This document shows positions 1 through 41,092 of a DNA stretch of 41,092 nt, in pieces (within the stretch, counting starts at the first letter, position 1; each line of letters starts with the position of its first letter). The stretch comes from Chryseobacterium gleum (GTDB lineage: Bacteria; Bacteroidota; Bacteroidia; UBA10329). A program made the translations under genes and the position numbers. The stretch lies in assembly GCA_945903645.1 (NCBI GenBank), contig CAMDOM010000030.1:1-41092 (forward strand), read 5' to 3'. The notes beneath the pieces are model-generated. The model ran no database searches. It was not told the origin of the DNA and worked only from the letters and a program-made list of their open reading frames with translations.

Positions 1-431
1 GGATCGACAGTCCATTTGAACAAGCAAAGGAAGATCCCGTCCAAAATCACATACAGGGGGTTCTTTTCTGAAAATCACCCAAAACAACCCTCTATCTCAG
101 CGAAACCGCCCGAAAAATCTTCTCCGAAAAAGGTTTAGGACGGGATTGAATATTTCTCATTTCTTCTATCAGAGTTAATTATTAACTGTGTCGTGACATA
201 GCATTACGCCTAACATCAGTCCGTGAAAAAACCACCCATTATTATCTTGTAAACATACCCAAAACAGCAAAAGAAGAAGCATATAATGAGATGGTTTTAT
301 GGTGTGTTCTTATATTCCTTCTTCAAAGCATAGCGGGCATTTTTCAACACTCACAAAACAAAATCAGTTTTCTAAGAAATTACCATTTCTAACTGAGAGT
401 TGCACAACAATCACTGCTCTTAGCAATAATT
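1..431. other. No recognisable gene at left edge
   Basis: I see no supportable gene in this AT-rich stretch. Both strands are broken by frequent stops. One plus-strand frame stays open for about 45 codons from the window edge (to roughly 138), rich in Lys, Pro and Ser, but it matches no family I know. It could be the tail of a gene that begins outside the window. A further open frame at 299-565 runs antisense into the next gene and looks like chance. Confidence 0.4.
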
Positions 432-1157
432 TTAGTCACGCCACGAATGTTTTATCGCTTCCTTTCTACACTCTTCAATTGTTTTTTTATATTCTCCTTT
501 GTAAAATTTATGACTTACACCTCCGTGCCAAGAACAAGTTCCGCGGCCTTGTGAGTGACTTGTAGTTCCATCATTACATATCGAACCACTAAAACTATAT
601 TTTGATTTTTCGTGAATTTTCTCCGTTAAAACATCAACTGGTGTTAACCCCTCAATTATTTTTGGTGCTGCAAACACACTAACAACTCCAAGAATTATAA
701 ATACAGCTTTAAACTTCCCAAAAAAGACAAAAGCCTTACTTTTAATTGAAGAATTGTCCTTTAAGGTTAACTCTGATATTTCATTTGATATTTTGCCTAT
801 ATACTTCTCAGCTAAAATGTGTCTAAATCTTCTCTCAACATTTTCGTCTGTAAGCTTTAATTTTTTTAAGTCAAATTCACTATTCAAATAGTGAAACATT
901 GCTTCAATATTATTGTCAATATTATTTGCTCTTAAATTGGCTTTATTTGTCTCTTCAGCACTTATAGCGGAGGCGTCTTTAATAATTTCTCTACTCTGGA
1001 TTTTTCTTTGTCCAAATGTCCAAGCTATTTCTAACTGTGCTTTATTGGTATTAGGAAATTTTCGAATAAAATAATATTTATCGCCCAAATTGTATTGTCT
1101 CACAATTTGGGCAGAAGCGTTTAGTTTATCTTGTATTTGTTGTTTTACTGCTGTCAT
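432..1157 (-). CDS. Membrane protein with C-terminal DUF3761-like domain
   Basis: This encodes a 241-residue protein of unknown function. The N-terminal ~130 residues are polar, Lys/Asn-rich and mostly helical in character. A single hydrophobic segment follows at about residues 143-170. The last ~50 residues carry CNDGTTSHSQGRGTCSWHGG, the Cys-Asp-Gly-Thr and Gly-Thr-Cys-Ser-x-His-Gly-Gly pattern typical of DUF3761. The two Cys could form a disulfide or bind metal, but that is inference. The start is an ATG with no clear Shine-Dalgarno, as is usual in Bacteroidota. The coding strand is AT-richer than the housekeeping genes further right, which would fit an accessory gene. It stands alone, so the neighbours give no hint of its role. 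I am confident that the gene is real and moderately confident of the domain call. Confidence 0.72.
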   Translation of the reverse strand: MTAVKQQIQDKLNASAQIVRQYNLGDKYYFIRKFPNTNKAQLEIAWTFGQRKIQSREIIKDASAISAEETNKANLRANNIDNNIEAMFHYLNSEFDLKKLKLTDENVERRFRHILAEKYIGKISNEISELTLKDNSSIKSKAFVFFGKFKAVFIILGVVSVFAAPKIIEGLTPVDVLTEKIHEKSKYSFSGSICNDGTTSHSQGRGTCSWHGGVSHKFYKGEYKKTIEECRKEAIKHSWRD

Positions 1158-1481
1158 AAAAATTACTGCTAACTAGTTTATGTGTCTGTATTCCCTACTA
1201 ATCTTGCAGATATATCCCTCCAATTTTAATGTGATAGTCTATGATAACGGTTGTAGAATACCTCCCATTTGAATTGAATATTCGTTTCTCCTACACCTCA
1301 CCCCCTTCCCTCCGCCTAAATTATCCATTTGCATCATATCAGACAACTTGCACGCAAAAAAAAGCCCCACCACTGCGCTAGTACTCAGGGCAGGGCTTTT
1401 CAGAATAGTGTGTTGCGGTAGCTTAGACGCAAAGGAGGCTAACCACTGCGCTAAGGGGGCTAACGCCCGATGAATTGATGG
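1158..1481. other. Intergenic gap with a terminator and short direct repeat
   Basis: There is no gene in this 324-base gap. It holds a hairpin terminator at 1356-1400 (listed separately). An 11-base direct repeat, CCACTGCGCTA, occurs at 1370-1380 inside the hairpin and again at 1443-1453. Read on the minus strand, both copies resemble a tRNA D-arm, but no anticodon arm or T-arm follows, so I do not call a tRNA. Confidence 0.5.
1356..1400 (-). terminator. Rho-independent terminator after the 1482-1982 gene
   Basis: AAAAGCCC and GGGCTTTT form the base of a hairpin (1360-1367 and 1393-1400), with partial pairing above it. On the minus strand the hairpin ends in a run of eight or more T, as expected for termination of the gene read leftward from 1982. 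The A-run on the other side means it could work in both directions. Confidence 0.6.
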
Positions 1482-1982
1482 CTACAAACACCACGTAGTA
1501 TTTAACCCCTGGCACAAGAGCCGTAAATTCCTTTCTACGTTTGGCGGTATATTAAATTGAACGAGCCAGTTTATGTCCAAACCATTATGAATAGCAACTT
1601 TCATTAGATTAGGCTTGTTTCCTAAAAATTCTCCTATAGCTTCAATATCATCTCTAAAATCAAGGTATAGGTCTTCATCTTGTTTTTGTTTCCGGATTAA
1701 AATCCTAAGCATCCCTTCCACAATATAAACGCACACGTTGTAGGCTTTGCCGAAGCACTCGGTAGCAATTCTTTGGTTATTCAATTGCAACACGTGGCGC
1801 ACCATTAAGCATTTCAAACTTATTTCGCCCAACTTATCTCCTGTAATAGTCATATGCTCGGTTATTTCGCCACTTATACTGCGCATATCTATAAGCAAAT
1901 TCCCCATCGAATAATACCGTTCAGAATCCCTTTCAACTTGTTTGATGATTTGGTCCTGAAGTTGCGCACGTTTATCCAGCAC
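1482..1982 (-). CDS. Hypothetical helical protein, GTG start
   Basis: This encodes a 166-residue soluble protein that I do not recognise. It has no signal peptide or membrane segment. Its composition suggests an all-helical fold, with an opening of charged heptad-like stretches and a middle of VRHVLQLNNQRIATE character. It ends in Cys-Leu. The only usable start is GTG at 1982, because an in-frame TAG lies five codons further upstream; the gene could therefore be an N-terminally truncated remnant. A hairpin terminator lies just downstream. An orphan coding fragment lies immediately upstream on the opposite strand, so this corner may be a decayed accessory region. Confidence that it is a real gene is moderate. 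Confidence 0.5.
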   Translation of the reverse strand: MLDKRAQLQDQIIKQVERDSERYYSMGNLLIDMRSISGEITEHMTITGDKLGEISLKCLMVRHVLQLNNQRIATECFGKAYNVCVYIVEGMLRILIRKQKQDEDLYLDFRDDIEAIGEFLGNKPNLMKVAIHNGLDINWLVQFNIPPNVERNLRLLCQGLNTTWCL

Positions 1983-2053
1983 CGATTCGGTATCTCTCTA
2001 AGTAGTTCAACCAAGAAATTAGTGCTGACTTTACTCCTGCGCGTTGGCGGTTT

Positions 2054-2185
2054 ATGATTCCTAAATACTGGAATAAGTTCGATTTGAACATTGACCAGTA
2101 CAAAACCTTTGAGCCCGATTTTATTCATATTGCCGAGCGTAAAACAGATGAGCAACCCAAATTAGGAATCAGCGGCCACCTTTGA
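2054..2185 (+). other. Possible gene remnant or very small ORF
   Basis: A 43-codon plus-strand frame begins MIPKYWNKFDLNIDQYKTFE and ends in TGA. The same frame is open back to a TAG near 1999, giving about 60 codons. The composition (Trp, Tyr, Phe and Asp/Lys mixed) looks like real protein more than the shadow frames around it do. I cannot assign a family. It may be the C-terminal remnant of a deleted gene. An alternative is that nothing is encoded here. Confidence 0.25.
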
Positions 2186-2274
2186 AAACCATAAAAGATG
2201 TATGCTGGACTTATGCTACAGACTTATTGCATTGATTTTATTCAATTTACTGATTTGCGCTAGGCACTGGAAGT

Positions 2275-3960
2275 TCATTTTTTACTTGGCACGAAATACC
2301 GCTGAAAGGTATAGCCCGTATCGGTTCGCTGCATAATCACAAACGGTCCGCGCTGTTCGGTTACCTGAATGTGAGGGAACCAACGGTGTACTTGGTCAAT
2401 ATCCGTTCCGCGGGCAATAAAATACACGGGTTTATCTACCTGACCGTTTACCAACCATGCTAAATCGAGCGATTTTGGGTTGCTTTTGGGCTGTGCTTCG
2501 GCATAATACAAATGTGCATACGTGTGGAAATGCATTGGTCGTAGGTAGCAATCCTCGGTACGTTTTTCGTTGTAAAACGCCATCAAATCGCTTTGGGTAT
2601 AGTACAATATTTTGGGGGCTATGATTATGCCCAATAGCCAAACCACAATTCCCGAAGTTGCAAATAACAACGCAATTCCTTGCCAAATACGTTGCGCATA
2701 AATCCACCACAAGGCCGTAAGAGTTATTAGTATAAAGCATAATCCAATCAGTGGTTCCCATATTCTTTCTTGAACAGGATTGGTAAATAGTGCGGTGGCG
2801 AAGGAGTCATCTGCCAATAACGTCAACAGCTTTGGCCGAATCGTGTTAAACATACCTGCCAAGGTGAATACCATTCCCAATAGCACAATTTGCAATCCAA
2901 ACACTACAACATGGACTTTCCCAAACTTCCATTTGCCTTCCAACAGCCGTTGAATGTGATAGGCCGCCAAAAAGGACATGGGGAAATACGTGAGCGAGGA
3001 ATAGTGTATAATCTTGGTTTTAACCAAGCTAAACGCAATCAACACTACCCAAAAAAGTAGTTGCATCCAACGGTAATACCTTTCGTGTTCAGGCTTTTTG
3101 GCCTTTTTTGATGAACTGAAAATGAAAAACAATGAAATGGGAAAGCAGCCCAGCAACAACACAACTACGTGATAGTAAAACGGTTGGCCATGTCCGGCCT
3201 CACTTGTGGTGGCTAAACGAATGTTGTATGCCACAAAATCGAGTACCACTTGTCCATGACCGCGTAGCACTTCTGCAATAAACCACGAAAATCCAACGGT
3301 AATTACAGGCAGTGAAAAGAGTAAGGTGTCCGTCCATCGCAAACGAACATTTTTCCAATGCCACAGCCCAAAAAGCACGAGAACAATGGCTGGAACCCCA
3401 ATTCCCACGGGACCTTTGGTCAAAACGGCCAGACCAAATAGCAATCCTGCAGTGAAAATGCGCCACCTAGACATGGGGAAAATCGTACTCCCAACTGCCA
3501 AATTATGAATCCCAGCAAAAATGAAAAGGTTGAACCACGGGTCTATAATTCCTGAGCGGAAATAAAATCCTGGAAGCATTGCACCTGAAAAAGCCATTGT
3601 CCACAATAGTCCAAATTGAGTGTTTACCAAGGAAGCGCCAATGCGAAACAGCATTACTAGGGTAACTATACCAGCAATTGCATTGGGAAATCTCGCTGCA
3701 AAAGCGTTAATGCCAAACACCTTCATGCTGAGGGCTTGCATCCAAATAAACAGTGGTGGCTTTTCCCAAAAGGGTTGGAAATTGACCTGCACATAGCTCC
3801 ATTCGCCTGTAAGCACCATTTCGCGGGCGGCTTCAGCAAAATTCACCTCGTCCCAATCGAACAATTCCACCGCACCGAGCCAAGGCAGATAAACCAAGGC
3901 GGCAAGCAGTGCAATAAGGATGGAAATACGGTTTTTAGTCAAGTATTCAGAGCGATTCAT
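2275..3960 (-). CDS. ArnT-like family 39/83 membrane glycosyltransferase
   Basis: This 561-residue integral membrane enzyme is of the PMT/ArnT type, which transfers a sugar from an undecaprenyl-phosphate carrier to an envelope acceptor on the periplasmic side. About residue 36 there is a WDEVNFAEAAREM stretch, with the Asp-Glu pair at the first periplasmic loop that serves as the catalytic acidic motif in this superfamily. A KPPLFIWMQ segment follows near residue 67, also typical of ArnT relatives. Ten or more hydrophobic segments follow, then a soluble C-terminal tail. The length matches ArnT (~550). Its ATG overlaps the stop of the upstream PAP2 phosphatase gene in an ATGA, so the two are very likely translated together. 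A PAP2 enzyme could recycle the polyprenyl carrier or modify lipid A phosphates, but the exact acceptor and sugar are unknown. Confidence 0.85.
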   Translation of the reverse strand: MNRSEYLTKNRISILIALLAALVYLPWLGAVELFDWDEVNFAEAAREMVLTGEWSYVQVNFQPFWEKPPLFIWMQALSMKVFGINAFAARFPNAIAGIVTLVMLFRIGASLVNTQFGLLWTMAFSGAMLPGFYFRSGIIDPWFNLFIFAGIHNLAVGSTIFPMSRWRIFTAGLLFGLAVLTKGPVGIGVPAIVLVLFGLWHWKNVRLRWTDTLLFSLPVITVGFSWFIAEVLRGHGQVVLDFVAYNIRLATTSEAGHGQPFYYHVVVLLLGCFPISLFFIFSSSKKAKKPEHERYYRWMQLLFWVVLIAFSLVKTKIIHYSSLTYFPMSFLAAYHIQRLLEGKWKFGKVHVVVFGLQIVLLGMVFTLAGMFNTIRPKLLTLLADDSFATALFTNPVQERIWEPLIGLCFILITLTALWWIYAQRIWQGIALLFATSGIVVWLLGIIIAPKILYYTQSDLMAFYNEKRTEDCYLRPMHFHTYAHLYYAEAQPKSNPKSLDLAWLVNGQVDKPVYFIARGTDIDQVHRWFPHIQVTEQRGPFVIMQRTDTGYTFQRYFVPSKK

Positions 3961-4628
3961 TTTTTAGCCGAAGGCCAAAGTTTTCCGTTTAATTTGCTGG
4001 TTGGATGTTCATCTGCCCATCGAACAATATAATAATAGCCCAAAAATGCGGTAATCATACCAATCCATGCGCCCACAATAGTGTCTTCAATAAAATGCAT
4101 GGAGATATAGACCCGTGAATAGGCCGCAAGTAGTGCCCAAATAATACAAACCCACGTTACCCAAGGCTTGCGGACCACCAACGCAAGAAATAGTAACATA
4201 CAGAAAGCTGTAGCAGAGTGCCCTGACGGAAAACTAAAGCGTTGGGCATATTCCACTCCTTCGATAGTGCGCAAAATGCCCTGCTCGAAAAAACCAGTAG
4301 GCCTTGGCAAATCAAATACACTGCGTTTTAACCATTGCACCAAAATGCCCATTGAAAGTGAAGAAAGTCCAAAACCCAAAGCCCAAGAATAGCGCACCAA
4401 GAGCAGCAAGTGCACTACCACTAAAGGGATAAGTCCGTTTGCTGTTTCAGTGAAATAGCGGAAAAACACATCGGCCCAAGGATGATGTAAGCTATGAAAC
4501 CATAAATGCGCTTCAGCTTTTCCAAGTGTAAAAAACAAATAGCCACCAAAAAAGCTGTACAACGAAATGCTCACCGTAAATGGCACTAGTACCTTGCGAA
4601 TCTTTTGATTAGAAGCAGAAGTTTTCAA
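3957..4628 (-). CDS. PAP2-family membrane phosphatase, TTG start
   Basis: This encodes a 223-residue protein with about five to six membrane helices. The three PAP2 signatures are visible: KRSVFDLPRP (motif 1), FPSGHSATAF (PSGH, motif 2) and SRVYISMHFIED (SR-x5-H-x3-D, motif 3). Such enzymes dephosphorylate lipid phosphates such as undecaprenyl pyrophosphate, phosphatidic acid or lipid A. Motif 1 is unusual: the Lys is seven residues before RP instead of six, so an Arg sits at the canonical position. No in-frame ATG exists upstream before a stop, and TTG at 4628 is the best start. It precedes the ArnT-like gene with an ATGA overlap, so it probably acts in the same envelope-lipid pathway. The substrate cannot be told from the sequence. 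Confidence 0.85.
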   Translation of the reverse strand: MKTSASNQKIRKVLVPFTVSISLYSFFGGYLFFTLGKAEAHLWFHSLHHPWADVFFRYFTETANGLIPLVVVHLLLLVRYSWALGFGLSSLSMGILVQWLKRSVFDLPRPTGFFEQGILRTIEGVEYAQRFSFPSGHSATAFCMLLFLALVVRKPWVTWVCIIWALLAAYSRVYISMHFIEDTIVGAWIGMITAFLGYYYIVRWADEHPTSKLNGKLWPSAKK

Positions 4629-4714
4629 TGCCTTAAAATAACGGGGAATATCGCCATGAATTGCTGCTTTATTTATGCATTATGTTGCGCGAAATTAACA
4701 GTAGCGATGAACCT

Positions 4715-4722
4715 TATATTTG
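4715..4722 (+). promoter_or_regulatory. Bacteroidota -7 box upstream of the pterin dehydratase gene
   Basis: TATATTTG matches the TAnnTTTG -7 element of the Bacteroidota primary sigma factor. It lies 23 nt before the ATG at 4746, in the divergent gap with the PAP2 gene. No good TTTG is found 19 nt upstream. Confidence 0.5.
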
Positions 4723-4745
4723 GCAACTATTGAAGAAAGAGAATT

Positions 4746-4982
4746 ATGTGGATAGAAAAGGACAATCAGTTGGTGGGTACATTCGAGTTTGACGATTTTG
4801 CGGCCGCTTTTAGTTTTATGACACGTATCGCTTTGATTTCCGAAAAACGCAGCCATCATCCCGATTGGACCAATTGCGACAACATGGTGGAAATCCGTCT
4901 TTATACCCGCTTCAAAGGAGTCACCATTTCTAACAAAGATCGAGAATTGGCCTCTATCATTGAAAGTATTTACCATCAATGA
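4746..4982 (+). CDS. 4a-hydroxytetrahydrobiopterin dehydratase (PCD/DCoH) family protein
   Basis: This encodes a 78-residue protein of the pterin-4a-carbinolamine dehydratase family, which normally recycles the pterin cofactor of aromatic amino acid hydroxylases. The core motif EKRSHHPDW is present at about residues 34-42, and the alpha/beta layout is right. The short form starting at MWIEK is, from memory, usual in Bacteroidota. In canonical members the strand after it ends in T-H-D, and this His is a third active-site residue. Here the equivalent segment reads LYTRFKG, with Arg in place of His and Phe in place of Asp. Activity may therefore be altered or lost, although the protein-fold role could remain. 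The stop overlaps the start of the ABA4-like gene in ATGA, giving tight coupling. No aromatic amino acid hydroxylase is seen in the window. Confidence 0.82.
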   Translation: MWIEKDNQLVGTFEFDDFAAAFSFMTRIALISEKRSHHPDWTNCDNMVEIRLYTRFKGVTISNKDRELASIIESIYHQ

Positions 4983-5401
4983 GCTACGAACTGCTGTTTT
5001 CAATTGCTAATGCGGCTGTCATTCCCGCATGGGTACTTTTAATTATGGCTCCGAAAGGCCGATGGACGGGCTACATTGCACATTCCTATCTCTACCCTGT
5101 GCTACTTGGTTTGTTTTATCTCTATTTGCTAGTGACCACTTGGGGAGGTGAGGGTGGCATGGATTCTATCGCTGCGGTGCAAAAAGGGTTTTCGCGCGAT
5201 GGGGTATTGCTTTTGGGCTGGGTACACTATTTGGTATTCGACTTATTCATTGGAGCTTGGATAGTGCGCGATGCCCAACGCAATGGTATCCTTCATATGC
5301 TCATTGTGCCTTCGCTTGCGCTCACGCTCTTGCTTGGGCCTGTTGGATTACTTATCTACCTCACTATCCGATGGTTGCACTTACGTACCTTTCGGTTTTA
5401 G
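4979..5401 (+). CDS. ABA4-like (DUF4281) membrane protein
   Basis: This encodes a 140-residue protein with four hydrophobic segments (about residues 3-22, 34-54, 80-97 and 108-130). It matches the ABA4-like/DUF4281 pattern: an N-terminal SIANAAVIPAWVLLI, a middle LLLGWVHYLVFDLFIGAWI, and a C-terminal GPVGLLIYLTIR. The plant ABA4 protein is needed to make the carotenoid neoxanthin. The bacterial members are poorly characterised, and a link to carotenoids or photoprotection is only inference. The start codon overlaps the stop of the pterin dehydratase homologue. The gene ends two bases before the convergent DUF4159 stop. A CrtI-like oxidoreductase lies about 7.5 kb away, too far to claim a shared pathway. 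Confidence 0.82.
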   Translation: MSYELLFSIANAAVIPAWVLLIMAPKGRWTGYIAHSYLYPVLLGLFYLYLLVTTWGGEGGMDSIAAVQKGFSRDGVLLLGWVHYLVFDLFIGAWIVRDAQRNGILHMLIVPSLALTLLLGPVGLLIYLTIRWLHLRTFRF

Positions 5402-5403
5402 CA

Positions 5404-6081
5404 CTACAGCCTTTCTGGGTCGTTACCCATTAACACGTATTGCACCATATTAGCGCCCATTTGTAGGGCTTTTCTGCGAGTATCCTCGGAATTCCCATGT
5501 ACCTCGGGCGATTCCCATCCATCGCCTAGGTCGGTTTCGAAGGTGTATAGCAATACCAAGCGTCCATCAATCGTAATGCCCAAGGCTTGCGGACGGCCAG
5601 CTTCATGCTCATGAATTTTAGGGATTCCTTTTTCAAACGTAAACCGCTGTCTGAAAATGGGATGTGAAGGAGGGAGTTCCGCTAATTCTTCGGTCGGAAA
5701 AATCTTTTGAATTTCTCTGCGCACAAATTGGTCCATGCCATAGTTGTCATCAATGTGCAGGAATCCACCAGAAAGCATGTATTTCTTGAGGTTTTGTGCA
5801 TCCAAATCGGAGAATACCACATTGCCATGTCCGGTCATGTGTACCAATGGATAGTTGAAAATATCTGGAGAAATCGCTTCTACCACACCTTGCTCTGGGT
5901 CGAGTTGCATTTTTAAATTCTGATTGCAAAACGTGATAAGGTTGGGCACCGAGGTAGCAAGGTTGGCATACCAATCGCCACCACCACCATATTTTAATAC
6001 TGCCAGTTTTAGATTTTGTGCAGAAGCGTAATTGCTTCCAATCAAAACTAAAAGCAATGGAACTAGGGCAATTCTTCTCAT
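5404..6081 (-). CDS. DUF4159 domain exported protein
   Basis: This encodes a 225-residue protein with a clear signal peptide (MRRIALVPLLLVLIGSNYASA then Gln) followed by a single DUF4159 domain. The family has a class I glutamine amidotransferase-like fold and is often seen near MoxR and other von Willebrand-type gene sets in Bacteroidota. Its biochemical role is unknown. Visible conserved parts are LVHMTGHGNVVFSDLDAQNL, SGGFLHIDDNYGMDQF and DGRLVLLYTFETDLGDGWE. Its ATG overlaps the TGA of the upstream rsmE gene, so the two are co-translated. Placement next to an rRNA methyltransferase is a common housekeeping arrangement and gives no functional clue. Confidence 0.85.
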   Translation of the reverse strand: MRRIALVPLLLVLIGSNYASAQNLKLAVLKYGGGGDWYANLATSVPNLITFCNQNLKMQLDPEQGVVEAISPDIFNYPLVHMTGHGNVVFSDLDAQNLKKYMLSGGFLHIDDNYGMDQFVRREIQKIFPTEELAELPPSHPIFRQRFTFEKGIPKIHEHEAGRPQALGITIDGRLVLLYTFETDLGDGWESPEVHGNSEDTRRKALQMGANMVQYVLMGNDPERL

Positions 6082-6761
6082 TTTAGGAAATTCAAAACAG
6101 ATAGAGCAAAGATACCCGCAGTCTCTGTGCGCAAGCGATTTTTTCCTAGGTCAATTGCCTTGGCGCCTCGCTGCTGCGTCAATACGATTTCTTCAACAGT
6201 AAAATCGCCTTCGGGACCAATAAGAATCCAATTAGAGGAAGATGTCGAGGCAGAAAGCGATTGTTTTTCACCCGTTCGGCAATGCGCCATCAACAGCTGC
6301 CCTTCTGTATTCGCAACAAAATCTTTGAAAGGTGTTAAAGGTGCAATTGCAGAAAGCCAATGCTGCTGACTTTGTTTCATTGCCGCCAAAATCACTTTTT
6401 CGCAGCGGTCAAGTTTTAGCACTCTTCGCTCGGAATTGGAGCAGAGAATGGGGCAAATCTGTCCCACGCCAATTTCCACAGCCTTTTCTAAAAACCATTC
6501 GAAGCGATCGAGATTTTTGGTAGGTGCAATAGCTATGTTGGGGAAAATGGAGTGTGGTTCCGTGTGCTGACTTACAATTTGAAAACTGCATCCACGCTTG
6601 TCGTTGCCTGTAATAACTATCCGAGCTAACGTTCCTTTTCCATTCGTTACTTCGGCCTGTGCGCCAATGCCCAAGCGCATTACCCTAATAGCGTGACCCG
6701 ATTCGTCTTCGCTCAATTGATGAACGCCATTGGTAAGCTCGGGTTGATAAAAAAGGTGCAT
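6078..6761 (-). CDS. rsmE: 16S rRNA m3U1498 methyltransferase RsmE
   Basis: This encodes a 227-residue SPOUT-class methyltransferase that methylates N3 of U1498 in 16S rRNA using SAM. The N-terminal PUA-like part (residues ~1-70) includes ESGHAIRVMRLGIGA. The C-terminal knotted SPOUT domain carries the IGPEGDFTVEEI loop and the closing LGKNRLRTETAGIFALSVL, both family hallmarks. The length is close to the usual ~240. The start ATG at 6761 gives MHLFYQPEL, which fits other RsmE N-termini. The gene is followed by the overlapping DUF4159 gene. About 74 bases separate it from the end of pckA, with a terminator for pckA in between. Confidence 0.93.
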   Translation of the reverse strand: MHLFYQPELTNGVHQLSEDESGHAIRVMRLGIGAQAEVTNGKGTLARIVITGNDKRGCSFQIVSQHTEPHSIFPNIAIAPTKNLDRFEWFLEKAVEIGVGQICPILCSNSERRVLKLDRCEKVILAAMKQSQQHWLSAIAPLTPFKDFVANTEGQLLMAHCRTGEKQSLSASTSSSNWILIGPEGDFTVEEIVLTQQRGAKAIDLGKNRLRTETAGIFALSVLNFLK

Positions 6762-6771
6762 AGAAATGGAT

Positions 6772-6820
6772 TAAAAAGAAAATGAGCGAAAGAGAGCAAT
6801 CGCCCTTCTTCGCTCATTTC
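6772..6820 (-). terminator. Rho-independent terminator of pckA
   Basis: Arms AAATGAGCGAA (6780-6790) and TTCGCTCATTT (6809-6819) pair over 11 bases with an 18-base loop. On the minus strand the hairpin is followed by a T-rich stretch, which fits an end signal for pckA. Confidence 0.75.
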
Positions 6821-6835
6821 GTAGGTTGACAAATG

Positions 6836-8449
6836 TTACGCTTCTTGAGTCACCTTCGGAGCAGCAGCCAAAATTTCAGCATTTGCATTGTCGGCATATT
6901 TCGCAAAGTTCTTCACGAACGAAGCAGCAAGTTTATTGGCAGTTGCGTCATAAGCATCACCACTCGCCCAAGTAGTGCGTGGTTGTAGCAATTCAGCAGG
7001 CACATCCGGGCAGCTTACTGGCATAGCCAATCCAAACACAGGATGGGTAATAAATTCAACGTTGTTTAGTTCGCCTTTCATCGCTGCTGTAATCATAGCA
7101 CGAGTGTAACGCAATTTCATGCGGCTACCAACCCCATACGAACCACCAGACCAACCTGTGTTGATAAGCCAAACATTCACGTTGTGCTCTTTCATTTTCT
7201 TGCCCAACAATTCGGCATATTTAGTAGGATGTAACGGAAGGAAAGCAGCACCAAAACAAGCGCTAAAGGTTTGTTGCGGTTCAGTTACACCAACCTCAGT
7301 TCCTGCAACTTTCGCGGTATAACCGCTAATGTAGTGATACATCGCTTGCCCTGGGGTAAGTTTTGAAATTGGAGGTAACACACCAAATGCATCTGCGGTA
7401 AGAAAGAAAATATTCTTTGGATTTTTGCCAATTGATGGCACAGTGATGTTGTCAATATGGTGAATTGGATAAGCAGCTCGCGTGTTTTCGGTTTTATCAG
7501 TGTTGGTGTAATCAACCGTTGAAGTGTCTTCATAAAAATTCACATTCTCTACGATAGACCCAAACGTGATAGCATCAAAAATTTGCTGTTCATTTTCTCT
7601 AGTTAAGTCTATACACTTGGCATAGCAACCACCTTCGAAGTTAAAAACTGTATCTCCATCCCAACCGTGTTCGTCATCGCCCACTAACTTACGTTCTGGG
7701 TCGGCCGAAAGGGTTGTTTTTCCTGTTCCTGATAAACCAAAGAAAATTGCAGTATCTCCATCTTTGCCCACATTGGCAGAGCAATGCATGGACAATACTT
7801 GACGTTCGTGCGGAAGAATGTAATTGAGTACAGAGAAAATGCCCTTCTTAATCTCGCCTGTGTAACCTGTTCCACCAATAAGAATCACTTTTTTGGTAAA
7901 GTTTAGAATGGCAAAATTGTGTTGGCGGGTGCCGTCAATTTCAGGAGTGGCATAGAAACCTGGGGCACAAAGAATAGTCCACTCAGGTGTAAAGGTTTTA
8001 ATTTCTTCTGCAGTTGGACGTAAGAATAAGTTGTTTGCGAACAAATTGCTCCAAGGATGCTCGGTTACAACACGAATGTTGAGACGATGCTTTGGGTCGG
8101 CACAGGCGAAGGAATCGCGCACATACACATCCTTGTTTTGAAGATAGGAAGTAACCTTACCGTATAATTTATCGAAGTTTTCTGGGGTAAATTTAATATT
8201 GATATCGCCCCACCATACTGAATTTTCGGTTTTCGCATCGCACACAACGAAGCGGTCTTTTGGCGAACGACCAGTGAACTCACCAGTGTCAATTGCTAAC
8301 GCTCCAGTATCGGTCAAAGCACCTTGACCATTTAGGATAGTTTCTTCTATTAATTCTGCTGGCGTGAGATTCCAATATGCCGCAGCTACGTTTTTCAAAC
8401 CTAAGTCTGCTATAGTTGCACCTTCGGCTTTAACTCCATATTCGTTCAT
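6836..8449 (-). CDS. pckA: ATP-dependent phosphoenolpyruvate carboxykinase
   Basis: This encodes a 537-residue cytosolic enzyme that converts oxaloacetate and ATP to phosphoenolpyruvate, CO2 and ADP in gluconeogenesis. The P-loop GLSGTGKTTLS is at about residues 236-246, followed by the PEPCK metal/substrate segment DDEHGWDG. Other hallmarks include TGRSPKDRF near the N-terminus and GGTGYTGEIKKGIFS. The length matches the ~540 residues of the ATP-type enzyme. I chose the ATG at 8449 (MNEYGVKAEG) over an in-frame TTG at 8479, because a TACCTTTG promoter box lies at 8477-8484 and overlaps that TTG. The gene stands alone, with its own promoter and a hairpin terminator. Confidence 0.96.
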   Translation of the reverse strand: MNEYGVKAEGATIADLGLKNVAAAYWNLTPAELIEETILNGQGALTDTGALAIDTGEFTGRSPKDRFVVCDAKTENSVWWGDINIKFTPENFDKLYGKVTSYLQNKDVYVRDSFACADPKHRLNIRVVTEHPWSNLFANNLFLRPTAEEIKTFTPEWTILCAPGFYATPEIDGTRQHNFAILNFTKKVILIGGTGYTGEIKKGIFSVLNYILPHERQVLSMHCSANVGKDGDTAIFFGLSGTGKTTLSADPERKLVGDDEHGWDGDTVFNFEGGCYAKCIDLTRENEQQIFDAITFGSIVENVNFYEDTSTVDYTNTDKTENTRAAYPIHHIDNITVPSIGKNPKNIFFLTADAFGVLPPISKLTPGQAMYHYISGYTAKVAGTEVGVTEPQQTFSACFGAAFLPLHPTKYAELLGKKMKEHNVNVWLINTGWSGGSYGVGSRMKLRYTRAMITAAMKGELNNVEFITHPVFGLAMPVSCPDVPAELLQPRTTWASGDAYDATANKLAASFVKNFAKYADNANAEILAAAPKVTQEA

Positions 8450-8476
8450 TGGTAAGAATTTAGTTAGAAATTGCCG

Positions 8477-8484
8477 CAAAGGTA
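8477..8484 (-). promoter_or_regulatory. Promoter -7 box of pckA
   Basis: On the minus strand TACCTTTG matches TAnnTTTG. A TTTA lies 18 nt further upstream in place of the ideal TTTG at 19 nt. It is 27 nt from the chosen start codon and decides the start against the upstream TTG. Confidence 0.6.
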
Positions 8485-8568
8485 TGCGAATTTGGTATGA
8501 GGTAAATTGCTAGTGTCAGTTGGAGTTTTGCACACGTTTATCCCCAATTTAAGGGATACATTGAACTA

Positions 8569-8952
8569 CTATTTCTTCGTCAAAGTTGTGATAGCTAGAG
8601 ATACCCAACCTGCAATGAGAAGAAGGCCACCTATTGGAGTTATTGGTCCTAACAACCGCATAGATTCTAAGCCATGCAAGGGAATTGTTGCCAAACAATA
8701 AATAGAACCAGAGAATAGCAGCACTCCCAGGGAGAATAACCAAAGGGTAACTCTATATGATGCATCTAGTTGTTTGCTAAGAATAGCCACAATAAGCAAA
8801 GCAAGTGAGTGATAGATATGAAAGCGAACCGCTGTTTCGAAACTTGCGAGTTGTGCTTCTGGCAATGCGGATTTGAGCGAATGTGCGCCTAACGCTCCCA
8901 ATATCACGGCCAATGCAGCACTAATTGCTGCTGCTGCTATCCAATTTTTCAT
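8569..8952 (-). CDS. DUF423 family membrane protein (YgdD-like)
   Basis: This encodes a 127-residue protein with four membrane helices and the DUF423 hallmarks: ALAVILGALGAHSLK in the first helix, then FHIYHSLALL, then LLFSGSIYCLA and GPITPIGGLLLIAGW. The family is widespread in bacterial inner membranes and has no firmly established function. The ATG at 8952 (MKNWIAAAA) is preferred to an upstream one because it starts exactly at the first helix. It is a single-gene unit, upstream on the minus strand of pckA but separated from it by about 120 bases and the pckA promoter. Confidence 0.88.
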   Translation of the reverse strand: MKNWIAAAAISAALAVILGALGAHSLKSALPEAQLASFETAVRFHIYHSLALLIVAILSKQLDASYRVTLWLFSLGVLLFSGSIYCLATIPLHGLESMRLLGPITPIGGLLLIAGWVSLAITTLTKK

Positions 8953-9014
8953 AGTGGCGAAGGTAAAGACCGATGTGGGTTGCATAAATGCACCCTATAA
9001 ACTTCTTCAGTTCT

Positions 9015-9396
9015 ATGACTAATTCTAGGCTCTTATTATACGGTGCTCTTGGCTGTGGCGCCCAAATAGAATCGTTGGCAAAGTTTGTTTCTGGTGCTGT
9101 TTCTATCCCAGACCTCTATGGGCATGGGACATTGGCTAACGATGAAACACCCAATGCAAAGCACTGTAGCTATGATGCATGAAATGAGAGAGTATCCGCC
9201 ATTAACTGCTGAGGTGTTAGGCAGTATGCGTCAGGAAGTAATCTTCCTACGCGGAGATGCTGATGCTGCACTATGCTAGGAGGAAACCCTTTGGGCACAA
9301 TCCAAAATACCTCGAGCAACAGTTATCCAATTACCTAACCAACCACATGCGCTTGCTACAATGAACGTAGAATTGGTGGCAGCCTATTTGGTTTAG
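9015..9396 (+). pseudogene. Decayed alpha/beta hydrolase
   Basis: Three pieces of one alpha/beta-hydrolase-like protein line up on the plus strand. The first frame begins MTNSRLLLYGALGCGAQIES and reaches SIPDLYGHGTLANDE. The frame then shifts by one (about 9148-9165), and the product continues as MMHEMREYPPLTAEVLGSMR and EVIFLRGDADAAL. It hits an in-frame TAG at 9277-9279, and in the same frame resumes as EETLWAQSKIPRATVIQLPN and PHALATMNVELVAAYLV to a TAG at 9394-9396. LYGHG and the final Asn-Gln-Pro-His resemble the turn and catalytic His region of the fold. The total would be only ~125 residues against a usual ~250, so the middle has also been deleted. It is flanked by DUF423 and the START-like gene. 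Confidence 0.8.
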
Positions 9397-9426
9397 CCCA
9401 ATAGGTCAAATGCATTTCTGTGGGAA

Positions 9427-9807
9427 TTATATTCCAAGAATGCGTCTCAAGTCATCAATCTGCGTATCCCAAAGCATACGGGCTTCTTCTTCCTCTTCGT
9501 CATTATCTTCCACAAAGTCGGTGATGAGAAGTGCAAGGTCAGATGTTAACGGGTCTGTTTTTAATCGAAATTCTAAATACGTATCGGCAGGAAGGTGTTT
9601 CCAACGGAATCGCACTGAGTCGCCATTTTTGGTGTTTAGCAGTTCGGCTGTTTCAGTAGAGCCTTCCCAGTTGAAGTGATATAATCCTTGTTTATCCACC
9701 GTTACATCGTCTGCAAACCATTCGGCCAAGCCGCTGGCGGTACTAAGCCGATTAAACAAAACTCCTGCAGAGGACAGGATAGTAAATTCAATTTCAATCT
9801 TACGCAT
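9427..9807 (-). CDS. START-like (SRPBCC fold) domain protein
   Basis: This encodes a 126-residue soluble protein that fits the Bacteroidota START-like domain family. It opens with a strand KIEIEFTILSSAGVLFNRLS and then STASGLAEWFADDV, the helix-turn pattern shared with AHSA1/SRPBCC proteins. Strands follow, and the protein ends in an acidic run (EDNDEEEEEAR) and a closing helix. Such folds hold a hydrophobic ligand in a cavity, but the ligand here is unknown. It is a monocistronic minus-strand gene with its start at the ATG 9807. The region up to the tRNA carries a promoter that faces the other way. Confidence 0.82.
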   Translation of the reverse strand: MRKIEIEFTILSSAGVLFNRLSTASGLAEWFADDVTVDKQGLYHFNWEGSTETAELLNTKNGDSVRFRWKHLPADTYLEFRLKTDPLTSDLALLITDFVEDNDEEEEEARMLWDTQIDDLRRILGI

Positions 9808-9895
9808 TATGAATCAGTTACATAGATATTCGCATTGTCCGAAGACCCCCGCAATTTAAGCAAAATAGACAAGGTGGAAAGGTGAAATTTTTACC

Positions 9896-9927
9896 ATTGC
9901 CAATTGTATATCACAATTCTATATTTG
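9896..9927 (+). promoter_or_regulatory. Promoter of tRNA-Met
   Basis: TATATTTG at 9920-9927 matches the TAnnTTTG -7 element. ATTG at 9896-9899 lies 20 nt upstream, one mismatch and one base of spacing away from the ideal. The tRNA starts 36 nt downstream of the -7 box. Confidence 0.6.
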
Positions 9928-9963
9928 CACCCCGTTTTGAGAGGGTTGTTACTCTTCAAACAT

Positions 9964-10037
9964 GGCGAGGTAGCTCAGTCGGTTAGAGCGCAGGATTCAT
10001 AACCCTGAGGTCACGGGTTCAACTCCCGTCCTCGCTA
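9964..10037 (+). tRNA. tRNA-Met (CAT)
   Basis: This is a full cloverleaf. The acceptor arm GGCGAGG pairs with CCTCGCT, and the D-arm is AGCTCAGTCGGTTAGAGC. The anticodon loop is TTCATAA, with anticodon CAT. The T-arm is ACGGGTTCAACTCCCGT and the discriminator base is A. CCA is not encoded. The anticodon stem lacks the three GC pairs of an initiator, so it is most likely elongator Met. A lysidine-modified tRNA-Ile with the same anticodon is the alternative. Confidence 0.93.
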
Positions 10038-10042
10038 CATTA

Positions 10043-10078
10043 AAGCCTCGATGCGGAAACGTATCGAGGCTTTTTTTT
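10043..10078 (+). terminator. Terminator of tRNA-Met
   Basis: AAGCCTCGAT and ATCGAGGCTT form a 10-base-pair stem with a 10-base loop (10043-10072), followed by a run of T. Confidence 0.88.
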
Positions 10079-10180
10079 GGATTTGGATGGGATAAAGAAC
10101 ACTTTCCAAGGTATGTAAGGCCTGATTGAAGCATTTTTTTTGGGTGGCTAGGTGGAGTACTGCCAAAAGTCTTTAAATTA

Positions 10181-10237
10181 GTATGGTTGGCTTCAGCCCA
10201 ACGAATAAGACGAAGAACTAAAGACCCTCACTCGGGC
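10181..10237. repeat. Palindromic dispersed repeat, copy A
   Basis: This copy opens with the imperfect palindrome GGTTGGCTTCAGCCCAAC, followed by GAATAAGACGAAG and then AAAGACCCTCACTCGGGC. It aligns along its whole ~57 bases with the copy at 12107-12164. The two copies bracket the collagen-like gene pair. The type is unknown; it could be a REP-like element or a mobile-element end. Confidence 0.7.
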
Positions 10238-10294
10238 GGAGTTCGGGTGCACTGGGAAAACCCAATAGTACCTTTCGGTGTGTTTAATGCAATA

Positions 10295-11518
10295 TCACTG
10301 AAACTGAAATACAAACCTGATAGTGGTTTGTGTTCCCGTCTGAGGATTGGTATTAAAACCGGGAGCAGCTTCTAAATCGGTAGTATTTCGCCAAGCGAAC
10401 GTGTTGCCCAACGGACCATCTGCCCCAGCCCACATGTAATTGGTGGTACCACCTTGGGCAAATCCGATGCAGACAGATTCACCAGCAGTAAAGTTCAAGT
10501 TCTGCCCTGATTCTGCAACCAGATTAAATATTTTGGGTCCAGAAACGCCAGAAGCTGTTCCTTGACCAACCAAAATCGACCCCGTATTTGGCCCAACAGA
10601 AGAAGCTGTACCTCTAAAAATGCCTATACGCAGCGGATCTGAACCCTGATCCGACCACATAAGTACCTGAGTTACCGTCATGGTTTGAGGAATAACAGCA
10701 TTAAAGTAATACGACCACGAATTCGGGAGAATGGTTTGCGTTGCGTCAAACAATCCGGGAAGCGGTAACCACGTGCCAATATAGGAAGATCCAGAAGGTC
10801 CTGCGGGTCCTGTTGGTCCAGTAGCACCTTGAAGTCCATTGGCACCAGTTGGACCAATCGGTCCTGCAACCCCCTGGGCACCGGGGGCTCCCGCTGCGCC
10901 TGATATTCCCTGCAACCCAGTTGGTCCTTGAGGACCCTGCACTCCTGTTGAACCAATCGGTCCTATAATTCCTTGTGCACCAGTAGCTCCCGCTACACCT
11001 GCTATTCCTTGAGGACCAGTTGGGCCTGTTAGGCCAATATTACCATCGGAACCCGCAAGTCCCTGCAAACCAGTTGAACCAACTGGACCAGTCGTACCGA
11101 TTAATCCTTGAATTCCTTGGATGCCTTGAGCACCTGTTGGTCCAGCAACTCCAACTAGTCCCTGCGGTCCTGTGGGCCCAGTGTTACCTAGCGCACCGAT
11201 ACACTCCCAATTAAGGAGTTCATGGTTCCAATAACAGAATTGCTTAAGGTCTAGATCATAAACCAATAAGCCATCCGAGGTTGGCGGTAGGATGGTCGTT
11301 GGAGGATTAGCAATGCTAATTCGTTGGATGGTACTCAATCTCGGCATCAAAAATCCCTTGGTTTGAGATGAAACATCAAGGATAGCATTGGGTTCTGGAG
11401 TAATGGTTCCAATACCAATATTATTATTTTGTGCTTGGCTATGATTCAATGTGATTGCAAACATGCCAAAAATGCATCCAGCGATTTTTACAATAGTTAT
11501 TTTAGAATTCATCCTCAC
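10295..11518 (-). CDS. Secreted collagen-like (Gly-X-Y) repeat protein
   Basis: This encodes a 407-residue exported protein. The signal peptide ends at SQAQ (~residue 30). Next is a Bacteroidota surface-protein module at ~31-100, with NIGIGT, ILDVSSQTKGFLMPRLSTI and GLLVYDLDLKQFCYW. This module is common in proteins that also carry tail-fibre-like or trimeric parts. Residues 111-245 are 45 unbroken Gly-X-Y triplets with Thr, Gln or Ala often in Y, as in bacterial collagens that lack hydroxyproline. The last ~160 residues form a beta-rich C-terminal domain that may act as a trimer head. The role (adhesion, filament or surface coat) is inference. It lies 41 bases downstream of a truncated paralogue, and both sit between two repeat copies. 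An in-frame ATG two codons later is an equally good start. Confidence 0.85.
   Translation of the reverse strand: MRMNSKITIVKIAGCIFGMFAITLNHSQAQNNNIGIGTITPEPNAILDVSSQTKGFLMPRLSTIQRISIANPPTTILPPTSDGLLVYDLDLKQFCYWNHELLNWECIGALGNTGPTGPQGLVGVAGPTGAQGIQGIQGLIGTTGPVGSTGLQGLAGSDGNIGLTGPTGPQGIAGVAGATGAQGIIGPIGSTGVQGPQGPTGLQGISGAAGAPGAQGVAGPIGPTGANGLQGATGPTGPAGPSGSSYIGTWLPLPGLFDATQTILPNSWSYYFNAVIPQTMTVTQVLMWSDQGSDPLRIGIFRGTASSVGPNTGSILVGQGTASGVSGPKIFNLVAESGQNLNFTAGESVCIGFAQGGTTNYMWAGADGPLGNTFAWRNTTDLEAAPGFNTNPQTGTQTTIRFVFQFQ
10784..11188 (-). repeat. Collagen-like triplet tract with 51-residue super-repeat
   Basis: Forty-five Gly-X-Y codon triplets (9-base period) are encoded without a break. A longer period is visible: GPTGPQGLVGVAGPTGAQGI recurs 17 triplets later as GPTGPQGIAGVAGATGAQGI. 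This suggests growth by duplication of a ~153-base unit and makes the tract prone to length change. Confidence 0.88.
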
Positions 11519-11559
11519 TTATGTTTTAAAAATAGAATAGGCCGAATGTAACGAAAGCA

Positions 11560-11880
11560 TTAACAAAACTCCATTATGAGAAGATTAGCGGTTGACGTTC
11601 CTGTTTTCGGATTAGTGCTGAACAGGCCATAAAAACTTGATTGCAAGGTGGTTGATGGATACTTTGCTATTACCATCCGCGCAGCAGTATCCATTCTGGA
11701 TGACCAAACACCCTTGGTCTGAATGGATACATCAAGAATTGCCTTGTCATGCGGAGGAGCACCGTTGCTATTAATCCCCACACCAATTTGAGCAACTGAG
11801 TTCTGGGGAATAGAAATCCAATTGAGTCCAAAAATCAGTAACAACTGAAGGTTTTTACTGACAAAACCTAATCTCATCAT
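11560..11880 (-). CDS. Truncated paralogue of the collagen-like protein N-terminus
   Basis: This encodes about 106 residues from the ATG at 11880. A signal peptide ends near NSVAQ. The rest, GVGINSNGAPPHDKAILDVS then QTKGVWSSRMDTAARMVIAK, clearly parallels the N-terminal module of the neighbouring collagen-like protein (ILDVSSQTKG...). It stops at the point where the neighbour has its YDLDLKQFCYW segment, and it has no collagen tract or C-terminal domain. It is probably a duplicated and degraded copy. It could still make a small exported protein. An upstream in-frame ATG at 11937 would add a second hydrophobic stretch and seems less likely as the start. The gap to the next gene is 41 bases, so they may share a transcript. 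Confidence 0.6.
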   Translation of the reverse strand: MMRLGFVSKNLQLLLIFGLNWISIPQNSVAQIGVGINSNGAPPHDKAILDVSIQTKGVWSSRMDTAARMVIAKYPSTTLQSSFYGLFSTNPKTGTSTANLLIMEFC

Positions 11881-12106
11881 GTGTCTCGATAACTGAAGGA
11901 AAACTAACAAAAAATACATTAAGCGAATCATAAACACAAAACATGCCCATGACCACTCGAGTGAGTTTGTGCGAAACTGATATTTGCATCTTTCCCTAGT
12001 ACCGTTTATTCGGTAGCGTCTGCCCTATCCTAAACACCATCTTTGCCCACTTGTTTAAGAATCTACCGAACGCTATTCTAGGAAAATGGTCTTGCGTTTG
12101 GGCTGG

Positions 12107-12164
12107 GTATGGTGGGCTGGAGCCCACCGAATAAGACGAAGGAGGGAAAGACCCTCGCTCGGGC
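12107..12164. repeat. Palindromic dispersed repeat, copy B
   Basis: A perfect palindrome GGTGGGCT-GG-AGCCCACC (12111-12128) is followed by GAATAAGACGAAG and then AAAGACCCTCGCTCGGGC. It matches copy A at 10181-10237 with a few substitutions and one gap. It is in the same orientation as copy A. Confidence 0.7.
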
Positions 12165-12220
12165 AGGTTAGGAAAACTAAGCCCAGCTAAGGGAAAGCTA
12201 CTAGCCTAGTTTGTTTACAC

Positions 12221-12871
12221 TCATTTCGGATTGTATTCACTCCTAAATTTTTCACAACCAAATCTTACTAAACCTATAGCTGGAACCCAATAGTCGCGAA
12301 AGCTTCCATATCCGTTATTATCCTTAAACTCTTTTTCAACAACCGTAATAATTTTACCTGTATAATGATTGAAGAAACACACGTAACCGCTTACGCTCTT
12401 TCTTTCCTTGCTAAGACACTCGAAAAAAACAATTACTCCAGTTCCTCTTTTCTCCTGGATGTCAAGTTTGTTGATAATTTTCTGTAGACTATCAGAATTG
12501 ATAATATCTTGAACTACATAGTTAGGATAAAGTATGTCTTCATTTTTTACTTTCCTGTTTTTTTCAAATGTTGTATTTCCTTCTATTATCACACTTTTTA
12601 CTCCCAACCATTTAGATAACTGTTTGGATGTTACTTCAACAGAAACGTTATTTACTAACTCCAGCATATACGATGCGACCTGCTGTGAGGTCCTCTTTGG
12701 GTCTGTAATCTTTGTAAGGCTAATATCATATCCATGGAATATCATTGGTTCAATGATTGTATTCTGACCAATTAGAACAACACTAAATCCGAGGTTTAAT
12801 GTAAGAAACGCGATTGTTACTAAAATGAGTTTAGAAGGGTAAGAAATGAGAGAAAACTTTCTAAACATCAT
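12221..12871 (-). CDS. Hypothetical exported protein
   Basis: This encodes a 216-residue protein with an N-terminal hydrophobic segment (about 14-36), likely a signal peptide or anchor, ending near the GQN. The mature part begins IIEPMIFHGYDISLTKITDP. This resembles a family of Bacteroidota exported hypotheticals in which a buried Gly-x-Asp-x-Ser-Leu segment opens the domain. The middle is mixed alpha/beta, and the C-terminus contains YWVPAIGLVRFGCEKFRSEY. I do not know its function. Two adjacent ATG codons at the start are equivalent. It is AT-rich compared with the next gene to the right. Nothing in the neighbourhood points to a partner. Confidence 0.65.
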   Translation of the reverse strand: MMFRKFSLISYPSKLILVTIAFLTLNLGFSVVLIGQNTIIEPMIFHGYDISLTKITDPKRTSQQVASYMLELVNNVSVEVTSKQLSKWLGVKSVIIEGNTTFEKNRKVKNEDILYPNYVVQDIINSDSLQKIINKLDIQEKRGTGVIVFFECLSKERKSVSGYVCFFNHYTGKIITVVEKEFKDNNGYGSFRDYWVPAIGLVRFGCEKFRSEYNPK

Positions 12872-12933
12872 ATTGCTCTGAAGGATATAAGATGCTAAAT
12901 GTAAATGAATTTTTTATTTTTATGCAATTTATT

Positions 12934-14640
12934 TTACTCTATCCTCGCAGCCTTCGCCACAGCAGGAGTCGGGCTCTGCACCCAATCGTCCGCATAGAGC
13001 GTGAATAGCCCAGAGGCATCGATGGTGGTGCGGTCGTTTTTGCCATCCATGTAGTCGGCAAGGAGCTGGGCGCGGGCAGAATCGAGGCGTTGAAGGACGA
13101 TAAGGGCGGCATTGGATGCGGCCTTCACTGCTACAGGAACACCACCGCCCAGCTCGGCCCAATGGCCGCCAAGGGTGAGGTGTTTGACAGGAGTGTTGTA
13201 ATGCGCCACTTTGGCTTGCATGTTTTCTTTGCCGGGGCGGGCACCCATCATGGTGCCTTCGCGGTTGCCCGAATAGCGCCAATGGGTGATGGGCGTGGCG
13301 ATGTCGCAATAGACAATGTGGGAGCGCAAACCGGGTGCTACTAACTGCTCCACGCGGTCGATAAGGATGTCGGCATATTCCTGTTTAATTTTCTTGTAGC
13401 CTTCGCCACGCACCAATTCGCCTTTGCTATTGATTTCGGTTTGCCACTGGTTTTCTTGGTGGAAAAACGCTGGGATGTATAAGGTAAGTGTGCCGCAGCC
13501 CTCAGGCGCAAGACTTTTGTCGCGCAGGGAAGGAGCGAGGATGCTGATGTCTGTTTTGTAAGGGTCGCCACTGCTGTGGTCTTCGCGAGTCAATCCACTT
13601 TTGGAGAGATATACCATGTCCTCGCCAAAACCGAGCAATTCGGCTGTGCAATCTAATGCGAGCGAAACAGTGAGTGAGGAGCTGTAGAGTTTAGCGTTTT
13701 TCAGGCTATCCTTCAATTTTTGAGGGATGGCTTTGGGCGGTAACATGCGTTCGTATAATGCTTCCACATCGCAGCAGGCAATGATTTCTTTACCAAATAC
13801 TTCGCTCTGTTCGGGTTTTGCCTTCACCTGAAAACGAACGCCCACAGCAGCGCCTTTCTCCAAAATAACTTCTGATACTTTGGAGCGATAGCTTATTTCT
13901 CCGCCACATGAAGCTACCACATGGGCCAACCATTCGGGAAATACCTGACTGCCTCCAACTGGAGGTCGCTGGTAGTCGCCAAAGTAAGCCCAGCCAATAG
14001 GGACAAGGCAGCTTAAAAGGTCTTGTTCGGAAGCGAAGATGGCATGGAGGCCGGGGTCTTTGAAGAACTTGCTGAGTCCTTTTTTTACGCCTTCATCTCC
14101 AGCATAAAACACGTATTTGATAAACGGAATTACGAATTTGAACTTGCGCAATCCTAATGCAATGCGCTGGAAGAGGTTCATGGTTTCATCTGCGCGCGAA
14201 ATGGTACCCAATACCGAAAACGACCTGCCGATAGTATGTGCAGCTGCAAAGAACTTTTCGATGCCAGCCTTTTCGTGAGGGAAATCGCGAATCATGGCGG
14301 CTTTCATCAAATCGGGATTGCTGGTAAGCAGGTAATCGTGCTTATCGCTGAGGTAGCGCTTAATTTGATGTTGTTGAATGGCCACAGGATGGTCGCTGCC
14401 AATGAGGTCGAATATTCGGGTTACCAATCCTTTTGGCCCAAGCTGGTTGAGCCAATGAATGGCACTATCGAACCGATAATCTAATCTTTTGAAACCAGCC
14501 AAGTAGCCGCCAGGACGACTATCCATCTCCACTACAAACACCTTTTTGCCAGCGCGACTTAGCAGCGCAGCAGCAGTCAATCCGCTAATTCCAGCACCAA
14601 TAATTACTACATCATATTCATTGGTTGTTCCCTTACTCAC
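12934..14640 (-). CDS. CrtI/phytoene desaturase-like FAD-dependent oxidoreductase
   Basis: This encodes a 568-residue flavoprotein. The N-terminal dinucleotide-binding motif VVIIGAGISGLTAAALLSRA (~residues 11-30) is followed by GGYLAGFKRLDYRFDSAIHW. This is the pattern of the carotene desaturase / carotenoid isomerase / retinol saturase group. The C-terminus has the FAD-closing segment LTLGGHWAELGGGVPVAVKA. No phytoene synthase or other carotenoid gene sits beside it. The substrate could therefore be a carotenoid, a retinoid-like compound or another polyprenyl lipid. A TATCCTTG box lies 49 bases upstream, across a very AT-rich leader. The upstream neighbour on the same strand is an ABC exporter that ends 62 bases away. 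The coding region is GC-richer than the gene to its left. Confidence 0.82.
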   Translation of the reverse strand: MSKGTTNEYDVVIIGAGISGLTAAALLSRAGKKVFVVEMDSRPGGYLAGFKRLDYRFDSAIHWLNQLGPKGLVTRIFDLIGSDHPVAIQQHQIKRYLSDKHDYLLTSNPDLMKAAMIRDFPHEKAGIEKFFAAAHTIGRSFSVLGTISRADETMNLFQRIALGLRKFKFVIPFIKYVFYAGDEGVKKGLSKFFKDPGLHAIFASEQDLLSCLVPIGWAYFGDYQRPPVGGSQVFPEWLAHVVASCGGEISYRSKVSEVILEKGAAVGVRFQVKAKPEQSEVFGKEIIACCDVEALYERMLPPKAIPQKLKDSLKNAKLYSSSLTVSLALDCTAELLGFGEDMVYLSKSGLTREDHSSGDPYKTDISILAPSLRDKSLAPEGCGTLTLYIPAFFHQENQWQTEINSKGELVRGEGYKKIKQEYADILIDRVEQLVAPGLRSHIVYCDIATPITHWRYSGNREGTMMGARPGKENMQAKVAHYNTPVKHLTLGGHWAELGGGVPVAVKAASNAALIVLQRLDSARAQLLADYMDGKNDRTTIDASGLFTLYADDWVQSPTPAVAKAARIE

Positions 14641-14688
14641 GCGCTTTGATTAAAAATTAATAATTAAGAATTAAAAATTTTCATGCTG

Positions 14689-14696
14689 CAAGGATA
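14689..14696 (-). promoter_or_regulatory. Likely -7 box of the CrtI-like gene
   Basis: On the minus strand TATCCTTG differs by one base from TAnnTTTG. It lies in the gap between the ABC transporter stop and the CrtI-like start, before an AT-rich leader. Confidence 0.4.
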
Positions 14697-14702
14697 TGGT
14701 GA

Positions 14703-16448
14703 TCAGGTGTATTGCAGTTCGAAAAGTGTGTGGTAATGGCCTTCTTTTCTCAGCAATTCATCATGCGAACCACTTTCGAGAATGCTGCCTTTTTGCATCA
14801 CTATAATTCTATCCGCTTTCTGAATAGTAGCTAAACGGTGCGCAATTACAATAGAAGTTCGTCCTTCGGTTAGTTTGTCTAACGCCCGTTGAATAATAAC
14901 TTCGCTTTCGGTATCAATGCTGGATGTGGCTTCGTCCAAAATGAGAATGCTTGGATTGTGTATATAAGCGCGAACAAAGCTGATGAGCTGCCGCTGCCCA
15001 ACCGATAGCATAGCACCGCGCTCCATCACGTTATAATCGTATCCGCCAGGCAGTTTGGAAATGAAATCGTGGACCCCAAAATCTTTGGCGGCTTGAATCA
15101 CGGTTTCGCGACTCACATCAGGATTACCGAGCGTAATGTTGTTATAAATGGTGTCGGAAAACAGAAAAACATCTTGCAATACTACCGCCATTCGCTGTCT
15201 CAACCCATCTTGATTGTAGTCGCGAATATCAATGCCATCGACAGTAATTGTACCCGAATTAAATTCGTAAAAGCGCCCAATTAGGTTGATTATACTTGTT
15301 TTTCCCGAACCAGTAGCGCCCACAAATGCGACAGTTTCGCCAGCTTTTACATTGAATGAGATATTATTGAGAACATAATTGTCATCCGAATAGGCAAACG
15401 ACACGTTATCAAATTGAATATCGCCTTTGATTTCAACAGGTCGAATGGTTCCCTCATCCTTCACAAAATCTTTGGTATCGAGCACTTTAAACACCCGTTC
15501 GGAACTGACCATGCCCATTTGGAGCGTATTGAACTTATCGGCCAATTCGCGAATAGGGCGAAATAGAATATGAATATAGAGGATGAATGCCACCAAATGG
15601 CCAACTGTGACTGTACCCGAAAGCACCTCGTGGGCGCCCCACCATACCACCAAACCAATAGAAACTGCGGATAGAATCTCGACAACAGGAAGAAAAATTG
15701 AGAAATACCACACCGATTTGATGTTGGCATCGCGATGTTCGGCATTGATGGTCATGAAGCGATCCATTTCGCGCTTTTCGCGATTGAAAACTTGCACGAG
15801 ATGCATGCCAGTAATGTGTTCTTGAAGAAACGCGTTTAGGCGCGCCACTTGGGTTCGCACATCCTGAAATGAATCGCGAATTCCATTCTTAAAAATGTAG
15901 GTAGCCACTAAAAGAATCGGAATTGTGGAAAGGGAAATCAACGCCAGTTTCCAGTCTATATAAAGCATTACGCCAACGACTACGACCACTTTCATCATAT
16001 CGCTAAAAATGACCAAGATGCCGTTTGCAAAGATGTCTGCAATGGTTTCGATGTCGGAAATGACGCGAGTGACCAAGGTACCAATAGCGGTTCGGTCGAA
16101 GTATTGAAGCTTAAGGCTATTGATGTGGTCGTATATCTCTTGACGTATGTCGCGAATCACGGTTTGGCCCAACCAGTTGGCAGAATAGGTGTAGAAATAG
16201 TAGGTAACTGCTTCAATCAATAATACACCTATCGTAATTAACGTGATGATAAGTAGCCCGTTAGGATTTGGAGTAACGATATAGTTGTCGAATGCATATT
16301 GCACCAACATGGGGCGCAGAGGCGACAATCCGGCCAAAGCAAACGTGAGCACAGCGGTGAACCAAAATGTGCGTTTGTAGGGTTTTACATACTGCAACAC
16401 CCGCGATAACAACCCAATATCCAGTGCTTTTCCTTGTATTTCGCTCAT
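14703..16448 (-). CDS. ABC exporter, fused permease and ATPase (MsbA-like)
   Basis: This encodes a 581-residue half-transporter. Six membrane helices fill the first ~310 residues. The nucleotide-binding domain follows with Walker A GATGSGKTS (~residue 373), Q-loop VVLQDVFLFSD, signature LSVGQ instead of LSGGQ, Walker B ILILDEATSSID and the switch His in IVIAHRL. The LSVGQ variant is common in a subgroup of lipid/drug exporters, so it is not a defect. It is expected to act as a homodimer or heterodimer that exports a lipid or drug. A second, separate exporter is encoded at 28147-29958, so a heterodimer between them cannot be excluded, though they are not adjacent. A TAAACTTG sequence just upstream of the start could be a weak promoter. 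Confidence 0.92.
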   Translation of the reverse strand: MSEIQGKALDIGLLSRVLQYVKPYKRTFWFTAVLTFALAGLSPLRPMLVQYAFDNYIVTPNPNGLLIITLITIGVLLIEAVTYYFYTYSANWLGQTVIRDIRQEIYDHINSLKLQYFDRTAIGTLVTRVISDIETIADIFANGILVIFSDMMKVVVVVGVMLYIDWKLALISLSTIPILLVATYIFKNGIRDSFQDVRTQVARLNAFLQEHITGMHLVQVFNREKREMDRFMTINAEHRDANIKSVWYFSIFLPVVEILSAVSIGLVVWWGAHEVLSGTVTVGHLVAFILYIHILFRPIRELADKFNTLQMGMVSSERVFKVLDTKDFVKDEGTIRPVEIKGDIQFDNVSFAYSDDNYVLNNISFNVKAGETVAFVGATGSGKTSIINLIGRFYEFNSGTITVDGIDIRDYNQDGLRQRMAVVLQDVFLFSDTIYNNITLGNPDVSRETVIQAAKDFGVHDFISKLPGGYDYNVMERGAMLSVGQRQLISFVRAYIHNPSILILDEATSSIDTESEVIIQRALDKLTEGRTSIVIAHRLATIQKADRIIVMQKGSILESGSHDELLRKEGHYHTLFELQYT

Positions 16449-16550
16449 GCGCTCAATGCTTGTGCAAGTTTACGGCAATGCCAACTAGGAAAGGGCAGGA
16501 GTGAAGAATTGTTTACAATCGAAATGTTAAACCCTCATAAGACCTGACCT

Positions 16551-16952
16551 TTACGGCACTACAACACGCTGGTAATAGGTATAAAAAGCTCTAGAGTCAG
16601 ACACGTTGAGTGTGGTGGTGTAGAATCGATTTTTATCGAGCCATTCAATTTCTGTTGATGTCATTGGGCCATCTTGGCGCTTGATGGTGATGTGGGTTTC
16701 CGTATACTCATAACGCCCTTTCCAAGTGCTTGTTCCCATGGTTTCGGTGAACATTCCTTGGCCATCAAATTCATACACTTTGAAGGGAGTTTCGCATTGA
16801 AACTTGGCAACTAGTTTATTCTCCTTGCACACATTCCATTTGCCGGGAGTAGCATTTAGAACATCAACAGATTCAAATCCTTGAGCAGTACTTTCAGGTG
16901 TAAGAAACATCATCAGCAACAAAATGAAGGGGAAAATGAATCGGTACTGCAT
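16551..16952 (-). CDS. Small secreted lipocalin-like hypothetical protein
   Basis: This encodes a 133-residue protein with a signal peptide (MQYRFIFPFILLLMMFLTPE then STAQ). The mature ~110 residues are rich in beta strands: KWNVCKENKLVAKFQC, KVYEFDGQGMFTETMG, STWKGRYEYTETHITIKRQD and NRFYTTTLNVSD. This is consistent with a lipocalin-like barrel that begins with Gly-Lys-Trp. The two Cys may form a disulfide. The ligand is unknown. It is a single-gene unit with a TAGCTTTG promoter box 35 bases upstream of the start. Confidence 0.68.
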   Translation of the reverse strand: MQYRFIFPFILLLMMFLTPESTAQGFESVDVLNATPGKWNVCKENKLVAKFQCETPFKVYEFDGQGMFTETMGTSTWKGRYEYTETHITIKRQDGPMTSTEIEWLDKNRFYTTTLNVSDSRAFYTYYQRVVVP

Positions 16953-16987
16953 TGCCTAATGATTAATGGATTAGATTTTTCGGTAAC

Positions 16988-16995
16988 CAAAGCTA
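16988..16995 (-). promoter_or_regulatory. -7 box of the small secreted protein gene
   Basis: On the minus strand TAGCTTTG matches TAnnTTTG. It is 35 nt upstream of the ATG at 16952 and just past the stop of the DUF4442 gene. Confidence 0.5.
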
Positions 16996-17017
16996 AAGTG
17001 AAATAGCTTGTGAAGCG

Positions 17018-17494
17018 TTATCCAATCCGCTTGGCGCTTAGGGTCATAAGGAAGGTTGCAACGGGTTTATCGCCTGTTTTGGATGGCACGGTGGCAATAA
17101 CTTCTACAGGAAGATTTTTGCGTTCGCCATCGGCAATGGTTGCGGCAAAGCATGCTTCAATTGCTTTTACATCGCGGCAGGTGAAATGCACATCGCCTTC
17201 GGGACGCATCAAAAATTCAGCTTTCAAATCCTTAAAAACGATGTTTACTTTCTGCTTGCTCTGGCGCAGCAGCATAAATGCCACCCATGCTCCTGTCACA
17301 TCGGCACCAATGGCCAATGCACCGAAGTACATACTGCCCAGATGGTTTTTGGTACTTCGTTTTAATGGAATGCGAATGACAGTGCGATCTGGAGATGCCT
17401 CAATGATGCGTGCTCCCACATAATAAATGAGTGGGATTTTGAGAATACCTATGGTTTTGAGATAGAAATTGGCTTTTTGAAGCGCTGAGAACAT
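17018..17494 (-). CDS. DUF4442 hotdog-fold protein (thioesterase-like)
   Basis: This encodes a 158-residue soluble protein of the DUF4442 family, which has the hotdog fold of PaaI-like acyl-CoA thioesterases. The typical stretch KNHLGSMYFGALAIGADVTG sits in the middle, where the long central hotdog helix and its preceding Asn-His lie. Later strands include KVNIVFKDLKAEFLMRPEGD. Hydrolysis of an acyl-thioester is plausible but unproven for this family. It starts 12 bases after the stop of the M1 aminopeptidase gene, so the two probably form an operon. Confidence 0.82.
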   Translation of the reverse strand: MFSALQKANFYLKTIGILKIPLIYYVGARIIEASPDRTVIRIPLKRSTKNHLGSMYFGALAIGADVTGAWVAFMLLRQSKQKVNIVFKDLKAEFLMRPEGDVHFTCRDVKAIEACFAATIADGERKNLPVEVIATVPSKTGDKPVATFLMTLSAKRIG

Positions 17495-17506
17495 GTCTGA
17501 ACGGAT

Positions 17507-19453
17507 TTAACCTTTGATTAATTGGTCGATGGAATTGGAAGTAATGCTGTGGTATTGGCTTCTGTATGCGTTGTAGAGTTTCGTTCCGTATTCATTCCAT
17601 TCCGTATTTTCGAACATGGCGCGGTAAAGGGGCAACACAAATTTGCGTCTACCCACGCGGCTCAAAAAATCATCAAGTTCTGGCTGAATGGCCACATGGT
17701 TGTTGCGAATGCACAGCAAGTACCATTCGAAGGAAACTTCGGAGTTTTTCGAACCTTTCAAATTCAAGGCAGTTTCCAAGCGAAGAATTTGATCTTGGGT
17801 TAGTTTATCTTTCAAAATGCGTAAAAAGTATTGACGCTCTTGGGCAGTCCAAGAAGCAACGCCAAAGTCTTTCAAATCTTTGCCAATTAGAAAAGCAACG
17901 CGTGCTTTTTCCATACCCATCAAGCGTTCGGAGAAAATTTTGAACTGGGGTTTGGGTTCGCCTACCGCTACGGTCATTCCTGCTAGATCTGGTATGGGTA
18001 ATTTGTTCGCTTCGGCATAAGTGGTGGTGTATTGGATAAACTCGTCCGTTGTTAAACTGCTGAATCGATGAGCCTTGAAATAGGCTGAAATGAATGGATC
18101 GAACGCTTGACGACCCCAAGCGATTTCAATGTTTTTAATCACCATTGCTCCGCGTTCGTAGGCCACATCAGTCATGCCATCATCAGGATCACGTTCATTA
18201 AGTTTCAATCGCAGTGCACCATCGGGGTCATTCGCAGGCAAATCGGCAATAGTAGCTTTCAGTTCTTGAAATCCCAAAACTTCCATCATGTCGGCCGTTT
18301 CTTTTCCGTAAATCATTTCAACGATTCTTCGCTCTAAATAGACTGTCCAGCCTTCGTTGAGCCAGAAATCGTTCCATGTGCTATTGGTAACCAGATTGCC
18401 ACTCCAGCTATGCACCAACTCATGGATTATAAGGGAAACCAACGATTTATCTCCAGCTAAAATGGTTGGCGTAGCAAAAGTGAGCATCGGATTTTCCATG
18501 CCACCAAATGGGAAACTAGCGGGCAAAACCAGTACATCAAAGCGCTTCCATTCGTAGGCGCCACACAATTTTTCGGCAGCCTCCAGCATTTTATCCAATT
18601 CTTGAAATTCGTTCACTGCTGTACCGAGTACCGAAGGCAAGGCATAAACTCCTGAGTTCTCTGTCACCGCCTTAAACTCCAAATTGCCAACCGCCAACGC
18701 AATCAAATAGGCTGGAATGGGCGAAGTCATCTTGAATTTAAAGGTGGTTTGGTCTTCAATTTTATCGCGCAAATTGCCTTCCGCACTCATCACAGCAATC
18801 ATTCCCTTCGGAACTGTTATCGATGCGTTGTATGTAAGACGAATGTTTGGACTGTCTTGAATTGGTATCCAGCTGCGGGTAAGTATAGCTTGGCCTTGCG
18901 AATAAAGAAATGCTGTTTTACCATCATTTTGGGCTGGAGTGAGCCATTGCAAGCCTGCGCTTTCGGCCGTTGTGACATAGTTTATAGTTACTTTGGTGGT
19001 AGACTCTTCCAACAACACTACCAAAGCTTGGCCGCGAATGCTATCTTTCTCCAATAGCTTGAACCGAAGTTTTGTCCCTAAATCATCGGTCACACTTTCT
19101 ATGTCAAGACCACGGGTATCCAACTTTAACGTGCCTCCTTCTGTTCTTTTAAGGGTATAGGTTGCGCTACCTTTTACCACGCTTTTCTCAAAACTAACGG
19201 CAAGATTCAAATCCAAATGGGTTATTGCCACCTCGTGCGGGCGGGCAAAGCTGTGGGCATCTGTAATGGAGTTTTTCTTTGACATTTGGTTGGATTTACG
19301 CTGAGGAAGTGCATTGCGGTCTATCTTGCTAATGCTCATAGTTTGGCCATTTACTGGTGTGCCAATCTGAGTTTGAGCTTGAAGGCAAATGGCGCTACTT
19401 AGCGCCAAAATAGAGGTAAAAACGAAAGTGATTTTGAAAGATTTCGGATTCAT
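17507..19453 (-). CDS. M1 family zinc metallo-aminopeptidase, exported
   Basis: This encodes a ~648-residue peptidase of the leukotriene A4 hydrolase/aminopeptidase group of M1. A signal peptide (MNPKSFKITFVFTSILALSS ... LQAQ) shows export to the periplasm or surface. The N-terminal beta domain comes first, followed by the exopeptidase motif FGGMEN. The zinc site is HELVHSWSGN, with the third ligand in FWLNEGWTVYLE (HExxH-x18-E). An all-helical C-terminal domain ends the protein. Its job is probably release of N-terminal residues from peptides. I prefer the ATG at 19453 because it begins right at the basic signal-peptide start; an ATG three codons upstream is possible. It is followed by the DUF4442 gene. 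Confidence 0.9.
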   Translation of the reverse strand: MNPKSFKITFVFTSILALSSAICLQAQTQIGTPVNGQTMSISKIDRNALPQRKSNQMSKKNSITDAHSFARPHEVAITHLDLNLAVSFEKSVVKGSATYTLKRTEGGTLKLDTRGLDIESVTDDLGTKLRFKLLEKDSIRGQALVVLLEESTTKVTINYVTTAESAGLQWLTPAQNDGKTAFLYSQGQAILTRSWIPIQDSPNIRLTYNASITVPKGMIAVMSAEGNLRDKIEDQTTFKFKMTSPIPAYLIALAVGNLEFKAVTENSGVYALPSVLGTAVNEFQELDKMLEAAEKLCGAYEWKRFDVLVLPASFPFGGMENPMLTFATPTILAGDKSLVSLIIHELVHSWSGNLVTNSTWNDFWLNEGWTVYLERRIVEMIYGKETADMMEVLGFQELKATIADLPANDPDGALRLKLNERDPDDGMTDVAYERGAMVIKNIEIAWGRQAFDPFISAYFKAHRFSSLTTDEFIQYTTTYAEANKLPIPDLAGMTVAVGEPKPQFKIFSERLMGMEKARVAFLIGKDLKDFGVASWTAQERQYFLRILKDKLTQDQILRLETALNLKGSKNSEVSFEWYLLCIRNNHVAIQPELDDFLSRVGRRKFVLPLYRAMFENTEWNEYGTKLYNAYRSQYHSITSNSIDQLIKG

Positions 19454-19541
19454 TAAGGTCATTTTTTAGCGGTGCGAAAATTATTCAATTAAAGAGGGCG
19501 GTATGCAGGTTTGATTGATGCTACTCATTTCGCAAAAGTGA

Positions 19542-19549
19542 TACATTTG
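19542..19549 (+). promoter_or_regulatory. -7 box of tRNA-Pro
   Basis: TACATTTG matches TAnnTTTG, 23 nt before the tRNA. It shares the flanking pattern TTTGCA-CCC/GCCC with the box before tRNA-Met. No clear TTTG occurs 19 nt upstream. Confidence 0.5.
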
Positions 19550-19572
19550 CAGCCCTTCAAAAAACGGGCTTT

Positions 19573-19647
19573 CGGGGCGTAGCATAGTCCGGTTAATGTG
19601 CTGGTCTGGGGGACCAGAGATCGGAGGTTCGAATCCTCTCGCCCCGA
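19573..19647 (+). tRNA. tRNA-Pro (GGG)
   Basis: This is a full cloverleaf. The acceptor arm CGGGGCG pairs with CGCCCCG. The anticodon arm is CTGGT-CTGGGGG-ACCAG, with anticodon GGG. The T-arm is GGAGGTTCGAATCCTCT and the discriminator is A. The C1-G72 pair is typical of bacterial tRNA-Pro. CCA is not encoded. Confidence 0.94.
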
Positions 19648-19652
19648 CATTT

Positions 19653-19688
19653 ATCAAAGGCGGTCAAATGACCGCCTTTGATATTTTT
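19653..19688 (+). terminator. Terminator of tRNA-Pro
   Basis: ATCAAAGGCGGTCA (19653-19666) and TGACCGCCTTTGAT (19669-19682) pair over 14 bases around a two-base spacer, followed by a T-run. Confidence 0.85.
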
Positions 19689-19778
19689 AAAAATGATTCC
19701 TTCTTTTTTCAAGGTTATTTCACGATTATTTTATCTAAAGCACCACGCGGAGAAGCCTGTTTACGCTGAGTGAAAGCG

Positions 19779-19786
19779 TACCTTTG
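19779..19786 (+). promoter_or_regulatory. -7 box of the TonB receptor gene
   Basis: TACCTTTG matches TAnnTTTG. It overlaps an upstream in-frame ATG at 19784, which argues that translation begins further down, at 19844. Confidence 0.55.
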
Positions 19787-19843
19787 CGCTCCAAAAACAA
19801 TCCAAGAGTTTGTTTTGTTGGTTCTTGGCCCATTTTATCCTTA

Positions 19844-22216
19844 ATGAATAACTTTTTCCTTCGATTTCTGGCCTTAGTGACTCTTTTGTGCCTAGGTTAT
19901 GAAGTGTTTGCCCAAAAAAAATATACCATAAGTGGCACAGTGAAAGATGCGTCAAATGGCGAGTTGATGATAGCAACCAATGTGTTTGTAGAGCCAAGCA
20001 TGAAGGGAACAACTACCAATTTGTATGGTTTCTTTTCGCTTACAGTGCCTGAAGGGGAGCAAACCTTGAAAGTTTCGTTCGTGGGCTACGAAACATTGGA
20101 ACGAAAAATCAATTTGAGTGAGAATACTCAACTCGATTTGGAGTTAACGGCATCAAGCTTCACCAAAGAAGAGGTTGTTGTGAAGGGCGAAAAGAAGGAT
20201 GAAAATACTCGCAGCACCAAAATGGGCGCGGTAGAAATTCAAATTGCCCAGGTGAAAGAACTGCCAGCACTAATGGGCGAGGTGGATATCTTAAAGGTAA
20301 TTCAATTGATGCCAGGAGTCAAGAATGGTGGAGAAGGAAACACAGGGCTGTATGTGCGCGGTGGTGGACCCGATCAAAATCTAATTCTGTTGGATGAGGC
20401 AGTGGTGTATAATGCTGCTCACTTATTCGGTTTTCTATCGGTGTTTAATGGTGATGCCATTAAAAATATGGAGCTTATAAAAGGCGGTATGCCAGCGCAA
20501 TACGGTGGTCGCCTTTCTTCTGTGCTGGATATCAGCATGAAAGATGGTAACATGAAGAAATTTGAAATAGATGGTGGATTGGGAGTTCTGAGCTCAAGGC
20601 TTACGCTTCAAGGCCCAATTAAAAAGGATAAGGCATCGTTTATTGCTTCAGGACGATTGTGCTATGTTGGTTTGCTTGGTGGTCTTTTTCTTGATGATGA
20701 TGCTGATTTTGCTGGCACTTCCTATTATTTTTATGATTTGAATGCTAAGATTAACTGGATTATAAATGATAAGAACCGTGTTTATTTGAGTGGTTATTTT
20801 GGACGTGATGTGTTCAACTTCGCGAATAAAAATGGTGGTTTCGAAGCAGGATTAGCATGGGGAAATGCAACCACTTCGCTGCGTTGGAATCGAATTTTTA
20901 CCCCCAAGTTATTCATGAATTCCTCGTTCATCTTTAGCGATTACGATTTTTCGTTTTCAGCTGGTCAGCAGGAATTCGATATTAGTTTGTTCTCAGGAAT
21001 CCGCGATTTTAACCTAAAAAGCGACTTTACTTGGGTGCCCGATGTGCGTCACAATTTGCGTTTTGGAGCCAATTATATCTATCACATTTTCACGCCAAGC
21101 AATGTTTCCGCTCGCTCGGGCGATGTGCAATTTGATTTGGGTCCAGAGGTTAGGTATTATGCCCATGAAGCCGCATTGTATATTCAGGATAACTGGGACA
21201 TATCCGACCGTTTTAGCATCAATGCAGGATTTCGCGCATCGCTGTTTGCGCATGTGGGGCCATTTAACCGTTTTGTGAAGAATGAAGTAGGTGTTGTGTC
21301 GGACACGATTCCGTACAAAGCCAACCAAAATGTGAAGACTTATGTTTACCCAGAGCCGCGCTTATCGGGCAGAATAATGTTAGGAAAACGCAATTCCATC
21401 AAGTTGTCTTACACAATGAACTATCAGTACATCCACTTGGCCAGCTTGGCTTCGGTGTCGCTACCAACCGATTTGTGGGTGCCTAGCACCGATATAGTAA
21501 AGCCCCAAGAAGGCCATCAATGGGCTGGAGGATACTTTCATAACTTCTTCGATAATAAGCTTGAAACAAGTATAGAAGGTTACTATAAGCTGATGTACAA
21601 CATGGTGGAGTACAAAGATGGATTTCAGCCGGGAGATAATGTGAAGGATAATCCAGACAACAACTTTACGTTTGGAAACGGTGACGCGTATGGGGTCGAA
21701 TTATTTGTTCGTAAAAATGGCAAGCGACTAACGGGATGGGTTGGCTATACCCTTTCATGGACCAACAGGAATTTTCCTGAGTTGAATGGTGGGAATCCTT
21801 TTCCAGCGCGATACGACCGCAGACATGATGTGTCTGTAGTAAGTTCGTATCGCATTAGTGATCGCGTATCAATTTCAGCCATATTTGTCTATGGAACTGG
21901 ATCCGCTCTTACTGTTCCTGTTTCCCGCTATTTTATTGATGGAAGACTCGTAAGTGAGTTTGGCGAACGTAATGCATTTCGCATGCCCGATTATCATCGC
22001 TTGGATATAGGCGCTACCATTTATCCCAACCCAAAAAAGAAGAAGCGATTTACATCTACTTGGAATTTCAGTATCTACAATGTGTATAGCCGTCAAAACC
22101 CATTCTTCATTTATTTCAATACTGAAGTGAACGAAGACCAAACTGTAACGATTGAAGCAAGGCAGGTTTCCATATTTCCAATACTTCCTAGTGTGACTTG
22201 GAATTTCAAATTCTAA
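19844..22216 (+). CDS. TonB-dependent outer membrane receptor
   Basis: This encodes a ~790-residue outer-membrane protein. The signal peptide is MNNFFLRFLALVTLLCLGYE then VFAQ. A CarboxypepD-regulatory-like beta domain (~residues 25-110) begins YTISGTVKDASNGE. The TonB plug (~130-230) contains LPALMGEVDILKVIQLMPGV, LYVRGGGPDQNLILLDE and the closing GGRLSSVLDISM. The rest is a long beta barrel ending in an aromatic residue (WNFKF), as required for barrel assembly. It imports an unknown ligand with energy from TonB-ExbBD. The DUF4249 lipoprotein gene follows after 19 bases, a frequent pairing in Bacteroidota. The start was chosen because the only upstream in-frame ATG lies within the promoter box. 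Confidence 0.92.
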   Translation: MNNFFLRFLALVTLLCLGYEVFAQKKYTISGTVKDASNGELMIATNVFVEPSMKGTTTNLYGFFSLTVPEGEQTLKVSFVGYETLERKINLSENTQLDLELTASSFTKEEVVVKGEKKDENTRSTKMGAVEIQIAQVKELPALMGEVDILKVIQLMPGVKNGGEGNTGLYVRGGGPDQNLILLDEAVVYNAAHLFGFLSVFNGDAIKNMELIKGGMPAQYGGRLSSVLDISMKDGNMKKFEIDGGLGVLSSRLTLQGPIKKDKASFIASGRLCYVGLLGGLFLDDDADFAGTSYYFYDLNAKINWIINDKNRVYLSGYFGRDVFNFANKNGGFEAGLAWGNATTSLRWNRIFTPKLFMNSSFIFSDYDFSFSAGQQEFDISLFSGIRDFNLKSDFTWVPDVRHNLRFGANYIYHIFTPSNVSARSGDVQFDLGPEVRYYAHEAALYIQDNWDISDRFSINAGFRASLFAHVGPFNRFVKNEVGVVSDTIPYKANQNVKTYVYPEPRLSGRIMLGKRNSIKLSYTMNYQYIHLASLASVSLPTDLWVPSTDIVKPQEGHQWAGGYFHNFFDNKLETSIEGYYKLMYNMVEYKDGFQPGDNVKDNPDNNFTFGNGDAYGVELFVRKNGKRLTGWVGYTLSWTNRNFPELNGGNPFPARYDRRHDVSVVSSYRISDRVSISAIFVYGTGSALTVPVSRYFIDGRLVSEFGERNAFRMPDYHRLDIGATIYPNPKKKKRFTSTWNFSIYNVYSRQNPFFIYFNTEVNEDQTVTIEARQVSIFPILPSVTWNFKF

Positions 22217-22235
22217 TCGTTTAAAACGCATTGTA

Positions 22236-23204
22236 ATGCTAGCATTCAGAAATTTATTTAGCCAATACCCAAGCATTCCAGCATGGTTTGTTGGGTTCGT
22301 TTTTTTTACATCTTGCGAGAAAGTGGTTGATGTGGATGTGCCAGTAAATGCAGTCGGAATTGTATTTGAAGGCAAAATTGAGAGCGGAAGTTTTCCCTAC
22401 GTAATCATCAGCCGAAGCGCAGGCTATTTCACTCCTATAGGCACATCGGTTACAGCACTTGCCGAAACTTTGGTAGACAGCGCTCAAGTGTTTATTACAT
22501 TGGATGGAATGGAATATATGCTGGATCGTATTTGCCTATCGAATCTTCCTCCCGAATATCAAGAACAAGTTCAAGGAATACTTGGTTTGACTCAGCTTCC
22601 AGAAGGCTACGACATTTGTATTTACGCTTCGCTCGACCCTGCATTAACTGGGCAGCCTGGAAAAACATATCACATGCGCGCCATTGTGGATGGGCAAGAA
22701 TATCGATCCAGTTCAAAAATTCCAGAATTGGTAACCCTTGATTCATTGTGGTTTAAATTGGATTTCGACACCGATACATTTGGAGTTATTTGGACCAAAT
22801 TGGATGATCCAGATACGTTGGGCAATAGCTACTATTTATGGACAAAGCGTTTGGGAAGAGAAGGTAGCTACGTTTCAGTTTCTAATTCCACGTTTGATGA
22901 TAGATTGTTTAATAGTGAATCGTTCGATTTTAATTTCACTAGAGGAAGCACTTTTGGTGGTCCATCTGAAGCAGAAGGAGAGGGTGGAAGATACAGGACA
23001 GGAGATACCGTGGTGGTGAAGCTTGGGACTATCGATGCTCGAGTACAGCGCTTTTGGCAAACAGCCGAAGCTGCTAGTCGGGCTGGATTTAATCCGTTTT
23101 CGAGCCCAGTTTCGGTTATGAGCAACATCGACAATGGAGGCAGAGGAGTTTGGGGTGGATATGGCGTAACTTATGACACCATTATTTGCATACCTGTTGA
23201 ATAG
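22236..23204 (+). CDS. DUF4249 outer-membrane lipoprotein
   Basis: This encodes a 322-residue protein. A hydrophobic signal ends in a lipobox-like FFTSC (Cys ~27), so it should be a lipoprotein. After that come EKVVDVDVPVNAVGIVFEGK and the beta-rich body of the DUF4249 family, including FPYVIISRSAGYF and YHMRAIVDGQEYRSSSKIPE. DUF4249 proteins are found next to TonB receptors and probably help ligand capture at the cell surface, in a way analogous to SusD; this role is inference. The 19-base gap to the upstream receptor gene points to one transcript. Confidence 0.85.
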   Translation: MLAFRNLFSQYPSIPAWFVGFVFFTSCEKVVDVDVPVNAVGIVFEGKIESGSFPYVIISRSAGYFTPIGTSVTALAETLVDSAQVFITLDGMEYMLDRICLSNLPPEYQEQVQGILGLTQLPEGYDICIYASLDPALTGQPGKTYHMRAIVDGQEYRSSSKIPELVTLDSLWFKLDFDTDTFGVIWTKLDDPDTLGNSYYLWTKRLGREGSYVSVSNSTFDDRLFNSESFDFNFTRGSTFGGPSEAEGEGGRYRTGDTVVVKLGTIDARVQRFWQTAEAASRAGFNPFSSPVSVMSNIDNGGRGVWGGYGVTYDTIICIPVE

Positions 23205-23260
23205 TTCACTCCATTTTTGATTTAAACATTTAACGCATTAACAACTAAGAATACCAACCA

Positions 23261-24202
23261 ATGACAGAAGAGACAGGAGTACATTCATGTGTGATAATAG
23301 GTTCAGGGCCGGCAGGCTACACCGCGGCCATTTATGCTGCAAGAGCAGATATGAAACCATTGATGTTTACAGGATTACAACCAGGTGGACAATTGACCAT
23401 TACCACTGACGTAGAAAACTATCCTGGCTATCCAGAAGGAATTATGGGGCCAGAAATGATGGAAGATTTCCGCAAACAAGCAGAGCGATTTGGCACCGAA
23501 ATTCGTTACGAGTATGTAGATGCTGTAGATTTTTCTTCCAAACCATTGAAGATAATGGTGAGTGGAAAAACGGTTCTTGCGAATTCAGTAATAATCGCCA
23601 CTGGAGCTTCTGCCAAATGGTTGGGATTAGAATCAGAGCAGCGTTTGAACGGATTTGGAGTTTCTGCTTGTGCAGTGTGCGATGGTTTCTTTTTTAAGGG
23701 ACAAGATGTTGTGATAGTAGGTGCTGGAGATACGGCAGCCGAAGAGGCTTCTTATCTTGCCAAACTTTGCCGCAAAGTGACAATGCTTGTGCGCAAAGAC
23801 GAGATGCGCGCTTCCAAAGTGATGCAACATCGCGTGTTGAACACTCCCAACATAGAAGTGTTATTCAACCACGAAACAGTAGAAATTCTTGGTGGAAAAA
23901 CCGTGGAAGCGGTTCGTGTGAAAGATGTGAAGGATAATAAGGAATATGATATTGCTGCCACAGGTTTCTTTGTAGCCATTGGCCATAAGCCCAACACCGA
24001 TATTTTTAAAGGATGGATTGATATGGATGAAGTAGGTTACCTCATTGTTCAACCTGGGTCCTCAAAAACCAACATTGAAGGCGTTTTTGCATCAGGTGAT
24101 GCAGCTGATAAGGTCTATCGTCAGGCTGTTACTGCTGCTGGAACAGGCTGTATGGCTGCGCTAGATGCAGAACGCTACTTGTCAGAAAAAGGCTTGCACT
24201 AA
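23261..24202 (+). CDS. trxB: Thioredoxin-disulfide reductase
   Basis: This encodes a 313-residue cytosolic flavoenzyme that uses NADPH to reduce thioredoxin. The FAD-binding motif GSGPAGYTAAIYAARA is at about residues 14-29. The redox-active pair is in SACAVCDGFFF (~residue 136, CxxC). The NADPH-binding motif is GAGDTAAEEA. The FAD-closing segment GVFASGDAADKVYRQAVTAA is near the C-terminus. All the expected catalytic parts are intact and the length is normal. A partial hairpin after the stop overlaps the end of the convergent transglutaminase gene. Confidence 0.96.
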   Translation: MTEETGVHSCVIIGSGPAGYTAAIYAARADMKPLMFTGLQPGGQLTITTDVENYPGYPEGIMGPEMMEDFRKQAERFGTEIRYEYVDAVDFSSKPLKIMVSGKTVLANSVIIATGASAKWLGLESEQRLNGFGVSACAVCDGFFFKGQDVVIVGAGDTAAEEASYLAKLCRKVTMLVRKDEMRASKVMQHRVLNTPNIEVLFNHETVEILGGKTVEAVRVKDVKDNKEYDIAATGFFVAIGHKPNTDIFKGWIDMDEVGYLIVQPGSSKTNIEGVFASGDAADKVYRQAVTAAGTGCMAALDAERYLSEKGLH

Positions 24203-24213
24203 TTTGTGCTTAA

Positions 24214-24238
24214 AGTGCTTTAGTTCGTCTAAAGCGCT
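24214..24238 (+). terminator. Possible bidirectional terminator between convergent genes
   Basis: AGTGCTTTAG (24214-24223) and CTAAAGCGCT (24229-24238) pair over 10 bases (one G-T) with a five-base loop. No strong T-run follows, and the right arm lies in the last codons of the minus-strand gene. Confidence 0.4.
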
Positions 24239-24921
24239 GTTTCAGACGGAATAGGAGTAGAGCTGTCAATTTTGTCAGACCACAACATCCGCATCCGTTC
24301 GTAGTTGAACAGGTGCGGGTAGCGTAGAATCATAACACCAATAAAGTAGTCCCTCGGATAGTCGTCAAACACACCGTGATTGGCCACATACTCCATGAAT
24401 TTATTGTTGTTGCCATCAAATTCTTGAAAAATACTAGCGCCTTCGCCTGTGTATTCCAAAGGAGCTACATTGAAATAGGAACAGAGCTCTTTATTGAAAG
24501 CAGGCGTGGCTTTGGTCCATTCGCCATCAATAAAAAGTTGAGTAATTCCGTGCATGGCAAACACATCGCTTTTCAATAAATCGATGAATTTTTGGGTGCT
24601 GATATGGTTCCGTACATCCGCAAATTCCAATCTAGCTGGAATACCGATAGCTCTAGCACAAGCCGCCAACAGAATGGCTTTGTCCACGCAATGTCCATCG
24701 CCACGATTTAGAATGAAACTAGCCTGCATTTCGCACGGCTTGGTGGTTATGTTATATGGGTTGTAGCGAAAACCATCGCGCACAGCGTAATACAAGCTTA
24801 CCGCTTGCTCTTTCTTAGTAGCGCCAATGCCTTTGTTAGCATGTGCAAATTCCACTACTTCGGGATGGTCGCTATTAAGGTAAAATGTGGGTAAAAGATG
24901 CTGTGGTTGATAGTTATCCAT
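24229..24921 (-). CDS. Transglutaminase-like cysteine protein
   Basis: This encodes a 230-residue soluble protein of the transglutaminase-like superfamily (papain fold). The catalytic Cys is in LNRGDGHCVDKAILLAACAR (Cys ~78), followed by AIGIPARLEFADVRNH. The catalytic His is in FAMHGITQLF (~124). The usual third residue, Asp, is replaced in EWTKATPAFN by Thr; I recall this KATPAFN form as common in one bacterial subfamily. It may act as a peptidase or amidase, but the substrate is unknown. No signal peptide is visible, so it is probably cytosolic. It is divergent from the NUDIX gene across a 64-base gap. Confidence 0.83.
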   Translation of the reverse strand: MDNYQPQHLLPTFYLNSDHPEVVEFAHANKGIGATKKEQAVSLYYAVRDGFRYNPYNITTKPCEMQASFILNRGDGHCVDKAILLAACARAIGIPARLEFADVRNHISTQKFIDLLKSDVFAMHGITQLFIDGEWTKATPAFNKELCSYFNVAPLEYTGEGASIFQEFDGNNNKFMEYVANHGVFDDYPRDYFIGVMILRYPHLFNYERMRMLWSDKIDSSTPIPSETAL

Positions 24922-24973
24922 TTGGAAGAATTTGCGGGTCGAAATTACGCCATCGTTTGCCCTGCTGACGTGT

Positions 24974-24981
24974 TATCTTTG
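24974..24981 (+). promoter_or_regulatory. -7 box immediately before the NUDIX gene
   Basis: TATCTTTG matches TAnnTTTG and ends only four bases before the proposed GTG start at 24986. If used, the transcript would begin at or near the start codon, i.e. be leaderless or nearly so. Confidence 0.45.
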
Positions 24982-24985
24982 CTAA

Positions 24986-25624
24986 GTGATAAACGATTTA
25001 GCTACCAAACTTGTTCACCGCTTGGCGCATCCATTGCCAGGGCGCGAGGCACAATTCAAAATGGCAAGTTCGTTTCGAGTGCCACAGGATTATGTTCCAG
25101 ACACAAAAAACGCGAAGATTAGTGGCGTTTTGATAGCGCTCTATTTTGATAACAATACGCTGCGAACTATCCTTATGAAACGGCCAGATTACAGCGGGCC
25201 TCATAGCGGACAAGTCAGTTTTCCAGGAGGAAAAAGAGAACCGGCTGATAAAGACATAGTTGCCACCGCACTTCGCGAAGCGCAAGAGGAAGTAGCGCTT
25301 GCTTCAGAACATGTGCAGGTGCTTGGCCAGTTGTCTGAACTTTATGTTCCTGCTAGTAATTTTTTGGTGCATCCTGTAATCGGTGTGCTTTCATCCGCGC
25401 CAATTTTAACGGCAGATGACCGCGAAGTGGCGCACATACTTCTTCCGGATGTCACTCAATTTTACAATACTAAAGATGTGGGTGTGAAATCAATTCAAAT
25501 CAATGAAGGACTTACTATTAAAGCGCCATTTTTTGATGTGGAAGGTCATGTAGTATGGGGTGCCACAGCTATGATATTGTCCGAACTGACTCAAGTTCTT
25601 TCCGAAGTGGGATTTGAACGATAA
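24986..25624 (+). CDS. NUDIX hydrolase, CoA pyrophosphatase type
   Basis: This encodes a 212-residue hydrolase. The Nudix box is present as GGKREPADKD...TALREAQEEVAL (~residues 77-100, G-x5-E-type with REAQEE). The preceding SGQVSFPGGK is the mark of the CoA/NudL subgroup, which cleaves CoA and its thioesters to 4'-phosphopantetheine and 3',5'-ADP. The N-terminal LAHPLPGREAQFKM is also typical of this subgroup, so the start must be upstream of it. GTG at 24986 is the best candidate, although a promoter-like box ends just before it. The final codons overlap the region upstream of the WG-repeat gene. Confidence 0.88.
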   Translation: MINDLATKLVHRLAHPLPGREAQFKMASSFRVPQDYVPDTKNAKISGVLIALYFDNNTLRTILMKRPDYSGPHSGQVSFPGGKREPADKDIVATALREAQEEVALASEHVQVLGQLSELYVPASNFLVHPVIGVLSSAPILTADDREVAHILLPDVTQFYNTKDVGVKSIQINEGLTIKAPFFDVEGHVVWGATAMILSELTQVLSEVGFER

Positions 25625-25638
25625 GGAAAAGGCCTTTG

Positions 25639-25646
25639 TATTTTTG
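25639..25646 (+). promoter_or_regulatory. -7 box of the WG-repeat gene
   Basis: TATTTTTG matches TAnnTTTG, just past the NUDIX stop. A TTTG at 25613-25616 lies 22 nt upstream, slightly long. The box is 45 nt before the ATG at 25692. Confidence 0.4.
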
Positions 25647-25691
25647 CCGTTTAGTGTTCAATTCTTCTTCCAGAGCATTGCTTTTCGAATC

Positions 25692-27800
25692 ATGTTAAAA
25701 TCTTTTGTTGTTGTGATGCTTTTGGCATTTAATCTTGCTGCAACCCAAGCGGGCATTATTGATAAGGCGTTTGAGGCGCTTGAAATGAAAGACTATTTCA
25801 AAGCGAAAAATCTCTTTCACAAAGTAGTAGATAAAGAACGGATTGCGGCCAATTATGGGCTGTGTAGGGTGCATTTAGAGCAGCAAAATCCGTTTTATAA
25901 CCTTGATAGCGCCCGCGTATATGCCCTTCGCACGGAATCACTATTTAAAACCGCAGAGAAAAAAGCTCAAGAAGAATTGATTCGCTACGGCATTAATGAG
26001 GAAAGTGTTAATCAACTGCGAAAAACCATGTATAAACTCGCGTTGGACGAAGTAATTGCTGCACACAATTTGGACGCATGTACAGCGTTTATGACACGAT
26101 TTCCCGCGTCACCAGATAAAAAAACGGTACTCGATTTGATGTCAACTTTAGCTTTTGAACGCGCCAAAGCCGATGGTTCAAAAGCTGCTCTGCAGGGATT
26201 TATTACGCAATACCCAACTGCCAATGACGTGGTTGAAGCTAAAGCACTTTATGAGCGATCGGGTTACGATTCGTTTGGTACTTCAGGTGATTTGGCTGGA
26301 ATCCGCTCTTTTTTGACCCAATATCCAAATTCACCGCACAAACGCACAGCAGATGATAAGATATACGAACTCAGTACTGCAAAAGGAACGTTGGCTGAAT
26401 ATCAGGATTTTATATTGGCCAATCCCAAAAATCCGAATGTTTCGGAAGCATGGCGCAATCTATTCCGCATTTACACTGCCGACATGCAAAAGGAAACTTT
26501 GGTGGAGTTCAAAAAGAAGTATCCTGAATATCCATTTATGGCCGAACTGAATGCAGATATGGACATTATGAGCATGCGGTTATTGCCGGCATTTCAAAAT
26601 GAAAAGTGGGGATTTGTAAACTATCAAGGGAAGCAAATTATACAGTTTCGATTTGAGCAAGTTCAGCCATTTAGCGAAGGATTGGCTGCATTTTATCGCA
26701 ATGGAAAGTGGGGTTATATCGATAAGCGTGGAAAAGAAGTGATAGAGCCACAATTTGACGAGGCAGATCACTTTCATCAAGGTATGGCAATTGTAGAAAA
26801 ACAGAATTTTTTTGGGGTTATTTCCAGCAGAGGTGAAGTGGTTGTTCCCATAAAATATGATGAGGTATTGGATTTTCATGAGGGAAGAGCCGCTGTTGCC
26901 GAAGATGATTTATTTGGATTTATTGATAAAAGTGGAAAGGTTGCGGTGCCACTATCATTTGATGATGCCATGAATTACAGTGAAGGACTTGCAGTTGTGG
27001 AGCGCGATGGCCAGCAGGGATATATAAACTTAATGGGTGAAATTGCCATTCCCTTGCAATACACCGAAGCAGAGGCTTTTAAAGACGGCATAGCTCGTGT
27101 AGTAAAAGGTGGATTAATGGGGTTGATAAATACATCGGGTCAATATGTTACTCCATGCAAATATGAGCGAATTGGTCAGTTTACTGGGATTTACGCTCCT
27201 GTTCTTGTGGATGGAAAAATTGGATTTATCACCAAAATGGGCAAGGAAGTTATCGCTCCAAAATTTGATGGCGGATTGGAAGATTTGAGCAGAATGGCAA
27301 TGGTTAAAGGGCGGTCTATAGCACGAAAAATCAAGTTGCATGGCTTTATTGATTCGCTTGGAAACGAGGTGAAACCGTTTAAATACGAACTCATTGACCC
27401 TATAAAGGATGAGCGTTATGCTGTTAAATCGAAAGGAAAGTTTGGATTCTTTTATGTCAACGGAATGGATGTAATTCCTTGTGCTTTTGACGATACAAAG
27501 GGTTATTCGGAAGGAAAGGCCGCAGTGAAGAATGGTGGGCTATGGGGCTACATTAACGATGCTGGCGAAATGATAATCGCTCCACAGTTTAATACAGCTG
27601 AAGATTTTACCTACGGAGTTGCTATTGTAGGCAAAGATGGTTTTTTTGGCCTTGTTAGTGGAAGCGGAAAGGTTTTGATTCCTTGTGTTATGGATGAGAT
27701 TAAATTAGTGGAAGGTGTTCTAATTGTGAAGAAAGGAGGAAAGATGGCTTATTTCGATCAATTGGAACGCAAATACATTTGGTCAGAAACAGGATTTTAA
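25692..27800 (+). CDS. Exported WG-repeat protein with N-terminal TPR-like region
   Basis: This encodes a ~702-residue protein. The signal peptide is MLKSFVVVMLLAFNLAATQA. Residues ~25-300 are helical, with tetratricopeptide-like spacing (for example ALEMKDYFKAKNLFHKVVDK). From about residue 300 to the end there are eleven clear WG repeats and a weak twelfth, of the form KWGFVNYQGK, KWGYIDKRGK, LFGFIDKSGK and LWGYINDAGE. Each is followed by VIxPxFDEAxxFxEGxA-type strands and resembles a beta-propeller-like or ladder fold. WG proteins are common in Bacteroidota with unknown function, perhaps as scaffolds for protein contact. The ATG at 25692 fits the signal peptide. The stop codon TAA is directly followed by the ATG of the SMR transporter gene, so the two are co-translated. 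Confidence 0.86.
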   Translation: MLKSFVVVMLLAFNLAATQAGIIDKAFEALEMKDYFKAKNLFHKVVDKERIAANYGLCRVHLEQQNPFYNLDSARVYALRTESLFKTAEKKAQEELIRYGINEESVNQLRKTMYKLALDEVIAAHNLDACTAFMTRFPASPDKKTVLDLMSTLAFERAKADGSKAALQGFITQYPTANDVVEAKALYERSGYDSFGTSGDLAGIRSFLTQYPNSPHKRTADDKIYELSTAKGTLAEYQDFILANPKNPNVSEAWRNLFRIYTADMQKETLVEFKKKYPEYPFMAELNADMDIMSMRLLPAFQNEKWGFVNYQGKQIIQFRFEQVQPFSEGLAAFYRNGKWGYIDKRGKEVIEPQFDEADHFHQGMAIVEKQNFFGVISSRGEVVVPIKYDEVLDFHEGRAAVAEDDLFGFIDKSGKVAVPLSFDDAMNYSEGLAVVERDGQQGYINLMGEIAIPLQYTEAEAFKDGIARVVKGGLMGLINTSGQYVTPCKYERIGQFTGIYAPVLVDGKIGFITKMGKEVIAPKFDGGLEDLSRMAMVKGRSIARKIKLHGFIDSLGNEVKPFKYELIDPIKDERYAVKSKGKFGFFYVNGMDVIPCAFDDTKGYSEGKAAVKNGGLWGYINDAGEMIIAPQFNTAEDFTYGVAIVGKDGFFGLVSGSGKVLIPCVMDEIKLVEGVLIVKKGGKMAYFDQLERKYIWSETGF

Positions 27801-28133
27801 ATGACGCTACCGTGGATTTTCCTTATTGCCGCTGGTGGGTGTGAAGTTGTTTTTACTACATGCCTTGCCAAAGCCAAAAATGCCGTTGGAATGGAATGGT
27901 GGTTTTGGATGGCTCTATTTCTTTTAGCTCTAATTCTAAGCATGGAGCTGCTTATTAGAGCCACAGCAACTATTCCTTTAGGTACAGCTTATGCCGTTTG
28001 GACAGGAATAGGTGCTGTTGGAACTGTGCTTATGGGTATTGTGTTCTTTCAAGAATCAGCAGATTTTTGGCGCATCTTCTTCATCCTAACCTTGATTGGT
28101 TCGATTATCGGGCTGAAAGTGCTGAGTCATTAG
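27801..28133 (+). CDS. SMR family exporter, Gdx/SugE subgroup
   Basis: This encodes a 110-residue protein with four membrane helices. The essential Glu of SMR transporters is in GGCEVVFTTCLAKAK (~residue 14). The segment PLGTAYAVWTGIGAVGTVLM is the signature of the SugE/Gdx subgroup, which exports guanidinium in exchange for protons. The C-terminal IGLKVLSH also matches SugE. It should form an antiparallel dimer in the inner membrane. No guanidine riboswitch is recognisable before it, because it starts the base after the WG-repeat stop. It ends 13 bases before the convergent ABC exporter gene. Guanidinium as the substrate is inferred from the subgroup. Confidence 0.87.
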   Translation: MTLPWIFLIAAGGCEVVFTTCLAKAKNAVGMEWWFWMALFLLALILSMELLIRATATIPLGTAYAVWTGIGAVGTVLMGIVFFQESADFWRIFFILTLIGSIIGLKVLSH

Positions 28134-28146
28134 GGCATACTTCCTA

Positions 28147-29958
28147 CTAACTCATTACAGATGCACCTTCCATTTGCAACTCAAGAAGGTTTTTGTAAAG
28201 TCCGCCCTTTAGTTCTAGAAGTTCGCGGTGGCTGCCACTTTCAATAATTTTTCCTCGATCTAGAACAAGAATTCGGTCAGCATTGCGAATTGTGGATAGT
28301 CGGTGTGCAATAACCAATGATGTGCGGCCTTGCATAAGCTTGTCTAATGCTTCTTGAACCAAGCGTTCTGATTCAGAATCGAGCGAGCTTGTGGCTTCAT
28401 CTAGAATGAGGATCTTCGGGTCTTTAAGCACTGCCCTGGCAATCGCAATTCGTTGGCGTTGACCACCCGAAAGCTTTATGCCTCGCTCACCAACAACAGT
28501 TTCGTAGCCCTCTGGAAAAGAAGAAATGAACTCGTGTGCATTGGCTTTTTTGGATGCTTCCGCAATTTCGTTCATTGTGGCACCCGGCTTTCCGTATTCA
28601 ATGTTTTCGCGAATAGTTCCTCCAAATAGAAGCACATCTTGGGGCACCATTGCCATTTGATTTCTTAGAAACTCCAAATCAAATTCGCGGGCATCTTTTC
28701 CATCAAAAAGCACTTGGCCAGCATCTGGATCATAAAAACGAAGCACGAAGGAAGCCATGGTCGATTTGCCCGAACCGCTGGGCCCAACCAAAGCAATGGT
28801 TTCGCCCTTTTTCGCCTTGAATGACACGGAGTTTAATACTCCAATTTCGGGTCTGCTTGGATAACGAAACGATACATCCGAAAACTCCAAAACACCTTCT
28901 AACGGATACTGACCAGCCCCTGTAGCATTCGAATAGGGTTCTGCTTTTTCGTCCAAAATCTCTAAAATGCGTTCAATTGCTCCAACGGCTTTTTGAATTT
29001 GTGCATACATCTCGGCAATACCGCCAATTGATGCACCTACAAAAACGGAGTATAACACAAACTGAAACATATCGCCAATGCCCATTTCGCCAGCATGTAC
29101 CAATCGAACGCCAAACCAAATAACGGCTACAATACTGCCAAACAAGCAGAAAATGATGAATGAAGCAAACAATCCTCTTGCTTTTGCACCGCGCAGGGCT
29201 ACATCTATAATGTCGTAGGTACTTTTTGCGTAACGGCCAATTTCAAAGCGTTCGTTGGCAAACGCTTTCACGCTTGAAATACCAGAAACGGTTTCCTCAA
29301 CGATTGTGTTGCTATCTGCAATGCGGTCTTGTGTTTCCTTCGATATTTTTCGAATAGCACGACCGAAAACCACAGCAAATACTGCCACTAATGGTACTAT
29401 GGACAACATCATTAAGGTCAGTTTCACTGAAGTGTAGGCCAAAAATGCAATACCACCCACAATAAGCATGGATTGCCTCAGAAACTCAGCTACTACGGTG
29501 GTGAATGTTTCCGATAGCATGCTTATATCGGTAGCAATTCTGCTATTCAATTCGCCCACTCTTCTTTGAGAAAAGAAAGTCATTGGTAAGCGTATGAGAT
29601 GCCCGTAGGTATCACGTCTCAAAGCTGCAAGCACGTTTTCTGTCACATTTACAAATAAGTAGATTCGGAAGTACGAAAACACCGACTGTGCAGCAAATAA
29701 CATGAACAGAAATATGGCAATACGATCGATGTCAGCCAAAATTTTAGCTGAATCGGATGCGGAATTCACCAATTTTCCAATCATCATTGGAAAAGCGAGC
29801 GCAGTTAGCCCTGTGAGGAAAAGAAAAAGTAATCCAAGTCCATACTTTAGTTTGTACGGGCGGAAATAGGCTAGAAGCCTACGAACCTTACCTAGATTTT
29901 CCTTATTAAGTTTTGCTTTTGGGAGTTCTTCTTGCTCCAGATTTGCTTTTCGGGCCAT
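28147..29958 (-). CDS. ABC exporter, fused permease and ATPase
   Basis: This encodes a 603-residue half-transporter of the MsbA/BmrA/TAP type. The first ~330 residues hold six helices. The ATPase domain has Walker A GPSGSGKST (~residue 391), Q-loop MVPQDVLLFGG, signature LSGGQRQRIAIARA, Walker B ILILDEATSSLD and the switch His in LVIAHRLS. Everything needed for ATP-driven export is present. The substrate is unknown; lipids, drugs or peptides are possible. Its N-terminal tail is Lys/Glu-rich. A TACCTTTG box lies 17 bases upstream of the start, in the divergent gap shared with rpmH. Confidence 0.93.
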   Translation of the reverse strand: MARKANLEQEELPKAKLNKENLGKVRRLLAYFRPYKLKYGLGLLFLFLTGLTALAFPMMIGKLVNSASDSAKILADIDRIAIFLFMLFAAQSVFSYFRIYLFVNVTENVLAALRRDTYGHLIRLPMTFFSQRRVGELNSRIATDISMLSETFTTVVAEFLRQSMLIVGGIAFLAYTSVKLTLMMLSIVPLVAVFAVVFGRAIRKISKETQDRIADSNTIVEETVSGISSVKAFANERFEIGRYAKSTYDIIDVALRGAKARGLFASFIIFCLFGSIVAVIWFGVRLVHAGEMGIGDMFQFVLYSVFVGASIGGIAEMYAQIQKAVGAIERILEILDEKAEPYSNATGAGQYPLEGVLEFSDVSFRYPSRPEIGVLNSVSFKAKKGETIALVGPSGSGKSTMASFVLRFYDPDAGQVLFDGKDAREFDLEFLRNQMAMVPQDVLLFGGTIRENIEYGKPGATMNEIAEASKKANAHEFISSFPEGYETVVGERGIKLSGGQRQRIAIARAVLKDPKILILDEATSSLDSESERLVQEALDKLMQGRTSLVIAHRLSTIRNADRILVLDRGKIIESGSHRELLELKGGLYKNLLELQMEGASVMS

Positions 29959-29974
29959 GATTTTTTCAGTCGAA

Positions 29975-29982
29975 CAAAGGTA
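29975..29982 (-). promoter_or_regulatory. -7 box of the ABC exporter gene
   Basis: On the minus strand TACCTTTG matches TAnnTTTG, 17 nt before the start codon at 29958. It is back-to-back with the rpmH promoter. Confidence 0.5.
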
Positions 29983-30026
29983 CGTGGAAACGCTGCCATA
30001 GGTAAAACGAAAAAGTGTAAAACTTG

Positions 30027-30057
30027 TTTGGAAGTTTGGAAATCATGCATATCTTTG
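30027..30057 (+). promoter_or_regulatory. Promoter of rpmH, full consensus match
   Basis: TTTG at 30027-30030, then exactly 19 nt, then TATCTTTG at 30050-30057. This is the complete Bacteroidota consensus TTTG-N19-TAnnTTTG. It lies 23 nt upstream of the rpmH ATG, as fits a strongly expressed ribosomal protein gene. Confidence 0.85.
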
Positions 30058-30080
30058 ACGCCCCTAACGAGGACGCTATT

Positions 30081-30239
30081 ATGAAAAGGACATTCCAGCC
30101 ATCAAGAAGAAAAAGAGCCAATAAACACGGATTCCGCAAGCGGATGTCTACTGCAAACGGACGCAATGTGCTTGCTGCTCGTAGAGCTAAAGGTCGTAAG
30201 AAACTTACTGTTTCTGACGAGCGCGGAGCTAAGAAGTAA
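30081..30239 (+). CDS. rpmH: 50S ribosomal protein L34
   Basis: This encodes a 52-residue, very basic protein: [20 protein letters not shown], then [20 protein letters not shown] and a short C-terminal tail. It is a nearly perfect L34 in sequence and size, an rRNA-binding component of the large subunit. An ATG-like start further left would run through the promoter and is excluded. It stands alone, without rnpA or yidC next to it. A strong promoter precedes it and a hairpin terminator follows. Confidence 0.97.
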
Positions 30240-30262
30240 TCGGTTCTTAACAGAAGAAATAT

Positions 30263-30296
30263 ATCCTGTTGGTCTTAGACCAGCGGGATTTTTTTT
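30263..30296 (+). terminator. Terminator of rpmH
   Basis: ATCCTGTTGGTC pairs with GACCAGCGGGAT over 12 positions (including G-T pairs) with the loop TTA, followed by eight T. Confidence 0.88.
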
Positions 30297-30385
30297 GGAC
30301 ATAATTGAGCAATTCAATTAGAAAGGAATAAGATAACGGAGCAGGCTTTAATCGCTTTAAATAACTAATAACGGATTATGAGAAA

Positions 30386-30420
30386 TAAAAAAGGCTGCCT
30401 CAATCGGGCAGCCTTTTTCA
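30386..30420 (-). terminator. Terminator of the T9SS protease gene
   Basis: AAAAAGGCTGCC and GGCAGCCTTTTT form a 12-base stem around a short loop. It lies just past the stop of the minus-strand protease gene, with T-runs on both strands, and is probably bidirectional. Confidence 0.85.
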
Positions 30421-30444
30421 ATTTCTAGTGGTTCTGACTTAAGG

Positions 30445-33159
30445 TTATAGGTGAACCAATTTCTTAGTCGCACGGCTAGTTTCAGTAAAGAAGTTGAGGT
30501 GATAAACTCCCTCGGTTAAATCACTGATGTCGATGGTCATTTTCTGAATGCGTTGCACTGGGATATACTTCACCGTGCGACCTGTCATATCGCTTAAGCT
30601 AATGTGAATTACGGTTCTATCCATTGGCAAATCAATCGAAACTAAACCATTTGAAGGATTCGGATACGTACGGATTGCACTTGCCAAATCGAGGTCGTTT
30701 ACGCCAACATTGCTGCCCACTGTTACAGTTGATGATGTTGTACAACCATTATCATCCGTAACGGTTGCGGTGTAGTTCCCGGCATCAAGGCCAGTTGCTG
30801 TTAATTCAGATCCCACACCTTGCGACCAACTTATGCTGTATGGCTCGGTTCCTCCAGTAACAACTACAGTTGCGGTTCCATTATTGCCGCCTTCCCATAA
30901 ATTTTCACCAGTGCTACTTGTTATAGCCGATGGCGATGGGTTAACAGTAACAAAGTTTTGAGAAACTTGCTCATCTGTGTCTACAGAGTTGGTTACAGTA
31001 AGCGAAACATCATAAGTGCCAGCGGTAGCATAAGTAACTGTTGGGTTAGCCGCAGTACTCGTTGCAGGTGTTCCACCTTCAAACACCCAAGCGTAAGTTA
31101 CTCCAGATGATGGGGTACTGTTGTTGGTGAAATTTACTGTATTGCTTGTGCACACTGTGCTGCTAGACGCAGAGAAAGACGCTACTGGAGGTTGTACTAT
31201 AAAAGGAAGGCAAAACTCCACTGATTCTTCTGAAGTGAACTGACCACCCTCTGCCATGTTGTTACCAAATGGGTCGTTTATTTCATAGTATCCCTGACCA
31301 TATCCACAGCAAACGCCATCATTCGCATCGTCAAAAATGGTGAAAGTGTAACAGCCATCTGCTAAGCAAGTTGGGGTCGTAACCACAAGATTTGTAGTGC
31401 TGTAACCATCGCCACTTGCAACAACTTCATTTAGTTCATTGCGAATTTCCCAAGAGGTTTCAGCAGGATAATTATCTGTGCGAATAACTACATCGATTTC
31501 ATCACCATCTACAGTAGTGAAGTCTACTGAAATCACATCATTGGCTCCATTTTCATCGGCTGAACCATTAGGATTTGATACGGTAAACTCAATAGTGTGG
31601 GCGCCAGAAGCGAAAGTTTGTTGGTCAAATGTAACTACCTCCGATTCATTGAAGCTCAAAGAGCCCATCCAATCAAAAGGTGTTTGTGCTGCTCCATCAA
31701 CGTTCCAATTGATTGTTACCGATTCTAGTATTTCCGTTCCGCGATTTCTAAGGGTTAGGGTTGGAGTTACAAGATTGTCGCAAAGGGTTGCGCCTTCTGC
31801 TACTCCTCCAAGAGCCTGCGCGGCAGCATCAAATGCTGCGGTTGGGGCATTTGGGTCGAATCCGTCTAATGTTGTTGCACCAGTACTTTGTGGGTCAAGC
31901 CAATCGCGAAGACGTGTGCTCGAACTATTTCCATTCCAACTTACTGCAAAACGACCAAAGTAGTCGTCTATATTATTGCTACAGTTGGCCGTACCGCCAA
32001 AAAGTTGTCCAATTATGCGTTGGTTTTGGTCGAACAATGGTGATCCAGATGAGCCTGGTTCTGTAGTGCCATCTTCCCATGTAGAAATACGCCAACACGC
32101 AGCACTTTGCCAATTAGCTGCACTAGCAGCATTGTTGTCGAAGGAAATTTTCTTGTAATCACCAGAAGGATGATGAATGCATACTTGATTTGTTGGAGTA
32201 ATTCCGGAATTGTCCCACCCCGAATAGTAAATGTTATGTGACGGAAGTGGCGTGGTATTTAATTGCAACAGAGCAAAATCAGATCCAGCATTTTGAGCGC
32301 GAATCACAGCACCTTGGGTAAAATTGCCTCCCGCAAGGTTCGGACCGCCAGTGTTAGCACAACTTGGGCGTTCGTAATCGAATTTGAATACCCAATTGGC
32401 TGTGCCACCGCCCATGCAATGGTTAGCAGAAAGGAAATAAGGCGTACCATCTTGTGCAGTATTATTAACCATAGCACCAGTGCAAAATCCAGAACCGCCA
32501 TTAATCATTATAGCCACTGAGCGTTTTTGGTCTTGCCAGTTTGCTCCTTCCGGGCAGTTTGCATTATTGTTACACGCACCACTACCACCACCACGCGAAT
32601 CATCCAAATGAAAGATGTCGCGATAGGCATGGGTTACCGTTTCGAGCGACAATCGACCTTGCCCACGCACATTTCCTGGTTCGTAGTATTCTATATAAAC
32701 GACTTCACCGGGAATGGGGAAAGTAGCAAATCCACCATCTGCTCTATTGTCAGCAGTGCCAAATGGGCCGTACATATTTTCACCATTGACATCATAAAAA
32801 TGCAGCGTAGCGCCTTGTGGTAAATACAAATCATCGAAAATGAAATTGACTGAATACGCACCAACGCAGAGGAAACCCATTCGCCAAATCCGAGCTCCTG
32901 CTTTCATTTCTTCCCACTGGCCGTGAGTCGCAGCGTTCACTTCTACCTCCAAATTTTCACCAAAACGATATGGGCCAATTTTTAACGCGTTGTTGATATC
33001 GTCTTCAGCCAAGAGTGTAGGCACATCGATGGATGGCATTACTTGCACGGGTACATCGCGCGAAAAAAGATCCATAGTCATGCTTTTGGGCATGGTAGAC
33101 TGCGCAAAAACAGCAAAGCTATTGATGGCTAAAAAAAGAGTTAGTAAAAGATGTTTCAT
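30445..33159 (-). CDS. Secreted trypsin-like protease with PKD domain and T9SS sorting tail
   Basis: This encodes a 904-residue protein. The signal peptide is MKHLLLTLFLAINSFAVFAQ. The chymotrypsin-fold domain has His in YFLSANHCMGGG (~246), Asp in AGSDFALLQL (~293) and Ser in EPGSSGSPLFD (~370). This is the layout of lysyl-endopeptidase-like S1 enzymes. An Ig/CARDB-like domain follows, beginning VTPTLTLRNRGTEILESVTI. Then come a segment with YTFTIFDDANDGVCCGYGQG, a PKD domain (about 655-745; VASFSASSSTVC...GTYDVSLTV) and a short SprB-like repeat. The last ~75 residues, from TYPNPSNGLVSIDLP to KKLVHL, form the type A T9SS sorting signal. It should be secreted across the outer membrane and anchored or released. 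It stands alone, with a terminator. Confidence 0.93.
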   Translation of the reverse strand: MKHLLLTLFLAINSFAVFAQSTMPKSMTMDLFSRDVPVQVMPSIDVPTLLAEDDINNALKIGPYRFGENLEVEVNAATHGQWEEMKAGARIWRMGFLCVGAYSVNFIFDDLYLPQGATLHFYDVNGENMYGPFGTADNRADGGFATFPIPGEVVYIEYYEPGNVRGQGRLSLETVTHAYRDIFHLDDSRGGGSGACNNNANCPEGANWQDQKRSVAIMINGGSGFCTGAMVNNTAQDGTPYFLSANHCMGGGTANWVFKFDYERPSCANTGGPNLAGGNFTQGAVIRAQNAGSDFALLQLNTTPLPSHNIYYSGWDNSGITPTNQVCIHHPSGDYKKISFDNNAASAANWQSAACWRISTWEDGTTEPGSSGSPLFDQNQRIIGQLFGGTANCSNNIDDYFGRFAVSWNGNSSSTRLRDWLDPQSTGATTLDGFDPNAPTAAFDAAAQALGGVAEGATLCDNLVTPTLTLRNRGTEILESVTINWNVDGAAQTPFDWMGSLSFNESEVVTFDQQTFASGAHTIEFTVSNPNGSADENGANDVISVDFTTVDGDEIDVVIRTDNYPAETSWEIRNELNEVVASGDGYSTTNLVVTTPTCLADGCYTFTIFDDANDGVCCGYGQGYYEINDPFGNNMAEGGQFTSEESVEFCLPFIVQPPVASFSASSSTVCTSNTVNFTNNSTPSSGVTYAWVFEGGTPATSTAANPTVTYATAGTYDVSLTVTNSVDTDEQVSQNFVTVNPSPSAITSSTGENLWEGGNNGTATVVVTGGTEPYSISWSQGVGSELTATGLDAGNYTATVTDDNGCTTSSTVTVGSNVGVNDLDLASAIRTYPNPSNGLVSIDLPMDRTVIHISLSDMTGRTVKYIPVQRIQKMTIDISDLTEGVYHLNFFTETSRATKKLVHL

Positions 33160-33240
33160 AATAAATGTTAAAAATTGAGGGCGAAATGTAGTAATTCTGT
33201 TTAATGGGCATTGTCTTTAAGCAACGCCAAAGCTTAATAG

Positions 33241-34431
33241 TTAGGCACCAAGGAAACTGCCTCCGCAAACCCTTAACACTTGACCTGAAATGCCCTGTGC
33301 GCCTGGATGTGCTAAGAATGCAACAGCCTCTGCAATATCAGATGGTTTGCCGCCTTGGGCCAATGAAGTGAGCCTTTCCGCAAAAATTCGCGTCATAAAA
33401 GGCATCGTTTTCACCATATCTGTTTCGATATAGCCTGGGGCAATGGCGTTTACAGTGATTCCTTTTGAACTTAATTCATGGCCAAGTCCATCGCCAAAGG
33501 CAATAAGGGCAGCTTTTGTGGCAGTATAGTTCGTTTGGCCAAAATTGCCAGCAATACCGGAAATGGACGATGTATTTATGATGCGGGCATCGTTTGGTAG
33601 TAAGCCTTGTTCTAGCGCTTTCTCTGTAAGGCGCATCACAGCAGTTAGGTTTATGGCTATGAGTTGATCCCAGAAATGCTCTGGCATTTTAGCCAAGGTT
33701 TTGTCGCGGGTTATTCCTGCATTATTCACCAACACATCTAAGCGTCCAAATTTGCTTTTCACATAGGCCAATAAACCATCTATTTGGTCATCCTTGGTAA
33801 GGTCGCCTCCAAAAAAATGAATCTGATTATTTAAAAGCGGTTTTGTACGCTCTTCCATTTGCGGCATGTCGGCAATAATAACAGTAGCTCCATCTGCGGC
33901 AAGGCGTTTTACCGTTTCAGAGCCAATACCTCCAGCACCGCCTGTTACCACACATACTTTTTCGTGCAGTGAACCACCACGCCCATTGCCCGATACTCCA
34001 ATGGCTTGCCCAGTAATAAAAGACGAACGCCCGCTACCGAAAAACGCCAACGGAAAAGCCAGTTCGTTCATTATAGTGCTTTTCTCAACCCGCAATAGAT
34101 TTATTGTTCGGCCTCTCGCACCAAGTTCTTTGGCCAATGAACGCATTATACCTTCAATGGCCCGTTGAAAAGTTTTGGTTTGCACATCGCTCACTTGCTT
34201 AGGGTCGAGAGTTAGCAGCACCACTTTTCCATTGGGTTTAAGGGTAGCAGTGCCTGTTTGCAACTGTTGAAAAATGCGTTTCAATCCAGCCTCGTCACGC
34301 ACTTCGCGGGCATCTAAAACCAGCAAGTTATCGGTGGGGACAGCAAACGAATTGCCCCAAGCGGTTGTAATGCGGTTCAATAAGGCAGGAGGAGGGAAGC
34401 CAAGCGCGGCTAGAAGTTTTTCTTTCATCAT
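33241..34431 (-). CDS. Two-domain FabG-like 3-oxoacyl-ACP reductase (SDR)
   Basis: This encodes a 396-residue protein. The C-terminal ~245 residues are a complete classical SDR: TGGAGGIG cofactor motif (~163), NNAG, NTSSISG with the catalytic Ser, and YTATK with the catalytic Tyr and Lys. The ending SGQVLRVCGGSFLGA resembles FabG ends (ISGQVL.V.GG). The first ~150 residues are a degenerate second Rossmann-like domain with no cofactor motif. This is the high-molecular-weight FabG layout known from actinobacterial FabG4. It reduces a beta-ketoacyl thioester with NAD(P)H, but the exact acyl carrier is unknown. A TATCCTTG box at 34449-34456 could be its promoter. No MaoC-type dehydratase or thiolase lies next to it. 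Confidence 0.87.
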   Translation of the reverse strand: MMKEKLLAALGFPPPALLNRITTAWGNSFAVPTDNLLVLDAREVRDEAGLKRIFQQLQTGTATLKPNGKVVLLTLDPKQVSDVQTKTFQRAIEGIMRSLAKELGARGRTINLLRVEKSTIMNELAFPLAFFGSGRSSFITGQAIGVSGNGRGGSLHEKVCVVTGGAGGIGSETVKRLAADGATVIIADMPQMEERTKPLLNNQIHFFGGDLTKDDQIDGLLAYVKSKFGRLDVLVNNAGITRDKTLAKMPEHFWDQLIAINLTAVMRLTEKALEQGLLPNDARIINTSSISGIAGNFGQTNYTATKAALIAFGDGLGHELSSKGITVNAIAPGYIETDMVKTMPFMTRIFAERLTSLAQGGKPSDIAEAVAFLAHPGAQGISGQVLRVCGGSFLGA

Positions 34432-34448
34432 TGGTTAGTTTATTCCTG

Positions 34449-34456
34449 CAAGGATA
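34449..34456 (-). promoter_or_regulatory. Possible -7 box of the FabG-like gene
   Basis: On the minus strand TATCCTTG is one base from TAnnTTTG, 18 nt before the start. The same variant occurs upstream of the CrtI-like gene. Confidence 0.35.
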
Positions 34457-34533
34457 GGGGATAAAAATGGGGCATAGGTTATTGCAACGTGTTCAGATTT
34501 CTATACTTTTCCACCGAACTAAAACCAAAAAAT

Positions 34534-34950
34534 ATGAGTGTATTAAAAGAGTTTAGAGATTTTGCCATGCGTGGCAATGTGGTCGATTTGGCGGTAGGTG
34601 TCATCATTGGTGGTGCCTTTGGTAAAATCGTTTCATCTGTAGTTACCGATATTATTATGCCTCCCATAGGTTTGGCTGTTGGTGGTGTAGATTTCAAAGA
34701 TTTGAAGTTTGTATTAAAAGATGGTAGTGTAGATGAAGCTGGCGCTGCTATTGCTGAAGTGGCAATAGGCTATGGCAACTTTATTCAAACCGTTTTCGAT
34801 TTCACCATTGTAGCCTTTTGCATTTTCATGCTCATTAAAGTGATGAATAATTTGAAGAAGAAAGACGAAGCTGCCCCAGCATCAGCACCGGCTGGCCCAA
34901 CCAAAGATCAAGAATTGCTTATGGAAATTCGCGATTTACTGAAGAAGTAG
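34534..34950 (+). CDS. mscL: Large-conductance mechanosensitive channel
   Basis: This encodes a 138-residue inner-membrane channel that opens under membrane tension to save cells from hypo-osmotic shock. The N-terminus [20 protein letters not shown] leads into the pore helix [17 protein letters not shown]. The periplasmic loop follows, then the second helix [16 protein letters not shown], and a charged C-terminal bundle. The ATG at 34534 gives the classical MscL start; an ATG 15 codons upstream does not fit. A hairpin terminator follows the gene. Confidence 0.95.
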
Positions 34951-34975
34951 TCTATCTATTTTCTTCCTTTTACAG

Positions 34976-35016
34976 AAACCGCTCATTGGGCTTTTTGCAC
35001 CAGCGAGCGGTTTTTG
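34976..35016 (+). terminator. Terminator of mscL
   Basis: AAACCGCTC (34976-34984) and GAGCGGTTT (35005-35013) pair over nine bases with a 20-base loop, followed by T residues. Confidence 0.75.
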
Positions 35017-35188
35017 CCTTTTTCCATCTCTTGCTAAGTTAAAAGTCAATTTGGCATTAGAAGCAATCGATATAGGACGAAATGACATCTGAATTTTTTC
35101 TATGCTGCCAATTTTAGCGATTACTGAGTCGAAAAGTTTGTTGGACATCCCTTTGATGGATTGGTCGCGTCACTAAAACAATTGTAAC

Positions 35189-37804
35189 ATGAATATGAAC
35201 AACTTCACCATTAGGTCGCAAGAGGCGATTCAAAATGCAACCCAAGTGGCTATGACCAATGGGCAGCAAGCCATTGAAACGGGCCATATCCTCAAAGGAA
35301 TATTGAACGTGGACGAAAACGTTACGCCATTCCTTTTGAAGAAAATGGGGGTTAACGTGCAAACCTTCAAAATGGCGGTGGATAGTCAGGTGCAGAGCTA
35401 TCCTAAAATTTCGGGTGGCGAAACCTATTTGGGCAATAAAGCGGCTGATGCGCTAAACAAAGCCAACAACTACCTCAAAGATTTTGGCGATGAGTTCGTT
35501 TCTATCGAACACATTTTGCTTGCATTGTTGGCTACGGGCGACACCATCGCTCAATTGATGAAAGATAGCGGAGTGACTGATAAGGGCCTCAAAGCTGCTA
35601 TTACCGAACTGCGCAAAGGCAGCAAAGTAACCAGCCAAACTGCCGAAGACACCTACAACTCGCTGAACAAATATGCCATAAACCTAAACGACCAAGCCAA
35701 AAAAGGCAAGCTCGACCCTGTAATTGGCCGCGATGAGGAAATACGCAGAGTGCTGCAAATTCTTTCGCGTAGAACCAAAAACAACCCCATTTTGATAGGT
35801 GAACCCGGAGTGGGTAAAACCGCCATTGCAGAGGGAATTGCCCACCGCATTATCAATGGCGATGTGCCCGATAATCTGCAAACCAAACAGATATTCTCCC
35901 TCGATATGGGAGCGTTGGTTGCTGGTGCCAAATACAAAGGCGAGTTTGAGGAACGCCTCAAATCGGTGGTGAAAGAGGTGATATCTGCCGAAGGCGAAAT
36001 CATTCTTTTCATTGACGAAATTCATACGCTTGTGGGCGCGGGTGGAGGAGAAGGTGCCATGGATGCGGCCAACATATTGAAACCTGCCTTGGCTCGTGGC
36101 GAACTGCGCGCTATTGGTGCCACCACGCTCAACGAGTATCAGAAGTATTTCGAGAAGGATAAAGCCCTTGAAAGACGTTTCCAAAAGGTGTTGGTAGACG
36201 AACCTAGTGCTGAAGATGCCATCTCTATTTTGCGTGGTTTGAAAGAGAAATATGAGGCCCACCATAAAGTGCGCATCAAGGACGAAGCCATCATTAGCGC
36301 GGTAGAGCTTTCGCAGCGTTATATCAACGACCGCTTTTTGCCCGATAAAGCCATCGACTTGATGGACGAAGCGGCCTCTAAGCTGCGCATGGAAATCAAC
36401 TCATCGCCAGAAGCTTTGGATGATTTGGAACGCAAAATTCGCCAGTTGGAAATTGAACGCGAAGCCATAAAACGCGAAAAAGACGAGAAGAAATTGACAA
36501 AACTGAATGAGCAACTGGCCGAAATGGGCGAGGAGCGCGACCAGCTGAAAGCCAAATGGCAAAACGAAAAGGACATTGTAGAAAACATACAGCAAGCCAA
36601 AGAGCATATCGAGAGCTTTAAGTTGCAAGCAGAGCAAGCCGAACGAGCTGGCGACTACGGCAAGGTGGCTGAGTTGCGCTACGGCAAAATTCAAGAAGCC
36701 GAGGCCAAGCTGGAAGAACGTAAACGCCAATTGCACGAGTTGCAAGGCGATAGTGCCATGATTAAAGAAGAGGTAGATTCGGAAGACATAGCCGATGTGG
36801 TGAGCCGCTGGACCGGCATACCCGTAAGCAAAATGCTAGAAAGCGAACGCGCCAAGCTATTGCGCCTCGAAGACGAACTGCACGACCGCGTTATAGGCCA
36901 AGACCAAGCCATTGAGGCCATTGCCGATGCGGTGCGCAGAAGTCGCGCTGGGTTGCAAGACGAGAAAAAGCCCATTGGAAGTTTTATTTTCTTGGGAACC
37001 ACAGGCGTGGGAAAAACCGAATTAGCCAAAGCCCTTGCCGAATATCTCTTTAACAGCGACACCGCCATGACGCGTATCGACATGAGCGAATATCAAGAAC
37101 GCCATAGCGTGAGCCGCCTTGTAGGTGCCCCTCCGGGCTACGTGGGGTATGATGAAGGCGGGCAACTTACTGAAGCCGTGCGCAGAAAACCCTACAGTAT
37201 TGTGCTGTTGGACGAGATTGAGAAAGCCCATCCTGATGTGTTCAACATCCTGTTGCAGGTGCTTGACGATGGCCGCCTAACGGACAACAAAGGCCGCGTG
37301 GTGAATTTCAAGAACACCATCATCATCATGACGTCCAACATTGGCTCGCACATTATACAGGAGCGTATGGAAAATATGGCCGATGCAGACCGCGACCGTA
37401 TTATGGCCGCTACGCGCATCGAAGTGTTCGATTTGATGAAGAAAACGCTGCGTCCTGAGTTTCTCAACCGCATAGACGACATCATCATGTTCACCCCGCT
37501 AACGCGAGAGGACGTGACTGCCATTGCTCGCTTGCAACTGGATATTCTTACCAAACAGCTGCGCAAAATGGACATCCGTTTTCAGGTTTCGCCCGAAGGC
37601 GTGGAGTGGATTGCCCAGTTGGGCTACGACCCCCAGTTTGGCGCTCGTCCCTTAAAGCGCGTCATTCAGCGCCAAGTGATGAACGAACTGAGCAAGCAAA
37701 TTCTAGCCGGCACTGTTACCAAAGACAGCGACATCGTGCTCGATGTGTTCGACAACAAAATGGTGTTTCGCAATAGAACAGCTAAGGAAGTAGCTGCGAG
37801 CTAA
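35189..37804 (+). CDS. clpB: ATP-dependent chaperone ClpB
   Basis: This encodes an 871-residue AAA+ disaggregase that pulls aggregated proteins apart with DnaK. The N-terminal domain (1-150) is followed by the first AAA domain, with Walker [10 protein letters not shown] (~204) and Walker [13 protein letters not shown] long coiled-coil M-domain (~410-530) carries Leu/Lys/Glu-rich heptads. The second AAA domain has GTTGVGKTE (~603) and the pore loop segment [13 protein letters not shown]. The C-terminus ends in the AAA small domain with [11 protein letters not shown]. The codon use is GC-richer and more regular than its neighbours, as expected of a highly expressed stress gene. No heat-shock operator is recognisable in the ~170 bases upstream. 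A long perfect hairpin overlaps the stop codon. Confidence 0.97.
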
Positions 37805-37836
37805 GCTTTGTCAAACTTCTGAAGTTTGACAAAGCT
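37804..37836. repeat. 15-base perfect inverted repeat at the clpB stop
   Basis: AGCTTTGTCAAACTT and AAGTTTGACAAAGCT form a perfect 15-base stem with the loop CTG, starting in the last base of the clpB stop codon. No T-run follows, so it is not a standard terminator by itself. It may be an mRNA 3'-end stabiliser or a dispersed repeat. Confidence 0.8.
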
Positions 37837-37844
37837 GAAATAAG

Positions 37845-37879
37845 AAAACCCGCCTTGGAGAGATTCAGGGCGGGTTTTT
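37845..37879 (+). terminator. Terminator of clpB
   Basis: AAAACCCGCC and GGCGGGTTTT form a ten-base stem ending in a T-run, eight bases after the longer hairpin. It is the likely true transcription stop. Confidence 0.88.
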
Positions 37880-37914
37880 CCATTTAGTTCAATCTGCTTA
37901 TTGTCATTCATGGC

Positions 37915-37922
37915 TATATTTG
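37915..37922 (+). promoter_or_regulatory. -7 box of the parDE locus
   Basis: TATATTTG matches TAnnTTTG, 18 nt before the parD start codon. No clear -33 TTTG is present. Confidence 0.5.
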
Positions 37923-37940
37923 TCCATATAAGCCAAAGTC

Positions 37941-38186
37941 ATGAACGTTAGCCTCACCCCAAAACAACAACAATATATTGCAGAGCAACTGGAATCGGGC
38001 AATTTTCAGAATGCTAGCGAGTTAGTGCGCGATGCCCTAAGGCTACATCAATTGATGCGTACCAGAATTCTATCCGAATTGCGCGATGATATTGCCAAAG
38101 GATGGGATGGACCAACCAGTACCCGAAGCGTGAAGGATATTTTAGCGGCTCAATTGGACAAGGACGCCCAAGGCCATGCTGCTTGA
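37941..38186 (+). CDS. ParD-like antitoxin of a type II toxin-antitoxin system
   Basis: This encodes an 81-residue protein with a ribbon-helix-helix N-terminus: MNVSLTPKQQQYIAEQLES, then GNFQNASELVRDALRLHQLM. This is the typical ParD/CC2985-type DNA-binding and dimer part. The C-terminal tail (~45-81) would wrap and block the ParE toxin. The start codon of parE lies within its last codons (11 bases of overlap), the normal toxin-antitoxin layout. It probably represses its own promoter. The partner toxin gene is frameshifted, so the antitoxin now appears to be orphaned, although it is intact itself. Confidence 0.88.
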   Translation: MNVSLTPKQQQYIAEQLESGNFQNASELVRDALRLHQLMRTRILSELRDDIAKGWDGPTSTRSVKDILAAQLDKDAQGHAA

Positions 38187-38476
38187 AATTTCGGAAGCTG
38201 CCGATAATGATATCGTTGATATCTATTCCTACACGGCCGTTAAATTTGGTCAAACGCAGGCTGTAGATTATTTGCTAGGACTTGACCAGCTTTTAATTTC
38301 GTTGACTACCAATGTTCTCGTAGGAAGAGAACGAAATGAAATTCGAACATCCTTGAAGAAGCATTCCTTATGTAGCGCATGTGGTGTTCTATCGCATCCT
38401 TCCCGACCGCATTCGAATTGTGCGGATTATACACGCCTCTCGAGATCTTCTGAGGCATTTTGAAGAACAATTGTAA
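38176..38476 (+). pseudogene. ParE/RelE-superfamily toxin, frameshifted
   Basis: The first part reads MLLEISEAADNDIVDIYSYT and continues through AVKFGQTQAVDYLLGLDQLL to about SLKKHS, a typical ParE N-terminal half. The frame then leads into unlike sequence. In the next frame the proper ParE C-terminus is present: YVAHVVFYRILPDRIRIVRI, then IHASRDLLRHFEEQL and a TAA at 38474-38476. Removing one T from the TTA at about 38367-38370 restores a ~99-residue toxin. So a single-base insertion breaks the gene, or there is a sequencing error. In the broken frame, the product of 95 residues lacks the strand and helix with the conserved Arg and His residues, and should be inactive. Confidence 0.85.
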
Positions 38477-38503
38477 TTCAATTCAAGCTATTTTTCCTCC
38501 CAA

Positions 38504-38734
38504 ATGCCCACCACACTCTCCCAACAAAAGAACCCATTGCATGGCGTCACCTTGGCAGCTATAGTGCAGCGCTTGGTATCGGAATACGGGTGGGACGAGC
38601 TGGGCGAACGCATTCCTATTCGGTGCTTTACGCATGACCCCTCCATCAAATCGAGTCTAACGTTTTTGCGCAAAACTCCTTGGGCACGCGCCAAAGTGGA
38701 GCAGTTGTATGTGCAATTGGTAGGGGAGGAATAG
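38504..38734 (+). CDS. VF530 family DNA-binding protein
   Basis: This encodes a 76-residue protein that matches the VF530/DUF2132 family: [40 protein letters not shown], then [20 protein letters not shown]. The family is small and helical, and the annotated DNA binding rests on a structure with little functional work. The core from NPLHG to the end is intact. It starts 27 bases after the frameshifted parE stop, so it may share the parDE transcript. A terminator-like hairpin follows. Confidence 0.88.
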
Positions 38735-38751
38735 GACCAGAAAAGGCATAA

Positions 38752-38785
38752 AAAAATCGCTCCCCAACAGATGGAGAGCGGTTTT
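38752..38785 (-). terminator. Terminator between convergent genes
   Basis: On the minus strand AAACCGCTCTCC pairs with GGGGAGCGATTT (one mismatch and one G-T pair), followed by a T-run. It can end the DUF2490 gene transcript and may also serve the VF530 gene on the other strand. Confidence 0.7.
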
Positions 38786-38828
38786 GGGACACTATTCAGA
38801 AGAGATGTGATTAAGTTATCTGTCCATG

Positions 38829-39584
38829 TCAATCTTTTCTAAAATCGAGATTGTATTGCACAGATAATTGTAGGGTGTGGTTTCGCTCGGCTTTTATCCC
38901 ATCGGGTTTCACCACATATTGGTTGAGATAGCCCGCCTGCACATTGAAGTTTTTATCGAAACGCCAGCCCAACGCGGCATAAAAGCGATTTTGGTCGAGG
39001 ATGTTTTTTCCAATATGCGGCCCAAAGCCAAGGAATATCTCATCATACACGCCCAAAAACAGAGTATTGTCCTTTAGTTCCTTACGCGAAAGTGGAAAGG
39101 TGAGCAACAGGCGATAGCGACCTCTATGGCGCAATCGGTAGTCCTTGCTGCTGGTTAGCCCGTCAGCATTGGGCAGCAAGGTTTCTACAAAGCGCTGCTC
39201 CATGCGGTAGCGATGATTTACGGTTATGCGCCAAAACTGCTGGTTGTAGGCCACTTGTTCCCAAATGCGGTGCTCATCGAAGGTGAAAGCCACAGGTTGG
39301 GTTCCGTAGGGATAGGTGCGTATCCAGCCATAGCCCACGGTAAACTGAAGTCCGTTTTTGAGATAGTATTCCACTCCAACCCTTGTTAGCGATTGCTGCC
39401 ATTGCTCGAACATATCAGCCCTGCGGAACTGATATTCGGTGTGAATTCCCCAGCGGTCGTTAATGCGGTGATTGCCAAAATACATGGCCCAAGCATGGGC
39501 TTGTGCGTCAATTTGCTTTTGGGCAAGAGCCTGACCTAAAGATAAGGCAAACGTAATGCCTATAAGAAAAAGTATCCTATTCAT
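38829..39584 (-). CDS. DUF2490 family outer-membrane beta-barrel protein
   Basis: This encodes a 251-residue protein. The signal peptide is MNRILFLIGITFALSLGQAL then AQ. The remainder consists of amphipathic beta strands with alternating aromatic residues, for example RWGIHTEYQFRRADMFEQWQ, GLQFTVGYGWIRTYPYG and NRFYAALGWRFDKNFNVQAG, ending LSVQYNLDFRKD. This is the DUF2490 pattern and predicts an outer-membrane barrel of unknown function. An in-frame ATG at 39668 would add 28 residues before the signal and is unlikely. The gene is flanked by a terminator and, upstream, by the SulP gene on the same strand. Confidence 0.85.
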   Translation of the reverse strand: MNRILFLIGITFALSLGQALAQKQIDAQAHAWAMYFGNHRINDRWGIHTEYQFRRADMFEQWQQSLTRVGVEYYLKNGLQFTVGYGWIRTYPYGTQPVAFTFDEHRIWEQVAYNQQFWRITVNHRYRMEQRFVETLLPNADGLTSSKDYRLRHRGRYRLLLTFPLSRKELKDNTLFLGVYDEIFLGFGPHIGKNILDQNRFYAALGWRFDKNFNVQAGYLNQYVVKPDGIKAERNHTLQLSVQYNLDFRKD

Positions 39585-39687
39585 AGCGCAGATTGTAACG
39601 AATTCGGTCTTCTGCAACCGCGAAAACCAAACAGCTTTCGGCCAACAGATGTTCACAGGGGCGCGCATGCTGGTTTTGTTTCCAGCC

Positions 39688-41004
39688 TCAGGTCATGCTA
39701 TGAACGGCCTCCGATTCCTCAACCTCGGCCACAAAATCATCACTTAGGTCCTCAATTCCGAAGAACCGCTTACCTACGTAATAGAATATCGTAGCACTGA
39801 AAACAGCCATGTTCAGGTCATAGAACGCGGTCATCAGCATGGTGTACATGATAAAGGCGAATTGGATGTTCCGCTTGCGCGACCTGTACCACTTCCGTTC
39901 GATATAGATCATCAGGAATTCCTTCTCAAACACGTCCAACGCGGCCTTGAACAACACCCCGATGAACACGGCAGATGTTATCAGGCCGATATAATTGCGA
40001 AAGACCAAAAGGCCCAAAAGGGTGAAGATACCCGCAGCCACCGGGCCTACCCTTGTTCGCGCCCCTTCCTGATAAAGTAGCACGGAACGGATAGTGGCCT
40101 GCGCTCCGGGAATACCTCCGCACAAGGCAGCAAGACCGTTGGAAAGTCCCTGACCGATCAGCTCCTTGTTCAGGTTGGATTTCTCCTTGGTCAAGTGGTC
40201 AACAATGAGCGCAGTGAGCAGCGAATCGAGATAACCCAACATCACCAGTTGCAGTGCATACGGAATGGCCTGAAGGATGTATTCCTGCGTCAGTATCTGT
40301 CCCGTTGGTATGTAAGAGGTTACCATCGAGAAGAAATCAGAGAATGAGGCCACCGATGCCCCAAGCGTGATCCGTTCAATGTCGAGTTGTAAGATGCTGG
40401 TCAGAATGGTCATGATTACGATGATGGTGAGGGTGGCCGGAATGAACATGGTCACCTTCTTCGGCACTTTGAGCATGGTCAGCATCTTAGGCAGGAGAAT
40501 GATAGCGAAGAACGTGACCACTACCAGACCAAGGTTCAGCATCAAATCACCTGTCGGTGCAGTTTTTCCGCCCAATCCGAAAAGGATCTTGATCTGATCC
40601 ACCCAAATGACCATTGCGATCCCGCTCATGAAGCCAAGAATCACCGTTTTGGGAACGAACTGAATGAGCCTACCCATTCGGAAAATACCTGCAAGCAATA
40701 GCCCGATGGACGTGAGCATGAACACGAGTGTAATGAACTGCTCGGCCATTAGCTTCTCGCCAGCGAACTTGTCATATGCAAATGCAATGACCACGGATGA
40801 GACCGCTGTCATCGGTCCAGTTGGCCCCGAAACACTGAGCCGCGTTCCTCCGAAAAGTCCTGTGATAATGGGAATGACCCCTGCGGCTATCATACCCGCA
40901 AAGGCACCCCGCCCGGACATTACTCCGAAGGCTGCACCTAACGCAAGTGCTGCGAAACTGACCGAAAGTCCGGCTAGTATATCTTGAATGATTGTTTTTT
41001 TCAT
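39688..41004 (-). CDS. SulP family anion transporter without STAS domain
   Basis: This encodes a 438-residue inner-membrane protein with about 12-14 helices. The start, MKKTIIQDILAGLSVSFAAL, leads into the SulP core with FGGTRLSVSGPTGPMTAVSS, the conserved substrate-site region of this family. Later segments include GLAALCGGIPGAQATIRSVL. SulP proteins carry sulfate, bicarbonate or other anions, and the substrate cannot be read here. The usual cytoplasmic C-terminal STAS domain is absent, and the protein ends in a short acidic tail (VEESEAVHSMT). Codon use is GC-richer than in most of the window, a possible sign of transfer. The 88 bases upstream to the window edge show no promoter box I can support. 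Confidence 0.88.
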   Translation of the reverse strand: MKKTIIQDILAGLSVSFAALALGAAFGVMSGRGAFAGMIAAGVIPIITGLFGGTRLSVSGPTGPMTAVSSVVIAFAYDKFAGEKLMAEQFITLVFMLTSIGLLLAGIFRMGRLIQFVPKTVILGFMSGIAMVIWVDQIKILFGLGGKTAPTGDLMLNLGLVVVTFFAIILLPKMLTMLKVPKKVTMFIPATLTIIVIMTILTSILQLDIERITLGASVASFSDFFSMVTSYIPTGQILTQEYILQAIPYALQLVMLGYLDSLLTALIVDHLTKEKSNLNKELIGQGLSNGLAALCGGIPGAQATIRSVLLYQEGARTRVGPVAAGIFTLLGLLVFRNYIGLITSAVFIGVLFKAALDVFEKEFLMIYIERKWYRSRKRNIQFAFIMYTMLMTAFYDLNMAVFSATIFYYVGKRFFGIEDLSDDFVAEVEESEAVHSMT

Positions 41005-41092
41005 GATTTTTAGTTTAATTGATTGATTTTGATTGTTTAAGAAGATTGATGTGCTGTTTCGTGATGGTTTTCTATGTGTGGACCAAGGAACA

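What the first reader, a model, noticed from the sequence alone, without database searches (positions are those of the whole stretch)
10181..12164. Collagen-like gene pair bracketed by two copies of a palindromic repeat
Copies at 10181-10237 and 12107-12164 share a palindrome (GGTGGGCT-GG-AGCCCACC type), then GAATAAGACGAAG and AAAGACCCTC-CTCGGGC. They lie on either side of the collagen-like gene and its truncated paralogue, in the same orientation. This layout could mean the segment moved or duplicated as a unit, or that a REP-like element marks its ends. The palindromes are seen directly; the mobility idea is inference.
Basis: partly seen in the sequence, partly recalled or inferred. Interest (0 to 1): 0.58.

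Follow-up and report, generated by a model that had tools for sequence, protein, structure and literature searches.

The report
Double-hairpin REP repeat, not cargo boundary
The two repeats around the collagen-like gene are ordinary scattered copies of a small two-hairpin DNA parasite whose relatives flank a single-strand-DNA transposase gene; they do not mark the ends of a mobile gene unit, but they help define a poorly described class of such repeats.

Summary
The repeats are real (58 positions, 84% identical, same strand), and the window holds a third, partial, inverted copy at about 11973-12031. They belong to a dispersed intergenic family: 21 distinct confident copies in this genome (22 matches less one contig-end duplicate), 19 matches in G007, one each in G003 and G005, and more elsewhere in the class (22 of 395 genomes). 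Each copy is two tandem hairpins joined by an AATA-type linker. Pairing is supported by compensatory changes (97 double-change cells against 37 in shuffles); hairpin 2 carries a recurrent A.C mismatch. In other families inverted copies sit beside a REP-associated tyrosine transposase (RAYT) gene (8 of 30 RAYT loci) with the published signature of subclass 2.6 (group 5), whose repeats were only called atypical. So these are REPs. The window genome has no detectable RAYT and its copies are the most diverged of four genomes compared. The mobile-unit idea fails: G001 carries the paralogue plus collagen-like pair in the same order, G006 the paralogue plus the start of the collagen-like gene, neither with any repeat. 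The bracketing is two unrelated REP insertions, one a head-to-head doublet.

The parts
10183..10240 (+). REP copy 1 (single, degenerate): imperfect hairpin 1, linker, partly broken hairpin 2
   Evidence: R1 51.2 bits E 5e-9; R2 45.6 bits E 6e-7
12109..12167 (+). REP copy 2: hairpin 1 GGTGGGCT-GG-AGCCCACC, linker, hairpin 2; right half of a head-to-head doublet
   Evidence: R2 72.4 bits, E 4.6e-13, best copy in the genome
11973..12031 (-). Partial REP copy 3, left half of the doublet (3' half of hairpin 2 lost), about 77 bp from copy 2, hairpin-1 sides facing each other
   Evidence: inverted repeat I1; 94% over 31 bases to G000:C8 copy; R1 18.1 bits
12168..12192 (+). Possible third hairpin at the 3' end of and beyond copy 2 (GGTTAG-GAAAA-CTAAGCC), less conserved in the family
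   Evidence: fold; by-eye comparison of 3' flanks
10295..11518 (-). Collagen-like secreted protein, 407 aa; not part of the repeat system
   Evidence: PF01391 3.7e-20
11560..11937 (-). Short paralogue of the collagen-like protein (125 aa), apparently lacking the middle present in the G001 and G006 homologues; not part of the repeat system

Best explanation
The repeat is a REP (repetitive extragenic palindrome) of the kind served by subclass 2.6 / group 5 RAYTs, single-strand DNA HuH-Y1 endonucleases of Bacteroidota. Shown: two tandem hairpins, covarying stems, intergenic dispersal, patchy class-wide distribution, inverted copies directly beside RAYT genes in several genomes. Inferred from the RAYT literature: in single-stranded DNA, e.g. 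at the replication fork, the two hairpins fold; the RAYT recognises them (perhaps through the linker and the A.C mismatch of hairpin 2, in place of the missing GT[AG]G), cleaves and rejoins, and so copies REPs, or head-to-head doublets, into new intergenic sites. In the window's genome the RAYT appears lost, so the copies are now mostly decaying relics. One REP landed beyond the collagen-like gene and a doublet landed upstream of its paralogue; the bracketing is incidental.
For: Covariation on an unfitted MAFFT alignment of 37 copies: 80% of cells paired, 97 double changes vs 37 shuffled, slid controls 33-41% paired; in the 13 copies found by sequence alone helix 2 pairs in 93% of cells. RAYT adjacency: model hits E<0.01 in 8 of 30 RAYT loci, all within about 135 nt of the gene and most within 90; in 6 of 8 one copy on each side in inverted orientation. 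RAYT identity: NF047646 108 and 105 bits vs cut-off 80, PF01797 above cut-off. Subclass 2.6 marks: NHLH/NHFH/NHVH, WQ or WR, Y(L/I)HxNP, SS, H61 to Y143 82 residues (PMC6006769 passages). Genome-level co-occurrence: 17 of 22 repeat-bearing genomes have such a RAYT vs 130 of 373 others, Fisher p 1.3e-4 (phylogeny not corrected). Divergence: mean pairwise identity of copies 0.61 in G000 (no RAYT) vs 0.84 in G270 and 0.74 in G137 (linked RAYT). Gene pair without repeats in relatives.
Against: No RAYT found in the window's own genome by three searches (assembly 95% complete), so the link is by homology only. G003 has one copy and no RAYT (76% complete); G008 has the RAYT subtype but no copy. Of the 22 repeat-bearing genomes 5 (G000, G003, G152, G211, G340) had no RAYT, and several of the 22 rest on one weak match. 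G007's RAYT (C97) has flanks that match the model only at chance level (12.7 bits), although by eye they have the same two-hairpin layout. No transposition was observed and no filled/empty site pair could be aligned. G270 and G137 identities use fetched subsets of capped hits, which favours similar copies.
Confidence: 0.87

Rival explanations
1. The direct repeats bound a mobile or duplicated unit (cassette) carrying the collagen-like pair, moved by recombination between the two copies.
For: Direct orientation; successive copies under 3 kb apart are in the same orientation in 12 of 15 cases over G000 and G007 (one-sided p 0.018, counted by hand, tested); copies cluster (7 pairs under 3 kb vs 0.4 expected); on C22 two 148-bp copies, 95% identical, flank one gene; the gene pair has different neighbours in G000 than in G001 and G006.
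Against: G001 has the tandem pair, and G006 the paralogue plus the start of the collagen-like gene, with no repeat; the two copies differ by 16%; a third inverted copy breaks the simple layout; most copies lie between unrelated genes.
Confidence: 0.06
2. The element is primarily a structured RNA (3' UTR element, sRNA or attenuator) under selection as RNA.
For: Strong covariation; both + copies lie about 55 nt past stop codons.
Against: No fixed orientation to genes: of 39 copies with a called gene on both sides, 16 are start/stop, 9 start/start, 8 stop/start, 6 stop/stop; no Rfam family near threshold; the adjacency to a single-strand DNA transposase is not explained.
Confidence: 0.05
3. Integron-like attC sites or a DDE-type MITE.
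For: Direct-repeat clusters; palindromes.
Against: No integron integrase over the family cut-off in any of 9 genomes (TIGR02249); two consecutive hairpins instead of one long imperfect one; RAYT adjacency.
Confidence: 0.02

Closest known systems
REP-like structures of subclass 2.6 TnpA-REP / RAYT group 5 (Quentin et al. 2018, PMC6006769; abstract passage, section 12 and further passages read)
   Same: RAYT subtype (motifs, length about 179 aa, 82-residue HuH-to-Y distance), Bacteroidetes, no GT[AG]G, structures flanking the gene, copies elsewhere in the genome
   Different: The paper calls them atypical with a weaker secondary structure; here a specific tandem two-hairpin form with a recurrent A.C mismatch and a covarying outer stem is defined. 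Its Table S1 was not seen, so overlap with sequences listed there is possible.
Canonical GT[AG]G REPs and REPINs/BIMEs (Nunvar et al. 2010, PMC2817692, abstract and passages read; REPINs of PMC3116915, search listing only)
   Same: Dispersed intergenic palindromes; inverted pair around the RAYT gene; inverted doublets
   Different: No GT[AG]G foot (0 of 37); two hairpins per unit; about 20 copies found, not hundreds; no RAYT found in this genome
Rfam DUF3800-XI RNA (RF02975)
   Same: Full-length alignment to copy 2
   Different: 15.7 bits against a gathering score of 37.8, E 3.2: chance level

Membership tests
RAYT-associated REP (broad sense) | Hairpin-forming repeat in many intergenic places of the genome | tested here: met
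RAYT-associated REP (broad sense) | Inverted copies flank a RAYT gene | tested here: met
   Met in other genomes of the class: 8 of 30 RAYT loci carry a model hit, 6 with one copy on each side inverted
RAYT-associated REP (broad sense) | Cognate RAYT in the same genome as the window | tested here: not met
   None in G000, a 95% complete assembly; loss of the RAYT, or its lying in the missing part, are possible reasons. Filed as a REP by homology with copies that do flank RAYTs.
Canonical GT[AG]G REP | 5' GT[AG]G at the foot of the hairpin | tested here: not met
   0 of 37 copies in the 6 nt around the foot of helix 1
Subclass 2.6 / group 5 RAYT | NH[LIV]H, WQ, YIH[QN]NP, SS, HuH-Y distance about 82, about 179 aa | tested here: met
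   against the table; small departures (NHFH, YLHNNP, YIHENP, WR). No subclass 2.6 profile was available to score.
Subclass 2.6 REP | Cleavage and joining of the hairpin strand by the RAYT | not testable with these tools
   needs biochemistry
Integron attC | Integron integrase in the genome | tested here: not met
   0 of 9 genomes over the cut-off
Mobile cassette bounded by the repeats | Cargo present only together with the bounding repeats | tested here: not met
   G001 (both genes) and G006 (paralogue and collagen-like start) have the genes without repeats; both contigs end close to or inside the collagen-like gene

The most novel reading that the evidence does not exclude
Subclass 2.6 RAYTs recognise a composite substrate: two tandem hairpins read together, with the A.C mismatch in hairpin 2 and the linker acting as the guide in place of the GT[AG]G tetranucleotide. 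This would be a second recognition code for REP transposases across Bacteroidota.
Probability: 0.5. Interest if true: 0.55.

Novelty: new variant of a known kind. Interest (0 to 1): 0.4.

Why it matters
It gives a testable structural definition to a REP class that the literature read here calls only atypical, ties it to a specific RAYT subtype across several Bacteroidota families, and offers a covariance model with which such repeats can be annotated. It also removes a false mobile-cassette reading of this window.

Tried and rejected
Rejected: repeat-bounded mobile unit; integron/attC; known RNA family; plasmid or phage origin (no plasmid match; the one phage match is to collagen repeats only). 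Y1_Tnp co-occurrence within the genus alone showed no simple correlation; the link became visible only class-wide. A fixed orientation relative to genes was looked for and not found. The site after tRNA-Met was compared in G002, G004, G005 and G008: START gene and tRNA-Met are shared, but none of the other window proteins tested was found in the fetched 13.5-14 kb, so these gave no empty-site test.

Limits: one search scored 150 of 522 first-look candidates in G000, 150 of 600, and only 14 per genome, so copy numbers are lower bounds. (one genome-contig scan with a strict pattern) named one record only. In A3, seven model hits were left out of the 44: two weak plus-strand L022 hits, L034, L099 (duplicate of L094), L104, L090:656 and window:11973. 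The gene calls come from a home-made hexamer script, not a standard gene finder.

Full report
Observation. The two repeats are present as described and far beyond chance: copy 1 is found from copy 2 at E 8e-11 in the whole genome. A third, partial, inverted copy lies at about 11973-12031. It was not in the finding and it changes the picture: copy 2 and copy 3 form a head-to-head doublet about 77 bp apart. The same layout occurs on contig C70 (1963 minus, 2100 plus, about 79 bp apart).

Anatomy. Thirteen copies from G000, G007 and G003 found by sequence alone gave an alignment in which hairpin 1 pairs in 64% and hairpin 2 in 93% of cells. A covariance model from them found 25 matches (E up to 1) in G000, 19 in G007, one each in G003, G005 and (E 0.41, probably chance) G006, and none in G001, G002, G004 and G008. 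A MAFFT alignment of 37 of 44 hits has 80% of cells paired and 97 double-change cells against a shuffled mean of 37; slid controls pair 33-41%. A second model finds 22 matches at E<=0.01 in G000, of which two are the same sequence at the ends of contigs C43 and C102, hence 21 distinct. The unit is: hairpin 1 (about 7-bp stem), an AATA-type linker, hairpin 2 with an outer 3-bp stem, a mismatch and an inner 6-bp stem. The mismatch is A.C in 25 of 37 copies of the genus and in 37 of 39 hits from loci of other families (that second alignment was fitted to the model). A third, weaker hairpin often follows (by eye).

Dispersal. By a home-made gene caller the copies are nearly all intergenic (3 of 41 fall inside a called frame) and lie in all four gene-orientation contexts. 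They cluster: 7 successive pairs under 3 kb against 0.4 expected for 21 copies placed at random.

Identity. Class-wide, 22 of 395 genomes match the model at E<=0.001, with most copies outside the genus in one other family, f20. In G011, G184 and G137 inverted copies bracket a 177-178 aa gene, which is a REP-associated tyrosine transposase by NCBIfam (108 and 105 bits, cut-off 80) and Pfam Y1_Tnp; a profile search of solved structures gives TnpA-REP 4er8 (E 1.8e-4). Searching 395 genomes with this RAYT gave 147 positives. Of the 30 loci fetched, 8 carry model hits at E<0.01, all beside the gene (most within 90 nt, one in G195 and one in G270 somewhat further); 6 of the 8 have one on each side in inverted orientation, G093 has one side only, and G195 has two on one side. 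A model-free scan for a hairpin followed by a mismatch hairpin was positive on both flanks in 8 of 30 loci and on one flank in 10 of 30, against 0 and 3 of 150 shuffles. Some single-flank positives are not obviously of the family, and L159 and L170 were missed although the model finds them. Inverted similarity of the two flanks exceeded all 60 shuffles in 19 of 30 loci. Genome-level co-occurrence is 17 of 22 against 130 of 373 (Fisher p 1.3e-4), not corrected for kinship.

Literature. Quentin et al. 2018 (PMC6006769; section 12 and passages read) describe subclass 2.6: Bacteroidetes, NH[LIV]H, WQ, YIH[QN]NP, SS, about 179 aa, HuH-Y distance 82, flanked by atypical structures without GT[AG]G. 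The RAYTs here agree. I found no description of the tandem two-hairpin form in the listings of searches or in the passages read; the paper's Table S1 was not seen and Bertels et al. 2017 was not held.

The gene pair. The C-terminal domain of the collagen-like protein finds G001 and G006 (3 of 9 genomes with the own genome). In G001 the paralogue (208 aa) sits directly upstream of the collagen-like gene, on the same strand; in G006 the paralogue is followed by the start of the next gene at the contig end. Neither locus holds a repeat with filters off; the best score is 9.5 bits. So the pair is independent of the repeats. The G001 contig starts 189 bases beyond the collagen-like stop and the G006 contig ends inside that gene, so a more distant repeat on that side cannot be excluded; in G000 the repeat lies within 60 bases of the stop. 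The paralogue in G000 lacks a middle section that the homologues have.

Mechanism. Shown: structure, dispersal, RAYT adjacency elsewhere. Inferred: RAYT acts on the folded single strand and spreads REPs and doublets; in G000 the RAYT has been lost (none) and the copies decay. Copies in G000 are the most diverged of four genomes compared (mean identity 0.61, against 0.68 in G007, 0.74 in G137 and 0.84 in G270, on the subsets of copies fetched). G008, with the RAYT subtype but no copies, and G003, with a copy but no RAYT, show that the link is loose; PMC6006769 reads the patchy distribution of these genes as horizontal transfer followed by loss.

Noticed in passing
L086, L087 (G008, G005) after tRNA-Met; window 9964-10037: The tRNA-Met next to the START-domain gene is shared with four relatives, but what follows differs: in G008 frames resembling conjugative mobilisation genes, in G005 frames resembling a restriction-modification locus. 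It may be an integration hotspot; these names are by eye, no family search was run.
   Followed up: partly
L022 1125-1272 and 1956-2103 (G000 contig C22): Two 148-bp direct copies, 95% identical, 831 bp apart, flank a 144-aa putative lipoprotein gene: a local segmental duplication that includes the REP.
   Followed up: no
L021 1931-1989 and flank (G000 contig C72): Hairpin 1 is interrupted by CCCTTCGACCAAGCTTAGGG, with CTGG on both sides, as if another palindrome inserted into its loop; similar TTCGACAAGCTCAGGACAGGC sequence replaces hairpin 1 in several G007 copies.
   Followed up: no
L079 (G000 contig C62 about 8780-9013) and G000 C27 about 14379-14594: Short fragments resembling the C-terminus of integron-type tyrosine recombinases, apparently remnants (87 and 66 bits, below the cut-off of 265).
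   Followed up: no
L166, L168, L171, L176, L182: RAYTs of other families are flanked by differently spelled but similarly built pairs: a hairpin, a linker and a CAC(G/A)A...GCG hairpin, suggesting the two-hairpin form is general.
   Followed up: partly
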